Positions 1 to 64,000 of a stretch of 64,000 nucleotides of DNA are shown in pieces. Origin of the DNA: Armatimonadota bacterium. Lineage in GTDB: Bacteria; Sysuimicrobiota; Sysuimicrobiia; Sysuimicrobiales; Sysuimicrobiaceae. The notes below the pieces were generated by a model. The model was not told the origin of the DNA and did not search any database. It saw only the letters and a program-made list of their open reading frames with translations. The stretch's first letter is position 1; each line of letters starts with the position of its first letter. A program made the translations under genes and the position numbers. The stretch covers positions 1-64,000 of the forward strand of contig JANXBY010000033.1 of the NCBI GenBank assembly GCA_025060455.1, written 5' to 3'.

Positions 1-10
1 GGGAACGACC

Positions 11-1294
11 GTGGATCGACTGACGCGCAGGGAGTTCCTGCAGTCCACCGGGGCGGCGGTGGCGTCCGTGGCCCTGGGAGGGAAGTTGGCGGAGTGGGCG
101 GTGGCCCAGGAAGCACCGGTCACCGTGGGCGCTGTCTACCCCCTCACGGGCGCCCTGGCCCGGATCGGTGCTGCCATTCGGAACGCCATCGAGCTGGCGG
201 TGGACATCGTGAACAACCCGTACCCGGACCTGAACCTGCCCCTGGCGCGGGGCGCCGGCCTGCCGCGCCTGGGCGGCCGGAAGCTGCGGGTGGTGTGGGG
301 CGACAGCCGGGGAGACCCGGCCACCGGCCGGGCGGAGGCGGAGCGGCTGGTGGAGCGGGAGGGTGCTGTGGCCCTGATCGGGTCGTACCAGAGCGCGGTG
401 ACCGCTACCGCCAGCCTGGCTGCGGAGGCGCGGGGAATCCCGTTTCTCAACCCCGAGTCCTCCTCCCCGCGGCTGACCGAGCGGGGCTTCAAGTGGTTCT
501 TCCGCACCGGCCCCCACGACATTACCTTTACCCGCATCATGTTCGACATGGTGGAGGACCTCCGGGGGCGCGGCCATCGCATCTCCCGGGTGGCCATTCT
601 GGCGGAGGACTCGGAGTTCGGGGCCACCGCGGCGGGCGTGGCCAAAGGGTTCGCGCAGTCCCGGGGGTACACGGTGGCTGCGATGGAGCTGTACACCTCG
701 CCGCCTGCCAGCCTCACCGCGGAGCTGCTGCGGATCCGTGCCAGCAACCCCGACTTCGTGATCGGTGCCAACTACCTGGTCGACGCGGTGCTCATCACCC
801 GCACCCTGAAGGAGATGCGGTGGTTCCCCCAGGGCTTCATGGTGCACGCAGGGTTCACCACCGTGCCGGACTACCTGAACGCGGTGGGCCGCGACGGCTA
901 CTACTTCCTCGCCCGGGCCCCCTGGGCCCTGGGCATCGCGCGCCGCAAGCCTCTGGTGGCCCGGGTCAACGAGCTGTATCGGCGCAAGCACGGAGCGGAC
1001 ATGGACGAAGTGGCCGCGCGGGCCTTCACGGGTATGCTGACCCTCGCGGACGCCATCAACCGGGCGGGATCCACCTCCCCCGCGGCCATCCAGAAGGCCT
1101 TGCGGGAGACCAACATCCCCGGCTCCCAGCTCATCATGCCCTGGCAAGGGATCCAGTTCGACGACAAGGGCCAGAACCGCTACGCCACGGGGGTGATGGT
1201 TCAGATCCTGGAGGGGGAGTACAAGGTGGTGTGGCCCTTCGAGGTGGCGGAGGCGGAGCTGGTGTGGCCCGCACCGCTCTGGGACCGGCGCTGA
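11..1294 (+). CDS. ABC transporter substrate-binding protein, branched-chain amino acid type
   Basis: This is a periplasmic substrate-binding protein of the Peripla_BP_6/LivJ family (427 aa), the receptor of the importer encoded just downstream. The N-terminus has a twin-arginine signal (RREFLQ at residues 6-11, then a hydrophobic stretch ending at AVAQ, about residue 33), so export through Tat is likely. The mature part begins with VTVGAVYPLTGALARIGAAI, the typical Leu/Ile/Val-binding opening, and contains the GDSRGDP and EAERLVEREGAVALIG segments of the family. The GTG start follows a weak GGGAACGAC. The livH-like gene begins 38 bases downstream. The ligand could be an amino acid, amide, urea or another small carboxylate; sequence alone does not decide it. 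Confidence 0.9.
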   Translation: MDRLTRREFLQSTGAAVASVALGGKLAEWAVAQEAPVTVGAVYPLTGALARIGAAIRNAIELAVDIVNNPYPDLNLPLARGAGLPRLGGRKLRVVWGDSRGDPATGRAEAERLVEREGAVALIGSYQSAVTATASLAAEARGIPFLNPESSSPRLTERGFKWFFRTGPHDITFTRIMFDMVEDLRGRGHRISRVAILAEDSEFGATAAGVAKGFAQSRGYTVAAMELYTSPPASLTAELLRIRASNPDFVIGANYLVDAVLITRTLKEMRWFPQGFMVHAGFTTVPDYLNAVGRDGYYFLARAPWALGIARRKPLVARVNELYRRKHGADMDEVAARAFTGMLTLADAINRAGSTSPAAIQKALRETNIPGSQLIMPWQGIQFDDKGQNRYATGVMVQILEGEYKVVWPFEVAEAELVWPAPLWDRR

Positions 1295-1331
1295 GGGGAC
1301 GGCCGAGGTTTCGGAGGCGGCACCGCCTTCC

Positions 1332-2195
1332 ATGGATCTGGTCTGGCAGGCCGCGGTGAGCGGAGCGGTGCTGGGGTTGGTGTACGCCCTGGTGGCGCTG
1401 GGCCTGTCCCTGATCTGGGGCGTGATGGACGTGGTCAACCTGGCCCACGCCGAGTACCTCATGCTGGCCATGTATTCCACCTACTGGCTGTGGGCCCTGG
1501 GACGGGTGGATCCCGGCTGGGCGGTCCCCGTGGTGGTGCCGGCCTTCTTCGGGCTGGGCTGGCTGACCTACCAGCTCCTGGTGCGGCGGATCGTGCGGGC
1601 ACCTCTCGCCGCACAGATCTTCGCCACCTTCGGGCTGCTGTTCGTCCTGCGCTACGGCGCGTTTGCCGCTTTCGGCCCCAACGTGTACGGGGTGTGGCGG
1701 CCCGGGGAGGGAACGGTGGTCGTCCTGGGCGTGCCCGTGGCCTCGTCCAAGGTGGCCGCGGCGGGGGTGTCGGTGGCGGCGTTCGCGCTTCTGGCGGCGT
1801 TCCTGCGGTACACGAAGACGGGCAAGGCGCTGCAGGCGGCCGCGCAGAGCCGCGAGGTGGCGCTGGCCCTGGGCATCCCCGTGGACCGGATGTACGCCCT
1901 GGCCTGGGGGATCGGCATCGCCAGCGTGGCCCTGGCGGGGGTGCTGCTCATCCCCTTCTACCAGGTGTCGCCCACCATCGGAGACGCGTTCCTGCTGCTG
2001 GCCTTCGCTAGCGTGGTGCTGGGGGGCTTCGGCCGGGTGGACGGGGCCCTGGTGGGCGGCCTGTGCATCGGACTGCTGGAAAACCTCCTGGGGACGCTGG
2101 TGTCGCCCACGTTCAAGTTCCTGTTCGTGTTCGCGGCCTTCGTGGCCATGCTCCTGGTCCGTCCCCAGGGGCTGCTGGGAGACGTCGGGCGGTGA
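1332..2195 (+). CDS. livH: branched-chain amino acid-type ABC permease LivH
   Basis: Inner-membrane permease subunit (287 aa) of the Liv importer. It has about eight hydrophobic segments, the early GLVYALVALGLSLIWGVMDV segment and the C-terminal LLVRPQGLLGD typical of LivH. The cytoplasmic EAA-like loop (SREVALALGIPVDRMYALAWGIG) should dock the ATPases. The ATG at 1332 was taken as start because it precedes the first membrane segment directly. The stop overlaps the GTG start of the LivM-LivG fusion (GTGA), so translation is probably coupled. Confidence 0.9.
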   Translation: MDLVWQAAVSGAVLGLVYALVALGLSLIWGVMDVVNLAHAEYLMLAMYSTYWLWALGRVDPGWAVPVVVPAFFGLGWLTYQLLVRRIVRAPLAAQIFATFGLLFVLRYGAFAAFGPNVYGVWRPGEGTVVVLGVPVASSKVAAAGVSVAAFALLAAFLRYTKTGKALQAAAQSREVALALGIPVDRMYALAWGIGIASVALAGVLLIPFYQVSPTIGDAFLLLAFASVVLGGFGRVDGALVGGLCIGLLENLLGTLVSPTFKFLFVFAAFVAMLLVRPQGLLGDVGR

Positions 2196-3940
2196 CCGGG
2201 CGGCGCCTGGCCGCATGGTTGGGGCTGGTGGCGCTGGTTTCGCTGCCCGCCTGGGTCCGGGACAGCTTCTTCCTGAACGCCATGATCCACGTGTTCCTGT
2301 TCGGGGCTGCGGCCCAGGCGTGGAACCTGGTGGGCGGGTACGCGGGGCAGATCTCCTTCGGACACGCGGCCTTCTTCGGAGTGGGTGCGTACACCACCGC
2401 GTGGCTGCTGAGCCGCCAGGGAGTCAGCCCGTGGGTGGGGCTGTGGGTGGGAGCGGCCCTAGCCACCCTCCTGTCCCTTCTGATCGGCTACCCCACCTTC
2501 CGCCTGCGGCGTCACTTTTTCGCCCTGGCCACCCTGGCCCTGGCGGAGATCGCCCGCATCTCGTTCCTGAACTGGGAGGCGGTGGGTGCCGCCATCGGGC
2601 TGTACCTGCCCCTGCACTACCGCAACCGGTTCGAGTACCTCATGTGGGACACTAAGCCGCCCTACTACTGGGTGTCTCTGGGGGTCCTGGCCCTGGCTAC
2701 CGCGGTGGTGTGGGTGGTGGACCGCCACCGCGCGGGCCGGTACCTGCGGGCGGTGGAGCAGGACGAGGACGCCGCGGAGATGATCGGGATTCCCACCCGC
2801 CGGTACAAGCTGTATGCCATGGGCCTGAGCGCGGGCCTGACCGCCGTGGCGGGCGCGGTGTACGCCCTGTACGTGCTGTACATCGACCCGTACAACGTCC
2901 TGGCCAGCCGCATCTCCCTTCTGGTGGTGGTGATCGCCCTCATCGGTGGCCGGGGCACGGTGTGGGGGCCGGTCGTGGGGGCGCCGTTCATCGTGCTGTT
3001 GAACGAGTACACCCGCGCGTGGCTGGGAGGGCGGGCGGCGGGCGTAGACTTCATCCTGTTCGGTCTCCTGGTGATCCTGGTGTCCTTGTACCGGCCCCGC
3101 GGCCTGGTGGGGCTGTTGGCCAGGCCTTCGGGTCCGCTGCAACCCGCCGTGGCCGGTGCGGGGCAGGATCCACCGGAAGTTGCCCCTGCGGCGCCGGGGG
3201 GCGACGTGGTGCTGCGGGTCGTGGGTCTGCAGAAGGCCTTCGGCGGCGTCCAGGCGGTGCGGGGTGTGGACCTCGAGGTGCGCCGGGGGGAGATCCTAGG
3301 GCTGGTAGGGCCCAACGGCGCGGGCAAGTCCACGCTCTTCGACTGCCTTACGGGATTCCTGCGGCCGGACCGCGGGTACGCAGCGGTGGACGGGGTGGGG
3401 GTGCTGAACCAGGCCCCGCACCGGGTGGCGTGGGTGGGGCTGGCCCGCACCTTCCAGAACCTGCGGGTGTTCCCCGAACTGTCGGTGTGGGACAACGTGC
3501 TGTGCGGGGCGGAGCACCACCGGGAAGGGCTGTGGGAGGCCACGGTCCGGGAGGTGCCCGCGGCGGTGCAGGAGGAGGCGCGCGAGCTGCTCCGGCTGTT
3601 CCACCTGTGGGAACACCGTTACCGACCCGCAGGGGAGCTGTCCTACGGACAGCAGAAGTTGCTGTCCCTGGCCATGGCGGTCCTGCGCCGTCCGAAGGTG
3701 GTGTTGCTGGATGAGCCCGCGGCCGGCGTGAACCCAGCCCTGGTGGACGAAATCGGCCGCCTCATCCGGACCCTGAACCAATCCGGGCTAACCTTCGTGG
3801 TGATCGAGCACAACATGGAGTTCGTGGTCCGGACCTGCCACCGGATCGCGTTCATGGCGGAGGGGCAGGTGGTCACGGTGGGGACTCCCCAAGAGGTGCA
3901 ACAGGATCCCCGGGTGCTGGAACGGTACTACGGGCGATGA
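2192..3940 (+). CDS. LivM permease-LivG ATPase fusion protein
   Basis: One 582-aa reading frame joins a LivM permease (residues about 1-310, with NLVGGYAGQISFGHAAFFGV and the C-terminal YRPRGLVGL) to a LivG ATPase (residues about 340-582). The linker is proline- and alanine-rich. The ATPase has Walker A GPNGAGKST (373-380), signature LSYGQQKLLSLA, Walker B VVLLDEPAAGVNP and the H-loop VIEHNM. I chose the GTG at 2192, which overlaps the livH stop, because upstream in-frame codons lie inside livH and are not membrane-like. In most bacteria LivM and LivG are separate; the second Liv system in this window has them separate. The fused form fixes one permease to one ATPase. Confidence 0.9.
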   Translation: MTGRRLAAWLGLVALVSLPAWVRDSFFLNAMIHVFLFGAAAQAWNLVGGYAGQISFGHAAFFGVGAYTTAWLLSRQGVSPWVGLWVGAALATLLSLLIGYPTFRLRRHFFALATLALAEIARISFLNWEAVGAAIGLYLPLHYRNRFEYLMWDTKPPYYWVSLGVLALATAVVWVVDRHRAGRYLRAVEQDEDAAEMIGIPTRRYKLYAMGLSAGLTAVAGAVYALYVLYIDPYNVLASRISLLVVVIALIGGRGTVWGPVVGAPFIVLLNEYTRAWLGGRAAGVDFILFGLLVILVSLYRPRGLVGLLARPSGPLQPAVAGAGQDPPEVAPAAPGGDVVLRVVGLQKAFGGVQAVRGVDLEVRRGEILGLVGPNGAGKSTLFDCLTGFLRPDRGYAAVDGVGVLNQAPHRVAWVGLARTFQNLRVFPELSVWDNVLCGAEHHREGLWEATVREVPAAVQEEARELLRLFHLWEHRYRPAGELSYGQQKLLSLAMAVLRRPKVVLLDEPAAGVNPALVDEIGRLIRTLNQSGLTFVVIEHNMEFVVRTCHRIAFMAEGQVVTVGTPQEVQQDPRVLERYYGR

Positions 3941-4698
3941 GGGGGCTGCTGGAGGTCCGGGACCTGGTGGCGGGGTACGACCGCCGGGAAGTCCTCCGGG
4001 GAGTGGACCTGTGCGTGCAGCCCGCGGAGATCGTGGTGATGATTGGGCCCAACGGCGCGGGCAAGTCCACCCTGCTGCGGACGGTGTTCGGCTTCCTCCA
4101 CCCACAGCGGGGCCAGATTTGGCTGGACGGGGAGCCCATCGGTGGGCTGACCCCGCCGGAGATCCTGCGGCGGGGGGTGTGCTACGTGATGCAGGGGTAC
4201 AGCGTCCTGCCTCAGCTGACCGTGTACGACAACCTGCTGTTGGGAGCGTACGTGCGCCGGGACCGCAAGGTACGGGAGGACGTGGAGCGGGTGCTGGACC
4301 GGTTCCCCATCCTGCGGGAGCGGCGCCGGAACAAGGCGCGGGTGCTGAGCGGCGGCGAGCGGCGCATGCTTGAGCTGGCGCGCGTCCTGCTCCTTTCCCC
4401 CAAGCTGGTGCTCCTGGACGAGCCCACCCTGGGCCTGGCCCCCGCGGTGGTGGACCAGGTGTACGGCATGGTGCACGAGCTGCGGGCCCAGGGCATCGCC
4501 TTCTTCGTGGTGGAGCAGAACGCCCGGACGGCCCTGCGCCACGCGGACCGCGCCTACGTGCTGGAGCAGGGGCGAGTCCGGTTCGAGGGCCGTGGGGAGG
4601 AGATCCTGCGCCACCCGGAGGTGCAGCGGGCGTACCTAGGCAGCCTCAGCCCTCCAGAGGAGCCAGGCGCGAAACCTCCTCCACCTCCTCCGGAGTGA
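3937..4698 (+). CDS. livF: ABC transporter ATPase LivF
   Basis: Second ATPase of the importer (253 aa). It has Walker A GPNGAGKST near residue 35, Q-loop MQGYSVLP, signature LSGGERRMLELARVLL, Walker B LVLLDEPTLGLAP and H-loop VVEQNA, the standard LivF pattern. The ATG overlaps the stop of the LivM-LivG fusion (ATGA). The C-terminus carries a proline-rich tail (PPPPPPE). Its last 53 bases are antisense to the 3' end of the convergent aldo/keto reductase gene, so there is no room for an intergenic terminator. Confidence 0.92.
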   Translation: MRGLLEVRDLVAGYDRREVLRGVDLCVQPAEIVVMIGPNGAGKSTLLRTVFGFLHPQRGQIWLDGEPIGGLTPPEILRRGVCYVMQGYSVLPQLTVYDNLLLGAYVRRDRKVREDVERVLDRFPILRERRRNKARVLSGGERRMLELARVLLLSPKLVLLDEPTLGLAPAVVDQVYGMVHELRAQGIAFFVVEQNARTALRHADRAYVLEQGRVRFEGRGEEILRHPEVQRAYLGSLSPPEEPGAKPPPPPPE

Positions 4699-5590
4699 GC
4701 TCCCACTCCGCGGCCCGGGCGTTGGCCTGCACCTGCTCGGGGCTGGTGGCGCCGGCGATCACCGTGCACACGCCGGGGCGTGCCAAAAGCCACGCGATGG
4801 CCAGCTCCGATAGGGTGTGGTCGCGTTTCCGGACCCACGCCTCCAGGCGGCGGACGATCTCGAAGTTGCGCGGCGTGGCGAAGCGGTGGCGCATGTGCTC
4901 CAGCTGCGCGAACCGGGTCCCGGGCGGTGGGGGCTCCTGCTCCCGGTACTTCCCCGTGAGCATGCCGGCCGCCAGGGGGAAATAGGGGATGACCCCCACG
5001 CCGAAGGCCTGGCAGGCAGGCAGCAGCTCCCGCTCCACCTCCCGGTTCAGCAGGCTGTACTCCGGCTGGACCGTCACGAAGCTCGTCCAGCCCCGCCGGT
5101 CACACAGCCACAGGGACCACACCAGCTGCCAGGCGGCGAAGTTGGAGCAGCCCACGTACCGGGCCTTGCCCTGGCGTACCACGTCGTTGAGGGCTTCCAG
5201 GGTCTCCTCCAAGGGCGTGTGTGGGTCCCACCGGTGGATCTGGTAGAGGTCCACGTAGTCGGTGCCCAGCTTGCGCAGACTCGTCTCGATGCCCGCCAGG
5301 ATACGGGCCCGGGAGGCGCCCCGCTGGTTGGGGCCCGGCCCCAGCTCCCAGCCCACCTTGGTGGCGATGATCGCCTCGTGACGCCGCCCCCGCAGCGCCC
5401 GCCCCAGGTACTCCTCCGACCGACCCTGCCCGTAGCTGTCCGCGGTGTCGAAGAAGTTCACCCCGTAGTCCAAAGCTGCCCGCACCACCCGCTCGGTGCC
5501 CTCCGCGTCCAGGGCACGGCCAAAGTTGTTGCACCCGATCCCGACCACGGAGACCTCCAGACCTGAACGTCCCAGGCGGCGGTACCTCAA
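4646..5590 (-). CDS. aldo/keto reductase
   Basis: NAD(P)H-dependent oxidoreductase of the AKR superfamily (314 aa, TIM barrel). The catalytic tetrad is visible: Asp and Tyr in NFFDTADSYGQGRSEEYLG, Lys in IIATKVGWE, His in LYQIHRWD. The C-terminal half has the NADP-binding region (ARPGVCTVIAGATSPEQV). The substrate is unknown; the sequence resembles the YghZ/Gpr-like and general stress AKR groups. The start is a TTG at 5590 (RYRRLGRSGLEVS follows) with AGAGGAGGAAGA just upstream; longer frames upstream lack AKR similarity. It is convergent with livF and divergent from the small receiver-like gene. Confidence 0.85.
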   Translation of the reverse strand: MRYRRLGRSGLEVSVVGIGCNNFGRALDAEGTERVVRAALDYGVNFFDTADSYGQGRSEEYLGRALRGRRHEAIIATKVGWELGPGPNQRGASRARILAGIETSLRKLGTDYVDLYQIHRWDPHTPLEETLEALNDVVRQGKARYVGCSNFAAWQLVWSLWLCDRRGWTSFVTVQPEYSLLNREVERELLPACQAFGVGVIPYFPLAAGMLTGKYREQEPPPPGTRFAQLEHMRHRFATPRNFEIVRRLEAWVRKRDHTLSELAIAWLLARPGVCTVIAGATSPEQVQANARAAEWELTPEEVEEVSRLAPLEG

Positions 5591-5643
5591 CGTCTTCCTC
5601 CTCTTCTGCAGGAATCCGCGCCGCGCCGGCGAACTACCGGCCG

Positions 5644-6003
5644 GTGCCAGGCGAGGTGCTGCTGGTGTTGCCCGACGCGCGGCTGCGGGCGCTGGCGCTG
5701 GCCCAGCTACAGGAAGAAGGATACCAGGTGGTGGCAGCTCCCGACTTCGCTGCGGCCCGCCGGCGGCTGTCGAGGGGCGTGCGGCCAAGGGTGGTGGTGG
5801 CCGACCTGGCCGTGGCGGAGGACGCGGAGCTACTTGCTCTCGGCCGCAGCGGTGTCGCGGTACTGACCGTGGGAGGGCAGCTGGACCGTTCCAGGGCGGC
5901 TCGGCTGGGGCTACCGTACCTGTGCCGGCCGTTTACCGTGGGCCAGCTGGCGGAGTGCGTCCGCAGCCTGGTGGGAGATCCGGACGACCCGGAGGGAGGG
6001 TAG
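5644..6003 (+). CDS. single-domain receiver-like protein (degenerate)
   Basis: Small 119-aa protein that reads as a CheY-type alpha/beta fold with no output domain: VLLVLPDARLRALALAQLQ (strand 1 and helix 1), a central VVVADLAV with the Asp at the phospho-acceptor position, VAVLTVGG with a Thr switch residue, and YLCRPFTVGQL, where the usual conserved Lys before Pro is Arg. The acidic pair at strand 1 is reduced to PD. It may therefore be a pseudo-receiver or unconventional regulator. Its GTG start is 53 bases from the divergent aldo/keto reductase start, and its stop is 3 bases before the Hyi-like gene, so it is probably co-transcribed with that gene. No histidine kinase is nearby. Confidence 0.55.
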   Translation: MPGEVLLVLPDARLRALALAQLQEEGYQVVAAPDFAAARRRLSRGVRPRVVVADLAVAEDAELLALGRSGVAVLTVGGQLDRSRAARLGLPYLCRPFTVGQLAECVRSLVGDPDDPEGG

Positions 6004-6006
6004 TCC

Positions 6007-6792
6007 GTGCCTCGCTTCAGCGCGAACCTCACCCTGCTGTTTGGCGAGTACGGGTTCCTGGACCGGTTCGAGGCGGCGTCGAGGGCAGGGTTCTCCCACG
6101 TGGAGTTCCAGTTCCCAGAGGCCTCGCCGGAGGAAGTGGCGCACGCGTTACGGGAAACGGGCTTACAGTTGGTGCTGTTCAACCTGCCGGCGGGCGACTG
6201 GCAGGCGGGGGACCGCGGCATCGCCGCCGACCCGGCCCGCAGGGAGCAGTTCCGGCAAGGGGTGCGGGAGGCGGTGGACCTGGCGCGTTTGTGGGGCTGT
6301 CGCCGCCTCAACGCCCTGGCGGGGCGCCGCGTGGAGGGGGTGCCGGAGGTGGAGCAGTGGCGGTGTCTGGTGGAAAACCTGCGCTTCGCTACAGGGCTGC
6401 TGGGTTCTGCGGGCCTGACCCTGTTGGTGGAGCCCGTGAACCCGTACGACGTCCCCGGTTTTTGGGTGCCCACCACCGCGGTGGGGGAGCGGCTCCTGGA
6501 GGAGGTGGCCGCGGGCAACGCCTGCTTGCAGTGCGACGTCTACCACATGCAGCGGGCGGAGGGGAACCTGGTCCCCACCCTCCGGCGCCTGGCGGGGCGG
6601 CTCGGGCACGTGCAGATCGCAGACGCACCCGACCGGCACGAGCCGGGCACGGGCGAGATCCACTACCCGTACGTGCTGCGGGAGCTGGACCGGGCGGGCT
6701 ACGAGGGCTTCGTGGGGCTGGAGTACCGGCCCGCGGACCGGACGGAGGAGGGGCTGCGCTGGATCGAGGAGATGGGCTTCCGCCGCGGATGA
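6007..6792 (+). CDS. hyi: hydroxypyruvate isomerase-like sugar phosphate isomerase/epimerase
   Basis: AP-endonuclease-2 type TIM barrel (261 aa, the usual Hyi length) that would interconvert hydroxypyruvate and tartronate semialdehyde. The N-terminus PRFSANLTLLFGEYGFLDRF and the metal-binding segments LLVEPVNPYDVPGF, LQCDVYHMQRAEG, HVQIADAPDRHEPGTGEIHY and VGLEYRP match the family. The next gene is a tartronate-semialdehyde-type reductase, so the pair fits glyoxylate/glycerate metabolism. The GTG start lies 3 bases after the receiver-like gene. A related ketose epimerase specificity cannot be excluded. Confidence 0.85.
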   Translation: MPRFSANLTLLFGEYGFLDRFEAASRAGFSHVEFQFPEASPEEVAHALRETGLQLVLFNLPAGDWQAGDRGIAADPARREQFRQGVREAVDLARLWGCRRLNALAGRRVEGVPEVEQWRCLVENLRFATGLLGSAGLTLLVEPVNPYDVPGFWVPTTAVGERLLEEVAAGNACLQCDVYHMQRAEGNLVPTLRRLAGRLGHVQIADAPDRHEPGTGEIHYPYVLRELDRAGYEGFVGLEYRPADRTEEGLRWIEEMGFRRG

Positions 6793-6828
6793 GCTGGCGG
6801 CCGTGAGGTGTGGAAGGAGGGAAAAGCG

Positions 6829-7722
6829 GTGCGCGTGGGATTCGTCGGGTTGGGCATCATGGGGAAACCCATGGCCCGCAACCTCCTGCGGGCCGGGTAC
6901 GCGGTCACGGTGCACAACCGCAGCCGACCCTCGGTGGAGGAGCTGGTGGCTGTCGGCGCCGCGGACGGTGGCTCTCCCCGCGGGGTGGCGGAGCGGTCCG
7001 AGGTGGTCATCACGATGCTGCCGGACACGCCGGACGTAGAGCAGGTGACCTTCGGGCCGGACGGACTGGCAGAAGGGCTGCGGCCAGGCTCGGTGCTGGT
7101 AGACATGAGCACCATCTCGCCGGCGGCCACCCGGTCCATCGCGGCGCGGCTCGCGCAGCGGGGGGTGGACATGCTGGACGCGCCGGTGAGCGGAGGCCAG
7201 CGGGGGGCCGAGGAGGGCACGCTGTCCATCATGGTAGGCGGGGACCCGCAGGTGTTCCAGCGGGTCCGGCCCATCTTCGAGGTCCTGGGCAAGAACGTGG
7301 TGCACATCGGCCCCGTGGGCTCCGGACAGGTGTGCAAGGCCTGCAACCAGGTGGTGGTGGCCCTCACCATCCAGGCGGTGGCGGAGGCGTTGGTGCTGGC
7401 AGAGCGGAGCGGGGCGGATCCCGCCCGGGTGCGGCGGGCGCTCCTCGGGGGGTTCGCGGGCAGCCGGATCCTAGAGGTGCACGGACAGCGCATGCTGGAC
7501 GGCAACCACCAGCCGGGGTTCCGGGCGCGGCTGCACCACAAGGACCTGCGCATCGCCCTGGAGACCGCGCGCAGCGCGGGTGTGCCGCTCCTGGGCACCG
7601 CCCTGGTGCACGAGCTGCTGGGGGCCCTGGTGGCCCGCGGGTGGGGTGACCTGGACCACTCCGCCCTGGTGCGCCTGGTGGCGGACCTGGCAGGAGCCGG
7701 TTCTGGGGCGTTGTCCCCCTAG
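6829..7722 (+). CDS. glxR: 2-hydroxy-3-oxopropionate (tartronate semialdehyde) reductase-like
   Basis: NAD(P)-dependent beta-hydroxyacid dehydrogenase (297 aa) predicted to reduce tartronate semialdehyde to D-glycerate. It has the Rossmann motif GFVGLGIMGKPMARNLL, the substrate-binding DAPVSGGQRGAEEGTL, the catalytic Lys region GSGQVCKACNQ, and the late KDLRIALETA segment. I chose the GTG at 6829 because AAGGAGG (6814-6820) sits 8 bases upstream and the Rossmann fold starts immediately. The adjacent Hyi-like gene supports the assignment, but related 3-hydroxyisobutyrate dehydrogenases look alike. Confidence 0.85.
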   Translation: MRVGFVGLGIMGKPMARNLLRAGYAVTVHNRSRPSVEELVAVGAADGGSPRGVAERSEVVITMLPDTPDVEQVTFGPDGLAEGLRPGSVLVDMSTISPAATRSIAARLAQRGVDMLDAPVSGGQRGAEEGTLSIMVGGDPQVFQRVRPIFEVLGKNVVHIGPVGSGQVCKACNQVVVALTIQAVAEALVLAERSGADPARVRRALLGGFAGSRILEVHGQRMLDGNHQPGFRARLHHKDLRIALETARSAGVPLLGTALVHELLGALVARGWGDLDHSALVRLVADLAGAGSGALSP

Positions 7723-7739
7723 CCCGGGCGTGCTACAGT
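7711..7739 (+). promoter_or_regulatory. putative sigma-70-type promoter of glnA
   Basis: TTGTCC (7711-7716) and TACAGT (7734-7739) are separated by 17 bases, and the -10 is extended (TGC before it). The predicted start of transcription is near 7746, leaving a leader of about 24 bases with CGAGGAGG before the ATG. This is a sequence call only. Confidence 0.5.
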
Positions 7740-7769
7740 ACCTGCCGAGTTCCCCCGGCGAGGAGGCCC

Positions 7770-9092
7770 ATGGACAAGCAGCAGGTGTTGGAGAAGGCGG
7801 AGGCGCTGAACGTCCGCTTCGTGCGGCTGCAGTTCACGGACATCTTCGGGACCCTGAAGAACGTGGAGATCCCCGTGGAGATGCTGGAGCGGGCCCTCCA
7901 GGAGGGGATCATGTTCGACGGGTCGTCCATCGAGGGCTTCGTCCGCATCGAGGAGTCCGACATGGTCCTGGTCCCGGATCCGGACACCTTCACCCTGTTC
8001 CCGTGGAAGGACGCCCAGGCGGTCACCGCTCGCCTGATCTGCGACGTGTACACCCCGGACGGCAACCCCTTCCCGGGCGACCCCCGCTACGTGCTGAAGC
8101 GGATGGTCCGGCGGGCGGCGGAGAAGGGCTACACCATGATGGCGGGGCCCGAGTGCGAGTTCTTCCTGTTCCCCACGGACTCTCAGGGGCAGCCGGTCCT
8201 CACCACCCACGACGAGGCGGGTTATTTCGACCTGGCACCCATCGACCGGGGCGAGGAGGCCCGGGCGGACATGATCACCGCCCTGAGCGCCATGGGGTTC
8301 GAGATCGAGGCGGGCCACCACGAGGTGGCGCACGGCCAGCACGAGATCGACTTCAAGTACGCGGACGTGCTACGCACCGCGGACAACGTGGTCACCTTCC
8401 GGTTCGTGGTCCGCACCATCGCCCGCCAGCACGGGCTACACGCCACCTTCATGCCGAAACCCATCGCGGGCATCAACGGGTCCGGCATGCACACCCACCA
8501 GTCCCTGTTCCGGGAAGGCCGAAATGCCTTCGACGACCCTGCCGGTCCGTACGGACTCAGCTCCGTGTGCCTGCACTACATCGGGGGGCTGCTGGAGCAC
8601 GCCCGGGGCATGGCCCTGGTGACCAACCCCCTGGTGAACTCGTACAAACGGCTGGTCCCCGGGTACGAGGCGCCCGTGTACATCGCGTGGGCGGAGCGCA
8701 ACCGCTCACCCCTGGTCCGGGTCCCCGCGGCGCGGGGCCAGGCCACCCGGGTCGAGCTGAGGATGCCCGACCCGTCCTGCAACCCTTACCTGGCCTTCGC
8801 GGTGATGCTGGCCGCCGGGCTGGACGGGATGGAGCGGAAGGTGGACCCTGGCCCGCCCCTGAACCGCAACATCTACGCCATGACGGAGGACGAGCTGGAG
8901 GCGCTGGACATCCGGGTGCTTCCGCGCAACCTGGGCGAGGCCATGGACGCCTTCAAGGCGGACGAGGTGGTGTGCGAGGCTCTGGGGTCTCACGTGGTCA
9001 GCGACCTGCTGAAGGCCAAGCGGCAGGAGTGGCGGGAGTACATCGCCCAGGTGCACAGCTGGGAGGTGGACCGCTACCTGACGCGGTACTAG
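7770..9092 (+). CDS. glnA: type I glutamine synthetase
   Basis: Cytoplasmic ATP-dependent ligation of ammonia to glutamate (440 aa). Motifs present are MFDGSSIEGF, AGPECEFFLF, the ATP-binding KPIAGINGSGMHTHQSLF, NRSPLVRVPAARG with the substrate-binding Arg, and the C-terminal WEVDRYLTRY. Length and the RNIYAMTEDELEALDIRVLP segment match the shorter GSI-alpha group (Bacillus-like), which lacks the adenylylation Tyr loop of GSI-beta, so control is more likely by feedback or a GlnR-like regulator than by GlnE. It has its own predicted promoter and a good Shine-Dalgarno, and stands alone. Confidence 0.95.
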   Translation: MDKQQVLEKAEALNVRFVRLQFTDIFGTLKNVEIPVEMLERALQEGIMFDGSSIEGFVRIEESDMVLVPDPDTFTLFPWKDAQAVTARLICDVYTPDGNPFPGDPRYVLKRMVRRAAEKGYTMMAGPECEFFLFPTDSQGQPVLTTHDEAGYFDLAPIDRGEEARADMITALSAMGFEIEAGHHEVAHGQHEIDFKYADVLRTADNVVTFRFVVRTIARQHGLHATFMPKPIAGINGSGMHTHQSLFREGRNAFDDPAGPYGLSSVCLHYIGGLLEHARGMALVTNPLVNSYKRLVPGYEAPVYIAWAERNRSPLVRVPAARGQATRVELRMPDPSCNPYLAFAVMLAAGLDGMERKVDPGPPLNRNIYAMTEDELEALDIRVLPRNLGEAMDAFKADEVVCEALGSHVVSDLLKAKRQEWREYIAQVHSWEVDRYLTRY

Positions 9093-9197
9093 ACCACCCC
9101 AATGCGCCTCCGCACCTTTACCGTGCGAGAGGCTGCTCGTGCGGTCCGCGAGTCGCGGGTAGGCGGGCCGGGGTGGTTCCGGGGGGGAGGGACGGCC

Positions 9198-10199
9198 GTG
9201 AGGTGGATGGCGTGGGCGATCCTGCTGCTGCTGGCCGTGGGGGCCGGTCTTGCGCAGGACGATCCGCGGGTGCTCGCCGCCCGTCGGGAGGGGCGGGTGG
9301 TGGTGTACGGCACCATGCCCGCGGACAACTTCGAGGTCCTGGCCAAGATCTACGAGGGGCGGTTCGGGGTGCCGGTGGAGTACTGGAGGGCACCCCCGGA
9401 CCGCCTCGTGGACCGCGCCCTGGCTGAGTTCCGGACGGGACGGGCGCTGTTCGACGTGGTGATCGCGCCCAGCCCCGTGATGCGGATCCTCAAGCAGCAG
9501 GGAGCGTTTGCGTCGTATGCGTCCGCCGCCTACGAACCTTTCCCCGCCACCGGGCGAGACCGGGACGGCGTGCTCTCCCCGCCGTACCGGCTGAACCTCT
9601 ACACCGCGTTGTTCAACTCCCGTTTGGTCCGGCCCGCAGACGCCCCGCGGAGCTACGCGGACCTCCTGGATCCCCGCTGGCGGGGCCGCTTGGTGCTCGC
9701 GGACCCCACCCTGAACCTCGGGAGTGCCCAGTGGCTGCTGAACCTACGTCGGGTGCTGGGAGGGGGCTGGCGCGGGTTCGTGGAGCGCCTCGCGGCCCAG
9801 GTGGGCGGGTTGGAGGAGTCGATCCTGACCATTCCCAGCAAGGTGGTGGCGGGCGAGTACGGGCTGGGCATCGCGCTTCTCTCCTACGTGCACCTCTTCG
9901 GACGGCAGGGGGCGCCCATCGACTACGTGCGCCTGGACCCCATGCTGGCGGAGGCGCACCACGCCGCGGTCGCCAGCCGCGCCCCCCACCCGCAGGCCGC
10001 GCGGCTGTTCGTGGACACCCTGATGTCCAGGGCCGCGTTGCTGGCGCTGGCACAGGCCGGGGAGTTCGTCCTGTTGCCCGGGATCTACCCTCCCATCCGC
10101 GACGCGGAACGGCTCCGGGTGATGGTCATGGAGGACTACGACGAGGACACCTACCGGCGGGCCCGGGAGGAGTGGGCGCCGCTGTTCCGCCGCCGGTGA
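9198..10199 (+). CDS. extracellular solute-binding protein, family 1 (Fe3+/anion type)
   Basis: Secreted binding protein (333 aa) of the AfuA/FbpA-like class. A signal peptide RWMAWAILLLLAVGAGLAQ is followed by DPRVLAARREGRVVVYGTMP, the characteristic opening in which the mature domain begins with a strand ending VVYGT. Further on are FDVVIAPSPVMRILKQQGAF and SYADLLDPRWRGRLVLADP. The GTG at 9198 puts the signal peptide at the very N-terminus; an ATG at 9102 would add 32 non-signal residues. No permease or ATPase gene is adjacent, so the partner must be elsewhere or the protein acts as an orphan binding protein. Confidence 0.82.
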   Translation: MRWMAWAILLLLAVGAGLAQDDPRVLAARREGRVVVYGTMPADNFEVLAKIYEGRFGVPVEYWRAPPDRLVDRALAEFRTGRALFDVVIAPSPVMRILKQQGAFASYASAAYEPFPATGRDRDGVLSPPYRLNLYTALFNSRLVRPADAPRSYADLLDPRWRGRLVLADPTLNLGSAQWLLNLRRVLGGGWRGFVERLAAQVGGLEESILTIPSKVVAGEYGLGIALLSYVHLFGRQGAPIDYVRLDPMLAEAHHAAVASRAPHPQAARLFVDTLMSRAALLALAQAGEFVLLPGIYPPIRDAERLRVMVMEDYDEDTYRRAREEWAPLFRRR

Positions 10200-10232
10200 G
10201 GCGGGAAGCCAGGGCTCCCGGGGCGCGTTGTG

Positions 10233-10238
10233 TAGAAT
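10233..10238 (+). promoter_or_regulatory. -10 box giving a probable leaderless transcript
   Basis: TAGAAT lies six bases before the ATG of the MoxR gene, so transcription would start at or next to the A of the start codon. No Shine-Dalgarno lies between. No good -35 is visible. Confidence 0.45.
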
Positions 10239-10244
10239 ACGGAC

Positions 10245-11213
10245 ATGGGAGACCGCAGCGTGTCGCGCCCGACCCTGGGTGACGTCGAGCAGATCCTGGC
10301 CGCCCTGGCGCAGGAAGGGTACATCGCGGACCGGGAGATCGCCACCGCCATCTACCTGTCCATCGAGCTGCACAAGCCCCTGCTGGTGGAGGGGGCCGCG
10401 GGCGTGGGCAAGACGGAGATCGCCAAGGTCATGGCCCGCGCCCTGGACACGGACCTGATCCGGCTCCAGTGCTACGAGGGGCTGGACGTGAACACCGCCC
10501 TGTACGAGTGGAACTACCAGAAGCAGATGCTCCGGATCCGCCTGGAGGAGGGCAGCGGCCGGAGCCCGGAGGAAAAGGAGCAGACCATCTTCTCCGAGCC
10601 GTTCCTCCTCCGCCGCCCCCTCCTGCAGGCCATCACGCACCCCCGGGCGCCGGTGCTCCTGGTGGACGAGATCGACCGGGTGGACGAGGAGTTCGAGGCG
10701 TTCCTGCTGGAGCTGCTGAGCGACTGGCAGATCACCATCCCGGAGATCGGCACCATCCGGGCGCAGCACGTGCCGTACGTGGTCCTCACCAGCAACCGCA
10801 CCCGGGAGCTGTCCGACGCGCTCCGGCGGCGCTGTCTGTACCTGTGGATTGACTACCCCAGCTTCGAGAAGGAGCTGGCCATCGTGCTCCGCAAGGTGCC
10901 GGGGATCTCCCGGCAGCTGGCGGAACAGATCGCCGCCTTCCTGCACGCGGTGCGCGCCCTGGACCTGCAGAAGGTCCCGGGGGTGGCGGAGACCCTGGAC
11001 TGGAGCGCGGCCCTGCTGCGGCTGCACCGGGACCACCTGGACCGGGAAGCGGTGGAGCGCACCCTGGGGTGCCTGTTCAAGCACCACGAGGATCAGCGGG
11101 TGGCCCGGGGGCCGTGGCTGGACCGGGTGCTGGCGGTCATCGCGGACGCCCAGCGGGACGGCCAGTCCCTTCAGGCCGCCCTGGACCGGCTGGAGCGGCT
11201 GGCGAGGGGGTAA
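10245..11213 (+). CDS. MoxR-family AAA+ ATPase (CoxD-like)
   Basis: AAA+ ATPase of the MoxR class (322 aa). Walker A is GAAGVGKTE (about residues 50-57), Walker B VLLVDEIDR, sensor 1 VVLTSNRTRELSDALRRRC. The insertion LRIRLEEGSGRSPEEKEQTIF between Walker A and B is typical of CoxD-type proteins. Such ATPases act with a VWA-domain protein as chaperones in metallo-enzyme maturation; in CO dehydrogenase the CoxD/CoxE pair helps build the Mo-S-Cu centre. The VWA gene follows 15 bases downstream, then an XdhC-like and a MocA-like gene, supporting that role. Confidence 0.88.
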   Translation: MGDRSVSRPTLGDVEQILAALAQEGYIADREIATAIYLSIELHKPLLVEGAAGVGKTEIAKVMARALDTDLIRLQCYEGLDVNTALYEWNYQKQMLRIRLEEGSGRSPEEKEQTIFSEPFLLRRPLLQAITHPRAPVLLVDEIDRVDEEFEAFLLELLSDWQITIPEIGTIRAQHVPYVVLTSNRTRELSDALRRRCLYLWIDYPSFEKELAIVLRKVPGISRQLAEQIAAFLHAVRALDLQKVPGVAETLDWSAALLRLHRDHLDREAVERTLGCLFKHHEDQRVARGPWLDRVLAVIADAQRDGQSLQAALDRLERLARG

Positions 11214-11228
11214 CCGCCGGGCGAGGCC

Positions 11229-12380
11229 ATGCGGCCGGAGCTGGGCAGCCTCACAGAGCACGTGGTGGAGTTCAGCCGGCGGCTTCGGGCCCGCGGGGTG
11301 CTGTGCGGTCCTGGGGAGACCGCGGACGCCCTTCGCGCCCTGCGAGCGGTAAACCTGGTGGACCGGGAGGCCTTCCGGCTGGCCCTGCGCACCACCCTCC
11401 CCCACCGCCGGGAGGACCTGGCCGTGTTCGACGCCCTGTTCGACGCGTACTGGGGCGCGCAGGCCGGCCCCGAGCGCGAGGGGCCCCAGGAGCGGCCGGA
11501 AGCGCAGCCGCCGGTGGAGGCGTCGAGCCTGGGAGCGCCCTCGGTCCGGGGGTGGGCGGAGGAGGACGCCGAGGGAGAACAGGAAGTCCCCGGCTACAGC
11601 CCCGTGGAGGTGTTGAGCCGCAAGGACTTCTCCAGCTTCCGGGAAGACGAGCTGGACCTAATCGCACGGATGGTGGTGGCCATCGCCCGTCGCATCGCCA
11701 CCCGGTGGGGCCGCAGGCGGCGGCGGGCCCGGCGCAGCCACCTGCTGGACATGCGGCGGACCCTGCGACTGCACCTGCGGTGGGGCGGGGAGTTCCCCGA
11801 GCTCGCCTTCCAGCGGCGGAAGGTGCGCAAGCACCGGGTGGTGCTGCTGTGCGACGTCTCTGGGTCCATGGACGTGTACAGCCGGTTCCTGATCCAGTTC
11901 GTGTACGCGCTGCAGGAGGCCCTCGGGCGGGTGGAGTCGTTCGTGTTCAGCACCTCCCTGACCCGGGTCACCGAGCAGCTGCGCAGCCGGCCCCTTCGGT
12001 GCGCCCTGGACCGGCTGAGCCAGGCGGTCCCCAACTGGTCCGGCGGCACCAAAATCGGCACCAGCCTGCGGCAGTTCCTCGACCGGTACGGAGGGCTGCT
12101 GGACCGTCATACCGTGGTGCTCATCGTGAGTGACGGGTGGGACACCGGAGAGGTGGAGGTCCTTCGCAGGGCCATGCAGGAGATCCGGGCGCGGGCCGCC
12201 CGGGTCATCTGGCTCAACCCGCTGCTCGGCAGCCCCGGCTACCAGCCGCTGACCCGGGGGATGCAGGCAGCCCTGCCGTACGTGCACGTGTTCGCCTCCG
12301 CGCACAACGCGGACAGCCTGAAGGATCTGGAACGGGTGCTGGCCCGGAGGCGGCTGGGCCAGGCCACGAGGAGGTTGTAG
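11229..12380 (+). CDS. VWA domain-containing protein (CoxE-like)
   Basis: 383-aa protein with a C-terminal von Willebrand A domain. The MIDAS motif DVSGSMD (near residue 215) and the downstream Thr/Asp positions (SGGTKIGTSLRQF, VVLIVSDGWDTG) are intact, so metal-dependent adhesion is expected. The N-terminal half is helical and carries a charged, variable stretch (about residues 80-130). It partners the MoxR ATPase encoded immediately upstream, as in CoxD-CoxE pairs. ATG at 11229, with the preceding gene's stop 16 bases earlier. Confidence 0.88.
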   Translation: MRPELGSLTEHVVEFSRRLRARGVLCGPGETADALRALRAVNLVDREAFRLALRTTLPHRREDLAVFDALFDAYWGAQAGPEREGPQERPEAQPPVEASSLGAPSVRGWAEEDAEGEQEVPGYSPVEVLSRKDFSSFREDELDLIARMVVAIARRIATRWGRRRRRARRSHLLDMRRTLRLHLRWGGEFPELAFQRRKVRKHRVVLLCDVSGSMDVYSRFLIQFVYALQEALGRVESFVFSTSLTRVTEQLRSRPLRCALDRLSQAVPNWSGGTKIGTSLRQFLDRYGGLLDRHTVVLIVSDGWDTGEVEVLRRAMQEIRARAARVIWLNPLLGSPGYQPLTRGMQAALPYVHVFASAHNADSLKDLERVLARRRLGQATRRL

Positions 12381-12383
12381 GGG

Positions 12384-13508
12384 ATGCGGGAGCTGCTGGA
12401 CGTACTGGATGGGCTGCGCAGGGCGCGCGCCAAGGGGGAAGAGGCGGCGCTGGCGACCGTGGTCGGGGTGCGGGGATCCACCTACCGCCGTGAGGGCGCG
12501 CGGCTGCTGATTTTGAGCTCGGGGGCCACCGTGGGGTCGGTGTCCGGAGGGTGCCTGGAGGGCGACATCCAGGTGGTGGCGGAGGAGGTCCTGCGGGACG
12601 GGCGGCCGCGGCTGCTGCACTACGACCTTACCGCGGACGACGACGCGGTGTGGGGGCTGGGGCTGGGGTGCAACGGCGTCATCGACGTCCTCGTGGAGAA
12701 GGTCGGGGTCTACCAGCCGTCGCCGGAGGATTACCTGGCCCGGGCCGTGGAAGAGGAAGCTAGCCTGTCGGTGGTCACCGTGGTGGGGCCGGAAGACTCA
12801 GACCGCCTGGCCTGGCGACTGGTGGTGGACGGCGGCGGGCAGGTGGCCGGGACCCTGGGTAGCGCGGCCCTGGACGCGGCCGCGGTGGAGGTGGGGCGGA
12901 AGGCGCTGTCCTCGGAGCGTCCGGCCCGCACCGCCTCGGAAGGCTACGAGTTGCTCGCGGAGCCCATCCTGCCCCCTCCCAGGCTGGTGGTGTGCGGCGC
13001 GGGGCACGACGCGATCCCCCTGGTACGCCTGGCCGCGGAGCTGGGGTTCCGCCCCGTGGTGGTGGATCGGCGGGAGAAGTTCCTCCACCGGGAGCGGTTC
13101 CCGGAAGCTTACGGGTTCGTGCACACAGAGTTCCCTCAGGCCGCGGAGGCCGTGCGCCCGGACGCGCGCACGTGTGTGGTGGTGATGACCCACAACTACC
13201 TGCACGACCGGGACCTCCTGCGCTCGTTCCTCACCTACGAACCGTTCCCCGCCTACGTGGGCGTGCTGGGGCCCCGGCAGCGGACCTTGAAGATCCTCCG
13301 GGAGCTGGAGGATTCCGGGGTGGTGCCGTCTCCGGATCAACGGCAGAGGCTGTTCGCACCCGTGGGCCTGGACATCGGTGCCGAGGGGCCCGAGCAGATC
13401 GCCCTGGCCATCCTCGCGGAAGTGTTGGCCGCCCGCAACGGGCGCGCGGGCGGCTTTTTGCGGGACCGCCGGGCACCGATTCACGAGCCCGTGGCGGCGT
13501 CAGGTTGA
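12384..13508 (+). CDS. XdhC/CoxI family molybdo-enzyme maturation protein
   Basis: 374-aa protein with both XdhC halves. The N-terminal domain has ATVVGVRGSTYRREGARLL and SVSGGCLEGDI, with the conserved Cys. The C-terminal Rossmann-like domain has LVVCGAGHDAIPLVRLAAEL and VVVDRR. XdhC proteins bind the molybdenum cofactor and help insert its sulfurated form into xanthine or CO dehydrogenase-type hydroxylases. The gene starts 3 bases after the CoxE-like gene and ends overlapping the MocA-like frame, so these act as one unit. The cognate hydroxylase is not in the window. Confidence 0.9.
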   Translation: MRELLDVLDGLRRARAKGEEAALATVVGVRGSTYRREGARLLILSSGATVGSVSGGCLEGDIQVVAEEVLRDGRPRLLHYDLTADDDAVWGLGLGCNGVIDVLVEKVGVYQPSPEDYLARAVEEEASLSVVTVVGPEDSDRLAWRLVVDGGGQVAGTLGSAALDAAAVEVGRKALSSERPARTASEGYELLAEPILPPPRLVVCGAGHDAIPLVRLAAELGFRPVVVDRREKFLHRERFPEAYGFVHTEFPQAAEAVRPDARTCVVVMTHNYLHDRDLLRSFLTYEPFPAYVGVLGPRQRTLKILRELEDSGVVPSPDQRQRLFAPVGLDIGAEGPEQIALAILAEVLAARNGRAGGFLRDRRAPIHEPVAASG

Positions 13509-13522
13509 CCTCCGGTTGGCAG

Positions 13523-14101
13523 GTGGCTCGTTCCGTGGCCGCGGTGGTGTTGGCCGCGGGGTCCAGCAGGCGCATGGGGAAACCCAAGCTGCTGTTGCGG
13601 TGGGGAAATTCCAGCCTGCTGCGCCGCGCCGCAGAGGCCGCCCTGCAGGCGGCCGACCGGGTGGTGGTGGTGGTGGGGCCGGACCCGGACCGGATGCGGC
13701 AGGAGCTGGCGGGCCTGCCGGTGGAGGTGGTGGTGAACCCTGACCACGCCCAGGGTCTGGCAAGCTCCCTGCGCTGCGGGCTACGTACGGTCCCAGACGC
13801 ACCGGCGGTCCTGGTGACCCTGGCAGACCAGCCCCGGGTGACGGGCGAGCACCTGCGCCGCTTGGTGGAGGCGTACCGCGACACGGAGGCACCGGTGGTG
13901 GCGGCGTCCTACGCGGGGACCGCAGGCGTGCCGGCGGTGTTCCGGCGCGACCTGTTTGGGGAGCTGGTGCGCTTACGGGGCGACTCAGGTGCGCGCCCCG
14001 TGATCGAGCGGCACCGGGACGAGGCGGTCCTCGTCCCGGTGCCGGAGGCCGCGGTGGACGTGGACACCCCCGAGGACTGGGCCCGGCTTACCGGCGGCTG
14101 A
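13523..14101 (+). CDS. MocA/MobA-like nucleotidyltransferase
   Basis: Molybdenum cofactor nucleotidyltransferase-like protein (about 192 aa). It has the NTP-binding VLAAGSSRRMGKPKLLL, the DHAQGLASSLRCGL segment, the metal-binding LADQPRV, and VDVDTPEDWARL at the C-terminus. Proteins like this attach CMP or GMP to Moco for the hydroxylase family. The start is uncertain: GTG at 13523 was preferred, but a TTG at 13505 overlapping the xdhC-like stop (TTGA) would add six residues and also fits translational coupling. Confidence 0.83.
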   Translation: MARSVAAVVLAAGSSRRMGKPKLLLRWGNSSLLRRAAEAALQAADRVVVVVGPDPDRMRQELAGLPVEVVVNPDHAQGLASSLRCGLRTVPDAPAVLVTLADQPRVTGEHLRRLVEAYRDTEAPVVAASYAGTAGVPAVFRRDLFGELVRLRGDSGARPVIERHRDEAVLVPVPEAAVDVDTPEDWARLTGG

Positions 14102-14108
14102 CGGCCGC

Positions 14109-14531
14109 CTACCACCGCCGCCATAGGGGGCCGAACCCTCGAGGGCCCACGAAGCAGCGCAGAAGCGCCTCCCGCCGGTCAGCGGGGAGGGCCTCCCGCA
14201 GCTCCCAAAGGAACGCCGCGCGGGCGCGCGCCAGAGCCCCCAGCGCCTCCGCCAGGCGCCCGGCCTGCGCGTCCACCTGCGCTCGGGTGGCCTGTGGGGA
14301 AGTGAGCAGCCGGCGGAGGGCGTACCGCTCGTCCTCGACCCGGTTCCGGGCGTTGCGCAGGGCGATGCGGTGCCGGTCGTACACCGCCTCGAACTGCGAA
14401 CGCAGCGCGGGATCCCAGCAACTCCACCGGTCCGCCCCGGCCGGAGCCGCGGGGGCGGCCTGCACCACCCGCACCGCCGCGAGGCCCGCCAGCACCGCGA
14501 AGGCCGCTCCCAACACCAGCCACCGTCTCAC
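14109..14531 (-). CDS. Spy/CpxP-like periplasmic protein
   Basis: Small secreted protein (140 aa). A signal peptide RRWLVLGAAFAVLAGLAAV is followed by a helical, Arg- and Ala-rich body with heptad-like spacing (RNARNRVEDERYALRRLLTS and LAEALGALARARAAF). Layout and length resemble the Spy/CpxP periplasmic chaperone or metal-resistance family, although the LTxxQ signature is degenerate (LTSPQ). The GTG start has GAGGAGGTGGGAAC upstream. It is convergent with the MocA-like gene (stops 7 bases apart) and divergent from gdhA. Confidence 0.5.
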   Translation of the reverse strand: MRRWLVLGAAFAVLAGLAAVRVVQAAPAAPAGADRWSCWDPALRSQFEAVYDRHRIALRNARNRVEDERYALRRLLTSPQATRAQVDAQAGRLAEALGALARARAAFLWELREALPADRREALLRCFVGPRGFGPLWRRW

Positions 14532-14593
14532 GTTCCCACCTCCTCGTGGTTTGCCCTCCGTGGAGATGGACGGGGTAGGGCCGCCGGCGGTTG

Positions 14594-14611
14594 ATCCGTC
14601 CGGCGACGGAT
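14594..14611. repeat. inverted repeat at the gdhA promoter
   Basis: ATCCGTC, CGGC, GACGGAT form a perfect 7-base inverted repeat. Its last base is the first of the -35-like TTGGCC, so it sits where an operator for a repressor or activator would be expected. No U-tract follows, so it is not a terminator. Confidence 0.45.
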
Positions 14612-14640
14612 TGGCCGTCGCGCAGTCGGGGCGGTATGCT
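14611..14640 (+). promoter_or_regulatory. putative promoter of gdhA
   Basis: TTGGCC (14611-14616) and TATGCT (14635-14640) are 18 bases apart, in the gap between divergent genes. The predicted leader of about 35 bases contains three tandem GTTAA units (14654-14668) that run into a perfect AAGGAGGT ribosome binding site (14667-14674). This AT-rich, strong translation signal is unusual here and predicts high expression. Confidence 0.5.
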
Positions 14641-14681
14641 CGGGGCGCCGAAAGTTAAGTTAAGTTAAGGAGGTAAGCCGC

Positions 14682-15944
14682 ATGGCACAGCCCGCGGTCA
14701 CGGTCTCCGACCCCTGGGAGATGGCGCTGGAACAGTTCCACCGGGCGGCGCGGTACGTGCCCCTGAAGCGGGGCATCCGGGAGTTCCTCGCGTACCCCAA
14801 GCGGGAGCTCACGGTGAACTTCCCGGTGAAAATGGACGACGGCTCGGTCCGGATCTTCACCGGCTACCGGGTGCACCACAGCACGGTGCTGGGCCCCACC
14901 AAGGGCGGCATCCGCTACCACCCGGGCGTCACCCTGAACGAGGTGCGGGCCCTGGCGATGTGGATGACTTGGAAGTGCGCCATCGCGGGGCTCCCCTACG
15001 GCGGCGCCAAGGGCGGGGTGGTGTGCGACCCCAAGCAGCTGTCCTCGGGCGAGCTGGAGCGCCTGACACGCCGGTACGCCACGGAGATCAGCGTCCTCAT
15101 GGGGCCCGAAAGCGACATCCCGGCGCCGGACGTGGGCACCAACCCGCAGGTGATGGCGTGGATCATGGACACCTACAGCATGCACCGCGGCTATTCCGTC
15201 CCTGCCGTGGTGACGGGAAAGCCGGTCTCCGTGGGCGGATCCGTGGGCCGGGAGGAGGCCACCGGCCTGGGCTGCGCACTAGTGGCGCGGGAAGCGGCCG
15301 CCGCGGTGGGTCTGGACCTGAAGGGCGCCCGGGTGGCGGTGCAGGGGTTCGGCAACGTGGGGTCCGTGGCCGCCCTGACCCTGGCCCGCATGGGGGCGGT
15401 GGTGGTGGCCGTCAGCGACTCCCGGGGCGGGGTGTACGACCCCCACGGCCTGGACCCTGAAGCGCTTCTGGCTTGCAAGCGGGCCACGGGGACGGTGGCG
15501 GACTTCCCGCAGGGGCAGCGGGTGTCCGCGGAGGAGGTGTTGGAAGTCCCCTGCGACGTCCTGGTGCCCGCGGCCCTTGAAGGTCAGATCACCCCGGACA
15601 ACGCGCGCCGGGTGCAGGCGCGGGTGATCATCGAGGGGGCCAACGGCCCCACCACCCCGGAAGCGGACGACGTGCTGCGCAGCCGGAACGTGCTGGTGGT
15701 GCCCGACATCCTGGCCAACGCGGGCGGCGTGATCGTGTCCTACTTCGAATGGGTGCAGGACCTGCAGGCGTTCTTCTGGACGGAGGAGGAGGTCCGGCAG
15801 CGGCTGGAGCGCCTGCTCGTGCGCGGCTTCCAGGAGGTGTGGCGGGTGTCGGAGCAGCGGGGCGTGGACCTGCGCACCGCAGCCCTGGTGCGGGCCATCG
15901 AGCGGGTGGCAGACGCCCTGTACACCCGGGGGATCTACCCGTAG
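14682..15944 (+). CDS. gdhA: glutamate dehydrogenase (Glu/Leu/Phe/Val dehydrogenase family)
   Basis: Hexameric NAD(P)-dependent enzyme (420 aa) interconverting glutamate and 2-oxoglutarate plus ammonia. The catalytic segment [14 protein letters not shown], then [20 protein letters not shown] with the active-site Lys, the Asp region [12 protein letters not shown], and the dinucleotide motif [14 protein letters not shown] are all present. Length matches the small (type II) enzymes. It has its own predicted promoter and the strongest Shine-Dalgarno in the window. The neighbouring second Liv importer suggests amino-acid catabolism, so a deaminating role is plausible; direction is inference. Confidence 0.95.
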
Positions 15945-16021
15945 CCGGGTCGCCCGGCAGGGAAGCAGCAGGGGGGGATCGTAATCCGCCCGTAGCTCGG
16001 AACGGAAAAGGGGGGATCAGC

Positions 16022-17281
16022 ATGCGGTGGGTGTGGGTTCCGCTTGTAGTGGTGGCCCTCCTGGCGGGGGCCTCGTGGAGCGCTGCAGGCCCGGCCACCT
16101 GTGCGTTGGGCGTGCCCACCATCAAGCTGGGCGTGCAGGGCGCGGCTTCGGGACCCCACGCGGACTACGGACGCCAGATCGAGATGGGAGCGCAGCTGGC
16201 TATTGAGGAGATCAACGCCGCGGGCGGGATTCTGGGGTGCCGGCTGGAGATGCGGTTCATGGACGAGGAGCTGCGCCCCGCCACCGCGGTGCGGAACGCC
16301 CGCTTTTTGGTCACGGAGTGGGGCGCCCACTTCCTGTACGGGGTGGACAGCAGCGGGTCCGCTATGGCCCTGGGGCCGGTCCTCCGGGAGCTCGACCGGA
16401 TCCAGTTCTTCACCCACGCGGCCACCCACCGCCTCACGGAGGAGCTGGTGGCCCAGCAGAAGATCAAGCAGATCGTCCGGGTGAGCGCCCCCGTCTACCA
16501 GGACGCGGTGGCCGCGTGGCTGTTCCGGGACCGGCGGGACGTGCGCCGGTGGGCCACCATCGGGGCGGACTACGAGTACGGGTACGCCACCTGGGCCATC
16601 TTCCGCGAGCAGATGCGGCGGCTGCGGCCGGACGTGGAGTTCGTGGGCGCCGCGTGGGCGCCCTTCCTCACCACGGACTTTTCGCCCCACATCGCCGCGG
16701 TCATGGCCACAAACCCCGACGGGATCATCGCCACCCCGTGGGCAGGAGAGGCGGTGACGCTCCTTCGGCAGGCCCTCCTGCAGGGCGTGTTTGACCGCAT
16801 CAAGGTGTGGTTCCAGGCCATGGGCGGGTCGGTGGACGTGCTGGAAGGGATCTCCCAGGAGGTGAAGGAGGGGCGCTTTCAGGGCAAGCTATACGCGACC
16901 GCGCGCTACATCCACAACTGGCCCAACACGGAGACCAACCGGTCCTTCGTGAGCCGGTTCGCCAAGCGGTGGAACCGCATGCCCAACTACTCCGCGGAGA
17001 CCACCTACTCCGCCATCTACATCACCAAGGCCGCGGTGGAGAGGGCCCGCAGCCTGCAGACGGACCGGGTGATCGCCGCCCTGCAGGGGATGCGCATCGA
17101 AACGCCCGCGGGCGTGCGGGTGTTCCGCTCCGAGGACCACCAGTTCGTGTACGCGGTGCCCGCGGGAAAGGTAGTGTGGGATCCGCGCTACCCCATCGCG
17201 GTGCTGGGCGAGCTGAAGGTGTTCGACCCGAAGGACTACTGGCGGTGGCCGCCCTTCCGGCCGCTGGAGCTGAGCAAGTAG
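16022..17281 (+). CDS. ABC transporter substrate-binding protein, Liv type (second system)
   Basis: Secreted receptor (419 aa) of the second Liv importer. It has a Sec signal (RWVWVPLVVVALLAGASWSAA) and the family opening IKLGVQGAASGPHADYGRQI, then LAIEEINAAGGILGCRLEM. The ATG at 16022 follows AAAAGGGGGGATC. It differs clearly from the first system's receptor, with a Sec rather than Tat signal and little local similarity, so the two importers probably take different substrates. A permease gene starts 36 bases downstream, and an acyl-CoA synthetase ends the operon, hinting at an organic acid ligand. Confidence 0.88.
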   Translation: MRWVWVPLVVVALLAGASWSAAGPATCALGVPTIKLGVQGAASGPHADYGRQIEMGAQLAIEEINAAGGILGCRLEMRFMDEELRPATAVRNARFLVTEWGAHFLYGVDSSGSAMALGPVLRELDRIQFFTHAATHRLTEELVAQQKIKQIVRVSAPVYQDAVAAWLFRDRRDVRRWATIGADYEYGYATWAIFREQMRRLRPDVEFVGAAWAPFLTTDFSPHIAAVMATNPDGIIATPWAGEAVTLLRQALLQGVFDRIKVWFQAMGGSVDVLEGISQEVKEGRFQGKLYATARYIHNWPNTETNRSFVSRFAKRWNRMPNYSAETTYSAIYITKAAVERARSLQTDRVIAALQGMRIETPAGVRVFRSEDHQFVYAVPAGKVVWDPRYPIAVLGELKVFDPKDYWRWPPFRPLELSK

Positions 17282-17317
17282 CCGGCCCGCCGGAGGCGCC
17301 GCCCGCGGGGGAGGGGC

Positions 17318-18175
17318 GTGGAGGTCCTCGCCTACCAGGGGCTGATCGGGCTGAGCTCGGCCATGTACCTGTGGCTGATCTCCGCCGGGCTAACCATCAT
17401 CTTCGGCGTGCTAGGTGTCCTGAACTTCGCCCACGGCAGCCTGTTCATGCTGGGGGCCTACCTGGGCTACACCCTGTACGGGGTTGTGGGCCTGCCGTTT
17501 GGGGTGGCGGTGTTGGCCAGCATGGCCGCGGTGGCCCTGCTGGGGGCTGCGGTGGAGCGGGGCCTGCTCCGTCCCCTGTACGGGCTGGACCCCAGCTACC
17601 AGCTGCTGCTGACCTTCGGCCTCGTGCTGTTCTTGGACGACCTGGCGAAGCTCGTTTGGGGTGGCGTGTTCCGCATCCCCCCCATCCCTCCATGGCTGCA
17701 GGGCAGCGTGGTGCTGTTCGGCCGGCCCTACCCGCTGTACAACGCGTTCCTGATGGCGACCGGAGCCTTGGTGGGGGGAGGTCTCTGGGTGCTGTTCGAC
17801 CGCACGTGGTGGGGCCGGGCGGTGCGGGCCACCGCCGCGGACCGGGATATGGCGGCCGCGCTGGGGATCCGCACCCCCGGGGTGTTCTCCTCGGTGTTCA
17901 TGCTGGGCTCCGCCCTGGCGGCGTTGGGCGGTGCCCTGTCTACCCCTGTGCGACCCGTGGCGCCGGGGATCGGTGCGGCCATGATCGTGCAGGCGTTCAT
18001 CATCACAGTGATCGGCGGGCTCGGGAACTTGCGGGGGGCGTTCGCGGGCTCCCTGCTGGTGGGCGTGCTGTCCAGCTACGGGACGCTGTGGTTCCCGGAG
18101 TTCGAGCTATTCTTCGTGTTCGCCATCATGGCCGCGGTGCTGCTGGTGCGGCCGCAGGGCCTGTTCGCCCGATGA
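17318..18175 (+). CDS. livH: ABC permease LivH (second system)
   Basis: 285-aa inner-membrane permease with the LivH layout: LISAGLTIIFGVLGVLNFAH near the N-terminus, a loop RDMAAALGIRTPGVFSSVFM that should contact the ATPases, and the terminal LLVRPQGLFAR. The GTG start follows CGGGGGAGGGGC. Its stop overlaps the ATG of livM (ATGA). Confidence 0.9.
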   Translation: MEVLAYQGLIGLSSAMYLWLISAGLTIIFGVLGVLNFAHGSLFMLGAYLGYTLYGVVGLPFGVAVLASMAAVALLGAAVERGLLRPLYGLDPSYQLLLTFGLVLFLDDLAKLVWGGVFRIPPIPPWLQGSVVLFGRPYPLYNAFLMATGALVGGGLWVLFDRTWWGRAVRATAADRDMAAALGIRTPGVFSSVFMLGSALAALGGALSTPVRPVAPGIGAAMIVQAFIITVIGGLGNLRGAFAGSLLVGVLSSYGTLWFPEFELFFVFAIMAAVLLVRPQGLFAR

Positions 18176-19152
18176 ACCACGCCACCCGCCGTTGGGCCCT
18201 GGCCGGCCTGGTGCTGGTGCTGGTGCTGCTGCCGGTGGTGGGCAGCCGTTACGTGGTCTACCTCACCGTGCACATCCTGCTGCTGGGCCTCAACGCGGTG
18301 GGGTTCAACCTCCTGTTCGGCCAGACGGGACTGCTATCCTTCGGGCAGGCTGGGTTCTACGCGGTGGGCGCGTACACGTGCGCCCGGATCCTCCTGGCAT
18401 GGCCGTCCCTGCTGCCTGGGGTGTTGGGCGGGACGGCCGCGGCGGCCGTGGCCGCGCTCGTGCTGGGCTACCTGTCCGTCCGCCACACCCGGATCTACTT
18501 CGCCATGCTGACCCTGGCCTTCGGGATGATGATCTTCTCCCTGGCCTGGAAGTGGCGCGCGGTGACAGGCGGGGATGACGGCTTGGTGGGAGTACCCCGG
18601 GCTCCCCTGGAGCTTCTGGGGCTTGTGGTCCCTCTGCCCACCGTGGAGCGGTACTACTACGTGGTGCTCGTGGCCGCGGTGTTGGGGGTGGTGGTGATGC
18701 ACCGGGTGGTGCACTCGCCCCTGGGGCTCGCGCTACGGGCGGTACGGGACAGTGAGGTACGGGCGGCCCACGTGGGGCTGGACGTGCGGTCCCTGCGGCT
18801 GGTGGCGTTCACCGTGGCGGGCGCCTACGCAGGCCTTGCGGGCTCCCTGCTGCCGCCCCTGGAGAACACCGTCACCCCGCCCATCGCGCACTGGACCGCG
18901 TCCGCGGAGCCGGTGCTGGCTACCCTGCTGGGCGGGATCCGGTCGTTCGCGGGGCCGCTTGTGGGCGCGTTCGTGCTGGTGGTGGCCAAGGACGTGATCG
19001 TGCGGTTTACGGTGCACTGGTCCCTGGTGCTGGGCGTCGTGGTCGTGGTCTTGGTGCTGGGCTTCCGCGGAGGTCTGGTGGCCGCGCTGGAGGGACTCGC
19101 CCTGCGGGCCCCACGGGTGCAGCCGGCGGCTGCGGGTGAGGAGGGAGGGTGA
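18172..19152 (+). CDS. livM: ABC permease LivM (second system)
   Basis: 326-aa permease subunit. FNLLFGQTGLLSFGQAGFYA is the hallmark LivM segment; SPLGLALRAVRDSEVRAAHVG is the cytoplasmic coupling loop. The ATG at 18172 overlaps the livH stop; long upstream in-frame codons lie in the livH gene and were ignored. Here LivM ends before the ATPase begins, unlike the fused protein of the first system. Confidence 0.9.
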   Translation: MNHATRRWALAGLVLVLVLLPVVGSRYVVYLTVHILLLGLNAVGFNLLFGQTGLLSFGQAGFYAVGAYTCARILLAWPSLLPGVLGGTAAAAVAALVLGYLSVRHTRIYFAMLTLAFGMMIFSLAWKWRAVTGGDDGLVGVPRAPLELLGLVVPLPTVERYYYVVLVAAVLGVVVMHRVVHSPLGLALRAVRDSEVRAAHVGLDVRSLRLVAFTVAGAYAGLAGSLLPPLENTVTPPIAHWTASAEPVLATLLGGIRSFAGPLVGAFVLVVAKDVIVRFTVHWSLVLGVVVVVLVLGFRGGLVAALEGLALRAPRVQPAAAGEEGG

Positions 19153-19153
19153 G

Positions 19154-19903
19154 GTGGCGCTGCTGGTGGCCCGGGGCCTGCGCAAGCGGTTCGGGGACCT
19201 GGCCGCGGTGGACGGCCTCGACGTGCAGGTGGAAGAGGGCGAGTGCGTGGCGCTCATCGGGCCCAACGGCGCGGGTAAGACCACCGCCCTGAACCTACTG
19301 AGCGGCTACCTGCTGCCCGACGAGGGTCACATCTTTTTCCGCGGCGAAGACATCACGCGCCTGCCTGCGCACGCCCGAGTGCACCGCGGCCTGGCGCGGT
19401 CCTTCCAGGTCATGACGGTGTTCCCGGAGCTCACCGCGCGCGAAAACCTTCTCGTGGCCATCCTGGCGCGGGAGAAGGCGGCCCGCCACGCCCTCCGGCC
19501 GGTGCGGGCTTGGCGGCAGGCCCACGAGGAGGCCGACGCGTTGCTGGCGGAGCTGGGCCTAGCGGGGTGCGCGGAAGTCCCCGCGGGGTCGCTGGCCCAC
19601 GGCGACCAGCGGCGCCTGGAGCTGGGCATCGCGCTATCCAGCCGCCCGAGGCTATGCCTGCTGGACGAGCCCTCTTCCGGCCTGAACCCGCTGGAGCGCG
19701 CCGGACTTTTGGAGCTGGTCCGGCGGCTCGCGGAGGGACGGGGTGTCACCTTCCTCGTGGTGGAGCACGACATGGACGTGGTGTTCGGGCTGGCGCAGCG
19801 GATGGTGGTGATGAACCGCGGGAGGGTGCTGGCGGAGGGACCTCCCGAGGCCATCCGGCAGAACCGGGAGGTGCGGGAGACGTACCTGGGGGAGGAGGCC
19901 TAG
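19154..19903 (+). CDS. livG: ABC ATPase LivG (second system)
   Basis: 249-aa ATPase with Walker A GPNGAGKTT, Q-loop FQVMTVFPEL, Walker B LCLLDEPSSGLNP and H-loop VVEHDMDVVFG. The signature region reads LAHGDQRRLELGIAL instead of LSGGQ, a common LivG variation. The GTG at 19154 was chosen because GGAGGGAGG lies 5-8 bases upstream; a GTG at 19136 would overlap livM further. Confidence 0.9.
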   Translation: MALLVARGLRKRFGDLAAVDGLDVQVEEGECVALIGPNGAGKTTALNLLSGYLLPDEGHIFFRGEDITRLPAHARVHRGLARSFQVMTVFPELTARENLLVAILAREKAARHALRPVRAWRQAHEEADALLAELGLAGCAEVPAGSLAHGDQRRLELGIALSSRPRLCLLDEPSSGLNPLERAGLLELVRRLAEGRGVTFLVVEHDMDVVFGLAQRMVVMNRGRVLAEGPPEAIRQNREVRETYLGEEA

Positions 19904-19904
19904 G

Positions 19905-20603
19905 GTGCTGGTGGTGGAGGGGCTGGTGGCGGGCTACGGCAGCTCCGCGGTGCTGCACGGGGTGGACTTCGAGGTGCGGGAGGGGGAGGTGGTCGCGCTG
20001 CTGGGGCGGAACGGCGCTGGGAAGACCACCACCCTGAGGGCGGTGATGGGGCTGGTTAAGGTGCGCGGTGGCCGGGTGCGGTTCCGCGACACCGAGCTGG
20101 CAGGTCGCGCGCCGTTCGAGGTGGCCCATCTCGGCATCGCGTACGTCCCTGACGACCGGCGCATCTTCCCCGACCTCACCGTGGAGGAGAACCTGCTGCT
20201 GGCCCGGTACGCCTCCGGCCGCCACGGGGCATGGGACCTGGACCGGGTGTACCGCCTGTTTCCAGCGCTGCGGGAGCTGCGCCACCTGCGGGGTACGCAG
20301 CTGTCCGGCGGGCAGCAGAAGATGCTGGCCGTGGGCCGGGCGCTCATGAGCAACCCGGATCTCCTCCTGCTGGACGAGCCGGTGGAGGGGCTGGCACCCT
20401 TGGTGGTCCGGCAGCTGGAGCAGACCCTCCGGGAGATCCGGCAGGCAGGGGTCACGATCCTGCTGGCGGACCAGAACCTGCGCTTCTGCCGGCGCGTGGC
20501 GGACCGGGGGTACGTGCTGGACAAGGGCGCGGTGCAGGTGGGCGGCCCCATGGAGGCCATCGCCTCGGACGAGCGAACCGTGCGGCAGTACCTGGCCGTG
20601 TGA
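19905..20603 (+). CDS. livF: ABC ATPase LivF (second system)
   Basis: 232-aa ATPase with Walker A GRNGAGKTT, signature LSGGQQKMLAVGRAL, Walker B LLLLDEPVEGLAP and H-loop LADQNL. The DDRRIFPDLTVEENLLL segment is diagnostic of LivF. GTG start one base after the livG stop. The His of the H-loop is replaced by Gln (DQN), as is frequent in LivF. Confidence 0.9.
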   Translation: MLVVEGLVAGYGSSAVLHGVDFEVREGEVVALLGRNGAGKTTTLRAVMGLVKVRGGRVRFRDTELAGRAPFEVAHLGIAYVPDDRRIFPDLTVEENLLLARYASGRHGAWDLDRVYRLFPALRELRHLRGTQLSGGQQKMLAVGRALMSNPDLLLLDEPVEGLAPLVVRQLEQTLREIRQAGVTILLADQNLRFCRRVADRGYVLDKGAVQVGGPMEAIASDERTVRQYLAV

Positions 20604-20615
20604 GGGGGTGAGACC

Positions 20616-22175
20616 GTGCGGACGCCGCTGACGCCCCTGCAGTTCGTGCGTCGGGCGGTGGACGTCTACGCGGACCGCGTGGCGGTGGTGGACGGCGCCG
20701 GGCGGTTCACGTACGCCCAGTTCGGGCAGCGGTGCGGCCAGCTGGCAGCGGCCCTCCGCACGCTGGGGCTCGCGGCGGGGGACCGGGTGGCGGTGCTTGC
20801 CCCCAACACCCACCGGGCGCTGGAGGTGTACACCGCGGTCCCGTTGGCAGGGTGCGTGGTGGTGCCCTTGAACACCCGGTTGCGGGAGGCGGACTACGAG
20901 TACATCCTGCGGCACTCGGGCACCCGGCTGCTGCTCGCGGACCCGAGCTTTTCAGAGGTGGCGGAGTCCGTGGCGCGCCGCGTGGAGGGCCTGCGGGTGG
21001 TGCGGCTGGACGCGGAAGGGTCAGACGCCCTGATGGCCGAGGTGTCTGGAGCCGCGGCACGAGCCGCGTGGCACCGCGCGGAGGAGGTGGACGAGCACGC
21101 GCCCATCACCCTGAACTACACCAGCGGGACCACCGCGCACCCCAAGGGGGTGGTGCTCACCCACCGGAACGCGGCGCTGAACGTGCTGAATGTGGTGGTG
21201 CACGGGCGGCTGCACCTGGAGGACGCCTACCTGCACGTGCTGCCCATGTTCCACGTGAACGGGTGGGGCGCGGTGTGGGCGGTCAGTGCGGTGGGAGCCC
21301 GTCACGTGTGCCTTCCCAAGGTGGATCCGCCGGAGGTGTTCCGGCTGGTGGACCGGGAGGGGGTGACCGTGGCCTTCTCCGCGCCCACGGTGTTGGTGAT
21401 GCTGCTGAACGACCCCGCCGCCCGCGGCTGGAAACCCAGGCAAAGCCTCCGGTGGTACGTGGGTGGGGCACCGCCCCCTGCGGCGCTCATCGCCCGCGCG
21501 GAGGGGGAGCTGGGCATCGAGGTGGTACACGTGTACGGGCTCACGGAAACCGGCCCGTGGCTAACGGTGTGCGAGTGGCCCCGAGAGTGGGACAGCCTCC
21601 CGCTGGAGGAGCGGGCAGCCCGGAAGGCACGCCAGGGGGTGGGCCAGCTCCTGTGCGGAGAGGTGGCCGTGGTCCGGGAAGACCTGTCCCCCGTGGCCCG
21701 AGACGGACGGGAAGTCGGGGAGATCGTGGTGCGGGGTCCCACGGTGATGGACGGCTACTACCAGGACCCGGAGGCCACCGCGGAGGCGTTCCGCGGCGGG
21801 TGGTTTCACACCGGCGACCTGGCGGTGGTGCATCCCGACGGCTACCTGCAAATCGTGGACCGCAAAAAGGACATCATCATCAGCGGCGGGGAGAACATCT
21901 CCTCGGTGGAGGTGGAGGCGATCCTGTACCAACACCCCGCGGTGATGGAGGCTGCGGTGGTGGGTGTGCCGGACCCGAAGTGGGGCGAGGTGCCCAAGGC
22001 CTTCGTGGTGCTCCGGCCCGGCATGCAGGCCACCGCGGACGAGCTGGTGGCGTTCTGCCGGGACCGGCTGGCGCACTTCAAGGCACCGAAAGCGGTGGAG
22101 TTCGTGTCGGAACTGCCGAAAACCGCCACGGGCAAGATCCAGAAGTTCCTCCTGCGGGCTCGGTCGGGCGCGTAG
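20616..22175 (+). CDS. acyl-CoA synthetase (AMP-forming)
   Basis: 519-aa ANL-superfamily ligase that would activate a carboxylic acid to its CoA thioester through an acyl-AMP. Motifs are NYTSGTTAHPKGVVLTHRN (ATP P-loop), YGLTETGPW, GDLAVVHPDGYLQIVDRKKD with the hinge Asp, and the catalytic Lys in PKTATGKIQKFLLR. The protein resembles medium/long-chain or aromatic acyl-CoA ligases. It follows livF by 12 bases with GAGGGGGTGAGACC before the GTG, so transporter and ligase are probably co-expressed; the imported compound may be the acid it activates (inference). Confidence 0.92.
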   Translation: MRTPLTPLQFVRRAVDVYADRVAVVDGAGRFTYAQFGQRCGQLAAALRTLGLAAGDRVAVLAPNTHRALEVYTAVPLAGCVVVPLNTRLREADYEYILRHSGTRLLLADPSFSEVAESVARRVEGLRVVRLDAEGSDALMAEVSGAAARAAWHRAEEVDEHAPITLNYTSGTTAHPKGVVLTHRNAALNVLNVVVHGRLHLEDAYLHVLPMFHVNGWGAVWAVSAVGARHVCLPKVDPPEVFRLVDREGVTVAFSAPTVLVMLLNDPAARGWKPRQSLRWYVGGAPPPAALIARAEGELGIEVVHVYGLTETGPWLTVCEWPREWDSLPLEERAARKARQGVGQLLCGEVAVVREDLSPVARDGREVGEIVVRGPTVMDGYYQDPEATAEAFRGGWFHTGDLAVVHPDGYLQIVDRKKDIIISGGENISSVEVEAILYQHPAVMEAAVVGVPDPKWGEVPKAFVVLRPGMQATADELVAFCRDRLAHFKAPKAVEFVSELPKTATGKIQKFLLRARSGA

Positions 22176-22359
22176 CCGGTGACGCGCAACAACCCGGGGC
22201 CGGCTCACCCGGCCAGCTCGTCGTAGATGTGTCGAACAGGTGTGGCGCTTCTAGCCCGTGGCCGCCACCTGGCCGCCCCGGGGTAATGCGGCTCAGGGCG
22301 CGCCCACCGGACAGAGGCTGTACCCCGCCAGTTGCTTCATTGCTTCATCGGCCCGTCCC

Positions 22360-23757
22360 TCACAGCCGCACCGCGTGCACCCCGTCCCACCGGGAGGGCC
22401 GTAAGGCCTGCTCCCACAGCCGAGCCTTCACCAGCTCGGGTGGCATGCCCGTGCTGAGCAACACCGCCACCACCCCCGTCACGAGGCCCGCGGCGAAGGA
22501 ACAGCCCGACCAGCGCACGTAGCGGGACCCCGCCACCACGGCTCCGCAGTCCAGGAGGAGGTCCTCCCCGGGCGCCCCGAAGTGCGCTTCGTTGCTGAAC
22601 CACGCGTAGCGGTCGGGCTGCGCCGCGCTGGTGGCGGCCACGGGGACCACCTGGGTCTGGGAGGCCAGGGTGTCCCCAAAGTGCCCGTACGCGGCGGGCT
22701 CCAGGCAGTTCTCGGGCCGTCCCTCGGACAGGTTGCCCGCCGCACACACCAGCAGGGCCCGCTGCCGGGCCAGCTCGTCCACCACCGCCAGCAGCGCGCA
22801 GGACTGTACCGTCTCGGGCTGCGAGCGGTCGACGCCCAGGCTGAGGTTGTACACCAGGGGGCGGCTGAGTAAAGGCGCGCCGGTGTCGGGGTGCCGGAGA
22901 CCGGCAGCGGTGAGCTCGTACGCCCACCGAAGGGCGTCGGCCAGCTCGTAGGTGGCGGTGGCCAGCTCGCGGTTCAGCAGGGCCACCAGCACCAGCCGGG
23001 CGCCGGGTGCCACCCGTCTCACCAACGACGCCACCATGGCACCGTGGTACGCGCGGTACTCCCGCATCTGCTCTTCCGTGGCCAGCAGGGGCGACCAGGC
23101 CTGCGGGCGCCACCGCTCCTCGAGCCCGCACCCCTGGCCGGCAGGCTCCGGAAGGGGTGACCAAACGGGAAAGGCCTCGGGCACGTGGTGTGGCCACTGT
23201 ACGTAAACGTCCACGCAGCCTGGTTGCAGGCGCGGTAGGCCGTCTGCCCCGAGGCCAGGGCCGCTGTCCAGGATCACCACCGTGACCCCTTCGCCGCGGG
23301 GCCGGTAGGCCGCCCGTTCGTAGTCGAGCAGCCCCACGCGGGCAAACGCGGGCTGGGTGTGGAAGTCCTCCGCCCGTGCTTCCGGAGCGCGGATGGCGCG
23401 GTCGGGAGTTGGGCTGCCGTGCGCCACCTCCGCCTGCCCGCGCGCCTCTAGGTCCAGGGACGCGTAGGTGGCCGGTGCCGACTCCGACAGCCGCCGCGCC
23501 ACCTCCACCTCTGCCTCGTCAGCTTCCACCACGAAGCGCCTCACCGTGCGGTGCCAAGGAACTGGCCTTTGCGCCCGCGGGACGGCGACGGCCTCCCACC
23601 GCCACCGACCCCGGGATTGGCGGGACACGAACACCACCCCTGGCCGCGCCGCGGGGACCAGGCAGCGCACGGGGTGCAGCTGCTCTAGGGGGTCCAGGTT
23701 GGTCTCAGGGCAGGCCACCAACAGGTGGCCTCTCAGGTGGCTCCACCGCCCCGGCAT
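22360..23757 (-). CDS. cytoplasmic subtilase (S8 peptidase) paired with CHAT protease
   Basis: 465-aa subtilisin-like protease. The catalytic residues can be placed: Asp164 in VVILDSG, His238 in YHGAMVASLV, oxyanion Asn342 in VCAAGN, Ser420 in SGCSFAAG. The usual GTSxA..P reads GCSFAAG, with Cys for Thr and no Pro. No signal peptide or membrane segment is present, so it should act in the cytoplasm. The first 140 residues match nothing I recognise and could be a prodomain or recognition domain. The ATG at 23757 follows GAGGGAGGGTGAGG and lies inside the 3' end of the TPR-CHAT gene (53-base overlap), so the two are translationally linked. Confidence 0.75.
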   Translation of the reverse strand: MPGRWSHLRGHLLVACPETNLDPLEQLHPVRCLVPAARPGVVFVSRQSRGRWRWEAVAVPRAQRPVPWHRTVRRFVVEADEAEVEVARRLSESAPATYASLDLEARGQAEVAHGSPTPDRAIRAPEARAEDFHTQPAFARVGLLDYERAAYRPRGEGVTVVILDSGPGLGADGLPRLQPGCVDVYVQWPHHVPEAFPVWSPLPEPAGQGCGLEERWRPQAWSPLLATEEQMREYRAYHGAMVASLVRRVAPGARLVLVALLNRELATATYELADALRWAYELTAAGLRHPDTGAPLLSRPLVYNLSLGVDRSQPETVQSCALLAVVDELARQRALLVCAAGNLSEGRPENCLEPAAYGHFGDTLASQTQVVPVAATSAAQPDRYAWFSNEAHFGAPGEDLLLDCGAVVAGSRYVRWSGCSFAAGLVTGVVAVLLSTGMPPELVKARLWEQALRPSRWDGVHAVRL

Positions 23758-26578
23758 CCTCACCCTCCCTCGCGTCCACCGGCTGCACCGCCGGAAGTCG
23801 GGCGTCGGGGTCGCCCGCCACCACGAATCCGGCCCAGTGCCACGGGTGCTCCCACTCCCGCCGGAGCCGCAGCCCTGCGTCCCGCAGGGCCTGGGAAAGC
23901 CGCGCGCCCGCACACGCGGCAGCGTACAGCTGGCGCATGAACTCGGCAGCCGAACCATCGTGGACGGCCCACAGGGACACCACCACTGCCCGGGCGCCCG
24001 CGTGGAACCACGCTCGGGTAAAGCCCACCAGCTCGTCCCCCGGAAGCACCCGGGAGGAAGCCGTCTCGCACCCGCTCAGCACCACCACCTCGCAGCGCAC
24101 CTCCGAGGTCAGGATGTCCGCCACGTACACCGGACCGTGGGTCAGGTGGACCGAAGAAAGCAGCGGGGCTTCCGGCCGGAACCGGCAGTGGGCTGCTACG
24201 TGCGCGACTCCCGCGGTCCCGAGGAGTTGCAGGAACTCGGCCGGGGTGGGGTTCTGGCGCAGCTGGCCGCCCGTGCGGGCGGCCACCCAGCGGGCCTCCG
24301 CCACCGCCCCCGGCAGCCGGCCCCCGAAGTCGTCGGCCACGCATACCACGGGGCCACCTCCGGTGTGCGGGCGCCGAAGCAGGCCCAGAAGCGAGCCCGC
24401 GGGCAGGTAGCTCACCTCCCACCGGTCCCACACATACCACCTTCCCTCGCAGAAGGCGTGGAAGGGCAGCCCGTGCAGCAGCCCAAAGGGCGCTACCAGC
24501 AGGCGGCGGAACTCCTTCAGGTGCGGCTCGAGGGGACGGAGCAGAAGGTCGTACAGCCGCTGCAGGACCGTGCGGGCCTGCTCCAGGCCCTGGCGGGCGG
24601 GCAGCCGACCTACGGCGTAGGCCCGGAGGCCGTTGATCCACAGTGCCGCGGCCCGCGCCACCTCCCGGGCCCCGCACGTCCGGGCCGCCCACACGCCGCG
24701 GTCGGGTCGCAGGACGAAGGCCAGCAGGTGGTCTGCGGCCACGTAGTACTCCACCAGGACCGTGTCCGGCGCGAGATCCGGAAAGGCCGGCCGCGCGGCG
24801 CGCCAGAGGAGCGAGGTGTCCGCGGCAGGGTCGTCCAGCTGCAGGCGCCACAGCAGCTCCCGCACCTGGGCTTCCGGGTGGGGCGCGTCGGTTCCCGCGG
24901 CTAACGGAAGATCCGCAGCGTCCACGTCCGCGAACACGCCCCTTCGACAGGCCTCCAGGAGCCGCCCGAGCTCCTCCGCGGGCTGTCCCGCCGGGCGACG
25001 GAGCCCCAGGCCGTGCGAGGCAAGTTGCCACGCCATCCCCCTGGATTTGGCGGCCTGGGCCGTTTCCCACGCTCGGGCCCACCGTCCTCTTGCCCACAGG
25101 TCCAGCACCGCGCCCGCGTACAGCTCCGCCACCTCCGCGAACACCCCCGGGCGCAGGTCCGCGGGCAGCCACGCCAGCATCCGGCCCGCCCACCGCACGC
25201 CGCTCAGCAGGTGTCCGGTGCGCCGTTGCGGGCGCAGGGAGCTGAGCCGTCGGTGTGCGGCGGCGCACAACCACGCCACCTGGCTGCGCAGGCCCACCCG
25301 GAGCGCCTCTCGGGCGGACTCCACCGCCGGGGCCGTCTCCCCTCGGGCGGCGTGCACGTCGCTCAGCACCAGCAGCGCCCTGCCCATTCCTGCGGGGCTG
25401 TGGACGCGCTCCCACACCCCGTGGGCTTGCTCCGCCAGGGGGAGGGCCGCCGACGGGTTCCCCTGGCGCACCCGTGCGGCGGCCAGCTCACACGCGGCCG
25501 CGGCCTTCCACGCCTCCCGTCCCACGTGGGCGAGGGACGCCAGGGCCGCCTCCAGCAAGCTGGAAGCACCTGTCAGGTCTCCCCGGTGGCGCAAGGCGAC
25601 CGCGGCGAGGTACCTGGCCCGCGCCGCCTCTGCGGCGAACCCCGCGGCGTCCAGCTCGCCCGCGAGATCCACGCCGTGTTGCGCCACGCGCTCGAGCTGC
25701 CCCAGGTACAGGCGGCACTCCAGGGCGAACACCCGGTAGGCGGCCGCGGCCGGGGACACACCTGCGTGCTGGTAGCGGGAGGCCACCTGCTCGAACGCCC
25801 GCAGGGCGTGCGCGTACCGACCCTGCGCCAAATCGGCCCACGCCTGGGCCGCGGCCACGCGCGCGCACAGCAAGGGGCTTGCCGTCGCCTCCGCGCACGC
25901 CATGGCTTCCCGCAGGACCGGCGCCGCCTCCCCGTGGCGGCCCAGCTGTGCGAGAAGCAGACCCGCGTTGTGCTGCGCCACGGCCAGGTCCAGGGCGGCC
26001 TGGCTTCCCAAAGCCCGGAACCGGGCGGAGGCGGCCGCGTATGCCTGTAGGGCCTCTTCCACCCGACCGAGGTACTGGAGAAGGGTGGCGCGCTGCGCCT
26101 GCACCCGGGCCGCGTGAAGGGCGGTGGAGCCGTGGGACGACAGCACGGGCTCGATGCGGTCCGCGAGCTCCAGCGCCTCCTGGTACCGGCCCTGGCGGAA
26201 CAGCGCACCCATCCGCCCCACTCCGCACCGGGCTGCCAGCACCCCCTGGCCGCACTCCTCCGCCAGGCGCCTGGCGGCTTCGTAAGCCTGCTCTGCCTCG
26301 CGCACCCGCTCACACCACAGCAGCGCGTTGGCCATTGCCAGATGGGCGACCACCCGGGCCACCACGTCTTGGCCCGACTCCGCGTACTCCACGAGCTCCC
26401 GGGCCCTCTCCAGCGCCTGCTGCGGTTGGCGGTGGGCCAGGCGGTCCAGCTGGTCCTTCGCGCGCTCCACCGTGCCGACGTGAGGAGGTCCCAAACGGTC
26501 CCGCAGGAACGCCACCGCCCGCCCCCGGGCGGCGGCGTCTGCCCAGGCCTGCAGCAGGGACTCACCGTCGGGGGTCAC
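23705..26578 (-). CDS. TPR-CHAT domain protease
   Basis: 957-aa protein with a long helical N-terminal region of TPR-like repeats (residues about 30-520; for example [18 protein letters not shown] and [18 protein letters not shown]) and a C-terminal CHAT domain (about 620-930). CHAT is a caspase/separase-fold cysteine protease. The dyad is present: His797 in VAHVAAHC and Cys837 in [12 protein letters not shown]; further CHAT hallmarks are [46 protein letters not shown] and [14 protein letters not shown]. No signal peptide is seen. The GTG at 26578 has no obvious Shine-Dalgarno. It is the first gene of a two-gene operon with the subtilase and is divergent from transketolase. Confidence 0.85.
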
Positions 26579-26591
26579 GAGGGCCGTGTTC

Positions 26592-26621
26592 TTGGAAGCG
26601 GGCCGCGCTTCCTGCTATGGT
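26592..26621 (+). promoter_or_regulatory. putative promoter of transketolase
   Basis: TTGGAA (26592-26597) and TATGGT (26616-26621) are 18 bases apart; the -10 is extended by TGC. It lies in the 71-base gap between the divergent CHAT and transketolase genes. Confidence 0.45.
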
Positions 26622-26649
26622 GGACGCGAGTTGTGGCTGGAGGGAGGGG

Positions 26650-28734
26650 ATGGTTGGACAGCGGCAAGCCCTGGATCTGTTGTGCGTCAACACGCTTCGC
26701 GCCCTGGCCATGGACGCGGTAGAGCAGGCGAAGTCGGGCCACCCGGGCGCGCCGATGGGGTTCGCCGCTCCGGCGTACGTGCTGTGGACCCGGTTTTTGC
26801 GACACAACCCGCGGAACCCGCACTGGCCCGACCGGGACCGGTTCGTGCTCTCCGCGGGCCACGCCTCCATCCTCCTGTACGCCCTCCTGTACCTCACCGG
26901 TTACGGCCTCACCCTCGACGACCTGAAGCGATTCCGCCAGTGGGGCAGCAGGACGCCGGGCCACCCCGAGTTCCGGGTGACGCCGGGGGTGGAGTGCACC
27001 ACCGGCCCCCTGGGCCAGGGGTTTGCGAACGCTGTGGGCATGGCCATCGCGGAACGGCACCTGGCGAGCGTGTTCAACCGGCCCGGGTACGAGATCGTGG
27101 ACCACTGGACCTACGTGGTGGCCTCGGACGGCGACCTGATGGAGGGGGTCGCCCATGAGGCCGCTTCCCTGGCGGGGCACCTGCAGCTCGGCAGGCTGGT
27201 GTGCCTGTACGACGCCAACCGGGTGTCGTTGGCAGGCAGCACGGAGCTCACCTTCACGGAGGACGTGGCGGCGCGGTTTAAGGCATTGGGGTGGCACGTG
27301 CAGGAGGTGGCGGACGGTAACAACCTCGAGGCGGTGGAAGCCGCGCTACGCCGGGCTCGGCAGGAAATGGCGCGGCCCTCCCTGATCATCGTCCGGACGC
27401 ACATCGGCTACGGCAGCCCCGGCAAGCAGGACCGACATGAGGCCCACGGCGCGCCGCTGGGCGAGGAAGAGGTGCGCAGGGCCAAGCAGAACCTGGGATG
27501 GCCGTACGAGGAGCCGTTCGCGGTCCCTGAGGAGGTGCTGGCGGAGTTCCGCAAGGCAGTGCCGCGGGGCGAGCGGCTGGAGGCGGACTGGCGGGAGCGG
27601 TTTGCGGCGTACGCGCGCCGGTTCCCCGAGCTGGCCGACCAGTGGGAGCGCGCGCAGCGCGGCGAGCTTCCCTCCGGCTGGGACGCCGACCTGCCCAGCT
27701 TCACGCCGGGCGAGCGGGTGGCCACCCGGGCTGCCTCCGGCAAGGTACTCCAAACCCTGGCTTCCCGGATCCCGTGGCTGGTGGGCGGGTCCGCGGACCT
27801 GAACCCTTCCACCAACACCGCCCTCCGGGGCTTGGGCGACTTCCAGAGCCCACAGCGGCCCGTGCGGGACGCACAGGGGGCCTGCGGCGGGCCCATGGAC
27901 TACCGGGGCCGCAACCTGCACTTCGGGGTGCGGGAACACGCCATGGGGGCGGTGGCCAACGGGATCGCCTACCACGGCGGGCTCCGGCCGTTTGTGGCCA
28001 CGTTCCTGGTGTTCTCCGACTACGAGCGGCCCGCCATCCGCCTGGCCGCGCTTTCCGGGCTACCGGTGGTGCACGTGTTCACCCACGACTCAGTCCTCGT
28101 GGGAGAGGACGGGCCCACGCACCAGCCGGTGGAGCACCTGGCCTCTTTGCGGGCCATCCCCAACCTGGTGGTCCTGCGGCCCGCGGACGCGGAGGAGACG
28201 GTGGAGGCGTGGCGAGTGGCCCTGGAGCACACAGAGGGGCCCGTGGCCATCGTGCTCACGCGCCAGCCGGTCCCCGTGCTGGACCGGACCCGGTACGCGC
28301 CGGCCTCCGGCCTGCGGCGGGGCGGCTACGTGCTGGCCGACTGCCCGGGACAGCCGGAGCTGATCCTCATCGGCACAGGGTCTGAGGTGCAGCTGTGCGT
28401 GGAGGCGTACGAGCGGTTGCGGTCGGAGGGGGTGCGGGTCCGGGTGGTGAGCCTGCCCTCGTGGGAGCTGTTCGACCGGCAGCCCGCCAGCTACCGCGAG
28501 CAGGTCCTTCCACCCACCGTCCGCCGCCGGCTGGCGGTGGAAGCCGCCAGGCCCTTCGGATGGGAGCGCTACGTGGGCTGCGGCGGACGGGTGGTGGGCG
28601 TGGACCGGTTCGGGGCGTCTGCGCCGCACGCGATGCTGGCGGAGAAGTTCGGGCTCACCCCGCAGGCGGTGTACGAGGCGGCGCACCAGCTGTTGGAGGA
28701 CGGCGGCGGGCGGGCTGCCTTCACGCCTCCGTGA
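26650..28734 (+). CDS. tkt: transketolase
   Basis: 694-aa thiamine-diphosphate enzyme of the pentose phosphate pathway, moving two-carbon units between sugar phosphates. It has the N-terminal [15 protein letters not shown], the ThDP/metal motif [13 protein letters not shown], the pyrimidine-domain [17 protein letters not shown] and [20 protein letters not shown]. Full length for the family. The ATG at 26650 follows GGAGGGAGGGG; a very long in-frame extension upstream is antisense to the CHAT gene and is not part of it. The 3' end overlaps the convergent membrane-protein gene by 14 bases. Confidence 0.95.
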
Positions 28735-29224
28735 GGCGCAGCCACGAGGCCACGAGGGCGCCGTGCAGCAGGTGCGCGGCCAGGGCGAGCCATGGCATGC
28801 CACCCCCTGCCAGCTCGGAGCCCATCACCCCCGCTCCCGCCAGCGGGAACGCCAAGAACAGGCTGAGCGGCCAGACCAACAGCCCGTACAGCGCCCCGCA
28901 CAGCCACGGCCGGGCGTGCAGGGAGGGAACCCGGTACAGCACGGGCGCGACCGCCACACCGTACACGTAGCCGTAACCCGGCCCCGTGACCAACAACAGC
29001 AGCAGACTGGCCGCGAACGCCCAGCGGGTGCGGTCCACCACCAGGTTGTCCCACAGCGCCACGAACCAACCCGTAAGGCCCCCGGCACCCTCCGGGTGCC
29101 ACACCGCGCGCCCCAGGCCCCACGCCACCACCACCAGGGATACCAGGGCCGTGGCCACGGTGGCGGCCACCGCCACCCGGAAGGCGTGCCGCCCGGAGTA
29201 GCCTGCCCGCGTTTCCGTGCTCAC
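28721..29224 (-). CDS. multi-pass membrane protein of unknown function
   Basis: 167-aa protein with about four hydrophobic segments ([76 protein letters not shown]). The pattern [12 protein letters not shown] and [14 protein letters not shown] recalls small conserved membrane proteins of unknown function with a 4-TM layout, but I cannot name the family. GTG at 29224 with GGAGGT nine bases upstream. Convergent with tkt and divergent from ctaA-ctaB; a link to heme or oxidase assembly is only positional. Confidence 0.65.
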
Positions 29225-29262
29225 CACGCGAAGACCTCCACCGGCTGTTTGGAGGCGCGTCG

Positions 29263-29268
29263 TACAAT
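29263..29268 (+). promoter_or_regulatory. -10-like box upstream of ctaA-ctaB
   Basis: TACAAT lies 60 bases before the GTG of the fused heme synthase. No convincing -35 and no strong Shine-Dalgarno are seen, so this is weak. Confidence 0.25.
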
Positions 29269-29327
29269 AGCCGCGGACGCGCCCGCCGGTAGTTTGTCGG
29301 AAACTCCCGCGGCGCGCAACTCGACCC

Positions 29328-31091
29328 GTGGACGCATTCCGCCGTTCGTCGGCAGGCCTGCTGGCTCTGAGCCTGGCCCTGGTGGTGCTGGGGGGTGTGG
29401 TGCGCACCACGGGTGCGGGGGACGCCTGCCCGGACTGGCCCCTCTGCCACGGCCGCTGGATCCCGCCACTGGAGCCCCTGGTGCTGCTGGAGTGGACCCA
29501 CCGGCTGGTGGCCGCGGTGGTGGGGCTGTGGGTGGCGGTCCAAGTGGTCTGGTCGTACCGGCTGCGCCCGGAGTTGCGGAAGCCCGCGTGGGCCGCCTTG
29601 GGGCTGGTGGTGCTGCAGGCGCTGCTGGGAGGCGTGACGGTGCTGAGCGGGCTTGAACCATGGCTGGTGGTGCTGCACCTCGGCACCGCCCTGCTGTTCG
29701 TGGCTGCGGTGGTGGTGCTTTGGCAGCGCGCGTGCGGGCTGGGGCCGGTGGCTCGGGACGACCGCAGCCGGGCCTTTCGTGGCGCGGTGTTGGCGGCGCT
29801 GTTGAGCCTGTACGTGCTGATCCTCCTGGGCGGCTACGTGGGTGCTTCGGGGGCCGGGCTGGCGTGCCCGGACTGGCCGCTGTGCCGGGGAGCCGTGTTG
29901 CCCCCACCGGAACGTGGGGTGCTCGAGCACTTCGCGCACCGGTTGTGGGCGGTGCTGGTGGCGGTGCTGCTCGGGTGGCTGGTGGTGCGGGCCCGGCAGG
30001 ACCGGCCGGACCTGCGGCGGCTGGCGCACGCGGCGGCAGGCCTGTACGGCGTGCAGATCTTCGTCGGGTGGTTGAACCTGCTGAGCGGCCTGCACTTCGG
30101 CGTGGTGAGCACGCACCTGGGCCTGGCCGCGGTGCTGTGGGTGATGGTGCTGGTCCTGCTGGTGCGGGCGGGACAGCAGCCCGAGTCTGCCGCGGTGGAC
30201 CGGGCGCGTCCACAGGCCCCCCGGTGGCGGGTAGCGGTGTCCGACTACGTGGCGCTCACGAAGCCGCGGATCGTGGTGCTGTTGCTCGTGACCACCGCGT
30301 GCACCCTGGTGGTGGCGGAGCGGGGCCGTCCCTCGGCCCTGGTGGTGCTGGCAACCCTCGTGGGCGGGGCATTGACCGCGGGTGCTGCGAACGCGCTGAA
30401 CTGCGTCCTGGACCGGGATGTGGACGCGGTCATGCAGCGCACCCGCGACCGAAGACCGGTGGCCGCGGGTCGCATCTCCCCGGCCCGGGCCGTGGCCTTC
30501 GCGGCGGTGCTGGGGGCGGTGGGCTTCTGGGTGCTGTGGCGGGGTGCGAACCTCCTGGCAGCGACCCTGGCGGTCGCGGGCCTGGTGTTTTACGTCCTCG
30601 TGTACACCGCGTGGCTGAAACGCACGACCCCCCAGAACATCGTGATCGGCGGGGCCGCGGGCGCGGTCCCGCCCCTGGTGGCGTGGGCGGCGGTCACCGG
30701 GCGGGTGGAGCTGCCGGCCCTCCTGCTGTTCGCGGTGGTGTTCCTGTGGACGCCTCCCCACTTCTGGACCCTGAGCCTGAACCTGAAGGAGGACTACGCG
30801 GCCGCCCGCATCCCCATGCTGCCTGTGGTGCGGGGCGAGGCGGAGACCCGCCGTCAGGTGTTCCTGTACACGGTGGCCACGGTCCTGGTGACCCTCCTGA
30901 TGGTGCCCACGGCGGAGCTCGGCGGGTTGTACGCGTCGGCCGCGGCTGTGTTGGGTGGGGGGTTCCTGCGGCGCGCGTGGGCGCTGTGGCGCGGGAGCGA
31001 GGAGGCGTGGTCGGTCTACCGGTACTCCCTCGCGTACCTGGCCCTGCTGTTTGGGGCCATGGTGGCCGACCGGTTGGTGTTTGGGGTGTGA
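29328..31091 (+). CDS. heme A synthase-heme O synthase fusion (CtaA-CtaB)
   Basis: 587-aa membrane protein that should carry out both last steps of heme A synthesis. Residues about 1-290 are CtaA: two four-helix repeats, the heme-ligand His in EWTHRLVA and EHFAHRLWA, STHLGLA, and a Cys pair in each outer loop (CPDWPLC twice). Residues about 300-587 are CtaB/UbiA prenyltransferase: TKPRIVVLLLVTT, NALNCVLDRDVDAVMQRTRD with the metal-binding Asp motif, and LWTPPHFWTLSL. The fusion order (heme A synthase first) is the reverse of the reaction order. It implies an aa3/caa3-type oxidase elsewhere in the genome. GTG start, uncertain. Confidence 0.9.
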   Translation: MDAFRRSSAGLLALSLALVVLGGVVRTTGAGDACPDWPLCHGRWIPPLEPLVLLEWTHRLVAAVVGLWVAVQVVWSYRLRPELRKPAWAALGLVVLQALLGGVTVLSGLEPWLVVLHLGTALLFVAAVVVLWQRACGLGPVARDDRSRAFRGAVLAALLSLYVLILLGGYVGASGAGLACPDWPLCRGAVLPPPERGVLEHFAHRLWAVLVAVLLGWLVVRARQDRPDLRRLAHAAAGLYGVQIFVGWLNLLSGLHFGVVSTHLGLAAVLWVMVLVLLVRAGQQPESAAVDRARPQAPRWRVAVSDYVALTKPRIVVLLLVTTACTLVVAERGRPSALVVLATLVGGALTAGAANALNCVLDRDVDAVMQRTRDRRPVAAGRISPARAVAFAAVLGAVGFWVLWRGANLLAATLAVAGLVFYVLVYTAWLKRTTPQNIVIGGAAGAVPPLVAWAAVTGRVELPALLLFAVVFLWTPPHFWTLSLNLKEDYAAARIPMLPVVRGEAETRRQVFLYTVATVLVTLLMVPTAELGGLYASAAAVLGGGFLRRAWALWRGSEEAWSVYRYSLAYLALLFGAMVADRLVFGV

Positions 31092-31097
31092 CGTGGT

Positions 31098-31568
31098 CTA
31101 AAGCGCCAGGTCCGCCACCACCGGTCGCACCAGCCGCTCGAAGTCCTTCAACGGGATGCGCATGGTCTCCCGGTGGGAGCCGCACCGGAAGACGATCTCC
31201 GGGTTCTCGGTGAGCCGGCGGTCCACGTACACCGGCAGCCCGTACAGGTTGCCGAAGGGCGGCTCCGCGCCCACCTCGCAGTCGGGGAACAGGGGCGCGA
31301 ACTCCGACTCCTCCGCCAGCCGGCACGGCTTGCTCACCAGCTGCTGGAGCTTCGCCAGATCCAGGCGCTGGGGTGCCGCCAGGACCGCCATGAGGAACTC
31401 ACCGTCGCACCGCACGATCACCGGTTTGGCCACCAGGTAACCGGACACGTGTTCAACGGCCGCCACCTCCTGGGCGGTATACGCCAGCGGGTGCCAGTCC
31501 ACGCGGAAGGGGACTCCGTTCTCCCGGAAGTACGACTCCAGGCGCTCGCGGCAGGTCACGGCACTCAC
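31098..31568 (-). CDS. YbaK/ProX-type aminoacyl-tRNA deacylase
   Basis: 156-aa single-domain protein of the YbaK/INS family that hydrolyses mis-charged aminoacyl-tRNA. It contains the helix YTAQEVAAVEHVSGYLVAKPV with the conserved Lys, FLMAVLAAPQRLDL, and GAEPPFGNLYGLPVYVDRRL, the family's substrate-binding loop. Specificity (Pro-, Cys- or Ala-tRNA) cannot be told. The GTG at 31568 lies ten bases beyond a TACAAT box, so it looks leaderless; the longer frame upstream has no family similarity. Convergent with ctaA-ctaB. Confidence 0.85.
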   Translation of the reverse strand: MSAVTCRERLESYFRENGVPFRVDWHPLAYTAQEVAAVEHVSGYLVAKPVIVRCDGEFLMAVLAAPQRLDLAKLQQLVSKPCRLAEESEFAPLFPDCEVGAEPPFGNLYGLPVYVDRRLTENPEIVFRCGSHRETMRIPLKDFERLVRPVVADLAL

Positions 31569-31577
31569 CCCGTCTCG

Positions 31578-31583
31578 ATTGTA
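31578..31583 (-). promoter_or_regulatory. -10 box giving a probable leaderless ybaK-like transcript
   Basis: TACAAT on the minus strand, nine bases before the GTG at 31568. Transcription would start about three bases before the start codon, with no room for a Shine-Dalgarno. Confidence 0.45.
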
Positions 31584-31635
31584 ACCCGACCAGGGACCGC
31601 GGGCAGCGGTGTCGAACTCCTCCACGGGAGCGACC

Positions 31636-32076
31636 ATGGCGGGGAGCAGAGGGCTGTTGGCGGCGGACAAGCGGTACCTGGCGGGCGTGATCCACCAGGT
31701 GTGGCGGGCCTGCCAGGGGTTCGTAGCCGTGGTGATGGAGCGGGGGCCGGAGGACGCCTTCTTCGTCCTGGACGAGCTGGACGAGTGGGCGGCCGCCCAG
31801 CGGCGGCGACTGTCCGCGAGGAGCGGGCGGCGGCCCGCGGGGCTGTCTGCTCAAGGGGTCCGCGTGGCTCGGGAGCTGCTGGACGATGTGAGTACCTTCT
31901 GCTCCGCCATCGGAGACATGGTGGCGCGGTTGCGCGCAAGCCCCCTGGGCCCCGACGAGGTGGAGGAGGAGTGCCTGATGATCGTGGACGGATTCGTGGC
32001 CTGGACCCACCGGATGGCCACCCAGCTGGGCGTGTCCCGCAACCTGCGCCCCCAGGCCATCTGGCCCTTGCGGTAG
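31636..32076 (+). CDS. hypothetical alpha-helical protein
   Basis: 146-aa soluble, mostly helical protein that I do not recognise. It is rich in Arg, Ala and acidic residues (AVVMERGPEDAFFVLDELDEWAAAQRRRL; EEECLMIVDGFVAWTHRMATQLG). No signal peptide or membrane segment. The ATG at 31636 was chosen with a weak GGGAG upstream; a GTG at 31609 would add nine residues. It is divergent from the ybaK-like gene, and its stop is 17 bases from the end of the convergent unknown gene. Confidence 0.55.
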   Translation: MAGSRGLLAADKRYLAGVIHQVWRACQGFVAVVMERGPEDAFFVLDELDEWAAAQRRRLSARSGRRPAGLSAQGVRVARELLDDVSTFCSAIGDMVARLRASPLGPDEVEEECLMIVDGFVAWTHRMATQLGVSRNLRPQAIWPLR

Positions 32077-32092
32077 GGGCTCTGGCTCGGCG

Positions 32093-32710
32093 TCAGTGCG
32101 TCCCCCGCACCTCCTGCGCGGGGCGGGTGGCCCGCTGGATCTGCTCTTCCGCGCGGTCCAGAAACTCCCGGCAGGCCGCGCGTACGGTCGGGGCGCCGTC
32201 GCAGGCCACCTTGCGCACCAACCAGCTCAGGTGGTCGTACAGGTGCCAGGCTTCGTCGTCCCGCAGCCGGGACTCCCGGGTGGCGAAGTCCAGGAACCCC
32301 TGCACACCCGCGAGTACCGCGCGGGCGTACTCCCCTGGATCGAGCACGTAGTGGCTGCCGTCCTGCGGGTCCTCCAGGTAGACGCGGCCGTGGCGGTGGA
32401 CCACGGTGAGGTCGTGGTACCCACAGCAGTCCGTCCCGCAGTCCGCCACGAACAGGGGGCACGCGTAGGGGTCGCCGGGGTCGGTGACCGCGTGGTGGTC
32501 CGCCAGGAGGGTCAGCAGCAGCCCCTGGACACCCTCAAACAGGGCGTAAGCGGAGTACGAGGCGTCGTGGGAGGGGATCCCCAGGGCCCGGGCGCTCTCC
32601 CCCAGCAGCAGGATGGGCCGGTCGTCCACCTCCAGCGAGAACAGGCAGGGGACGGCCTCCACATCCTCGCCCGTGTCGGTGATCTCCAGGCGTGCCCGGA
32701 TCCGGTTCAT
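32093..32710 (-). CDS. unknown protein with a cysteine cluster
   Basis: 205-aa soluble protein without a recognised family. The central segment CPLFVADCGTDCCGYHDLTV has four Cys and a His in 17 residues and could bind a metal or form disulfides. The N-terminal third looks like a beta-rich domain (ARLEITDTGEDVEAVPCLFS; EVDDRPILLLGE), the C-terminal third is helical. The ATG at 32710 lies nine bases after a TAAGAT box, suggesting a leaderless mRNA. The upstream neighbour on the same strand is terC; a metal-related role would be a guess. Confidence 0.6.
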   Translation of the reverse strand: MNRIRARLEITDTGEDVEAVPCLFSLEVDDRPILLLGESARALGIPSHDASYSAYALFEGVQGLLLTLLADHHAVTDPGDPYACPLFVADCGTDCCGYHDLTVVHRHGRVYLEDPQDGSHYVLDPGEYARAVLAGVQGFLDFATRESRLRDDEAWHLYDHLSWLVRKVACDGAPTVRAACREFLDRAEEQIQRATRPAQEVRGTH

Positions 32711-32719
32711 CCCATGGTT

Positions 32720-32725
32720 ATCTTA
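32720..32725 (-). promoter_or_regulatory. -10 box giving a probable leaderless transcript
   Basis: TAAGAT on the minus strand, nine bases before the ATG at 32710. A 6-bp hairpin (GCGCCC/GGGCGC, 32727-32747) lies immediately upstream, next to the terC stop; it has no U-tract and may only weakly separate the two genes. Confidence 0.4.
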
Positions 32726-32748
32726 CGCGCCCCGTACCGCCGGGCGCT

Positions 32749-33702
32749 TCAGGAACCCGCAGAGGGCTCGGAAGCCTCCGAGGCCACCTCCTTCGGCGCG
32801 GGGATCAACACGGACGCGAGCACGCTCACCGCCAAGATGCACGCCACCACCCCGAGGGAGATGCCGATGGGGACCTTGTAGATGTCCGAGGCCAGCATCT
32901 TCAGCCCGATGAAGACCAGTACCAGCGAAAGCCCGTACTTCAGGTACCGGAACATGTCCATGATGCCTGCAAGGACGAAGAACAACGCCCGCAGCCCCAG
33001 GATGGCGAAGATGTTGGAGGTGTAGGCGGTGAACATGTGGTGGGTGATGGCGAGGACCGCGGGAATGGAGTCGATGGCGAACATCAAGTCGGTGCTCTCC
33101 ACCACCACCAGGACCAAGAACAGGGGCGTCACCCACAGCCGGCCGTCCCGGCGCACAAAGAACTTGCCCCCCACATACGTCTCCGTCACGGGGAACCGCC
33201 GGCGCACCGCCTGGAGCACCGGGTTCTGGGACGGGTCCACGGTCTCCTCGCGGTGCCGGAACAGCTTCCACCCGGTGTACACCAGCAGGGCGCCGAAGAA
33301 GTACAGGACCCAGTGGAACAGCTTCACCAGGGTCACGCCCACCAGGATCAGGCTGGCCCGCATGACCACCGCGCCCAACACCCCCCACAGGAGCACCCGG
33401 GGCTGCAGGTGTCCGGGCACCGCGAAGTAGGAGAAGATCACGAGGAAGACGAACAGGTTGTCCACGCTCAGCGCCTTCTCCACCAGGTAGGCGGTGAACC
33501 ACTCCAGGCCCACCTGGGAGCCCTCCAGGGCCCACACGCCGGCGTTGAACAACAGCGCCGCGGCGATCCACACGATGCTCCAGATGGTGGCCTCCCGCAT
33601 GGACATCTTGTGGGGAGTGCGCTGGAACACCCCCAGGTCCACCGCGAGCATGGCTCCCACCACCACGTGGAAGACAAGCCACAACCACGCTTCCACGGTC
33701 AT
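32749..33702 (-). CDS. TerC family integral membrane protein (Mn2+ efflux-like)
   Basis: 317-aa TerC/Alx-family protein with about nine membrane segments. It carries the conserved acidic metal-site motifs: EKALSVDNLFVFLVIFSYF in the first half and VVVESTDLMFAIDSIPAVLAI in the second, with Asp residues in the membrane. TerC proteins export Mn2+ or protect exported metalloproteins, and many are controlled by yybP-ykoY riboswitches. Here the gene lies 240 bases downstream of a P-type ATPase that has such a riboswitch, in the same direction, so shared control by read-through is likely. I find no second aptamer in its own leader. Confidence 0.9.
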   Translation of the reverse strand: MTVEAWLWLVFHVVVGAMLAVDLGVFQRTPHKMSMREATIWSIVWIAAALLFNAGVWALEGSQVGLEWFTAYLVEKALSVDNLFVFLVIFSYFAVPGHLQPRVLLWGVLGAVVMRASLILVGVTLVKLFHWVLYFFGALLVYTGWKLFRHREETVDPSQNPVLQAVRRRFPVTETYVGGKFFVRRDGRLWVTPLFLVLVVVESTDLMFAIDSIPAVLAITHHMFTAYTSNIFAILGLRALFFVLAGIMDMFRYLKYGLSLVLVFIGLKMLASDIYKVPIGISLGVVACILAVSVLASVLIPAPKEVASEASEPSAGS

Positions 33703-33942
33703 CCCGTAACCCCCACGACCGAAGAGTTTGCCCTGCGCCGCACATCCGCGGAGGGCGTCGGGGCCGCCTCCGGCGTCCCGTCCTTGATGGTACGGCAGCG
33801 TGGCAAGTGCGGCAGACGGGGGGCGCCCGTTGCCTCGTGGGCGTCGTGGGAACCGGTTCCCCGTGGGTGGCGGGAGCTCGCCCGGACGGGGCGGTGTTCG
33901 AGCCGGCCCAGGGGTCTCCGCGGCCGGACCGCTCCGGTGGGA
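33703..33942. other. intergenic region between the P-type ATPase and terC
   Basis: 240 bases with no supportable gene. It contains a perfect 14-base palindrome, GGGAACCGGTTCCC (33848-33861), which could be an operator or a hairpin. The GGGGAGTAGC core of the manganese riboswitch is absent. No U-tract terminator is visible. Confidence 0.4.
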
Positions 33943-36636
33943 CTACCAGGAGGGCGTCCCGGCCAACCGCGTGCGCCGGAGGACCCACTTGGCCGCTTCC
34001 AGCACCGGGACGACCGTGAAGGCGGCTAGGAGGACGATCTGCCAGTCCTCCGTGGTCAACGGGAAGGTCCCGAAGGGCTTTTGGAACACCGGAACGTACA
34101 CGATGGCGGCCAGGAGCGCCACCTCCCACAACACCGCCAGGTTCAGCCACCGGTTCGCGAACGGCCGCTGCAACACTGAGTGGCGGTCGGACCGGAAGTT
34201 GTACGCCTTGAAGAACTGGATGAGGACGAGGCTGACGAAGGTCATGGTCATGGCCTCGGACAGGCTGCGGCCCGAGCTCAGAGCCCAGGAGAACACCGTG
34301 AGATTGACCAGCGCGGACCACACACCTCCCACAAGGATGAGGGCCACCACGGGCGGGGTGAAGATGGATGCCCGCGGGTTGCGCGGGGGGCGGCGCATCA
34401 GGTCGGGTTCGGGCGGGTCCACGGAGAGGGCCAGGGCTGGTAAGCCGTCCGTGGCCAGGTTCACGTACAGGATCTGGACCGCGGTCAACGGCAGCGGGAG
34501 CCCCCACAGGCCGGCGGCTGCCATGAGGAGGATCTCTCCCACGTTGGAGGACAGCAGGTACATCAGGTACTTCTTGATGTTGGAGAAGATGCCGCGCCCC
34601 TCCTCCACCGCGGCCACGATGGAGGCGAAGTTGTCGTCCAGGAGGACCATGTCCGCGGCCTCCTTGCTCACCTCCGTGCCGGTGATGCCCATGGCCACGC
34701 CGATGTCCGCCTTCTTCAGCGCGGGAGCGTCGTTCACGCCGTCACCGGTCATGGCCACCACGTGGCCCCGTTGCTGGAGGGCGGTGACCACGCGGAGCTT
34801 GTGGGCCGGAGACACCCGGGCGTAGATGTCCAGGTCCTCCACCTGATGTGCCAGCTGGTCGTCCGAGACGCGGTCCAGCTCCGTACCGGTGATCAGCCGA
34901 CCGCCCTTCAGAATGCCCAGCTCCCTCCCGATCACCTGGGCGGTCAGGGGGTGGTCGCCGGTGATCATCACCACCTTCACCCCCGCCTCCTGGCAGACGC
35001 GCACCGCGGCCTTGGCCTCGGGGCGCGGCGCGTCCATCATGCCCACGACCCCGAGGAGCACCATGTCTGACTCCAGGGTCTGTACGTCAGCGCCGGGCTT
35101 CCAGGCCACCGCGAGGACCCGGAGCGCGTCCTCCGCGAACGACCGTGCAACCTGCAGGATGTGGTGGCGGCGCTGAGGGTCCAGGGGGACCACCCCCTGG
35201 GCGGTGAGGACGGCCCGGCAGGAGTCCACCAGCACTTCGGGGGCACCCTTGGAGTACGCCACCAGGCCTTCCGGGGAGCGGTGGAGGGTGGTCATCCGCT
35301 TCCGCTCCGAGGTGAACGGGACCTCGTGGACCCGGGGAAAGGACGCTTCCAGTTCGCGCTTGTCCAGGCCTGCCTTGGCGGCAGCGACCACGAGAGCCGC
35401 CTCCGTGGGATCGCCCTGGACGGTCCACCGGCCGTCCGTGGCCGTCACCTCCGCATCCGAGGCCAGGCTGGCCGCGCGGAGGAGCAGCCGGAGGGCCTCG
35501 GAAGGCTGTGCGGGGCGTCCGTCGAGGAAGAACTGGCCGCTCGGCTCGTAGCCCTCCCCGGAGACCTCCCACAGCTCGTCTGCCACGTACACCTTGCGAA
35601 CGGTCATCTCGTTCTTGGTGAGAGTGCCGGTTTTGTCCGAGCAGATCACGGAAACGCTTCCCAGGGTCTCCACCGCGGGCAGACGGCGCACGAGGGCGTT
35701 GCGGCGGACCATGCGTTGCACCCCGATCGCCAGGGAGATGGTCACCACCGCGGGCAAGGCCTCCGGGACGACCGCCACCGCCAGGGCGATGCCGAACACG
35801 AACATCTGCAGGAGCGGCTGTCCGCGCAACAGGCCCAGGGCCACTACCAGGGCCACCACCACGAAGGCGGCACGGGCGAGGGTGTGGCCGACCCGGTCCA
35901 GGTTCTCCTGGAGGGGTGTCCGCCCCGCCTGTACGGTCTCCAACATTCGGGCGATCTTGCCGAACTCTGTGGCCATGCCCGTGGCCACCACCACCCCACG
36001 GCCCCGCCCGAAGGTCACCGTGGTCCCGGCGTACGCCATGTTCGCCCGGTCACCCAGGGGCACGTCGGCGTCCGCCAGAGGCGCGGGGGACTTGGCCACG
36101 GGAACCGACTCCCCGGTGAGGGGCGCTTCGTCCACCTGGAGGTTTGCCGCCTCCAGCAGGCGGAGGTCCGCAGGGACGCGGTCGCCTATGCGCAGTACCA
36201 CCACGTCGCCGGGTACCAGGTCGCGGGCGGGCACGCGGACCTCCCGGCCGTCCCGCAGGACGTGAGCGACGGGCGCGGCCATCCTGCGGAGGGCTTCCAG
36301 GGCCTTTTCGGCCCGGTACTCCTGCACGAATCCCAGGAGGACCGCGAAGAGTACAATGATCGTGATGGCCACCGACTCCACCACGTGCCCCAGGGCTGCC
36401 GACAGCGCGGTGGCGGCCAGCAGGATGAGGATCAGGACGTTTTTGAACTGCCCCAGAAGGACCGGCCACGGGGACACCCGATGAGCGGACTGCAGCTCGT
36501 TGGGCCCGTACTCGTGGAGGCGACGGGCGGCCTCATGAGAGCTGAGGCCCCGGAGGGTGGAACGGAGCTCCGTCAGGACCGCTTCAGCCGTCATGGTGTG
36601 CCAAGCCCGGTGGCCGGGGCCTGTGGTCGAAGACAT
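33943..36636 (-). CDS. P2-type cation-transporting ATPase, probable Mn2+ exporter
   Basis: 897-aa P-type ATPase with the SERCA-like (P2A) layout. It has the N-terminal cation-ATPase domain, actuator loop LTGESVPVAK, M4 AVVPEALPAVVT, phosphorylated Asp334 in DKTGTLT, nucleotide-domain KGAPEVL, hinge MTGDGVNDAPALKKAD, M5 SSNVGEILLM and M6 NLATDGLPALALSVD, all cation-site segments of Ca2+/Mn2+ pumps. The ATG at 36636 follows AGGAGG by eight bases; long upstream frames run through the riboswitch and glmU and are not coding. The riboswitch in its leader makes Mn2+ the best substrate; Ca2+ remains possible. Confidence 0.9.
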   Translation of the reverse strand: MSSTTGPGHRAWHTMTAEAVLTELRSTLRGLSSHEAARRLHEYGPNELQSAHRVSPWPVLLGQFKNVLILILLAATALSAALGHVVESVAITIIVLFAVLLGFVQEYRAEKALEALRRMAAPVAHVLRDGREVRVPARDLVPGDVVVLRIGDRVPADLRLLEAANLQVDEAPLTGESVPVAKSPAPLADADVPLGDRANMAYAGTTVTFGRGRGVVVATGMATEFGKIARMLETVQAGRTPLQENLDRVGHTLARAAFVVVALVVALGLLRGQPLLQMFVFGIALAVAVVPEALPAVVTISLAIGVQRMVRRNALVRRLPAVETLGSVSVICSDKTGTLTKNEMTVRKVYVADELWEVSGEGYEPSGQFFLDGRPAQPSEALRLLLRAASLASDAEVTATDGRWTVQGDPTEAALVVAAAKAGLDKRELEASFPRVHEVPFTSERKRMTTLHRSPEGLVAYSKGAPEVLVDSCRAVLTAQGVVPLDPQRRHHILQVARSFAEDALRVLAVAWKPGADVQTLESDMVLLGVVGMMDAPRPEAKAAVRVCQEAGVKVVMITGDHPLTAQVIGRELGILKGGRLITGTELDRVSDDQLAHQVEDLDIYARVSPAHKLRVVTALQQRGHVVAMTGDGVNDAPALKKADIGVAMGITGTEVSKEAADMVLLDDNFASIVAAVEEGRGIFSNIKKYLMYLLSSNVGEILLMAAAGLWGLPLPLTAVQILYVNLATDGLPALALSVDPPEPDLMRRPPRNPRASIFTPPVVALILVGGVWSALVNLTVFSWALSSGRSLSEAMTMTFVSLVLIQFFKAYNFRSDRHSVLQRPFANRWLNLAVLWEVALLAAIVYVPVFQKPFGTFPLTTEDWQIVLLAAFTVVPVLEAAKWVLRRTRLAGTPSW

Positions 36637-36715
36637 CCGGTTGCCTCCTGCGCTCGTGAGTCCCTCGTCGCCTCTCCAAGTTCCCGGGCGGCGGCTTCGC
36701 CAGCCCGCGGCCAGA

Positions 36716-36753
36716 CAACAAAAGAGACCTCCAACCGGACGGTTGGAGGTCTC
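36716..36753 (-). terminator. intrinsic terminator of the riboswitch expression platform
   Basis: A perfect 13-bp hairpin (GAGACCTCCAACC, 36724-36736, pairing with 36741-36753; loop of four) is followed on the minus strand by TTTTGTTG. It lies between the aptamer and the ATPase start, not after a gene. The CCTC inside its first arm can instead pair with GAGG beside the aptamer core, so aptamer folding and termination would be mutually exclusive. Confidence 0.85.
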
Positions 36754-36754
36754 A

Positions 36755-36875
36755 CCGCCAGCTGTGACTGTCGGCCCGGCCGGGCAGCTACCGTGTGGGC
36801 CGCTGCCGGACTGACGACCGAGCCGCGGCCGCGTGCACGACGACCGCCGGCTACTCCCCTCGGCCCCGCGGCGTG
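36755..36875 (-). ncRNA. yybP-ykoY manganese riboswitch aptamer
   Basis: On the minus strand the segment starts with GAGGGGAGTAGCC (the GGGGAGTAGC core is 36859-36850), followed by GGTCGTCA, CCGGC, GCCGACA and finally GTGAGACCTCC. These blocks, their order and spacing match the conserved yybP-ykoY pattern (GGGGAGUAGC, GUCGUCA, CCGGC, UUGACA, AGACCU). This class binds Mn2+ and turns on exporters such as P-type ATPases and TerC/MntP. A promoter lies just upstream and a terminator just downstream, as expected for a transcriptional ON switch. It controls the P-type ATPase and probably terC. Boundaries are approximate. Confidence 0.85.
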
Positions 36876-36888
36876 CGAGGCCACCAAC

Positions 36889-36917
36889 ACCATACGGACG
36901 TGCCGGGCACGGGTCAA
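36889..36917 (-). promoter_or_regulatory. promoter of the riboswitch-ATPase transcript
   Basis: On the minus strand TTGACC (36917-36912) and TATGGT (36894-36889) are exactly 17 bases apart. Transcription should start near 36882, a few bases before the aptamer. This is the best -35/-10 pair in the window. Confidence 0.65.
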
Positions 36918-36944
36918 GCCCACGAGCGCGGTAGGGGGTGGCTG

Positions 36945-38324
36945 GTGACGGATTCCCGGACGGTGGCGGCGGTGGTGCTGGCCGCGGGCGAGGGCAAGCG
37001 GATGCGGTCCGCCCTGCCGAAGGTGTTGCACCCTGTGGGCGGCCGGCCCATGGTGCTGAGGGTCCTGGACAGCCTGCGGCCGCTGGTGGGAGGACCGTTG
37101 GTGGTGGTGGTCGGGCGCGGGGGGGAGCGAGTGGAGGCGGTGTTGCCGGAGGGCGTCTGTGTGGCCTGGCAGCCCTTCCCACGGGGTACCGGCGACGCGG
37201 TACGCTGCGCCCTGCCCCACCTCGAAGGGCACCGAGGGCCCGTGGTCGTCGCCTACGGGGACACACCACTGGTCCAGGAGGCCACCTTCCGCCAGCTCGT
37301 GGCCGCCCACCTGCAGGGCGGGTACGCGGCCACGCTGGTCAGCGCGGTGGTGGAAGCGCCTGCGGGCCTGGGGCGGGTGGTTCGCGGCCCGGACGGTTCC
37401 TTCCAGCAGGTGGTGGAGGAAGCGGACTGCACGCCCGAGCAGCGGGCTATCCGCGAGGTGAACACCGGGCTGTGTTGCTTTGAGGTGGAGGACCTGCGGG
37501 AGGCCCTGACGCAGCTGGTCCCGCAGAACGCGCAGGGCGAGTACTACCTCACGGACACCTTCGGGTGGCTGCGGGCCCGCGGCCGGCGGGTGGGGGTGGT
37601 GCAGGTCAGGGAGGTGAGGCAAGTCATGGGCGTGAACTCGCGCAAGGAGCTGGCGCAGGCGGAGGAGACGTTGCGCCGGCGGACCCTGGAGGCGTTGATG
37701 GAGTCGGGGGTGACGGTGGTGGACCCCGACGCCACGTATGTGGCGCCCGACGTCCGGGTGGGCCCGGACACCGTCCTCCTCCCGTTCACGGTGCTGGAGG
37801 AGGGAACCGTGGTGGGGTCCGGGTGTCAGCTGGGGCCCGGTGCCCACGTGAGGGCCTCCCGCATCGGCGACCGCGTGCGGGTCCTGTGGTCCGTGGTGGA
37901 GGAGAGCGAGGTGGCGGAGGACTGCCGTATCGGGCCCTACGCGCACCTACGGCCCGGCACCCGGCTGGCCGCCCGCGTGGTGGTGGGCAACTTCGCGGAG
38001 ATCAAGAACTCCACCGTGGGCGAGGGCACGAAGGTGCAGCACGTTTCGTACCTGGGCGACGCCACGGTGGGGCGCCAGGTGAACATCGGGGCGGGAACCA
38101 TCACGTGCAACTTCAAGTACGGAGTCCCCGGCAAGCACCCCACGGTGATCGAGGACGGTGCGTTCATCGGCAGCGACACGCTGCTGAACGCGCCGGTGCG
38201 GGTGGGCGCGGGCGCCGTGACGGGGGCGGGCGCGGTGGTGACCAAAGACGTCCCGCCCGGCATGGTGGCGGTGGGCGTACCGGCCCGGGTGGTGCGCCGC
38301 GCCCGGCCGCAGGACGAGCGGTGA
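36945..38324 (+). CDS. glmU: bifunctional N-acetylglucosamine-1-phosphate uridyltransferase/acetyltransferase
   Basis: 459-aa enzyme making UDP-GlcNAc. The N-terminal nucleotidyltransferase has VVLAAGEGKRMRSALPKVLH and GTGDAVRCA, and YGDTPLV. The C-terminal left-handed beta-helix has hexapeptide repeats and the acetyltransferase residues in KNSTVGEGTKVQHVSYLGDA and NIGAGTITCNFKYG. Product feeds peptidoglycan, lipid A (lpxA, same strand downstream) and WecA/WecB. The GTG at 36945 gives the normal N-terminus; the upstream extension covers the riboswitch. Its stop overlaps the prs start (GTGA). Confidence 0.95.
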   Translation: MTDSRTVAAVVLAAGEGKRMRSALPKVLHPVGGRPMVLRVLDSLRPLVGGPLVVVVGRGGERVEAVLPEGVCVAWQPFPRGTGDAVRCALPHLEGHRGPVVVAYGDTPLVQEATFRQLVAAHLQGGYAATLVSAVVEAPAGLGRVVRGPDGSFQQVVEEADCTPEQRAIREVNTGLCCFEVEDLREALTQLVPQNAQGEYYLTDTFGWLRARGRRVGVVQVREVRQVMGVNSRKELAQAEETLRRRTLEALMESGVTVVDPDATYVAPDVRVGPDTVLLPFTVLEEGTVVGSGCQLGPGAHVRASRIGDRVRVLWSVVEESEVAEDCRIGPYAHLRPGTRLAARVVVGNFAEIKNSTVGEGTKVQHVSYLGDATVGRQVNIGAGTITCNFKYGVPGKHPTVIEDGAFIGSDTLLNAPVRVGAGAVTGAGAVVTKDVPPGMVAVGVPARVVRRARPQDER

Positions 38325-39289
38325 GGGACCTAGCCCTCCTCACGGGTACCGCGAACCCGGCCCTCGCCCGACGGGTGGCGGCCTACCTGGACGTCCCGCT
38401 CCTCGAGGCGGTGGTGGCCCGCTACCCGGACGGAGAGATCGAGGTCCGCCTGGACGAGAGCGTGCGGGGCCGGGACTGCTTTGTCCTGCAGCCCACCTGC
38501 CCGCCCGTGCACGACCACCTCCTCGAGCTGCTGGTGCTCGTCGACGCCCTCCGCCGGGCTTCCGCAGCGCGGGTGACCGCGGTGGTGCCGTACTTCGGGT
38601 ACGCCCGGCAGGACCGGAAAACCGGCGCCCGAGAGCCGGTGACGGCCAAGCTGGTGGCCAACCTCATGGTGCGCGCGGGTGTGCAGCACCTCCTGGCCCT
38701 GGACCTGCACGCGGGCCAGCTATCCGGCTTCTTCGACATCCCCCTGGACCACCTGGGCGCCCGGATGCTGCTCGTGGACTACTTCCTGCACAAGGGCCTC
38801 CGCAACGTGGTGGTGGTGTCTCCGGACATCGGCGGCGTGCGCCGTGCGCGGGAGTTCGCACAGGCCCTGGGAGCGCCCCTGGCCATCATCGACAAGCGGC
38901 GGGACCGGCCCAACCAGGTGGCGGAGGTGGTGCACGTGATTGGCAAAGTGTACCGCAGGACCGCCATCCTGGTGGACGACATCGTGGACACCGCGGGCAC
39001 CTTGGTGCGGGCGGCGGAGACTTTGCTGCGGCGCGGGGTGGTCGAGGTGTACGCCTGCTGCACCCACCCCGTGCTTTCCGGCCCCGCGGTGGAGCGCATC
39101 TCGGCCTCCCCCATCCGTGAGCTGGTGGTGACCGACTCCATCCCGCTGCCGCCCGACAAGCGGCTGGACCGCATCCGGGTGGTGTCCGTGGCGCGGCTGC
39201 TGGCGGACGCCATCGCCCGGGTGCACCACAGGAGCTCCGTCAGCGAGCTGGCGGAAGAGCGGCTGGCCGCGGAGCTGGTGGAGACCTAA
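38321..39289 (+). CDS. prs: ribose-phosphate pyrophosphokinase
   Basis: 322-aa PRPP synthetase. Motifs: LLTGTANPALARRVAAYLDV, YPDGEIEVRLDESVRGRD, the ATP flexible loop YARQDRKTGAREP, DLHAGQLSGFFDIPLD, and the PRPP loop VDDIVDTAGTLV. GTG start overlaps the glmU stop; the glmU-prs pair is a common bacterial arrangement supplying UDP-GlcNAc and PRPP. The Ser of the usual second position (FSG..) is replaced by Thr (LTGTANPAL), as seen in other phyla. Confidence 0.93.
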   Translation: MRDLALLTGTANPALARRVAAYLDVPLLEAVVARYPDGEIEVRLDESVRGRDCFVLQPTCPPVHDHLLELLVLVDALRRASAARVTAVVPYFGYARQDRKTGAREPVTAKLVANLMVRAGVQHLLALDLHAGQLSGFFDIPLDHLGARMLLVDYFLHKGLRNVVVVSPDIGGVRRAREFAQALGAPLAIIDKRRDRPNQVAEVVHVIGKVYRRTAILVDDIVDTAGTLVRAAETLLRRGVVEVYACCTHPVLSGPAVERISASPIRELVVTDSIPLPPDKRLDRIRVVSVARLLADAIARVHHRSSVSELAEERLAAELVET

Positions 39290-39406
39290 ACCATCCCAAA
39301 AGCTGGGGGCGCGATGTTCGGGGACTCCCGGTCCGCCTCCGCGCGTTGCGCGTTCCGCAGACGGGCTTCCGGGCGCAGGACCGGAGAGCGGCTGCCCGCG
39401 AGGGCT

Positions 39407-39412
39407 TATACT
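39407..39412 (+). promoter_or_regulatory. -10 box of the wecA-wecB transcript
   Basis: TATACT, the closest match to the -10 consensus in the window, 14 bases before the ATG at 39427. The predicted leader is about eight bases with no Shine-Dalgarno. No clear -35. Confidence 0.5.
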
Positions 39413-39426
39413 GGGCTGCGGAGCCC

Positions 39427-40521
39427 ATGTCCATCCCGCCGTACGTGGTGGCAGGCCTGGTGGCGTGGTTCGTGACCTACTGGACCACGCCCACGGCCCG
39501 GTGGCTCGCGCGCCGGGTGGGTGCGGTGGACTATCCGGGCGGCCGGCGGATCAACCGCCGGCCGCTGCCGCGCCTGGGCGGCCTTGCCATCGTCTCGGGC
39601 GTCCTGGTGGCGAGCGCGCTGTCGCTGCCCATGCCCGGGGCGGTGGCGGTGGCAAGGGAGCCCAAGCACCTGGTGCTGGCGGTCCCCTACGGGGCCGTAC
39701 CGCGGGAGTTCTGGGGGATCCTGTTGGGAGGCCTGGCGATAGCCCTGGTAGGCCTGTACGACGACCTGCGGCAGGTGTCGGGGCGTGTGAAGTTTCCCCT
39801 CGTGTACCTGGCCGCCACGGTGCCCGTGCTGTTCGGCCTGACCACTCCCTTCGTGACGAACCCCGTGACCGGCCAGCTGGTGAGCCTGGGCGTGTGGGGG
39901 CAGGTGTTTACCGTGGCGTGGGTGGGGTCCGCGGCCATCGCCATGAACTCCATCGACGGGATGGACGGCTTGGCCGCGGGGATCGCGGCCATCGCGGCCG
40001 GGACCTTCTTCGTGGCCGGGGTGCTGCGCGGGGCCGGGCTTCCCACCCTGGTGGTGTGCGCCGCGGTGGCCGGCAGCGCGGTGGGGTTCCTGCGCTACAA
40101 CTTCAACCCCGCGCGCGTCATCATGGGCGACGGCGGGGCGCTGTTCTTGGGCTACCTGCTGGGCGCCCTGTCGGTGGCGGGCCTGTTCAAGACGCTCACG
40201 TTCCTGTCCCTGGCCGTCCCCCTGCTGGCCCTGGGCGTCCCGATCTTCGACACCGCGTTTGCCATCCTCCGCCGCGTGCGGCGGCGGGTGTCGGTGTTCC
40301 AACCGGACCGGGGCCACGTGCACCACCGGCTGCTGGACCGGGGGCTGTCGCAGCGGCAGGCGGTGCTGCTGCTGTACGGTACCACCGCCCTGCTGTCCAG
40401 CCTCAGCCTGGCCCTTTCCGGGTGGGTGGAGCGGTGGATCCCCCTCTCGGTGGCGGGCCTGCTGGGCGTCGCGCTGTGGGTGGTGGCACGCCGGTTGGGG
40501 TTGCTGGCGCGGACGCCGTGA
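39427..40521 (+). CDS. undecaprenyl-phosphate GlcNAc-1-phosphate transferase-like (MraY/WecA family)
   Basis: 364-aa polytopic membrane protein with about ten hydrophobic segments. Family motifs: GLYDDLRQVSGRVKF, MNSIDGMDGLAAGIAAIAAG with the catalytic Asp cluster, MGDGGALFLGYLLG, and the His-rich loop RGHVHHRLLDRG. It would attach GlcNAc-1-P (or a related sugar) to undecaprenyl phosphate and so start an envelope polymer. The ATG at 39427 was chosen because the -10 box lies just upstream and the first membrane segment follows. Its stop overlaps the epimerase start (GTGA), which supports the WecA reading over MraY. Confidence 0.9.
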   Translation: MSIPPYVVAGLVAWFVTYWTTPTARWLARRVGAVDYPGGRRINRRPLPRLGGLAIVSGVLVASALSLPMPGAVAVAREPKHLVLAVPYGAVPREFWGILLGGLAIALVGLYDDLRQVSGRVKFPLVYLAATVPVLFGLTTPFVTNPVTGQLVSLGVWGQVFTVAWVGSAAIAMNSIDGMDGLAAGIAAIAAGTFFVAGVLRGAGLPTLVVCAAVAGSAVGFLRYNFNPARVIMGDGGALFLGYLLGALSVAGLFKTLTFLSLAVPLLALGVPIFDTAFAILRRVRRRVSVFQPDRGHVHHRLLDRGLSQRQAVLLLYGTTALLSSLSLALSGWVERWIPLSVAGLLGVALWVVARRLGLLARTP

Positions 40522-41660
40522 GCCGTCCGGTCCCGGTCCTCGCGGTGGTGGGCACGCGCCCGGACGCGGTGAAGATGGCGCCGGTGGTGAAGGCGCTGCA
40601 ACAGGACCCGGACTTCCGTCCCTTGCTGGTGGCCACGGCCCAGCACCGGGAGATGCTGGACCAGGTCCTGCGCCTGTTCGACCTGCAGCCCGACGTGGAC
40701 CTGGGCGTCATGCGGCCGCGCCAGACCCTGGCGGAGGTCACCGTGCGGACGCTGGAAGGCCTGGACCGGGTGCTGGCACAGGTGCGTCCCGCTCTGGTGC
40801 TGGTGCAGGGGGACGCCGCGCCGTGCTTTTGCGGTGCCCTGGCCGCGTACTACCACCGCATCCCCGTGGGCCACGTGGAGGCAGGGCTGCGCACGGGGGA
40901 CAAGTACCGCCCGTTCCCGGAGGAAATGTACCGGCGGATGACCGCGGCGGTGGCGGACCTGCACTTCGCGCCCACCCCGCAGGCCCGCGACAACCTCCTG
41001 CGGGAGGGGTACGACCCCGCCAAGGTGTTCGTGACCGGCAACACCGTGATCGACGCCCTCCACGCGGTGGCGCCGCAGGTGCGGCCTGACGGGCTGCCGC
41101 CCCTGGATCCCCACAGCCGCCTGCTCCTGGTCACCGCCCACCGACGGGAGAACTGGGGCAGGCCTTTGCGGGAGGTGTGTGAGGCGGTCCGGGAGCTGGT
41201 GAGCCGCTTCCCCGACGTGGAGGTGGTGTTCTCCGTCCACCGGAATCCCGCGGTGCGGGAGGTGATCCTGCCTGCGCTGGCGGGCGTGCCGCGGGTGCAC
41301 CTGGTGGACCCGCCTGACTACGGGCCGTTCGTGTACCTGGAGCGCCGGGCATACCTGATCCTCACCGACTCCGGGGGGGTGCAGGAAGAAGCGCCGGGCC
41401 TGGGGACGCCGGTGCTGGTGTTGCGGGACACCACGGAGAGGCCGGAGGGGGTGGCGGCGGGCGTGGTGCGGCTGGTGGGGACGGACCGGCGGCGGGTGGT
41501 GGAGGAAGCCGCGCGGCTTCTGGAAGACCCTGAAGCCTACCGGTCCATGGCCACGGCCACCAACCCGTACGGCGACGGACAGGCTGCCCGCCGCATCGTG
41601 CAGATCCTGCGGGTGTACTTCGGGCTTTCCGACCAGCTGCCGGAGCCGTTCAGCCCTTGA
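40518..41660 (+). CDS. wecB: UDP-N-acetylglucosamine 2-epimerase (non-hydrolysing)
   Basis: 380-aa GT-B-fold enzyme converting UDP-GlcNAc to UDP-ManNAc. It has VVGTRPDAVKMAPVVKAL, VGHVEAGLRTGDKYRPFPEE, GNTVIDAL, TAHRRENWGRP and TDSGGVQEEAPGLGTPVL. The usual GDTTT loop reads GDAAP, and the Asn after PEE is Tyr (PEEMYRR). These are outside the key acidic residues, so activity is expected. GTG start overlapping the wecA-like stop. Together the two genes would start a ManNAc-containing envelope glycan; later wec genes are not present. Confidence 0.92.
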   Translation: MSRPVPVLAVVGTRPDAVKMAPVVKALQQDPDFRPLLVATAQHREMLDQVLRLFDLQPDVDLGVMRPRQTLAEVTVRTLEGLDRVLAQVRPALVLVQGDAAPCFCGALAAYYHRIPVGHVEAGLRTGDKYRPFPEEMYRRMTAAVADLHFAPTPQARDNLLREGYDPAKVFVTGNTVIDALHAVAPQVRPDGLPPLDPHSRLLLVTAHRRENWGRPLREVCEAVRELVSRFPDVEVVFSVHRNPAVREVILPALAGVPRVHLVDPPDYGPFVYLERRAYLILTDSGGVQEEAPGLGTPVLVLRDTTERPEGVAAGVVRLVGTDRRRVVEEAARLLEDPEAYRSMATATNPYGDGQAARRIVQILRVYFGLSDQLPEPFSP

Positions 41661-41676
41661 ACCCCTGAGCGGCCAC

Positions 41677-41979
41677 GTGCGTACTCAAAAGTGGGTGAGC
41701 GGGTTGGCGCGCATCGCCGCCGTGGTTCTTGCAGGTCTTTTGCTCGCGGCCGCAAGCGAGCCGGACGTGGTGCGGGCCACCGTGGGCGGGGTGGTGGTGG
41801 AGACCGTGCGGGTAGGCGACGCGGTGGAGGAAGGCGCTCCCCTCGTGTGGGTGCGGACCGCCACCAAGCCGCGCGAGGTGGCGGCGCGGGCTCCCCGGAA
41901 CGGCACCGTGGTCGAAGTACTCGTCCAGGTGGGCGCGCGGGTCCGCGTGGGAGATCCGGTGGTCCGGCTGGGCCCCTGA
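41677..41979 (+). CDS. small secreted barrel-sandwich (biotinyl/lipoyl-like) protein
   Basis: 100-aa protein. An N-terminal hydrophobic segment (ARIAAVVLAAGLLLAAA-like, residues 11-27) serves as signal or anchor. The rest is one barrel-sandwich hybrid fold: ATVGGVVVETVRVGDAVEEG, then APRNGTVVEVLVQVGARVRV and GDPVVRLG, the repeated hairpin of biotinyl/lipoyl domains and of membrane-fusion adaptors. A Lys sits near the modification position (ATKPRE), but the spacing to AP differs by one residue and the protein should be exported, so lipoylation is unlikely. It lies alone between wecB and the S55-like gene. A role as envelope adaptor is a guess. Confidence 0.55.
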   Translation: MRTQKWVSGLARIAAVVLAGLLLAAASEPDVVRATVGGVVVETVRVGDAVEEGAPLVWVRTATKPREVAARAPRNGTVVEVLVQVGARVRVGDPVVRLGP

Positions 41980-42029
41980 CGCTCCTCCGGCGGGCACCGA
42001 CCGGGTGCGGCCCCGGTTCCCCCCTCTGA

Positions 42030-42035
42030 TAGGAT
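42030..42035 (+). promoter_or_regulatory. extended -10 box before the S55-like gene
   Basis: TGATAGGAT gives an extended -10 (TGn then TAGGAT). It is identical in the hexamer to the one at 51220. A leader of about 73 bases follows. Confidence 0.4.
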
Positions 42036-42114
42036 GGGGCGTAGCGCCGTGTCCCACGCAGCCTCAAGGCGGCGGACGGGACCGGGTAGCCCAGGCTCGC
42101 GCGAGGTGCGGGGC

Positions 42115-43887
42115 ATGCGGAAGAGTGCCGCCGGGGTGGTCGTGGCCCTCCTGCTGGCTTCTGTGCTGCCCAGGGTGGATCTGGGGGCGCAGGAGGCAGC
42201 CGAGGTGTTCCCGCTCAGCCGGATCCGGCCCGGGATGCGGGGAGTCGGCCGCACGGTGGTGCAGGGGACCCGCGTGGAGGAGTTCCAGTTCGAGGTGCTC
42301 GGGGTGACCGAAGGGCCGCCGGGACGCCTGGTTTTGTTCCGGGCGTCCGGTCCCGCCATCCGGCGCAGCGGCGGCACCGCCTCCGGGATGAGCGGAAGCC
42401 CTATGTACATCGACGGCCGATTTGCCGGAGCGCTGTCGTACGGGTACCGCTCCGCCGGGCCGGACAGCGACCTGGGGCTGTTTACCCCCGCGGAGGCCAT
42501 GTTGTCCCTGCTGCGAGACGAGCGGGCGCAGGGGCCCGCGCGGGGCGTGGTGGCCCTTCAAGAACCGGTGCGCTTCCGCGGCCGTTGGGTGCGGGCGGTG
42601 AAGCTGGCCGACCGACCGACAGCCGAGGAGGACTCCTCCGGCCTACCCACGTTCGTGCCAGCCGCAAGCCCCCTGCTGGTCTCCGGGATCAGCGACCGCG
42701 CCTTCCGGCTCCTCCAGAGGACCCTCCGGTACGCGGACGTGGTGCCGGTGCAGAGCTACGGCGGGGTGGGGCGTTTCCCCACGCCGCCCCTGGTGCCCGG
42801 AAGCGCGGTGGGTGTGGTGCTGGTGCGGGGGGACGTGAACGCCTGGAGCATCGGCACCCTGTCCTACCGGAGGGGCAACCGGTTTTTGGCCTTCGGGCAC
42901 AGGCTGTTCGGATTCGGCAGCGTGGACTTCCTGCTGACGGCCGCGTACGTGCACACGGTGGTGCGCAGCACGGAGTTCCCGTTCAAAGAGGGTGACATCG
43001 GTGAGGCGGTGGGGACGGTCACCCAGGACCGCACCGCAGGGGTGGCCGGGACATTGGACCGCCTGCCCCGGGTGTTCAACGTCACCGTGACCGTCACCGA
43101 CCAGGAGCGCGCGCGCACCCTCCGGCGGAGCGCGCAGATGGTACGCCGGTCGGACCTGGCCCATAGCCTGGTGCCGCAGGTGGTGCTGGCCGCGGTGGAG
43201 CAGGCCTGGGACGGCTCCGGGGCGGGGACCGCGGAGGTGCGCATCAGCGCCCGGGGCGGGGGGCTGCCCCGTCCGGTGGAGCGGACCAACGTGTTCTACA
43301 GCGCACAGGACGTGGCCACCGCCGCGGTGCTGGACGTGCCGGACGCGGTACGGTTCCTGTTCGGGAACGAGTTCGGGCCGGTCAACCCCGTGGATTTGCA
43401 CGTGGACGTGCGGCTGAGCCGGCAGCGGCGGACGGTGTCCGTGGTGGAGGCGGAGGTGGCCAGCCGCACCGTGCCGCAGGGCGGCCGGCTGCGGGTGCGG
43501 CTGCAGCTGCGCCCGTTCCAGGGGGCAGAAACGGTGTCCCGGGTGGTGGAGATCGAGATCCCGCGCAACTTCCCCCGGGGGCCCGCCCTGCTGGTGGTGG
43601 GCAGCGCGGGCATCCAGCGGGACAACGTACCGCCCGCCGCCCTGCTCGCGGACAAGCTGGGCGGCGAGCCCCCCGCGTCCACGTTCCGGGACCTGCGGGA
43701 GGCGCTGGAGTTCTTCGAGGACTTCGGCCGCAACACCGACGTGCTGCTGCAGCTGGTGCCCGTGGGCGTCCCGCCCAGCGACGACCCGCAGAAGCGGTTC
43801 ATCTACTTCGACGAGTTTGCCGGACGGCTGGTGCGGACGCCGTGGGTGGTCAAGGGCGAGCAGGTCGTCCCCATCGTGGTGGAGTAG
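42115..43887 (+). CDS. secreted S55 (SpoIVB-like) peptidase-domain protein
   Basis: 590-aa exported protein: signal peptide (RKSAAGVVVALLLASVLPR, cleavage near residue 25), then an S55-type region. The nucleophile motif GMSGSP is at residues 91-96, followed by YIDGRFAGALSYGY; the FLAFGHRLFG His is at 262. In SpoIVB the His precedes the Ser, so the order here is permuted; similar proteins occur in other diderm phyla. The last 300 residues look like a beta-rich domain of unknown function. ATG at 42115 after GAGGTGCGGGGC. It is followed by tamB, suggesting an envelope processing role. Confidence 0.7.
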   Translation: MRKSAAGVVVALLLASVLPRVDLGAQEAAEVFPLSRIRPGMRGVGRTVVQGTRVEEFQFEVLGVTEGPPGRLVLFRASGPAIRRSGGTASGMSGSPMYIDGRFAGALSYGYRSAGPDSDLGLFTPAEAMLSLLRDERAQGPARGVVALQEPVRFRGRWVRAVKLADRPTAEEDSSGLPTFVPAASPLLVSGISDRAFRLLQRTLRYADVVPVQSYGGVGRFPTPPLVPGSAVGVVLVRGDVNAWSIGTLSYRRGNRFLAFGHRLFGFGSVDFLLTAAYVHTVVRSTEFPFKEGDIGEAVGTVTQDRTAGVAGTLDRLPRVFNVTVTVTDQERARTLRRSAQMVRRSDLAHSLVPQVVLAAVEQAWDGSGAGTAEVRISARGGGLPRPVERTNVFYSAQDVATAAVLDVPDAVRFLFGNEFGPVNPVDLHVDVRLSRQRRTVSVVEAEVASRTVPQGGRLRVRLQLRPFQGAETVSRVVEIEIPRNFPRGPALLVVGSAGIQRDNVPPAALLADKLGGEPPASTFRDLREALEFFEDFGRNTDVLLQLVPVGVPPSDDPQKRFIYFDEFAGRLVRTPWVVKGEQVVPIVVE

Positions 43888-43939
43888 CCGCGCCGGGCAG
43901 CCCCCTCCCGTGGGCGAACTCCGGGGAGGGTGGCGTCCC

Positions 43940-46900
43940 GTGACGGCCCGGTGGTGGGGCGTGCCCGCGGCCGCGGTGGCGCTCCTCCTGGGGCTGGTGG
44001 TGGTGGGGCCGGCCGCGGTGCGGTCGGTGGCGTTCCACCGACAGGCTGCGGTGTGGGTGTCCCGGTGGGTGGAAGCGCAGCTGGGCCGGCCTACGTCCGT
44101 GGAACGTGTAGAGGTGTGGGCCGACCGCGTGACGCTGCACCGCGTGCGTGTGGCCGGGCTGGTTCGCGCCGAGCAGGTGCACGTGGAGTGGGATCTCCCT
44201 TCGCTGGTGCGGGAGCGGTTGGCCGGGCGGAGCGGGTTGTGGGCGCTACGCAGGGTGCGGCTGGTGGCGCCCTTCGTCGTGTTCGTGCGTGGCCCGCAGG
44301 GCCGGTGGAACGTGGAAGATCTTTGGCGTCCTGCAGCGGTTGGGCCTCCAGCGCCCGCGGAGCGACTGCAGGCCGAGCTGCAGGTGGAGGGTGGCACGGC
44401 GCAGGTGGTGGACGGGCTGGGCGGCCTGCGCTTCTCCGCGCGGGAGGTGCGAGGGCGCGCGTGGCTTGCCGACCTGCCGCTGATCCGGCTGTCCGCGGAA
44501 GCGGCGGTGCTGCCGGGAACGCCCGCCCGCGTCTGGGTTTCCGGGTGGGTGGACACGCAGGGAGCGGTGGCGGATCTCGCGGTGCGGTTCGCAGGTGCCC
44601 GGGTGACGGACTGGGCCCGTTTTCTGGCTCAAGACCCGCGGTGGCGGTGGGAAGGCGGAACCGTGAGCGGCCGGCTGCGGCTGTACGGCGAAGCTCGGGC
44701 GCCTCAGCTGGAAGGCGAGGTACAGCTGGACGGGGTGGCGGTGTGGCTGCCGCGGGAGCGGCTGCGCGTGCGGGCTACCGGACCTGTGGGAGTGTCGGGC
44801 CGGTGGGTGAGCCTCCGGTCGGTAAAGGCGCAGGTGGGCTCCGCGGTGGTGGACGTGTCGGGCGAGGTGCGCCTTGCGGGGGAGGGAGCGGTGGAACTGG
44901 ACGCCCGGTTCCGGGGCGCGGATTTGGCGATGGTGCGGCGCCTTGTGGGCGCCGGGCTGCCCGTCCGCGGCCGCGTGGAGGGGCGGGTGGAGGTGGAAGG
45001 CCCCCTGTCCGCGGTGCGCATACGGGCGCGGCTACAGGCCCCGATGGTGCGGGTGGGACCGGAGACGATTCAGGACGCAACGGCTCAGGTGGACTACGGC
45101 GTGGGGACCGTGGTGATCCGCTCCGCGGCCGCTCGGCTGCGCGGGGGCACGTTACGGGCAGACGCGGTCGCTTCCGCGACACCCCCGCGCCTGGTGGCCA
45201 CCGCGTGGCTGGACCGTGTGGATGCCGCCGCCGCTTCTTCGTGGGGGCTGCACCTTCCCCTTGGCGGCACCCTCACCGGCGCAGTGGTGGTGGCAGGTGG
45301 ATCGAGGGACCCCGCGGTGGGAGGCGTCCTGCGGGGGGCGCGAGGGGAGCTGCTCGCGGAGCCCGTAGACGGTTGGAGCGCGGCGTTTGACTACGCTGGC
45401 GGAACCCTCAAGCTGTACGCGGCGCGAGCCCGGTCCGGGGGTGCGGAGGTCCACGCGTGGGGAGAGGCCTCCGGGCGGTCGGTGCATCTGGACGTGGCGG
45501 GTCGCGGAGTCCCCGTAGAGCAGGTGGTGCGGCGCGCGGGCGTGCACCTGCCCGCCTCGGGCCGGTTGGACGTCTCCGGACGGGTCACGGGCTCGTTGCG
45601 CGCACCGCAGTTTTCAGGGCGCCTGTGGGTCGGCCGTGGGTCTGTAGGTACCGTACGCTGGGACGAGGCGGTGCTCAGGCTGGAAGCCTCCGGCTCCCTG
45701 CTGCGCGTGGCGGACCTCCGGTGGCGGGACGGACCGGACACGTACCAGGCCGCTGGCTGGGTGAGCCTGCGGGGCTCGGAGCTCGACGTGCGGCTGCAGA
45801 CGCCGGGCGCGCGCGTGGAGAGGCTGCTGGAGCTGGGCTCGGTCAACCTCCCGGTAACCGGCGAGGTCCGCGGGTGGGTTCACGTCGCCGGGAGCCTGCA
45901 CGACCCCGTGGCCTCGGGGTGGTTCCGGCTGTGGGGGGTTCAGACCCCGGTGATCGCTCTTTCGACGGCGGCGGGCCAGTTCCGGTGGGAAGGCGGTGTC
46001 CTGTCCCTGGAGGAAGCGGCGGTGCACTCGCCGGCCTTCGACGTGCGGCTGCAAGGCGCGGTGAGCTCCACCGGGCACCTGCAGCTGTGGTTTTCCGCAG
46101 ACCCCACACGGTTGGAGGAGGTGCCCCAGCTGCGCAGCGCCGCGTTGCGGCTGTCCGGTCAGCTGGCCGCGCGCGGGCAGGTGACCGGAACGGTGGACGC
46201 GCCCGTGGTGGAGGCACAGCTGTCGGCTGACCGGGTGCAGGTGAACGGAGAAACGTTCCACCATGTGCAGGGCGACGTGCGGTGGGCTCGGGGAACCCTT
46301 GAAGCCCGGGCCCTGCGCCTGCACCGCGGCGGGGCCAGCTACTCCGTTGAGGGCCGGCTGAGCCTTTCGGACGACCCGATGGTGGATCTGGTGCTGGAGG
46401 CGAAGGACGCGGACCTGCTCAGCCTCTTGGCGATGGTGGGGGTAAACCTGGACGCGGACGGACGCCTGTCAGGCCGGCTTGCGCTTTCCGGCCCGCTGTC
46501 GCGCCCCAGGGCCGAGCTGGACGTCCGCCTGGCCGACGGAAGGCTACGCGGCTACCGGTTCCCTTCGGCTTCGGCAAGGGCGGTGCTGGAGGACGGGCGG
46601 GTCGTCCTCCAAGACGTGGAGGTGGTGGCCTCACAGGGTCGGTTGCGGGCGCAGGGGACCGTGGACCTCCGGGGCCAGACCGAGGTGGAGGTGGCGGGAT
46701 TGGGGTTGGAGGCGTCCGCGGTCTCCACCCTGGCCCGGCTGCGCACACCCCTGGTGGGCACCCTGGACTTCACGGTGCAGCTGTCGGGCGACCTCCGCGA
46801 CCCCACCGCGGGTCTGGCGTTGGAAGTCAGAGGGTTTGGCGTGGCCGGCGCCCAGGTGGACCGGCTCACCGCGCACGCCATCTACCGGGACGGGTTCCTG

Positions 46901-48211
46901 GAGCTGGAGCAGCTGCTGCTGGAGGAGGACGGCCAACGTGTCCGCGCGCGGGGCCGGCTGCCCCTGCGCCTGCGCCAGCTGGAAGCTGACCCCCAGGGAC
47001 CCGTGGACTTCGTGGCCAGCACCGATCGGGCCGACCTGGGTTTTTTGCGCCTGCTGCCCTTCGTCCAGGAGGCGGAGGGACCCGTGGAGGCCAGCTTGCG
47101 GGTGCAGGGCACCGTGGCCGACCCGCGGATGGAGGGTTTCGTGCGGGCAGACGGCGGACGCCTCAAACTGAGAGGGCTGGACCCGGCCCTGGAACGGATA
47201 CAGCTGGACGTGTCCTTTGACCACACCCGCGCCGCCCTGCGGCAGTTCCGCGCAGACCTGGGAGGCGGCGCGGTGGAGGCCACGGGCGAAGCCCGCTTCG
47301 AGGGCCTCCGCCTGCAGGGCTACCGACTGCAGGTGTCCCCCAGGGGGACGCGGGTGAGGGTCCAACCGTACCTGCAGGCGGCGGTGGACGGCACGGCGGA
47401 GGTGGCGGGGACCGCCACCCGGGCGCGCTTGGCCGGACGGCTGGTGCTGTCCTCGGGTGAGCTGGTGGCAGCAACTCCCCCTCGGGGTCCGAACGGGGCT
47501 GCGCCGTTCCCCGTGGACCTGGATCTGGAGCTGCTGGCCGGAGAGGGGCTGTTCGTGATCGCCGGCCCCGTGCGGCTCCAGATGGGGGGCGCGCTGCACG
47601 TGGGAGGTACCGTGGGCCAACCGGCGCTGTCGGGGACGGTGAGGGGCCGCGGGGGTGAGTACCGGGCCTTCGGCACCACCTTCACGGTGGAGGAGGGTGT
47701 GGCCGTCTTCCAGGAGTTCCGGGGGACGCAGCCGGTGGTGAGCGCGCGGGCCACCACCCGGGTGGGAGACGTCACGGTGTTCGTGGACCTGTCCGGCACC
47801 CCGGATCAGATGCAGGTGCGCCTGCGCAGCGACCCGGAGTTGCCCCACGACCGCATCGTGCAGCTCCTGGCGGCGCAGGCGGGCATCCAGCAGGCCCTGG
47901 GCGGACAGGTGGAGGCCGCCCTGCGGCAGCAGCTGACCCGGTTTTTGCTGGGCGAGTTCGAACAGCGCCTGCGCCAGCTGCTCGGGTTGCAGGAGCTGCG
48001 GGTAGAGTACGACTTCGAAAAGCCCCTGCGACTGCGCATGGGCCGGTTCTTGCTGCAGGACCTGTACCTGACATTGACCAGCGTGTTCGATGCGGAGACC
48101 CGGTTCCTGTGGGCGCTGGAGTACCGGTTCGCTCGGCACTACGCCCTCGCGTTCAGCCACGACACCGCGGGGGTGTGGATGGTACTGCTGCGGGCCAACT
48201 TCGCCTGGTGA
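43940..48211 (+). CDS. tamB: translocation and assembly module protein TamB (AsmA/DUF490 type)
   Basis: 1423-aa bridge-like protein with one N-terminal membrane anchor (about residues 8-28, AAAVALLLGLVVVGPAAV), a very long repetitive beta-rich body (many VxLxGxVxLxxG-type strands, predicted groove for lipid) and a C-terminal DUF490 domain (about 1080-1423, with PVVSARATTRVGDVTVFVDL and LRQLLGLQELRVEYDFEKP). TamB-like proteins carry phospholipid to, or help assemble proteins in, the outer membrane. GTG at 43940 after GGGGAGGG. bamA lies 1.2 kb downstream with a sigma-factor gene between. Confidence 0.88.
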   Translation: MTARWWGVPAAAVALLLGLVVVGPAAVRSVAFHRQAAVWVSRWVEAQLGRPTSVERVEVWADRVTLHRVRVAGLVRAEQVHVEWDLPSLVRERLAGRSGLWALRRVRLVAPFVVFVRGPQGRWNVEDLWRPAAVGPPAPAERLQAELQVEGGTAQVVDGLGGLRFSAREVRGRAWLADLPLIRLSAEAAVLPGTPARVWVSGWVDTQGAVADLAVRFAGARVTDWARFLAQDPRWRWEGGTVSGRLRLYGEARAPQLEGEVQLDGVAVWLPRERLRVRATGPVGVSGRWVSLRSVKAQVGSAVVDVSGEVRLAGEGAVELDARFRGADLAMVRRLVGAGLPVRGRVEGRVEVEGPLSAVRIRARLQAPMVRVGPETIQDATAQVDYGVGTVVIRSAAARLRGGTLRADAVASATPPRLVATAWLDRVDAAAASSWGLHLPLGGTLTGAVVVAGGSRDPAVGGVLRGARGELLAEPVDGWSAAFDYAGGTLKLYAARARSGGAEVHAWGEASGRSVHLDVAGRGVPVEQVVRRAGVHLPASGRLDVSGRVTGSLRAPQFSGRLWVGRGSVGTVRWDEAVLRLEASGSLLRVADLRWRDGPDTYQAAGWVSLRGSELDVRLQTPGARVERLLELGSVNLPVTGEVRGWVHVAGSLHDPVASGWFRLWGVQTPVIALSTAAGQFRWEGGVLSLEEAAVHSPAFDVRLQGAVSSTGHLQLWFSADPTRLEEVPQLRSAALRLSGQLAARGQVTGTVDAPVVEAQLSADRVQVNGETFHHVQGDVRWARGTLEARALRLHRGGASYSVEGRLSLSDDPMVDLVLEAKDADLLSLLAMVGVNLDADGRLSGRLALSGPLSRPRAELDVRLADGRLRGYRFPSASARAVLEDGRVVLQDVEVVASQGRLRAQGTVDLRGQTEVEVAGLGLEASAVSTLARLRTPLVGTLDFTVQLSGDLRDPTAGLALEVRGFGVAGAQVDRLTAHAIYRDGFLELEQLLLEEDGQRVRARGRLPLRLRQLEADPQGPVDFVASTDRADLGFLRLLPFVQEAEGPVEASLRVQGTVADPRMEGFVRADGGRLKLRGLDPALERIQLDVSFDHTRAALRQFRADLGGGAVEATGEARFEGLRLQGYRLQVSPRGTRVRVQPYLQAAVDGTAEVAGTATRARLAGRLVLSSGELVAATPPRGPNGAAPFPVDLDLELLAGEGLFVIAGPVRLQMGGALHVGGTVGQPALSGTVRGRGGEYRAFGTTFTVEEGVAVFQEFRGTQPVVSARATTRVGDVTVFVDLSGTPDQMQVRLRSDPELPHDRIVQLLAAQAGIQQALGGQVEAALRQQLTRFLLGEFEQRLRQLLGLQELRVEYDFEKPLRLRMGRFLLQDLYLTLTSVFDAETRFLWALEYRFARHYALAFSHDTAGVWMVLLRANFAW

Positions 48212-48221
48212 GGAGGTGGCG

Positions 48222-48884
48222 GTGTTCGACGAGTACGTACGGGAACTCAGAGGGGTGCGCACCCTCCAGCCCGCAGAGGAGCGGGAGCTGTGGGCCCGGT
48301 ACAAGGAGCACGGCGACCCCAGGGCGCGGGCGCGCCTGATCGAGGCGTACCAGCCGCTGGTGTTCAAGCTGGTGATGGGGATGGGGCTGCCGGAAGCCCT
48401 CCTGCTGGACATGATCCAGGAAGGCACCGTGGGGCTCATCGACGCCGTGGAGCGGTTCGAGCCCGCGCGGGGGTTCCGGTTCTCCACCTACGCCGCCTAC
48501 CGGATCCGCGGGGCTGTCCTGAACGCGCTCCGGAGGGAGCGGTCCCAGGCTACCTCCGCGAGCGACCCGGACGGGCTGGCGGGAGCCCTGGAGCGTCTGG
48601 AGGACGTGGCCGCGGAGGAAGCCCTGGGCGCGGTGGAGGACGCGGTGCTGACCGCGCAGCTGGCCCAGGGGCTCGGCCGGCTGCCGCCCCGGGAGCGGGC
48701 CGTGGTGGAGGCGTTCTACTTTCACCCCCGGGGCCTGGCGGACGTGGCGCGGGAGCTGGGGGTGAGCGTGTCGCACCTGTACCGCCTGCACCACAGGGCC
48801 CTCGAGGTTCTGCGGCGGTGGATAGACGTGGCTGGGGGCGGAGCCCCCGCGTTCAACCCACCGGGGCGTTCCCCGCGGCGGTGA
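48222..48884 (+). CDS. sigma-70 family RNA polymerase sigma factor
   Basis: 220-aa sigma factor. Region 2 is clear: LIEAYQPLVFKLVMGMGLPE, DMIQEGTVGLIDAVERFEPA, GFRFSTYAAYRIRGAVLNALR (the -10-binding helix). Region 4: LGRLPPRERAVVEAFYFHPR and LADVARELGVSVSHLYRLHH, a helix-turn-helix. Region 3 is short and region 1 absent, as in the FliA/WhiG/SigB-like group 3 factors. The GTG at 48222 has AGGAGG five bases upstream, one codon pair inside the tamB-sigma junction. Its place inside an outer-membrane operon is unusual. Confidence 0.88.
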   Translation: MFDEYVRELRGVRTLQPAEERELWARYKEHGDPRARARLIEAYQPLVFKLVMGMGLPEALLLDMIQEGTVGLIDAVERFEPARGFRFSTYAAYRIRGAVLNALRRERSQATSASDPDGLAGALERLEDVAAEEALGAVEDAVLTAQLAQGLGRLPPRERAVVEAFYFHPRGLADVARELGVSVSHLYRLHHRALEVLRRWIDVAGGGAPAFNPPGRSPRR

Positions 48885-48924
48885 GTTGCCGAAACCCGTG
48901 CGGATAGTAGTGCGGGAGGTAGCG

Positions 48925-49392
48925 GTGAGCCGGGTCGCCACGCACATCGAGGGAGCGCGCACCTGGCTGGACCGTGCGGCCCGGTCGTGGGAGGCCGGCC
49001 GCAGGGCACGGGCTCTGCTGGACCTGCAGCTGGCGGAAGCCGAGGTCCGGCTGGCGCGCCACCTGGCGGCCTGTGAACCCGCCCCGCGTGTCCGCAGGCG
49101 GCCCCTGGCCGTTGTGGTGGCGGTGGCGGCGGTGGTGGCGGTAGCTTTGGCGGGCGGCGTGCGGTGGCCGGCGGACAGCCCGCCCGAGAGGGCCACCGCA
49201 CACGCCGCGGGCCGTGCGGTGTCGCTGGGCTACGTGCCGGGCAGCCTGCTGGCACTCGTTGCCCCGCCGCGGGGCCGCCTGGTGGGGCGGCCGTGGGCTG
49301 CCGCCTCCGCGGACGAGGTGGCCTTGTGGGTACAGGCCGTGCTGCACGAGGCGGGGGTGGAGGCTGAGGCAATTCCTGCCTCCCTGCGCTGA
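48925..49392 (+). CDS. single-pass membrane protein of unknown function
   Basis: 155-aa protein. The N-terminal 55 residues are charged and helical (VATHIEGARTWLDRAARSWE; ALLDLQLAEAEVRLARHLAA), followed by one membrane helix (PLAVVVAVAAVVAVALAGGV, about 57-76) and an outer domain with no family I know. Directly downstream of a sigma-factor gene, this topology (inside helical part, one helix, outer part) would suit an anti-sigma protein, but no known anti-sigma motif is visible. GTG at 48925 with GGGAGGT four bases upstream; alternative starts (TTG 48886) lack a good site. Confidence 0.55.
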   Translation: MSRVATHIEGARTWLDRAARSWEAGRRARALLDLQLAEAEVRLARHLAACEPAPRVRRRPLAVVVAVAAVVAVALAGGVRWPADSPPERATAHAAGRAVSLGYVPGSLLALVAPPRGRLVGRPWAAASADEVALWVQAVLHEAGVEAEAIPASLR

Positions 49393-49412
49393 GTCAACGT
49401 GAGGAGGTGGAC

Positions 49413-51212
49413 GTGCACGTCTTGCGCCTGACCGCATGTTTCGCTGCCCTGTTGTGCGTGGCGTGGGCGTGGTCCGGCCCTGGGAGCGCCCAGGGAATCC
49501 CCACCCCGGCACCGACGGCGACCCCGGGGAGTACACCGTCTCCCTCCCCCTCCCCGAGCCCGCGGCCGGCGCGCATCACGGACATCGTGGTGCTGGGCAC
49601 CCAGAACGTCTCCCCGGAGGTGGTGTACGGGGCCATCGGCTCCCGGGCAGGTGAGCTGCTGGACCAGGACCGGGTGCGCCAGGACGTGGAGCAGATCCTG
49701 GCCACGGGGCTGTTCGCGGATGTGGTGGTGCGCCTGCAGGGCACCGAGGACGGCGTCCAGCTGGTCTTTGTGGTGGTGGAGAACCCCGTGGTGCGCCGGG
49801 TGGAGATCACCGGCAACACGGTGGTGCCCGCGGAGGAGCTGCGGGCGGCCCTCGGCGTCGCCGAGGGCCGCGTGCTCAACACCGTGGACCTGCGGGCGGG
49901 CGCCCGGGCGGTGGAGAAGCTTTACCAGGACCGCGGCTACGTCCTGGTGCGGGTGGCAGACGTGGAGGTGACCGAGGACGGGACCCTGCGGGTGGTGGTG
50001 CGGGAGGGCACCCTGGAGCGGGTGGAGCTGCGGGGTCTGGTGCGCACGCGCCCTGCTTTCGTGCAGCGGCTGCTGACCCTGCGGGAGGGGGAGGTGTTCA
50101 ACCTGCAGCGGGTGAACCGGGACCTACAGCAGGTGTTTGACACCGGCCTGTTTGACAACGTGCGCGCCCAGCCCCAGCCGGGCAGCGACCCGGACAAGGT
50201 CCTGCTGGTCATCGAGCTACAGGAGCGGAGCAGCCGCGAGTTCGGGTTCGGGCTGGGTTACAGCCCGCAGCAGGGCATCCTGGGCAGCGCCCAGTTCGCG
50301 GAGCGCAACCTGCACGGCATGGGTCGCACCCTGGTGCTGTCCTACCAGCGCAACGTGAGCTCCCTGGTGGGCGGAGTCACAGACACCCTACTGAGCGGGC
50401 AGCCCGCGGAGAACATCGTCATCCAGTACCGGGACCCGTGGTTCGGGCAGCGGGGCCAGTCCCTGGCGTTGGAGCTGCACGACACCAACCAGCTGGTGGA
50501 TGACACCACCCTGAACGTGCAGTACTTCATGCGGCTGGAGGGCGGGTCCGCGGTGCTGTCCCGGCGGCTGTCCAACGAGCTCACCGCGAGCCTTGCCCTG
50601 CGGTCCGAACGCACGGACTTTACCGTGGTCCAGGGGAGCTCCGTCCCCCTCACGCCGGGCTTGGTCCACGCCCTACGCGCGGAGGCCACCTACGACCTGC
50701 GGGACGAGCCCCGCAACCCGCGGCGCGGTTCGCGCACCACAGCTTCCGTGGACTACGCCTTCCGGTTTTTCGGGGCCGACTTCGAGTTCCTGAAGTACCA
50801 GGCGGAGCACGTGCATTACTTCCCGCTGTGGGAGGGCACCCTGGTGGGCCGGCTGAAGGCGTCCGCCTCTTCGGGGACGCTGCCCATCCAGGAGCAGTAC
50901 ACCCTCGGCGGCCAGGCCAGCGTGCGGGGCCTGCCGATCCTGTCCGACCGGGGGAACAGCGGGCTGGTGGCCAGCGTGGAGTACCGGCTGCCCCTCACGG
51001 CCCTGTTCCCGGACCTGCGGGACATCGCGGCGGTGGTGTTCGCGGACGCAGGCGGGGTGTCGGACTCCGGATTCGGGTTCGTGGACGCCTGGCAGTTCAG
51101 CTACGGGGTGGGCGTGCTGGTGAACTCGCCCATCGGGCCCATCCGCATCGACTACGCCATCGGGCCCGACGGCCGGCCCCAGACGTGGCTGTACTTCGGG
51201 CACCCGTTCTGA
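49413..51212 (+). CDS. bamA: outer membrane protein assembly factor BamA (Omp85 family)
   Basis: 599-aa outer-membrane protein. Signal peptide (VHVLRLTACFAALLCVAWAW, cut near GSAQ) and a short Pro/Thr-rich spacer precede three POTRA domains (about residues 55-127, 127-200, 200-275; VVRRVEITGNTVVPAEELR is typical) and a 16-strand-type barrel (about 278-599). The barrel has the Omp85 VRG motif in QASVRGLPI and ends FGHPF, matching the C-terminal aromatic signal. Three POTRA repeats instead of five is usual outside Proteobacteria. GTG at 49413 follows GAGGAGG. It inserts beta-barrel proteins, including the LPS translocon. Confidence 0.93.
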   Translation: MHVLRLTACFAALLCVAWAWSGPGSAQGIPTPAPTATPGSTPSPSPSPSPRPARITDIVVLGTQNVSPEVVYGAIGSRAGELLDQDRVRQDVEQILATGLFADVVVRLQGTEDGVQLVFVVVENPVVRRVEITGNTVVPAEELRAALGVAEGRVLNTVDLRAGARAVEKLYQDRGYVLVRVADVEVTEDGTLRVVVREGTLERVELRGLVRTRPAFVQRLLTLREGEVFNLQRVNRDLQQVFDTGLFDNVRAQPQPGSDPDKVLLVIELQERSSREFGFGLGYSPQQGILGSAQFAERNLHGMGRTLVLSYQRNVSSLVGGVTDTLLSGQPAENIVIQYRDPWFGQRGQSLALELHDTNQLVDDTTLNVQYFMRLEGGSAVLSRRLSNELTASLALRSERTDFTVVQGSSVPLTPGLVHALRAEATYDLRDEPRNPRRGSRTTASVDYAFRFFGADFEFLKYQAEHVHYFPLWEGTLVGRLKASASSGTLPIQEQYTLGGQASVRGLPILSDRGNSGLVASVEYRLPLTALFPDLRDIAAVVFADAGGVSDSGFGFVDAWQFSYGVGVLVNSPIGPIRIDYAIGPDGRPQTWLYFGHPF

Positions 51213-51219
51213 CCTGTGG

Positions 51220-51225
51220 TAGGAT
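51220..51225 (+). promoter_or_regulatory. extended -10 box before the first skp-like gene
   Basis: TGGTAGGAT: TGn followed by TAGGAT, eight bases after the bamA stop. It may start an internal transcript for skp-lpx-lpt. Confidence 0.4.
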
Positions 51226-51279
51226 GCGCAGGGCGCACGGGCACGCGGCCGTGCGGCCCCCAGACGGGAGGGAAGGACC

Positions 51280-51729
51280 GTGGACCGGAAGACAAAGTGG
51301 TTGCTGGCGGTGGTGGCGGCGGTGGTGGTGCTGGCGGTGGTGGCGGCGGTCACCACCGCGGGCGGGGGCCCCACAGGCGGGGCCCTGGTGGTGGGCTACG
51401 TGGACATGCAGCGGGCCCTGGACGCACACCCCAAGAAGGCCAGCTCGGAGGAAGCCCTCAACCAGTTCGCCCGCGCGAAGGCCGCGGAGCTGCGGCGGCT
51501 GGCGCAGAACAAGTCGCCCGCGGAGCAGGCGGACCTGGCCCGCAAGACCCAGGAGGAAATCCTGCGTCGTCGCGCGGAGCTGCTCGCAGCCCTGGACAAG
51601 GACATCCGGGCCGCGGTGGAGCGCGTGGCGAAGCGGGCCGGGGCAGCCGTGGTGCTGGACCGTACGGTGGTCCTGTACGGCGGGGTGGACCTGACGGACC
51701 AGGTGGTCCGGGAGCTGCAGGGGCGTTAG
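51280..51729 (+). CDS. Skp/OmpH-like periplasmic chaperone (first of three)
   Basis: 149-aa exported protein: N-terminal membrane segment (WLLAVVAAVVVLAVVAAV), then the OmpH opening VGYVDMQRALDAHPKKASSE, a charged helical tentacle (RAKAAELRRLAQNKS; ARKTQEEILRRRAELLAALD) and the closing strand AGAAVVLDRTVVLYGGVDLT. OmpH/Skp proteins hold unfolded outer-membrane proteins in the periplasm for BamA. GTG start with GGGAGGGAAGG upstream, 67 bases after bamA. Confidence 0.8.
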   Translation: MDRKTKWLLAVVAAVVVLAVVAAVTTAGGGPTGGALVVGYVDMQRALDAHPKKASSEEALNQFARAKAAELRRLAQNKSPAEQADLARKTQEEILRRRAELLAALDKDIRAAVERVAKRAGAAVVLDRTVVLYGGVDLTDQVVRELQGR

Positions 51730-51770
51730 GGCGGCTGCGAGTTCGTGGGACCTGCGGGGCGGAGGCGGCG

Positions 51771-52982
51771 GTGAAGGCCTGGCGGGCAGCGGTGCGGGTG
51801 TGCTGCGCGCTGTGGGCTGCGGCGGTGCTTTCGGGCTGCGCACGCCCGGTGGCGCGGGAAAGCTCGCCTCCTGCGTCTTCGAGCCCCGCGGCCCGGACGT
51901 ACCGGGTGGCGGTGGTGGACCTGGACCGCATCGCCCAGCAGCACCCGCGGGCGCGGGAGCTCAGGGAGCTGCGACGGCGGATCGCGCAGACGGAGGTGGC
52001 CCTGATGGTGCCGCCACCTCCGCCCCCGCTGCCGGTGCCCTCGGTGGCGCCCGTGGGCCGGCAGGTGCGGGAGGAGGCGCAGCGGGAGCTTTCGCGGTAC
52101 GCGGCGGAGCTGCGGGGGGCGTACCGGCGCGAGCTGGAAGCCCTGGAGCGGCAGGCCCGGGCCGAGCTGGACCGGCTCGGGCAGCAGCTCCAAAGCGAGG
52201 CGCAGGAGCAGCTGAAGGCGCGGCAGCAGCAGGTGCAGGAGGAGCTGCAGCGCAAGGTGGAGGCACAGCGGCAGCAGATGCAGGCCAGGGTCCGGGCTTA
52301 CGAGGAGCAGGTGGCCCGGGAGTATCGGCTGCCTCTTCTCAACCTGCGGCTGAAGCTGGAGACCGTGCAACATGCGGACCGCCAGCAGTACGACCGGCTG
52401 CTGCAGGAGTACGAGCGGCTGCAGAAGGAGCGGGACGCCAAGATCCAGGCGTACGCGGAAGCCCAGCAGAAGGAGCTCCAGGAGTTCGCACGGGCGGAAG
52501 AGCAGAAGGCCCGGGAGGCCCTGGAGGCGTATCGGAAGGAGCTGGAGGAGCAGACACGGTCCCGCCTGGCGGAGCGCGAGGCGGAGCTCCGGGCCCAGCT
52601 GAGGGCAGCAGCCCAGGAACGGGAGCGGGAGTTCCAGCAGAGGGTCAGCGACCGGCAGCGGGCCCTGGAGCGGGCGGCCAGCGCCCAGGCCCAGGGGGCC
52701 GTGCAGCGGGCCCAGGAGGAGCTGCGGAGGGTGGTGGAGGCCGCCCAGCGGCGGTATCAGGAGGAGCAGCGGATCCGTCAGGAGCAGCTGCGCAAGGAGC
52801 TGGATGCCCTGCGGGCCCAGCAGGCGAGCCTGGAGGCCACCATCCTGGCGGAAGTCCGGGTGGAGGTGGCGCAGGTGGCCCTGGAGCAGGGGCTGGACTT
52901 GGTCCTGGTCCGCCACGTGTCCAACCTGAAGGCCACCGACATCACCGACGTGGTGCTGCGGAGGTTGCAGGGGAAGCGATGA
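51771..52982 (+). CDS. long Skp/OmpH-like lipoprotein (second of three)
   Basis: 403-aa lipoprotein. Lipobox AVLSGC ends a short signal peptide (Cys at about residue 24). The OmpH opening YRVAVVDLDRIAQQHPRARE and ending GLDLVLVRHVSNLKATDITD frame an unusually long coiled coil, about residues 100-350, rich in Glu, Gln, Arg and Ala (for example EELQRKVEAQRQQMQARVRA). This is more than twice the usual Skp length, so it could span much of the periplasm. A Pro stretch (PPPPPPLPVPSVAPV) marks its start. GTG at 51771, GGAGG five bases upstream. Confidence 0.75.
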   Translation: MKAWRAAVRVCCALWAAAVLSGCARPVARESSPPASSSPAARTYRVAVVDLDRIAQQHPRARELRELRRRIAQTEVALMVPPPPPPLPVPSVAPVGRQVREEAQRELSRYAAELRGAYRRELEALERQARAELDRLGQQLQSEAQEQLKARQQQVQEELQRKVEAQRQQMQARVRAYEEQVAREYRLPLLNLRLKLETVQHADRQQYDRLLQEYERLQKERDAKIQAYAEAQQKELQEFARAEEQKAREALEAYRKELEEQTRSRLAEREAELRAQLRAAAQEREREFQQRVSDRQRALERAASAQAQGAVQRAQEELRRVVEAAQRRYQEEQRIRQEQLRKELDALRAQQASLEATILAEVRVEVAQVALEQGLDLVLVRHVSNLKATDITDVVLRRLQGKR

Positions 52983-53377
52983 GGACGGTCGGCGCGCTGG
53001 CCTTGGTGTGCGCGGCGTTCCTCGTGGGGTGCGGCCGGCCCGCGGTGGGCGTGGTGGACACCCAGAGGGTGCTGAACGAGAGCGTGTTGGCCCTCTCCTA
53101 CCAGAAGCAGCTGAACGACCGCGAAAAGCTCCTGGCCGCGGAGCTGTCCATCGCGGCCCAGCGGCTGGACCGGAGGGCCCTCGAGCAGCAGCGGCTGGCC
53201 TACCTCCGGGAGCTCCAGCAGCTCCGCGCGGAGCTGGAGGAGCGGCTGAACCGCCGCCTGCGGGAGGTGGTGGAGGAGGTGGCCCGCCGGGAGCGGGTCC
53301 GGATCGTGCTGGTGAAGAGCGCCGCGGTGGTGGGTGGGAAGGACCTCACCGACCAGGTCTTGGAAAAGCTCCGCTAA
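52979..53377 (+). CDS. Skp/OmpH-like lipoprotein (third of three)
   Basis: 132-aa protein with a lipobox (AAFLVGC, Cys at about residue 18), the OmpH opening [20 protein letters not shown], a short coiled coil ([20 protein letters not shown]) and the closing [20 protein letters not shown]. Its start overlaps the stop of the preceding gene (ATGA). It repeats the Skp theme in compact form; the three paralogues may form a mixed trimer or serve different clients. Confidence 0.75.
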
Positions 53378-53408
53378 GGCTTTCCGTGGAGCTGCCTTGG
53401 CGGGACCC

Positions 53409-54434
53409 GTGACCCTAGAGGAGCTGGCGCGGCACCTGGGCGGGCGGCTGGAGGGCGACGGCCGCGTGGAGGTGGTGCGCGTGGCCAGCCCGGAGTCGTG
53501 CGGGCCGGGCGCGGTGTGCGTGTGCGCCTCCGCGCAGGCCTTGCAGGTGGCCGCGGAGCGAAAGGCGGCGGCGGTGGTGGTGCCGGAGGGCCTGGCCTGT
53601 AACCTGCCCGCCGTGCGGGTGACCGACCCGCGGCGGGCGCTGGCGGCGCTGTTGGAGCTTTTGGGCCCCAGGCCTCACCACCCGCAGGGGGTGCATCCCG
53701 CGGCGGTGGTGCACCCGACCGCGCGGCTGGGGCCGCAGGTGGCCGTGGGGGCGTTCGCGGTGGTGGAGGAAGGAGCCACGGTGGGCGCCCGCACCGTCCT
53801 GTACCCATTCGCGTACGTGGGGCCGCACGCCTCCGTCGGGGACGACTGCGTCCTGTACCCTCACGTGGTGGTGGGCGAGCGGGTGCAGGTGGGCAACCGC
53901 GTGGTGCTGCACGCGGGCTGCGTCCTGGGCTCCGACGGCTTCGGGTTCGTCCCGGGCCCGCCCCACCACAAGATCCCGCAGGTGGGCACCGTGGTGGTGG
54001 AGGACGACGTGGAGATCGGCGCGGGCACCACGGTGGACCGGGCTACCCTGGACGCCACCCGCATCGGGGCCGGCACCAAGATCGACAACCTGGTGCAGGT
54101 GGCGCACAACGTGCAGATCGGCCGAGGGTGCCTGATCGCCGCCCAGTGCGGGATCGCGGGCAGCGCGGTGCTGGAGGACGGGGTGGTTCTGGCGGGTCAG
54201 GTGGGGGTCGGCGACCACGTGCGGATCGGCCGCGGGGCGGTGGTGCTGGCCCAGAGCGGGGTGACCAAGGACGTGCCGGCGGGCGCCACCGTGTACGGTC
54301 ACCCCGCGCAGCCCCGGCAGGACGAACTGCGGGAGCAGGCCGCACGCCGCCAGCTGCCGAGGCTGCTGGAACGGATCCGCCGCCTGGAGCGCCTGGTAGC
54401 CAAGGAGGAGGACGCCGGAAAGGGAGTCGGCTAG
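53409..54434 (+). CDS. lpxD: UDP-3-O-(3-hydroxymyristoyl)glucosamine N-acyltransferase
   Basis: 341-aa lipid A enzyme adding the N-linked acyl chain. The N-terminal uridine-binding domain ([20 protein letters not shown]) and the hexapeptide beta-helix ([40 protein letters not shown]) are typical, with active-site His in [12 protein letters not shown]-terminal helix [20 protein letters not shown]. GTG at 53409 was chosen for the family N-terminus, with no strong Shine-Dalgarno. It follows the skp genes as in many diderms. Confidence 0.92.
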
Positions 54435-54519
54435 AAGCCTGTCCATGGAGGCCGGAACGTGCGCAGGCAGAGCTCCTCAAACATCTCGCCAGCGATTTTG
54501 AGGGTGGTGTAGCCGGTCG

Positions 54520-56286
54520 ATGCCCGTCCGTACCCTGCTCTCCGTCTCAGCCCTCGTGGTACTGCTCCTCAGGCCGTGGGGGCCTGCGGCTTCGGCGCCG
54601 GTGGTTCAGGTGATGCCGGAGGGATCCCGCTGGGCCATCCGGGTGAACGGGGTGGTGGCGCTGCGCCTGCGCGGTCCACAGGCTTCTGAGCGGGCGCGGG
54701 AGGTGGCGCGGCGGCTCGGTGGCCTCCCTGCGCACGCGCACGTCACGTTGGCGCCTGACGAAGGTTTCGTGGACGTGTACGTGTCCGGTCGGAGGGTGGT
54801 GCGCGTCGACCGACTCGAGGCCCGGGCCAACCACACGTCGCCGTACGCCCTGGCCGCGCAGTGGGCCCAGCGGCTGCAGACCGCCCTGTCCGTCCGCACC
54901 CTGAGCCTGCCGACCTCCACCGTGGTGCTGCCGGTGGGCGGCAGCGAGCTGGTGAAGGTGCGCACCGTCCCGCCTGGACAGCCCGCGGTGGGGCCGTATG
55001 ACCACCGGGTGGTGGACGTGCGGTGGGAGGACCCCCAGCGGCTGCGCCTGGTGGGCAAGGCGGTGGGCAAGACGACCGTCCCGCTCCAGTACGGCCCTGC
55101 CCGGCGGGAGCTCCACGTGTGGGTGCGGCCGCTGGCCGGCCGGCTTCCAGACCGCGTGGAGGCGGTGGTCACGGGCGACCCCGCGCCCGCGGACGTGGTG
55201 TGGGAGGCGGTGCTGCGGTCCCTGGAGCGCGCAAGCCGCACGGAACCCGGCGCCTTCCTGGAGGCAACCCGGGGCGAGCTGCCGGCCCTGCGGCCGGGGG
55301 AGGCGTGGGAGGGAGCACTGCCCGCGCGCATCCGCAGCCCGTTCGCCCTGCCCGTGGAAGGTCAGGTGTCGGTGACCGTCCGCAACCAGCAGCTGGAGCT
55401 GGCAGCCCCGTCTCGCCTGCTGATCAGCAACAACCCGGAGCGCATCTCCGCGGACGGGATCCTGTTCCGGGAGGTGGTGGGCCCCGGGGAGTCGGTGCGG
55501 ATGCTGTACCACCACCAGAACGGGGCCGCTCGGGACAAGGTGGTGACCGTGTGGCTGCGCAACCCCAACCCCCGCCCCGCCCGGGTACACCTGCAGCTGG
55601 CTTCACCCAACGCCTGGCACGACACCATGGGGGTGGGACACGCGGCCGCGCGGCGGTTTCTAGAGCTGGTGGGGCAGAAGGCAGGGTACGTGTTGGAACT
55701 GCCGGCCCGCGGAGACCACCGCTTCACCACCCAGCGCACCCCTCCCGAGCACGTGGTGTCCGGGCTGCTCCAGGTGCAAGTGCTGGAAGGCGGGCCGTTG
55801 GAGGTGTCCGTGAGCGTGCGGACGCCGTACGTGCTGGACCGAGCCGTGCGGTGGGAGCTGGGGCCCGACGAGAAGACTCACCCCAGGGGGGTGTTCGGGG
55901 CGCCGCAGGTGGACGTGCAGGCGGAGCTGGTGGTGGGGCAGCCGTGGAGCACGGAGATCGGCCGCAGCCGGCAGCTTCGGGATCTCAGGACCGGGACGCT
56001 GCTGGAAGGGGACTACGGGGTTACCTACCGGCTGCGGCTGTCGATGTACAACCCCACGGACGCGCCCGTCACGGTGGAGCTGGTCTTGGTGGCCGCCTCC
56101 GGCCCCGCGTACGCCACGTTCCTGGTGGACGGGCAGCTGGTGGACCTCAGGTTCCTGGCGGCCGGCCGCAGCGCGCCGGTGTTCTCCGCCACCCTCGGGC
56201 CGAGGGAGGTGCGGCCGGTGGAGCTGGTGACCATCCCCGAGGCGGCCTCGTGGTATCCCGTGCGGCTGCATTGGAGGACCCGTTGA
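54520..56286 (+). CDS. secreted protein of unknown function in the lpx operon
   Basis: 588-aa exported protein (signal peptide RTLLSVSALVVLLLRPWGPA, cleaved near ASA). Residues about 30-125 form a small domain ending in YALAAQWAQRLQTAL. Residues about 126-215 look like a Big/pilus-assembly-N type beta domain (TVVLPVGGSELVKVRTVPPG; DPQRLRLVGKAVGKTTVPLQ). The rest is beta-rich with NNPERISADGILFREVVGPG and VTYRLRLSMYNPTDAPVTVE, resembling immunoglobulin-like folds. I do not recognise the whole protein. It lies between lpxD and lpxC, and its stop overlaps the lpxC start (TTGA), so it belongs to the operon; a surface or translocon role is possible. Confidence 0.7.
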   Translation: MPVRTLLSVSALVVLLLRPWGPAASAPVVQVMPEGSRWAIRVNGVVALRLRGPQASERAREVARRLGGLPAHAHVTLAPDEGFVDVYVSGRRVVRVDRLEARANHTSPYALAAQWAQRLQTALSVRTLSLPTSTVVLPVGGSELVKVRTVPPGQPAVGPYDHRVVDVRWEDPQRLRLVGKAVGKTTVPLQYGPARRELHVWVRPLAGRLPDRVEAVVTGDPAPADVVWEAVLRSLERASRTEPGAFLEATRGELPALRPGEAWEGALPARIRSPFALPVEGQVSVTVRNQQLELAAPSRLLISNNPERISADGILFREVVGPGESVRMLYHHQNGAARDKVVTVWLRNPNPRPARVHLQLASPNAWHDTMGVGHAAARRFLELVGQKAGYVLELPARGDHRFTTQRTPPEHVVSGLLQVQVLEGGPLEVSVSVRTPYVLDRAVRWELGPDEKTHPRGVFGAPQVDVQAELVVGQPWSTEIGRSRQLRDLRTGTLLEGDYGVTYRLRLSMYNPTDAPVTVELVLVAASGPAYATFLVDGQLVDLRFLAAGRSAPVFSATLGPREVRPVELVTIPEAASWYPVRLHWRTR

Positions 56287-57095
56287 GACACCGCACCGTG
56301 GTCCGTCCGGTGGAGCTCGTAGGAGTGGGCGTGCACACCGGAGAGCCGTGCAGGGTCCGGATCCTGCCGCGTCAGCTGCCGGGGCTGTTGCTGCGGGCGA
56401 GGGACGGGCAGCCGGTGGAGCTCGGGCTGGCTGCGGTGGAGTCCACGGAGCGGAGCACCTGCGTGGCGGGCGTGATGACGGTGGAGCACCTCTTGGCCGC
56501 TCTGTGGGTGGCGGGAGTGACTGCGGCGGAGCTGGTGGTGGAAGGGGGGGAGATACCGGCCATGGACGGCAGCGCGCTTCCCTTTTGGAGCGCGATCCGC
56601 CGCGTGGGGACCCAGCCGCTGGAAGCAGAACGCCCTCTGCTGGAGGTGACAGAGCCGCTGTGGGTGCGGGACGGGGGCCGGCTGTGCGCGGCGCTGCCCT
56701 GCCCGGGGTTGCGGGTCACCTACGTGGTCCGGCTGCGAGACCGGCCGGCCCAGGCGGTAGACCTGGAGGTAGACGAGCAGACCTTCGAGCGGGAGCTGGC
56801 GCCAGCCCGCACGTGGGGGTACGCGGACGAGGCGGAGGACCTGTGGGACCGCGGGCTGGCTTTGGGAGCTTCCGAGTCCAACACGCTGGTCCTGGAGGGA
56901 GGAGCGTATCGGAACCGGCCGCGGTACGAGGATGAGCCCGCGCGGCACAAAGCCGTGGACCTGCTCGGGGACCTGGCCCTGCTGGGAGCGCAGCTGCGGG
57001 CGCACGTGGTGGCGGTGGCAGCCGGGCACGAGCTTCACCTGGCGCTGGCCCGGGCCCTGGCGGGCCAGTCAGGCTCGGACGGGAGGTGTCGATGA
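56283..57095 (+). CDS. lpxC: UDP-3-O-acyl-N-acetylglucosamine deacetylase
   Basis: 270-aa zinc amidase, the committed step of lipid A synthesis. Zinc ligands His69 (in MTVEHLLAAL), His222 and Asp226 (RHKAVDLLGD), the base Glu68 and catalytic His249 (GHELHLA) are all visible, as is GVGVHTG near the N-terminus. The TTG at 56283 overlaps the previous stop and has GGAGG upstream. The protein is a little shorter than the 300-aa norm, and not fused to FabZ. It leads into fabZ with an ATGA overlap. Confidence 0.92.
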   Translation: MRHRTVVRPVELVGVGVHTGEPCRVRILPRQLPGLLLRARDGQPVELGLAAVESTERSTCVAGVMTVEHLLAALWVAGVTAAELVVEGGEIPAMDGSALPFWSAIRRVGTQPLEAERPLLEVTEPLWVRDGGRLCAALPCPGLRVTYVVRLRDRPAQAVDLEVDEQTFERELAPARTWGYADEAEDLWDRGLALGASESNTLVLEGGAYRNRPRYEDEPARHKAVDLLGDLALLGAQLRAHVVAVAAGHELHLALARALAGQSGSDGRCR

Positions 57096-57541
57096 CCGTA
57101 CAGATCCGGGAGATTCTGGACTACCTGCCGCACCGCTACCCGTTCCTGCTGGTGGACCGGGTGCTGGAGCTGGACCCCGAAGCCGGGCGGATCGTGGCGC
57201 TGAAAAACGTCACCATCAACGAGGAGTTCTTCGTGGGCCACCTGCCGGGCAACCCGGTGATGCCGGGCGTGCTCATCGTGGAGGCCCTGGCGCAGGCCGC
57301 GGGCGTGCTGGTGCTGTACAAGATGCACCTGCCCGGCCGGCTGGCGTACTTCGCCGCCGCGGATGGGGTACGGTTCCGGCGGCCCGTGGTGCCCGGCGAC
57401 CAGCTGCGCCTGGAGGTCCAGCTGGAGTGGATCCGGGGCCGGCTGGTGCGGGTGCAGGGCCGGGCCACCGTGGACGGGCAGGTGGCCGCGGAGGGCACGC
57501 TGACCTTCTCCCTCAGCGAAGAGGGAAACCGGCCGCGATGA
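57092..57541 (+). CDS. fabZ: (3R)-hydroxyacyl-ACP dehydratase
   Basis: 149-aa hot-dog enzyme of fatty-acid elongation. LPHRYPFLLVDRV, GHLPGNPVMPGVLIVEALAQ with active His50 and Glu64. ATG at 57092 with GGGAGGT upstream; overlaps lpxC. Its place between lpxC and lpxA balances 3-hydroxyacyl-ACP use between fatty acids and lipid A. Confidence 0.95.
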   Translation: MTVQIREILDYLPHRYPFLLVDRVLELDPEAGRIVALKNVTINEEFFVGHLPGNPVMPGVLIVEALAQAAGVLVLYKMHLPGRLAYFAAADGVRFRRPVVPGDQLRLEVQLEWIRGRLVRVQGRATVDGQVAAEGTLTFSLSEEGNRPR

Positions 57542-58344
57542 GCGCGGAGCCGCGGATCCATCCCACCGCGGTGGTGCACCCCGCCGCCCAGCTGCACCCC
57601 ACCGTGCGGGTGGGACCCTACGCGGTCATCGGCCCGCACGTGGAGGTGGGCGAGGACACCGTGATCGGTCCGCACGTGGTGCTAGAGGGGTACGTGCGCA
57701 TCGGGAAGCGCAACCGCATCCACGCGGGGGTGGTGATCGGCAGCGAGCCCCAGGACCGGTCCTTCCGCGGGGAGCGCAGCTACGTGGTGGTGGGCGACGA
57801 CAACGTGCTGCGCGAGTACGTGCAGATCCACCGGGCCACCGGGGACGGCCAGGCCACGGTGGTGGGAGATCGCAACTACATCATGTCCATGGTGCACGTG
57901 GCCCACAACTGCCGGCTCGGCTCGGACATCGTGATCGTGACCGGGTCGGGGCTTGCGGGCCACGTGCGGGTGGACGACGGAGCGCAGATCGGCGGGATGG
58001 CCGGGGTGCACCAGTTCGTGCGGATCGGGCGGCTGGGCATGGTGGGCGGCATGGCCAAGCTGACCACCGACGTCCCGCCGTTCATCCTCGTGGACGGGGT
58101 GCCGGCACGCGCCCGGGGCCTCAACCGGGTGGGTCTGCAGCGGGCGGGGGTCCCCCGGGACGAGCTGGAGCGGCTTCACCGGGCCTTCCGGCTGCTGTAC
58201 CGCGAAGGGCTGTCCCTACCCCACGCCCTGGAACGCATCGTGGGGGAGGTGGGGGAAGAGGGGCTGGTAGGAGAGCTGGTGACGTTCCTGCGGGAGCAGC
58301 GGGGCTCCCGGCGCGGACTGGTCCGCGCGGATCGGCAGCCATGA
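57538..58344 (+). CDS. lpxA: acyl-ACP-UDP-N-acetylglucosamine O-acyltransferase
   Basis: 268-aa first enzyme of lipid A synthesis. The beta-helix starts IHPTAVVHPAAQLHPTVRVG; catalytic His123 lies in MVHVAHNC; GSEPQDRSFRGERSYVVVGD and HRATGDG and NRVGLQRAGVPRDELERLHR are family marks. ATG overlaps the fabZ stop. Chain-length specificity cannot be read with confidence. Confidence 0.94.
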   Translation: MSAEPRIHPTAVVHPAAQLHPTVRVGPYAVIGPHVEVGEDTVIGPHVVLEGYVRIGKRNRIHAGVVIGSEPQDRSFRGERSYVVVGDDNVLREYVQIHRATGDGQATVVGDRNYIMSMVHVAHNCRLGSDIVIVTGSGLAGHVRVDDGAQIGGMAGVHQFVRIGRLGMVGGMAKLTTDVPPFILVDGVPARARGLNRVGLQRAGVPRDELERLHRAFRLLYREGLSLPHALERIVGEVGEEGLVGELVTFLREQRGSRRGLVRADRQP

Positions 58345-59129
58345 GCGGGCCGGTGGGGCTGGTCGCAGGGGCAGGGTCGCTGCCCCGGGAGCTGGCACGC
58401 CGCATCCGGGCCGCGGGCCGCCGGGTGGTGTGCGTGCAGGTCCAGGGCGACAGCTCCGGGCTGGCGGAGCTGTGCGACCGCCACGAACGCTTCCCGCTGG
58501 CTCGCGCCCTGGAGGCGCTTTCGGTGCTGCAACAGGAAGGCGTCCGGGAGCTGGTGCTGGCCGGGAAGGTAGACAAGCTGGACGCTCTGCGCGCCGCGCG
58601 AGGCATGCTGGTGCAGCTGGGGGAGGGCTCGGACGGCCGGGACCCGGAGCTGTGGCAGGTGTTGTGTCGCTTCCTGGAGGGCCGAGGGTTCCGTGTGCTG
58701 GCGCCTGCCGCCTTCCTCCACGACCTGGTGGCCCGGGAAGGTGTGCTGGCAGGCCGGCCGCCCACGGCCCGGGAGCGGGAGGACCTGGCACTGGGGTTCC
58801 GCGTGGCCAAGCAGGTGGCCGCGGCAGGCATCGGCCAGGCGGTGGCGGTGCGAGACGGGGTCGTGCTGGCGGTGGAGGCTGCGGAGGGCACCGACGAAAT
58901 GGTCCGGCGCTGCGCGGCCTTCGGCCCGGGGGCGGTGGTGGTGAAGGTCGCCTGGCCACAGCAGGACGCGCGGTTCGACCCGCCCGTGGTGGGCCCCGGT
59001 ACCCTGCAGGCCATGGCGGAGGCAGGGGCTGCGGCACTTGGGGTGGAAGCAGGCGCCGCCCTCCTGCTGGGCCCGGAGGAGGTAGCCCGGCAGGCCGAGG
59101 AGCTCGGGATTTCGGTGGTGGGGCTGTGA
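58341..59129 (+). CDS. lpxI: UDP-2,3-diacylglucosamine diphosphatase LpxI
   Basis: 262-aa LpxI-type (DUF1009) enzyme that hydrolyses UDP-2,3-diacylglucosamine to lipid X. Marks are GLVAGAGSLPRELARRIRAA, ELVLAGKVDK, the domain-linking LALGFRVAKQVAAAGIGQAV and AWPQQDARFDPPVVGPGTLQ with the catalytic Asp region. It replaces LpxH, as in alpha-proteobacteria and Negativicutes. ATG overlaps the lpxA stop. Confidence 0.92.
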   Translation: MSGPVGLVAGAGSLPRELARRIRAAGRRVVCVQVQGDSSGLAELCDRHERFPLARALEALSVLQQEGVRELVLAGKVDKLDALRAARGMLVQLGEGSDGRDPELWQVLCRFLEGRGFRVLAPAAFLHDLVAREGVLAGRPPTAREREDLALGFRVAKQVAAAGIGQAVAVRDGVVLAVEAAEGTDEMVRRCAAFGPGAVVVKVAWPQQDARFDPPVVGPGTLQAMAEAGAAALGVEAGAALLLGPEEVARQAEELGISVVGL

Positions 59130-59167
59130 AGGCTTCCGCGCTTCCGCGGGATTGGTAGGGCTGTGCT

Positions 59168-60367
59168 GTGGGGCTGACTAAAGCGCCCCGGGTGTTCCTG
59201 CTGGCGGGCGAGGCGTCCGGCGACATCCACGCGGCGCACCTGGCGCGCGCCCTCCGGGAGCTGGTCCCTGGAGTGGAACTGGTGGGCGCAGGAGGCCCGC
59301 GCATGGCTGAGGCAGGCGTGCGGCGCGTGGTGGACACGTCCGCCTGGGGCGTGGTCGGTTACGTGGAAGCGTACGTGCGGCTGCCGCTGTTCGCCTTGCG
59401 GTTCCGGCGGGTGGTCTCAAGGCTGCGGGAGCTGCGGCCGGACGCGGTGGTGCTGGTGGACTTCCCTGGGTTCAACGTGTTCGTGGCAAAGGCCGTCTGC
59501 CAGCAGCTGCCGACTGTCTACTACTTTCCACCGATGGCCTACGGCCGCAGGGGAGGGCGGGCCCGGGTGCTCGCGCGGATGCCTGTGCGGGTGCTCACCA
59601 CATTCCCCTTCGAATACGAGGAGTACCGTGCGGCGGGCGCGGACGTGGTGTTCGTGGGCCACCCCGCGGTGGACCTCGCGCGGCCGGCGCTTCCCCGGGA
59701 GGAGCTGTGGGCGCAGCTGGGCCTGAAGCCAGACGTCCCCTTGCTGGCCTTGCTGCCCGGGAGCCGGGTGCAGGAGGTGCGGGCGCTGCTGCCGATCCAG
59801 CTCCTTGCGTACCGGCTGCTGCGGGAGCGGGGTGTGCGGGTGCAGGCCGCGGTGGCGGTGGCATCCGAGCGGCTGAAGCCGATGGTGGGCCGGATCCTCC
59901 AGCGGTATGGGGCGGACGTTCCAGCACCCACGGGCCGGACGTACGACCTGCTGGCATACGCGGAAGCGGCGGTGGTAACCTCAGGGACCGCCACCTTAGA
60001 AGCGGCCCTGCTCGGCACGCCCGCGGTGGTGGTGTACAGGGTTTCCAGGCCTACCGCGTGGATCGCCCGCCGTGTGGCCACCGTTCCGTGGGTGGGCCTG
60101 CCGAACCTTCTGGCCGGCCGTCTGCTGCTCCCGGAGCTGCTGCAGGAACGGTGCCGGCCGGAGTTGGTGGCGCAGGCGGTGCAGAAGCTCCTGGAAGACC
60201 CTGCGCGCGCGGAGGAGCTGCGCCGCCAGCTGCGGTCGGTGGCCGCCGCCGTGGGGCCGCCGGGCGCTGTGCGGCGGGCGGCGCAGGAGGTGGCACGGCG
60301 GTTGGGGCTGGGCCAGCAGACCGTGGAAGGTCCGCGGACTGCAGAACTCGCACGGCCGGAGGGGTGA
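59168..60367 (+). CDS. lpxB: lipid-A-disaccharide synthase
   Basis: 399-aa GT19 enzyme joining lipid X with UDP-diacylglucosamine. FLLAGEASGDIHAAHLARAL, GAGGPRMAEAG, VLVDFPGFNVFVAKAV, VGHPAVD, LLPGSRVQEV and VTSGTATLEAALLGTPAVVV are clear motifs. GTG start 38 bases after lpxI. The usual tetraacyldisaccharide kinase (lpxK) does not follow. Confidence 0.93.
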   Translation: MGLTKAPRVFLLAGEASGDIHAAHLARALRELVPGVELVGAGGPRMAEAGVRRVVDTSAWGVVGYVEAYVRLPLFALRFRRVVSRLRELRPDAVVLVDFPGFNVFVAKAVCQQLPTVYYFPPMAYGRRGGRARVLARMPVRVLTTFPFEYEEYRAAGADVVFVGHPAVDLARPALPREELWAQLGLKPDVPLLALLPGSRVQEVRALLPIQLLAYRLLRERGVRVQAAVAVASERLKPMVGRILQRYGADVPAPTGRTYDLLAYAEAAVVTSGTATLEAALLGTPAVVVYRVSRPTAWIARRVATVPWVGLPNLLAGRLLLPELLQERCRPELVAQAVQKLLEDPARAEELRRQLRSVAAAVGPPGAVRRAAQEVARRLGLGQQTVEGPRTAELARPEG

Positions 60368-60912
60368 GGATCCGCGCACCGACGACCCGCAGCGTAACCG
60401 CCTGTGTCCTGCTGGCGGTGGCGTTGGCCGCGTGCAGCCGGCCTATGCCACCCGCGCAGACGCACCCCAACCCGCCGGCGGAGGCGCTGCTGGAGGTCCA
60501 GGGCACGCGGCTCGTGGGGACCGACGCCCGGGGCCGGGTTCGGTGGGAGTTGCGCGCTTCGTCCCTGGCGGTGGACCACCGCCACCAGGTGACCGCCCAG
60601 CGGGCGGCAGGCTACCTCACCGCGGAGGACGGCACGCGGGTGCGGGTGGAGGCGGACCGGGCCGTGTACTCTCGAGGGGAGGGCCGTGTGGAGCTGGTCG
60701 GCAGGGTACGGGTCGTGGCAGCGCGCGACCGGTGGGCGGTGGCGGAGCGGATGACGTACGAGCCGGCGAAGGACTTGCTGGTGGCCACGGGCGGCGTGAC
60801 CCTGCGGGTGGACGACTGGACGGTGACGGCGCTGCGGCTTGTGTCCGAGCCTGCGCTGCGCCGGGCCCGCCTGGAGGACGGGGTGCGGGTCAGCCTGGAG
60901 GGCACCCGGTGA
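60364..60912 (+). CDS. lptC: LPS export protein LptC-like lipoprotein
   Basis: 182-aa protein: signal with lipobox (AVALAAC, Cys near residue 20), then a beta-jellyroll: VQGTRLVGTDARGRVRWELR, VTAQRAAGYLTAEDGTRVRV, YEPAKDLLVATGGVTLRV. This is the LptC layout, although classical LptC is anchored by a helix. It would pass LPS from LptB/F/G to LptA. GTG overlaps lpxB stop (GTGA) and is followed by lptA, which supports the name. Confidence 0.8.
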   Translation: MRIRAPTTRSVTACVLLAVALAACSRPMPPAQTHPNPPAEALLEVQGTRLVGTDARGRVRWELRASSLAVDHRHQVTAQRAAGYLTAEDGTRVRVEADRAVYSRGEGRVELVGRVRVVAARDRWAVAERMTYEPAKDLLVATGGVTLRVDDWTVTALRLVSEPALRRARLEDGVRVSLEGTR

Positions 60913-61700
60913 GGCGCCGCTGGTGGATGGCCGCAGCGCTGGCAGCGGCGCTGTGTGGGCACCCGGCTTCCGCACAGCCCGTGGAGGTGGAGAACGCGCG
61001 CACGGCCACCTACGAGGCGGCCACCGACACCTGGTCGCTGGAAGGTTCGCCGGTCCGGGTTCGCCGCGGTCCGCTGGTGGTGGAAGTGCAGACGGTGTGG
61101 TACCGGGCCCGCCAGGGGACGTTCGAAGCCTCGGGAGGTCTACGGGTGGTGTGGGCAGGTGAGCTGGAGGTGCGGGCGGAAAGCGCGCGGGGGTCGTTGC
61201 AGGACCAGCAGATGGAGCTGGCGGGATCGGTGTGGGCCAGCTACCGCGCCGGCCAGGACTTGGTGCAGCTTACGGCCCCGAAGGTGGCGGTGGACTTCGG
61301 TCGTCGTGTGGTGCACGCGCAGGGTGGCGTACGCGGCTGGTGGCAGGAATTCGTCCTCATGGCGGAGGAGGTCGTGTGGGACGGCCGTACAGAGCAGGCC
61401 GTGGCTTCCGGGGAGCCGCTGGTCACCTGGCGGGAGGCCAGCCTGCGGGGGGCGGTGCTGCGGGCGGAGCTGCGGACACAGGTGTTGCACGCATCCGGCG
61501 GGGTGGACCTCCAAGGCCCGCAGGCGAGGGCGACCGCACGCGAGGCGGAGGTGCTCTGGCGGGACCGCGTGGCGGTCCTTCGGGAAGGGGTGGTGGCGAT
61601 GCGAGGTACGGACCAGCTGCGGTGTGAAGAGGTCCGCTACCAGTGGGAGCGGGGCGTGCTGGTGGCCGAGAGGAGGTGTCGGGTTGTCGTCCACCCCTAG
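60909..61700 (+). CDS. lptA: LPS transport periplasmic protein LptA (OstA-like)
   Basis: 263-aa exported protein (signal RRRWWMAAALAAALCGHPAS, cut near ASAQ) with tandem OstA-type jellyroll strands: SPVRVRRGPLVVEVQTVWYR, MELAGSVWASYRAGQDLVQL, EQAVASGEPLVTWREASLRG. LptA builds the periplasmic bridge that carries LPS to the outer membrane; this one is longer than the 185-aa E. coli protein. GTG overlaps lptC, and its end overlaps lptB by 17 bases. Confidence 0.85.
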   Translation: MRRRWWMAAALAAALCGHPASAQPVEVENARTATYEAATDTWSLEGSPVRVRRGPLVVEVQTVWYRARQGTFEASGGLRVVWAGELEVRAESARGSLQDQQMELAGSVWASYRAGQDLVQLTAPKVAVDFGRRVVHAQGGVRGWWQEFVLMAEEVVWDGRTEQAVASGEPLVTWREASLRGAVLRAELRTQVLHASGGVDLQGPQARATAREAEVLWRDRVAVLREGVVAMRGTDQLRCEEVRYQWERGVLVAERRCRVVVHP

Positions 61701-62430
61701 CCTGTCAGATGGCGTGCTGCGGGCGGAGGGGTTGGTCAAGCGCTACGGCCGCCGGACGGTGGTGGACGGGGTGACCCTCACCTTGCGGCCAGGAGAGGTG
61801 GTGGGCCTCCTGGGTCCCAACGGCGCCGGCAAGACCACGTCCTTCTACATGATCGTGGGCCTGGTCCGGCCCAACGCGGGCGAGGTGTACCTGGGAGGCC
61901 GGCGCATCACACACCTGCCGGTCCACCTGCGGGCCCGGGCGGGGATCCACTACCTGGCCCAGGAGCCCTCCGTGTTTCGAAAGCTCACCGTGGCCCAGAA
62001 CCTGGAGCTCATCCTGGAGCAGCAGGGCGTGGGAAAGATGGAGCGGGAAGAGCGGATCCAGTCGCTGCTGGAGGAGTTCCGCCTGACCCACCTGCGGGAC
62101 CAGCCCGCCGACACCCTGTCCGGCGGCGAGCGCCGGCGGGTGGAGATCGCCCGGGCTCTGGCGGTCCGGCCGCGCTTCCTGCTGCTGGACGAGCCGTTCA
62201 CCGGCGTGGACCCGAAGTCCATCGAGGATATCCAGGACATGATCGCCTACCTGAGGTCGCAGGGCATCGGCATTCTGATCTCCGACCACAACGTGCGGGA
62301 CACCCTCACCATCACCGACCGCGCCTTGATCCTCTACGAGGGCAGGGTTTTGCTGGAAGGGACTTCCGAGGAGCTGCTGCGCAGTGAGGAGGCGCGGCGG
62401 TTCTACCTGGGCGAGCGGTTCCGGATGTGA
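61684..62430 (+). CDS. lptB: LPS export ABC transporter ATPase LptB
   Basis: 248-aa ATPase. Walker A GPNGAGKTT, Q-loop LAQEPSVFRKLTV, signature LSGGERRRVEIARALAV, Walker B FLLLDEPFTGVDPKS, H-loop ISDHNVRDTL, all diagnostic of LptB. The TTG at 61684 is favoured because AGGAGGTG (61672-61679) is six bases upstream; the next in-frame GTG (61714) lacks such a site. It powers LPS extraction with the LptF/G permease that follows. Confidence 0.93.
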   Translation: MSSTPSLSDGVLRAEGLVKRYGRRTVVDGVTLTLRPGEVVGLLGPNGAGKTTSFYMIVGLVRPNAGEVYLGGRRITHLPVHLRARAGIHYLAQEPSVFRKLTVAQNLELILEQQGVGKMEREERIQSLLEEFRLTHLRDQPADTLSGGERRRVEIARALAVRPRFLLLDEPFTGVDPKSIEDIQDMIAYLRSQGIGILISDHNVRDTLTITDRALILYEGRVLLEGTSEELLRSEEARRFYLGERFRM

Positions 62431-62431
62431 G

Positions 62432-63571
62432 ATGGAGGGCCGGTCCAAACCCGTAGCGGGCGTAGTGACCGCGTCGGTCGCGGCGCGGGCGTGGCCCACC
62501 CTGCTGGACCGGTACGTAGGCGGGGAGCTCGCGGCCGCGGTGGGGTTCGGCCTCGCGGTGTTCGGAGCCCTGCTGGTGGGCAACGAGTTCTTCTACCTGG
62601 GTCGGCTTTTGCTGGACCGCGGCATCCCCACGGGGGCCCTGCTGGAGCTGCTCGCCTACCGTACCCCCTACGTGCTGTTCTTCTGCGTGCCCATGGCCAC
62701 CCTGTTGGGGACGATCCTGGCGTACGGCCGGCTCCGGGAGACGAGGGAGCTGGAGGCCATGCAAACAGGAGGGGTGAGCCTGGGCCGCATCGCCCTGCCT
62801 GCGGTGGCCCTGGGCGCGGTGGCGAGCGTGGTGACGTTCTGGGTCGGCGAGGTGCTGGTGCCCCTGGCCGCGCAGCGGTACGTGGAGGCGCTGCCCCGGG
62901 TGGGGGCCTCTGCCCTGCGCACCTCGGTGCGGCACGGAGTGCTGTTCCGGGAGCGGACGCCAGACGGCGCGGTGCTGGTGGTGGCCGCAGACCGCCTGGA
63001 CCTGGACGCGGGCACCCTGGAAGGGGTGACCGTGCAAGAGCAGCGCGGAGGGCGGGTGGTCCGGGTGGTGGAAGCACAGCGCGCCCGGTGGACGCAGGAG
63101 GGCTGGTGGTTCGAGCGGGGCCGCATGGTGTCCGTGGAAGAGGGAGCTGTCCTCAGCGAGTTCGAGCGGATGCTGCTGCGGATCCCCAGGACCCCCGCGG
63201 AGATCGCACCTCCAGCCCGCAGCTCGGGTGAGATGAGCACGTGGGAAATCCGCGCGGAGCTGGAGCGGCGCAGGCGGTCCGGGGAGCCCACCCGGGGGCT
63301 GGAGGTGGACTGGCACGGGAAGTTCGCCCTGCCCGGCTCTGCCCTGGCCTTTGCGGTGCTGGGCGTGGGTCTGGCGGTGGCGCGGAAGGAGGCGGGCCGG
63401 CGGGGGATGGGCTTCGGCCTGGCGGTGGTGGCCATTCTCGCCTACTACGTGCTCATCACCGCCACCACCCTGCTCGGTCAGGCAGGACGCCTGCCGCCGT
63501 GGCTTGCCGCGTGGTTGCCGGACCTGTCGGCGGCGGGCTGCGGCGTGTGGATCCTGTGGCGGCACCGCTGA
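62432..63571 (+). CDS. LPS export permease LptF/LptG family
   Basis: 379-aa permease (YjgP/YjgQ family): membrane helices near the N-terminus (AAVGFGLAVFGALLVGNEFF; PYVLFFCVPMATLLGTILAY), the coupling helix RLRETRELEAMQTGGVSLGR that docks on LptB, a periplasmic beta-jellyroll (residues about 140-290) and three C-terminal helices. Only one copy is here, while Proteobacteria have both LptF and LptG; the protein may homodimerise or have a partner elsewhere. ATG at 62432, one base after the lptB stop. Confidence 0.88.
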   Translation: MEGRSKPVAGVVTASVAARAWPTLLDRYVGGELAAAVGFGLAVFGALLVGNEFFYLGRLLLDRGIPTGALLELLAYRTPYVLFFCVPMATLLGTILAYGRLRETRELEAMQTGGVSLGRIALPAVALGAVASVVTFWVGEVLVPLAAQRYVEALPRVGASALRTSVRHGVLFRERTPDGAVLVVAADRLDLDAGTLEGVTVQEQRGGRVVRVVEAQRARWTQEGWWFERGRMVSVEEGAVLSEFERMLLRIPRTPAEIAPPARSSGEMSTWEIRAELERRRRSGEPTRGLEVDWHGKFALPGSALAFAVLGVGLAVARKEAGRRGMGFGLAVVAILAYYVLITATTLLGQAGRLPPWLAAWLPDLSAAGCGVWILWRHR

Positions 63572-64000
63572 AGGCCAGCTTGGGGGAGCCCCGGACCCAG
63601 GGGGCGGAAGGGCGATGGGCTGTAAGCACCCGGCTCCGGCCGTGGTGCCCGTACCTGGCGGTGGTGCTGGCGAGCTTGGCCCTAAGCCTCCTGGGCCTGG
63701 GTGCTTCGCCCCTGTGGGACCAGGACGAGGCGAAGTACGCGCAGGTGGCCCGGGAGATCCTGTGGACGGGCGACTGGCTCACCCTGCACTGGAACGGCCA
63801 ACCGTGGTTCGTGCACCCTCCCCTGTACTTCTGGCTGGTGGCGGCCACCGCCCATCTGGCCGGGTTGGGCGAGTTCACCGCGAGGGTCTGGTCCGCGGTG
63901 TTCGGCGCCGGATCCGTGGCGCTGACCGCCCTGCTGGGCCGGGAGTGGTTTTCCCCGCGGGCCGGCTGGCTGGCGGGACTGGTCCTGGCGACCAGCCTGC
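63556..64000 (+). CDS. GT39/ArnT-like lipid-linked glycosyltransferase (partial)
   Basis: The first about 148 codons of a multi-pass membrane glycosyltransferase that runs past the window end. PYLAVVLASLALSLLGLGA is the first membrane helix; SPLWDQDEAKYAQVAREILW carries the catalytic Asp-Glu motif of GT39/GT83 enzymes, and TLHWNGQPWFVHPPLYFWLV the following loop. These transfer sugars from polyprenyl phosphate, for example onto lipid A. The start is uncertain (GTG 63556, overlapping lptF/G, or TTG 63580). Confidence 0.8.
   Translation, partial: MAAPLKASLGEPRTQGAEGRWAVSTRLRPWCPYLAVVLASLALSLLGLGASPLWDQDEAKYAQVAREILWTGDWLTLHWNGQPWFVHPPLYFWLVAATAHLAGLGEFTARVWSAVFGAGSVALTALLGREWFSPRAGWLAGLVLATSL

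Follow-up and report, generated by a model that had tools for sequence, protein, structure and literature searches.

Two protease genes that overlap on one strand of an Armatimonadota genome, the first encoding a TPR-CHAT cysteine protease and the second an S8 subtilase, raise the question of what such a pair does in the cell and on which protein each enzyme acts. The genes lie at positions 22360–26578 of a 64,000-nucleotide stretch of DNA, referred to here as the window. They had been described in a sequence-only reading as a 957-residue TPR-CHAT protein and a 465-residue cytoplasmic subtilase, and the question was approached through the two proteins themselves, their relatives and the genes that accompany them.

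The TPR-CHAT gene occupies 23705–26578 on the minus strand, starts with GTG and encodes 957 residues. Its product matches the Pfam CHAT family (E=1.5e-48) and several TPR models, including TPR_12. In the AlphaFold model (mean pLDDT 78.9), a long TPR superhelix precedes the CHAT domain; helix pairs in the model and the TPR matches place the superhelix at approximately residues 34–496 (25091–26479, minus strand) and the protease domain follows at residues 671–923 (23810–24568, minus strand). The dyad reported by the sequence-only reading was found at His797 (codon 24188–24190, minus strand) and Cys837 (codon 24068–24070, minus strand), and all 36 of the related CHAT proteins retain it. Foldseek searches with the model returned separase and Csx29/TPR-CHAT structures among the matches, so that the structural check proposed earlier bore out a TPR-CHAT fold resembling those of Csx29 and separase. 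DdvA structures also appear in the list, in alignments that may involve the TPR helices alone. A profile search of the window's own genome gave a single CHAT match.

The subtilase gene (22360–23757, minus strand) starts with ATG and encodes 465 residues, which match Pfam Peptidase_S8 (E=1.3e-14). Its catalytic domain spans approximately residues 155–451 (22405–23295, minus strand), where the triad Asp164, His238 and Ser420 and the oxyanion residue Asn342 stand in a subtilisin fold, as is characteristic of the S8 family. These four residues, likewise claimed by the sequence-only reading, occur without exception in the related S8 proteins (37 of 37). Compared with the CHAT protein, S8 is modelled with lower confidence (pLDDT 63.1); Foldseek matched the model to subtilisins at E values of about 1e-7, and the best sequence match in the PDB, covering only residues 321–436, is an intracellular serine protease (E=3.4e-5). 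A search for an N-terminal hydrophobic stretch in the window's S8 revealed none, in agreement with the absence of a signal peptide and the cytoplasmic location suggested earlier. Signal peptides and lipoboxes were called throughout from a reading of hydrophobicity rather than by a trained predictor.

Ahead of the catalytic domain, residues 1–128 (23374–23757, minus strand) may comprise a prodomain-like alpha/beta domain and a linker, the latter containing a conserved HGSPTP motif (23404–23421, minus strand). The order of strands and helices in this part of the model, which is of low to medium confidence, is compatible with a subtilase prodomain, and the region is kept in 6 of 7 host-family genomes. 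Because it matched no Pfam family, gave no I9 propeptide match at E values up to 10 and did not resemble the N-termini of exported S8 proteins in a profile comparison, a prodomain is a possibility that we infer from the predicted fold.

The end of the CHAT gene and the start of the S8 gene overlap at 23705–23757 (minus strand), which confirms the 53 bases given earlier, the S8 start being taken as the ATG at 23757. An overlap of this length is peculiar to the window's genome: in relatives the two genes either share 4 bases or are separated by a short gap, and the tail of CHAT responsible for the longer overlap is not conserved among them. With dN/dS values of 0.12–0.30, which indicate purifying selection, and with catalytic residues invariant among the relatives of both enzymes, the intact protease pair is not due to chance; both proteases are apparently active. 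Frameshifts are present in 2 of 7 family genomes, one in the CHAT gene (genome G001, L013:7808-10709) and one in the N-terminal part of the S8 gene (genome G004, L016:8500-9942). They are perhaps assembly errors in metagenome-derived genomes, the alternative being real decay.

The host family comprises HRbin32-like Armatimonadota, a GC-rich MAG lineage close to bacterium HR32. S8 is encoded in all seven family genomes and in none of the 36 remaining genomes of the order; in 7 of 7 it lies directly downstream of TPR-CHAT at the same chromosomal place, flanked by transketolase, with acyl-CoA ligase as a further flanking gene in the four genomes of the genus. Another genome of the order (G025) encodes TPR-CHAT without S8. 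Between the CHAT start and the start of the divergent transketolase gene, a 15-base element (26610–26624), which reads TCCAC[CG]ATAGCAGGA on the minus strand, is conserved in 7 of 7 family genomes within an otherwise diverged stretch, making it a candidate promoter element of the CHAT or the transketolase gene. Read in the transketolase direction, the element contains TGCTATGGT, which resembles an extended -10 box. Elsewhere in the window, at 29328–31091, a 587-residue frame fuses haem A synthase (CtaA) with haem O synthase (UbiA/CtaB); in G004 and G006 the haem synthase locus matches the CtaA-like half only.

This setting bears on whether the pair serves in conflict or abortive defence, as the sequence-only reading had proposed. 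A trigger sensed by the TPR region would then unleash both proteases to arrest or kill the cell, and TPR-CHAT proteases are indeed used in type III-E CRISPR immunity (PMC10028731), while the S8 gives a weak match to the PADLOC "subtilase" model (E=4.6e-6). However, the locus is fixed on the chromosome and vertically inherited in the host family, its flanks are of housekeeping type, and signs of mobility or of a neighbouring defence system were not found. The transketolase, acyl-CoA ligase and haem genes had no PADLOC match, a neighbouring ABC transporter gene merely cross-hits generic ATPase models, and PADLOC has no model for this CHAT and recognised no system of this composition. There is no direct-repeat array at 10–40 kb, and searches with S8 of plasmids and of viral contigs returned no relatives. 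Nor was a gasdermin gene met beside the protease in the host family, where the neighbours are those named above. We consider a defence role very improbable, and that part of the sequence-only reading is not upheld.

Outside the host family, S8 relatives with 32–35% identity were recovered by a single genome-collection scan from three contigs of Chloroflexota, where TPR-CHAT immediately precedes each of them. The pair is present in 5 of 5 genomes of one Chloroflexota order and in a further Chloroflexota genome (G151). The non-exported S8 proteins form one clade with support of 100/100, their CHAT partners do likewise (100/100), and the branching of the two trees inside this clade matches closely. 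In each of the 13 genomes of the clade, the CHAT and S8 genes are neighbours in the same orientation, which substantiates the earlier suggestion that TPR-CHAT recurs beside S8 genes without a signal peptide. As judged from these sequences, the two genes have travelled together and the pair is old. It might be supposed that the two enzymes are independent members of one stress regulon, with different substrates and without cutting each other or an anti-sigma factor. The operon-like layout, with gaps short or absent, and the existence of TPR-CHAT cassettes from which S8 is missing would fit such an arrangement, but the persistence of the pairing across phyla and the congruence of the trees suggest more than a common promoter, and co-regulation of independent proteases therefore appears unlikely.

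A CHAT profile applied to 386 genomes identified further TPR-CHAT proteins in other phyla, and a one-phylum sample of 251 genomes contained 25 matches. S8 is encoded next door downstream in 19 of these 25 and a zf-HC2-type protein upstream in 21, some of the missing neighbours reflecting contig ends. Among distant, weaker TPR-CHAT matches (L056-L071), S8 was present within a 1.5-kb flank in 1 of 16, which indicates that pairing with S8 characterises this subfamily rather than CHAT proteins generally. The wider form of the cassette, seen in several other phyla, combines a zf-HC2 protein with TPR-CHAT and an exported S8, and an ECF sigma factor is often present as well. The S8 proteins of those phyla nearly always have a clear signal peptide or lipobox, whereas those of the host family and Chloroflexota have neither.

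The predicted export of most S8 relatives is central to the relationship between the two proteases. In a direct cascade, CHAT would cut the linker or N-terminal region of a cytosolic S8 zymogen, and the activated S8 would degrade further targets. Such processing would suit the N-terminal domain and conserved linker ahead of the S8 catalytic domain, the intact catalytic sites of both enzymes, and the strict adjacency in all 13 genomes of the non-exported clade, in which the sigma factor and zf-HC2 genes can leave. SAVED-CHAT, moreover, reportedly acts on a caspase, a case of a protease acting on a neighbouring protease. Yet because most S8 proteins encoded beside TPR-CHAT are predicted to leave the compartment in which CHAT resides, the cascade is not general and would be possible only where S8 is cytosolic. 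Subtilases usually mature by self-cleavage, the S8 N-terminal region is poorly modelled and differs between host-family and Chloroflexota members, and the more constant neighbour of CHAT is the soluble, anti-sigma-like zf-HC2 protein. Taken together, direct activation of S8 by CHAT is conceivable but rather improbable.

Attention therefore turns to that more constant neighbour. In the Chloroflexota order, genes for a sigma factor and a zf-HC2 protein precede CHAT in 4 of 5 genomes; there and in other phyla the sigma factor is of a divergent ECF type and the zf-HC2 protein is soluble, and Sigma70_r2/r4 domains were detected in two further cassettes. It is important to note that zf-HC2 proteins of the soluble kind do not necessarily serve as anti-sigma factors. 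A profile of the Chloroflexota sigma factor found no sigma gene in the neighbourhoods of the host-family pairs, including the window, and no homologue beside the unlinked zf-HC2 gene in the host-family neighbourhoods. In the host family, a protein combining a zf-HC2 finger with a beta-sandwich is encoded away from CHAT-S8 (G000 C14 at about 3.4–4.0 kb, G005 C4, G001 C25, G006 C9 and G004 C3), and in 5 of 5 family genomes its gene stands beside the same conserved XRE regulator, which is divergently oriented and unlinked to CHAT-S8 (L132:2649-3988). Full-length relatives of this protein occur in 5 of 7 genomes of the order that have CHAT-S8 and in 0 of the 36 that do not. Of the other two CHAT-S8 genomes, G002 contains a weak partial match and G003, which is ~94% complete, gave none; a match in G011, among the 36, touches the finger motif only. 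The XRE and zf-HC2 locus is likely to be the other half of the module. In G351, the sigma factor and zf-HC2 genes are likewise apart from CHAT-S8, and this arrangement, together with that in the host family, indicates that the module splits into halves, of which CHAT-S8 is one.

Because relatives of the pair usually adjoin a sigma factor and its probable inhibitor, a simple model would suggest that CHAT and S8 supply the two proteases of a gene switch under proteolytic control, and so constitute one of its two halves. The TPR coil would keep the CHAT domain inactive until a partner or trigger is bound. Activated CHAT would then cut one particular protein in the cytosol. The most likely substrate is its usual neighbour among the relatives, the zf-HC2 and beta-sandwich protein, and this cleavage would free a regulator held by that protein: an ECF sigma factor in the relatives and possibly the XRE protein in the host family. 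S8 would act as the second protease of the module. Where it stays cytosolic, as predicted for the window's clade, it would either complete the breakdown of the protein already cut by CHAT or itself be activated by CHAT; in other phyla the exported S8 would constitute an output of the module. Gating by the TPR region, the choice of the zf-HC2 protein as substrate, the sequence of cleavage events and the role of the released regulator are inferred. The core of this model, in which a TPR-gated CHAT cuts a zf-HC2 inhibitor to release a regulator and S8 is the second protease, is the reading we prefer, tentatively and at a little under an even chance. A more specific version seems doubtful. It holds that a cytosolic cascade of CHAT and then S8 destroys the soluble zinc-finger inhibitor in a system related to the Craspase sigma switch but independent of CRISPR, and that one lineage split the module into CHAT-S8 and XRE-zf-HC2 halves, with control rewired from sigma factor to XRE regulator.

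The components of this model recall several described systems. According to a review, ECF54 sigma factors of Actinobacteria have a conserved genomic context with carboxypeptidase, subtilase and CHAT domains, for which proteolytic control is proposed (PMC8999054). The statement in the sequence-only reading that the pair was not known as a described system accordingly needs partial revision: CHAT and subtilase genes occur together both in that context and in the window, and the window's pair is a variant of a kind already noted in the literature. A literature search on TPR-CHAT with subtilisin, under those words, found nothing. The genome of a Nonomuraea actinobacterium carries, in order, S8 (with no obvious signal peptide), an ECF sigma factor (Sigma70_r2, 1.3e-9), a CarboxypepD_reg-like protein and TPR-CHAT, a cluster that matches the ECF54 context by gene content, its sigma factor, like those of the other relatives, not being assigned to the ECF54 group. 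In contrast to the ECF54 context, the window has no sigma gene adjacent to the pair, its CHAT gene runs directly into the S8 gene, and the putative CarboxypepD_reg-like partner of the host family carries a zf-HC2 finger and is located elsewhere in the genome. That partner has a weak CarboxypepD_reg match (E=0.011), and it does not resemble the Nonomuraea protein at a significant level. Whereas degradation of the ECF54 sigma factor is supposed to proceed without an anti-sigma factor (PMC8999054), a zf-HC2 protein is the recurring partner in the relatives described here.

In type III-E CRISPR systems, Csx29 cuts Csx30, an inhibitor of the ECF sigma factor CASP-sigma (PMC10028731). Csx29 is the nearest solved bacterial relative of the window's CHAT in architecture: both are TPR-CHAT proteins with a His/Cys dyad, and the Foldseek matches include Csx29. 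The proposed chain, in which a protease acts on an inhibitor of an ECF sigma factor, would also be shared with Craspase. However, the window's CHAT scores 41.4 bits with the NCBIfam Csx29 model, compared to a cut-off of 300, and the locus differs from type III-E CRISPR in having no Cas7-11 gene or repeat array nearby and in having an additional S8 protease. A comparable chain operates in type III CRISPR, where CalpL cuts the anti-sigma factor CalpT, which holds the ECF sigma factor CalpS (PMC11417357); CalpL is a SAVED-Lon protease rather than a CHAT protein, and no subtilase is involved. The window's S8 itself is reminiscent of bacterial intracellular subtilisins (ISPs) in its predicted cytosolic location and intact catalytic residues, and differs from them in its longer N-terminal region, which belongs to no known family, and in its tie to a CHAT gene.

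To our knowledge, TPR-CHAT proteases have been seen in action almost only in CRISPR systems. The cassette of sigma factor, zf-HC2 protein, TPR-CHAT and subtilase is widespread, apparently independent of CRISPR and provided with an obvious candidate substrate, and it may reveal the role of TPR-CHAT before its recruitment by CRISPR. The soluble proteins of the module could be suited to production in E. coli and to mixing in the tube.

A candidate CHAT-S8 fusion (L052) was rejected, the S8 frame merely overlapping CHAT out of frame. TPR-CHAT proteins encoded on plasmids of Caballeronia and Streptomyces have no S8 alongside. Immediately downstream of TPR-CHAT on the Caballeronia plasmid (L044:5663-9813) lie a secretion gene of the ShlB/FhaC type and then a filamentous haemagglutinin-like gene, and the cluster adjoins type VI secretion genes.

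Follow-up and report, generated by a model that had tools for sequence, protein, structure and literature searches.

A GC-rich leader of the yybP-ykoY manganese riboswitch class, predicted upstream of PMR1-type ATPase and TerC genes in Sysuimicrobiota

The leader described here, on the minus strand of a 64,000-nucleotide stretch of contig JANXBY010000033.1 (the window), is with a probability of about 0.9 a yybP-ykoY-class riboswitch that acts on transcription and is switched on by Mn2+. The riboswitch is ordinary in kind and the class is already known; its interest is that it brings this well-studied class into a GC-rich phylum whose members are mostly uncultured and where the class is left unannotated. 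Our literature search returned no paper linking riboswitches to CSP1-3/Sysuimicrobiota. The original prediction, made from the letters alone, had described a promoter (TTGACC-17-TATGGT), a series of conserved blocks, a 13-bp hairpin, an AGGAGG and an ATPase gene, and we find all of these in that order and where it had placed them. The features are:

36945..38324, plus strand: glmU, the divergent neighbour marking the orthologous locus; it adjoins the riboswitch in the six sister leaders (L003-L007 and L009)
36917-36912, minus strand: -35 element TTGACC, conserved in place in the same six sisters
36894-36889, minus strand: -10 element TATGGT, 17 nt from the -35; TATGGT or TAAGGT in the sisters
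36882-36862, minus strand: 5' hairpin P0, formed by 36882-36875 with 36869-36862, located where the RNA is predicted to begin and flush with P1.1
36861-36745, minus strand: yybP-ykoY-type Mn2+ riboswitch aptamer, 117 nt, predicted from a sister-based covariance model (R1), covariation and a minimum free energy (MFE) structure equal to the canonical fold
36861-36858, minus strand: 5' strand of the switch helix P1.1, GAGG, pairing with 36749-36746
36859-36850, minus strand: block GGGGAGTAGC, in the expected order
36857-36852, minus strand: L1, GGAGUA, identical across the leaders of alignment A1
36851-36849, minus strand: 5' strand of P1.2, GCC, pairing with GGU at 36756-36754
36847-36825, minus strand: P2 hairpin, predicted by folding; 8 of 9 pairs covary in alignment A3
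36824-36773, minus strand: P3 (36824-36818 with 36779-36773), the L3 loop and the distal P3 hairpin, from folding and covariation
36819-36812, minus strand: block GGTCGTCA, the functional L3 copy, with CCGGC, GCCGACA and AGACCT downstream
36817-36808, minus strand: 5' strand of L3, UCGUCAGUCC, with the invariant adenosine at 36812
36770-36759, minus strand: P4 hairpin, predicted by folding; lost in L008 and L086
36753-36724, minus strand: intrinsic terminator stem-loop, 13 perfect pairs with loop GUCC, from folding and a terminator scan
36749-36746, minus strand: 3' strand of P1.1, CCUC, common to the terminator 5' arm
36723-36716, minus strand: terminator U-tract UUUUGUUG (TTTTGTTG in DNA)
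36649-36644, minus strand: ribosome binding site AGGAGG, ahead of the ATG at 36636
33943..36636, minus strand: PMR1/SPCA-type P-type ATPase, 897 aa, with all Pfam P-type ATPase domains
32749..33702, minus strand: TerC/Alx-family gene, 317 aa, scoring 406 bits with TIGR03718 ('R_switched_Alx', cut-off 246)

Within 4.4 kb, neither strand has a sigma-70-like match other than the promoter (0.1 expected), the terminator ranks best of the region, and the folding energy of the complete element is 3.4 sd lower than that of dinucleotide shuffles. Several hallmarks of the class are present in the aptamer. The L1 motif GGGGAGUAG is accompanied by a 3' AGACC that closes P1.1, and L3 combines CGUCA and the invariant adenosine with a 3' CCGG strand (a second copy of GGTCGTC, at 36845-36839, falls inside P2). 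P1, P2, P3 and P4 form a four-way junction, both in the MFE structure of the aptamer transcript and by covariation, and the switch helix P1.1 overlaps the expression platform, with CCUC 36749-36746 belonging to both. In our mapping, positions 36857, 36856 and 36855 of L1 are the equivalents of G8, G9 and A10 of Lactococcus lactis, and A36812 in L3 that of A41, the invariant Mn-binding adenosine; the metal-core residues of L1 and the L3 adenosine have roles in metal binding (PMC6754395, PMC9190785).

The element thus shares with the RF00080 class and with the known structures of the L. lactis yoaB and X. oryzae aptamers the P1.1/L1/P1.2 arrangement, the four-way junction with P2 and P4, P3 with L3, the invariant adenosine and the opposition of P1.1 to an intrinsic terminator (PMC6754395, PMC11087558, PMC9190785). 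It differs from the RF00080 class in its GC-rich helices, a 4-bp P1.1, an additional 5' hairpin directly abutting that helix and a score far under the cut-off. The extra hairpin, P0, is kept in all seven family members (L003-L007, L009 and the query), flush or nearly flush with P1.1, and is absent from L008 and the more distant leaders. P0 could plausibly serve to stack coaxially on the 4-bp P1.1.

Both downstream genes belong to families of Mn2+ homeostasis, a further feature of the class, and at the level of family they agree with the Mn2+-exporter-type target that had been proposed. The PMR1 type is the closest for the ATPase (786 bits with TIGR01522, against a curated cut-off of 798), and among proteins of solved structure the ATPase is best matched by human SPCA1 (ATP2C1), a Ca2+/Mn2+ pump. 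Counting against the Mn2+ reading is a Leu in place of the Gln of human SPCA1 in the M6 motif DGPPAQ, a residue that matters for Mn2+ transport in yeast Pmr1. The ATPase may export Mn2+. No promoter-like site was found in the 240 bp between the ATPase gene and terC, and terC is probably on the same transcript.

In 7/7 family genomes a divergent glmU is the neighbour of the leader, and in five of the six genomes other than the query the leader stands directly before terC. The query has the order leader, ATPase, terC. In G004 the leader is followed by an orthologue of the ATPase (79% identity), and a TerC relative was not found in that genome. Across the phylum and besides the query, the leader occurs before TerC in 13 genomes, more distant examples being those of G020, G035, G038, G017, G016, G036, G014 and G007, and before the orthologous ATPase in one. 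This exchange of TerC and ATPase under one conserved switch provides independent support for Mn2+ handling by the ATPase. In Vibrio, too, TerC genes are known under this class of riboswitch (PMC13274385). A riboswitch was not found before the 70%-identical ATPase orthologue of G023 (L083, G023 C6). A similar 205-aa open reading frame lies 3' of terC in the window (32093-32710, minus strand) and 3' of the ATPase in G004 (L082:3432-4049, plus strand).

The nature of the target bears on whether the ligand has drifted, for example to Ca2+ or another divalent ion, within a retained yybP-ykoY fold. A PMR1-type ATPase belongs to a family of Ca2+/Mn2+ pumps, and PMC11434433 describes the yybP-ykoY riboswitch that precedes mgtA, a gene for a P-type Mn/Ca ATPase in Streptococcus, as Mn/Ca-sensing. 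The query resembles that arrangement (PMC11434433 and its reference 28); it differs from it in coming from another phylum and in having terC, probably on the same transcript, behind its ATPase gene. However, the L1/L3 core of the query is that of the TerC-controlling sister leaders, with the Mn-selective adenosine included, and the same RNA drives TerC in all family sisters but one. We therefore consider a drifted ligand unlikely and retain Mn2+ as the predicted one.

The assignment to the class, also made in the original prediction, is borne out by covariation, synteny and R1, a covariance model built with the query left out from the six sister leaders aligned under the four-way-junction structure. 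The R1 score was 75.1 bits (E 9.7e-17) for the query and 74.4 bits for leader L008, likely noise lying at about 16 bits or less in 360 kb searched. R1 also recovered three leaders of proteobacterial terC genes (26-33 bits) and, from E. coli, the alx leader (28.8 bits, E 1.3e-4), which demonstrates homology with the known class from the opposite side. The alx leader shares with the query its L1 (AAGGGGAGUAACU), its L3 (UCGUCA), its 3'-side GUGAGACC and control of a TerC-family gene, but has no long P2, has a very long P4 and is AT-richer. A second weak match in G020 (L085, 22.5 bits) was set aside, as a check of open reading frames and tblastn gave it no link to a Mn2+ gene.

The sisters themselves score 96-132 bits with R1, being its own training set, and the lower score of the query could be taken, together with a G at 36851 where the other family members have A, as a sign that the riboswitch has decayed, has lost its ability to switch and now leaves the genes effectively constitutively off or on. 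We find such decay very improbable: G36851 keeps its pair as G-U, neither the other helices nor the core loops are disrupted, and the promoter, the terminator and the ribosome binding site are all preserved. A working riboswitch remains the preferred reading.

The covariance check with Rfam RF00080 gave the opposite outcome. The model (Rfam 15, gathering cut-off 45 bits), applied with the gathering and with relaxed thresholds, scored the query at only 7.5 bits, at 36699-36860, a result that taken literally refutes the class assignment. However, RF00080 gives the mntP leader of E. coli K-12 41.6 bits, also under the cut-off, and the alx leader of the same strain is absent from the RF00080 listing even at E 0.01; because the model rejects these two leaders as well, its score cannot decide membership. 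Among six control contigs carrying a TerC relative, three of which (L034, L037 and L051) show visible canonical motifs, RF00080 listed L034 alone, at 20 bits. Other weak Rfam matches in the region (miRNA, isrG and Bcj14) had E values of 1.2-9.5 and are attributed to chance. None of the 43 genomes of the phylum gave an RF00080 match above cut-off, while at least 15 of the 43 carry the element, so that the suspicion that high-GC versions escape annotation holds for the present phylum. RF00080 is too insensitive to serve as a negative test, and Mn2+ regulation will be undercounted in surveys that rely on this model.

The helices were evaluated by covariation. Among the six training leaders, 10 pairs had changed on both sides, compared to 0-2 when the partner was slid. 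Across 15 leaders of the phylum, in an alignment that was fitted to the model and is therefore a less clean test than the six-leader one, both-side changes were found in 28 of 36 pairs (6-11 in slid controls) and 94.4% of cells were paired (30-48% slid). The first pair of P1.1 is compensatory, G-C in 10 of the 15 and A-U in the other 5, and the P1.2 pairs vary as AU/GC/GU, CG/UA and CG/UG. A plain attenuator or constitutive terminator leader lacking a metal aptamer, its motifs having arisen by chance in GC-rich DNA, is the least probable explanation that we considered, the RF00080 score in its favour being outweighed by helix-by-helix covariation far over the slid controls, invariant core loops and the detection of E. 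coli alx by R1; covariation in both leader sets and the R1 matches refute a chance origin of the motifs.

For the riboswitch that we favour, a switch had been proposed in which CCTC of the terminator arm pairs with GAGG, and folding and covariation agree with it, P1.1 being an antiterminator that competes with the terminator 5' arm. At -78.4 kcal/mol, the unconstrained MFE structure of the RNA from 36882 to C36745 consists of exactly P0, the helices P1.1 and P1.2, and the four-way junction. Once the terminator 3' arm is added, the terminator fold reaches -97.7 kcal/mol compared to -84.3 kcal/mol with P1.1 kept, and P1.1 alone dissolves. P1.1 and the terminator are thus mutually exclusive. This is the arrangement known from the yybP-ykoY class, in which Mn2+ strengthens a weak P1.1 so that it resists displacement by the invading terminator strand (PMC6754395, PMC11087558).

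RNA polymerase would start near 36882 and transcribe the P0 hairpin, followed by the four-way-junction aptamer. Mn2+, with Mg2+, would dock L1 on L3 and stabilise the 4-bp P1.1 (GAGG 36861-36858 with CCUC 36749-36746), which would withhold the terminator 5' arm and let transcription proceed into the ATPase and TerC genes, whose products would expel or handle excess Mn2+. Without Mn2+, CCUC would join the 13-bp terminator and transcription would stop at the U-tract (36723-36716). A point against this reading is that P1.1 has only 4 bp and the terminator is far stabler, so that reaching the ON state depends on metal docking and on kinetics, which folding energies do not reveal. Both Mn2+ binding and Mn2+-dependent read-through are what we would expect of this predicted switch.

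At somewhat under even odds, we tentatively suggest that the leaders form a GC-rich, lineage-wide branch of Mn2+ riboswitches unseen by the standard model, in which a built-in 5' hairpin stacks on and stabilises an unusually short switch helix, and in which a fixed slot beside glmU has had different Mn2+ exporters (TerC, a PMR1-type ATPase or both) swapped in.

Two leaders (L008:1502-1592 and L086:356-447) have lost P4, leaving a three-way junction, and have P1.2 re-paired as AUC/GAU. Another R1-type leader, L087:321-418 (G008 C14:22220-22317), scores 53 bits with helices and terminator intact and has an altered core, with GAGGGUAAUAG replacing GAGGGGAGUAA and CUCCUCA replacing GUCGUCA. A pattern search of 146 genomes found no second copy of this core, and a TerC relative was not found in the G008 genome. 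The leader lies upstream of a gene for a membrane zinc metallopeptidase (PF04298, YugP-like) and may be either a variant that responds to a different ligand or a copy in decay.
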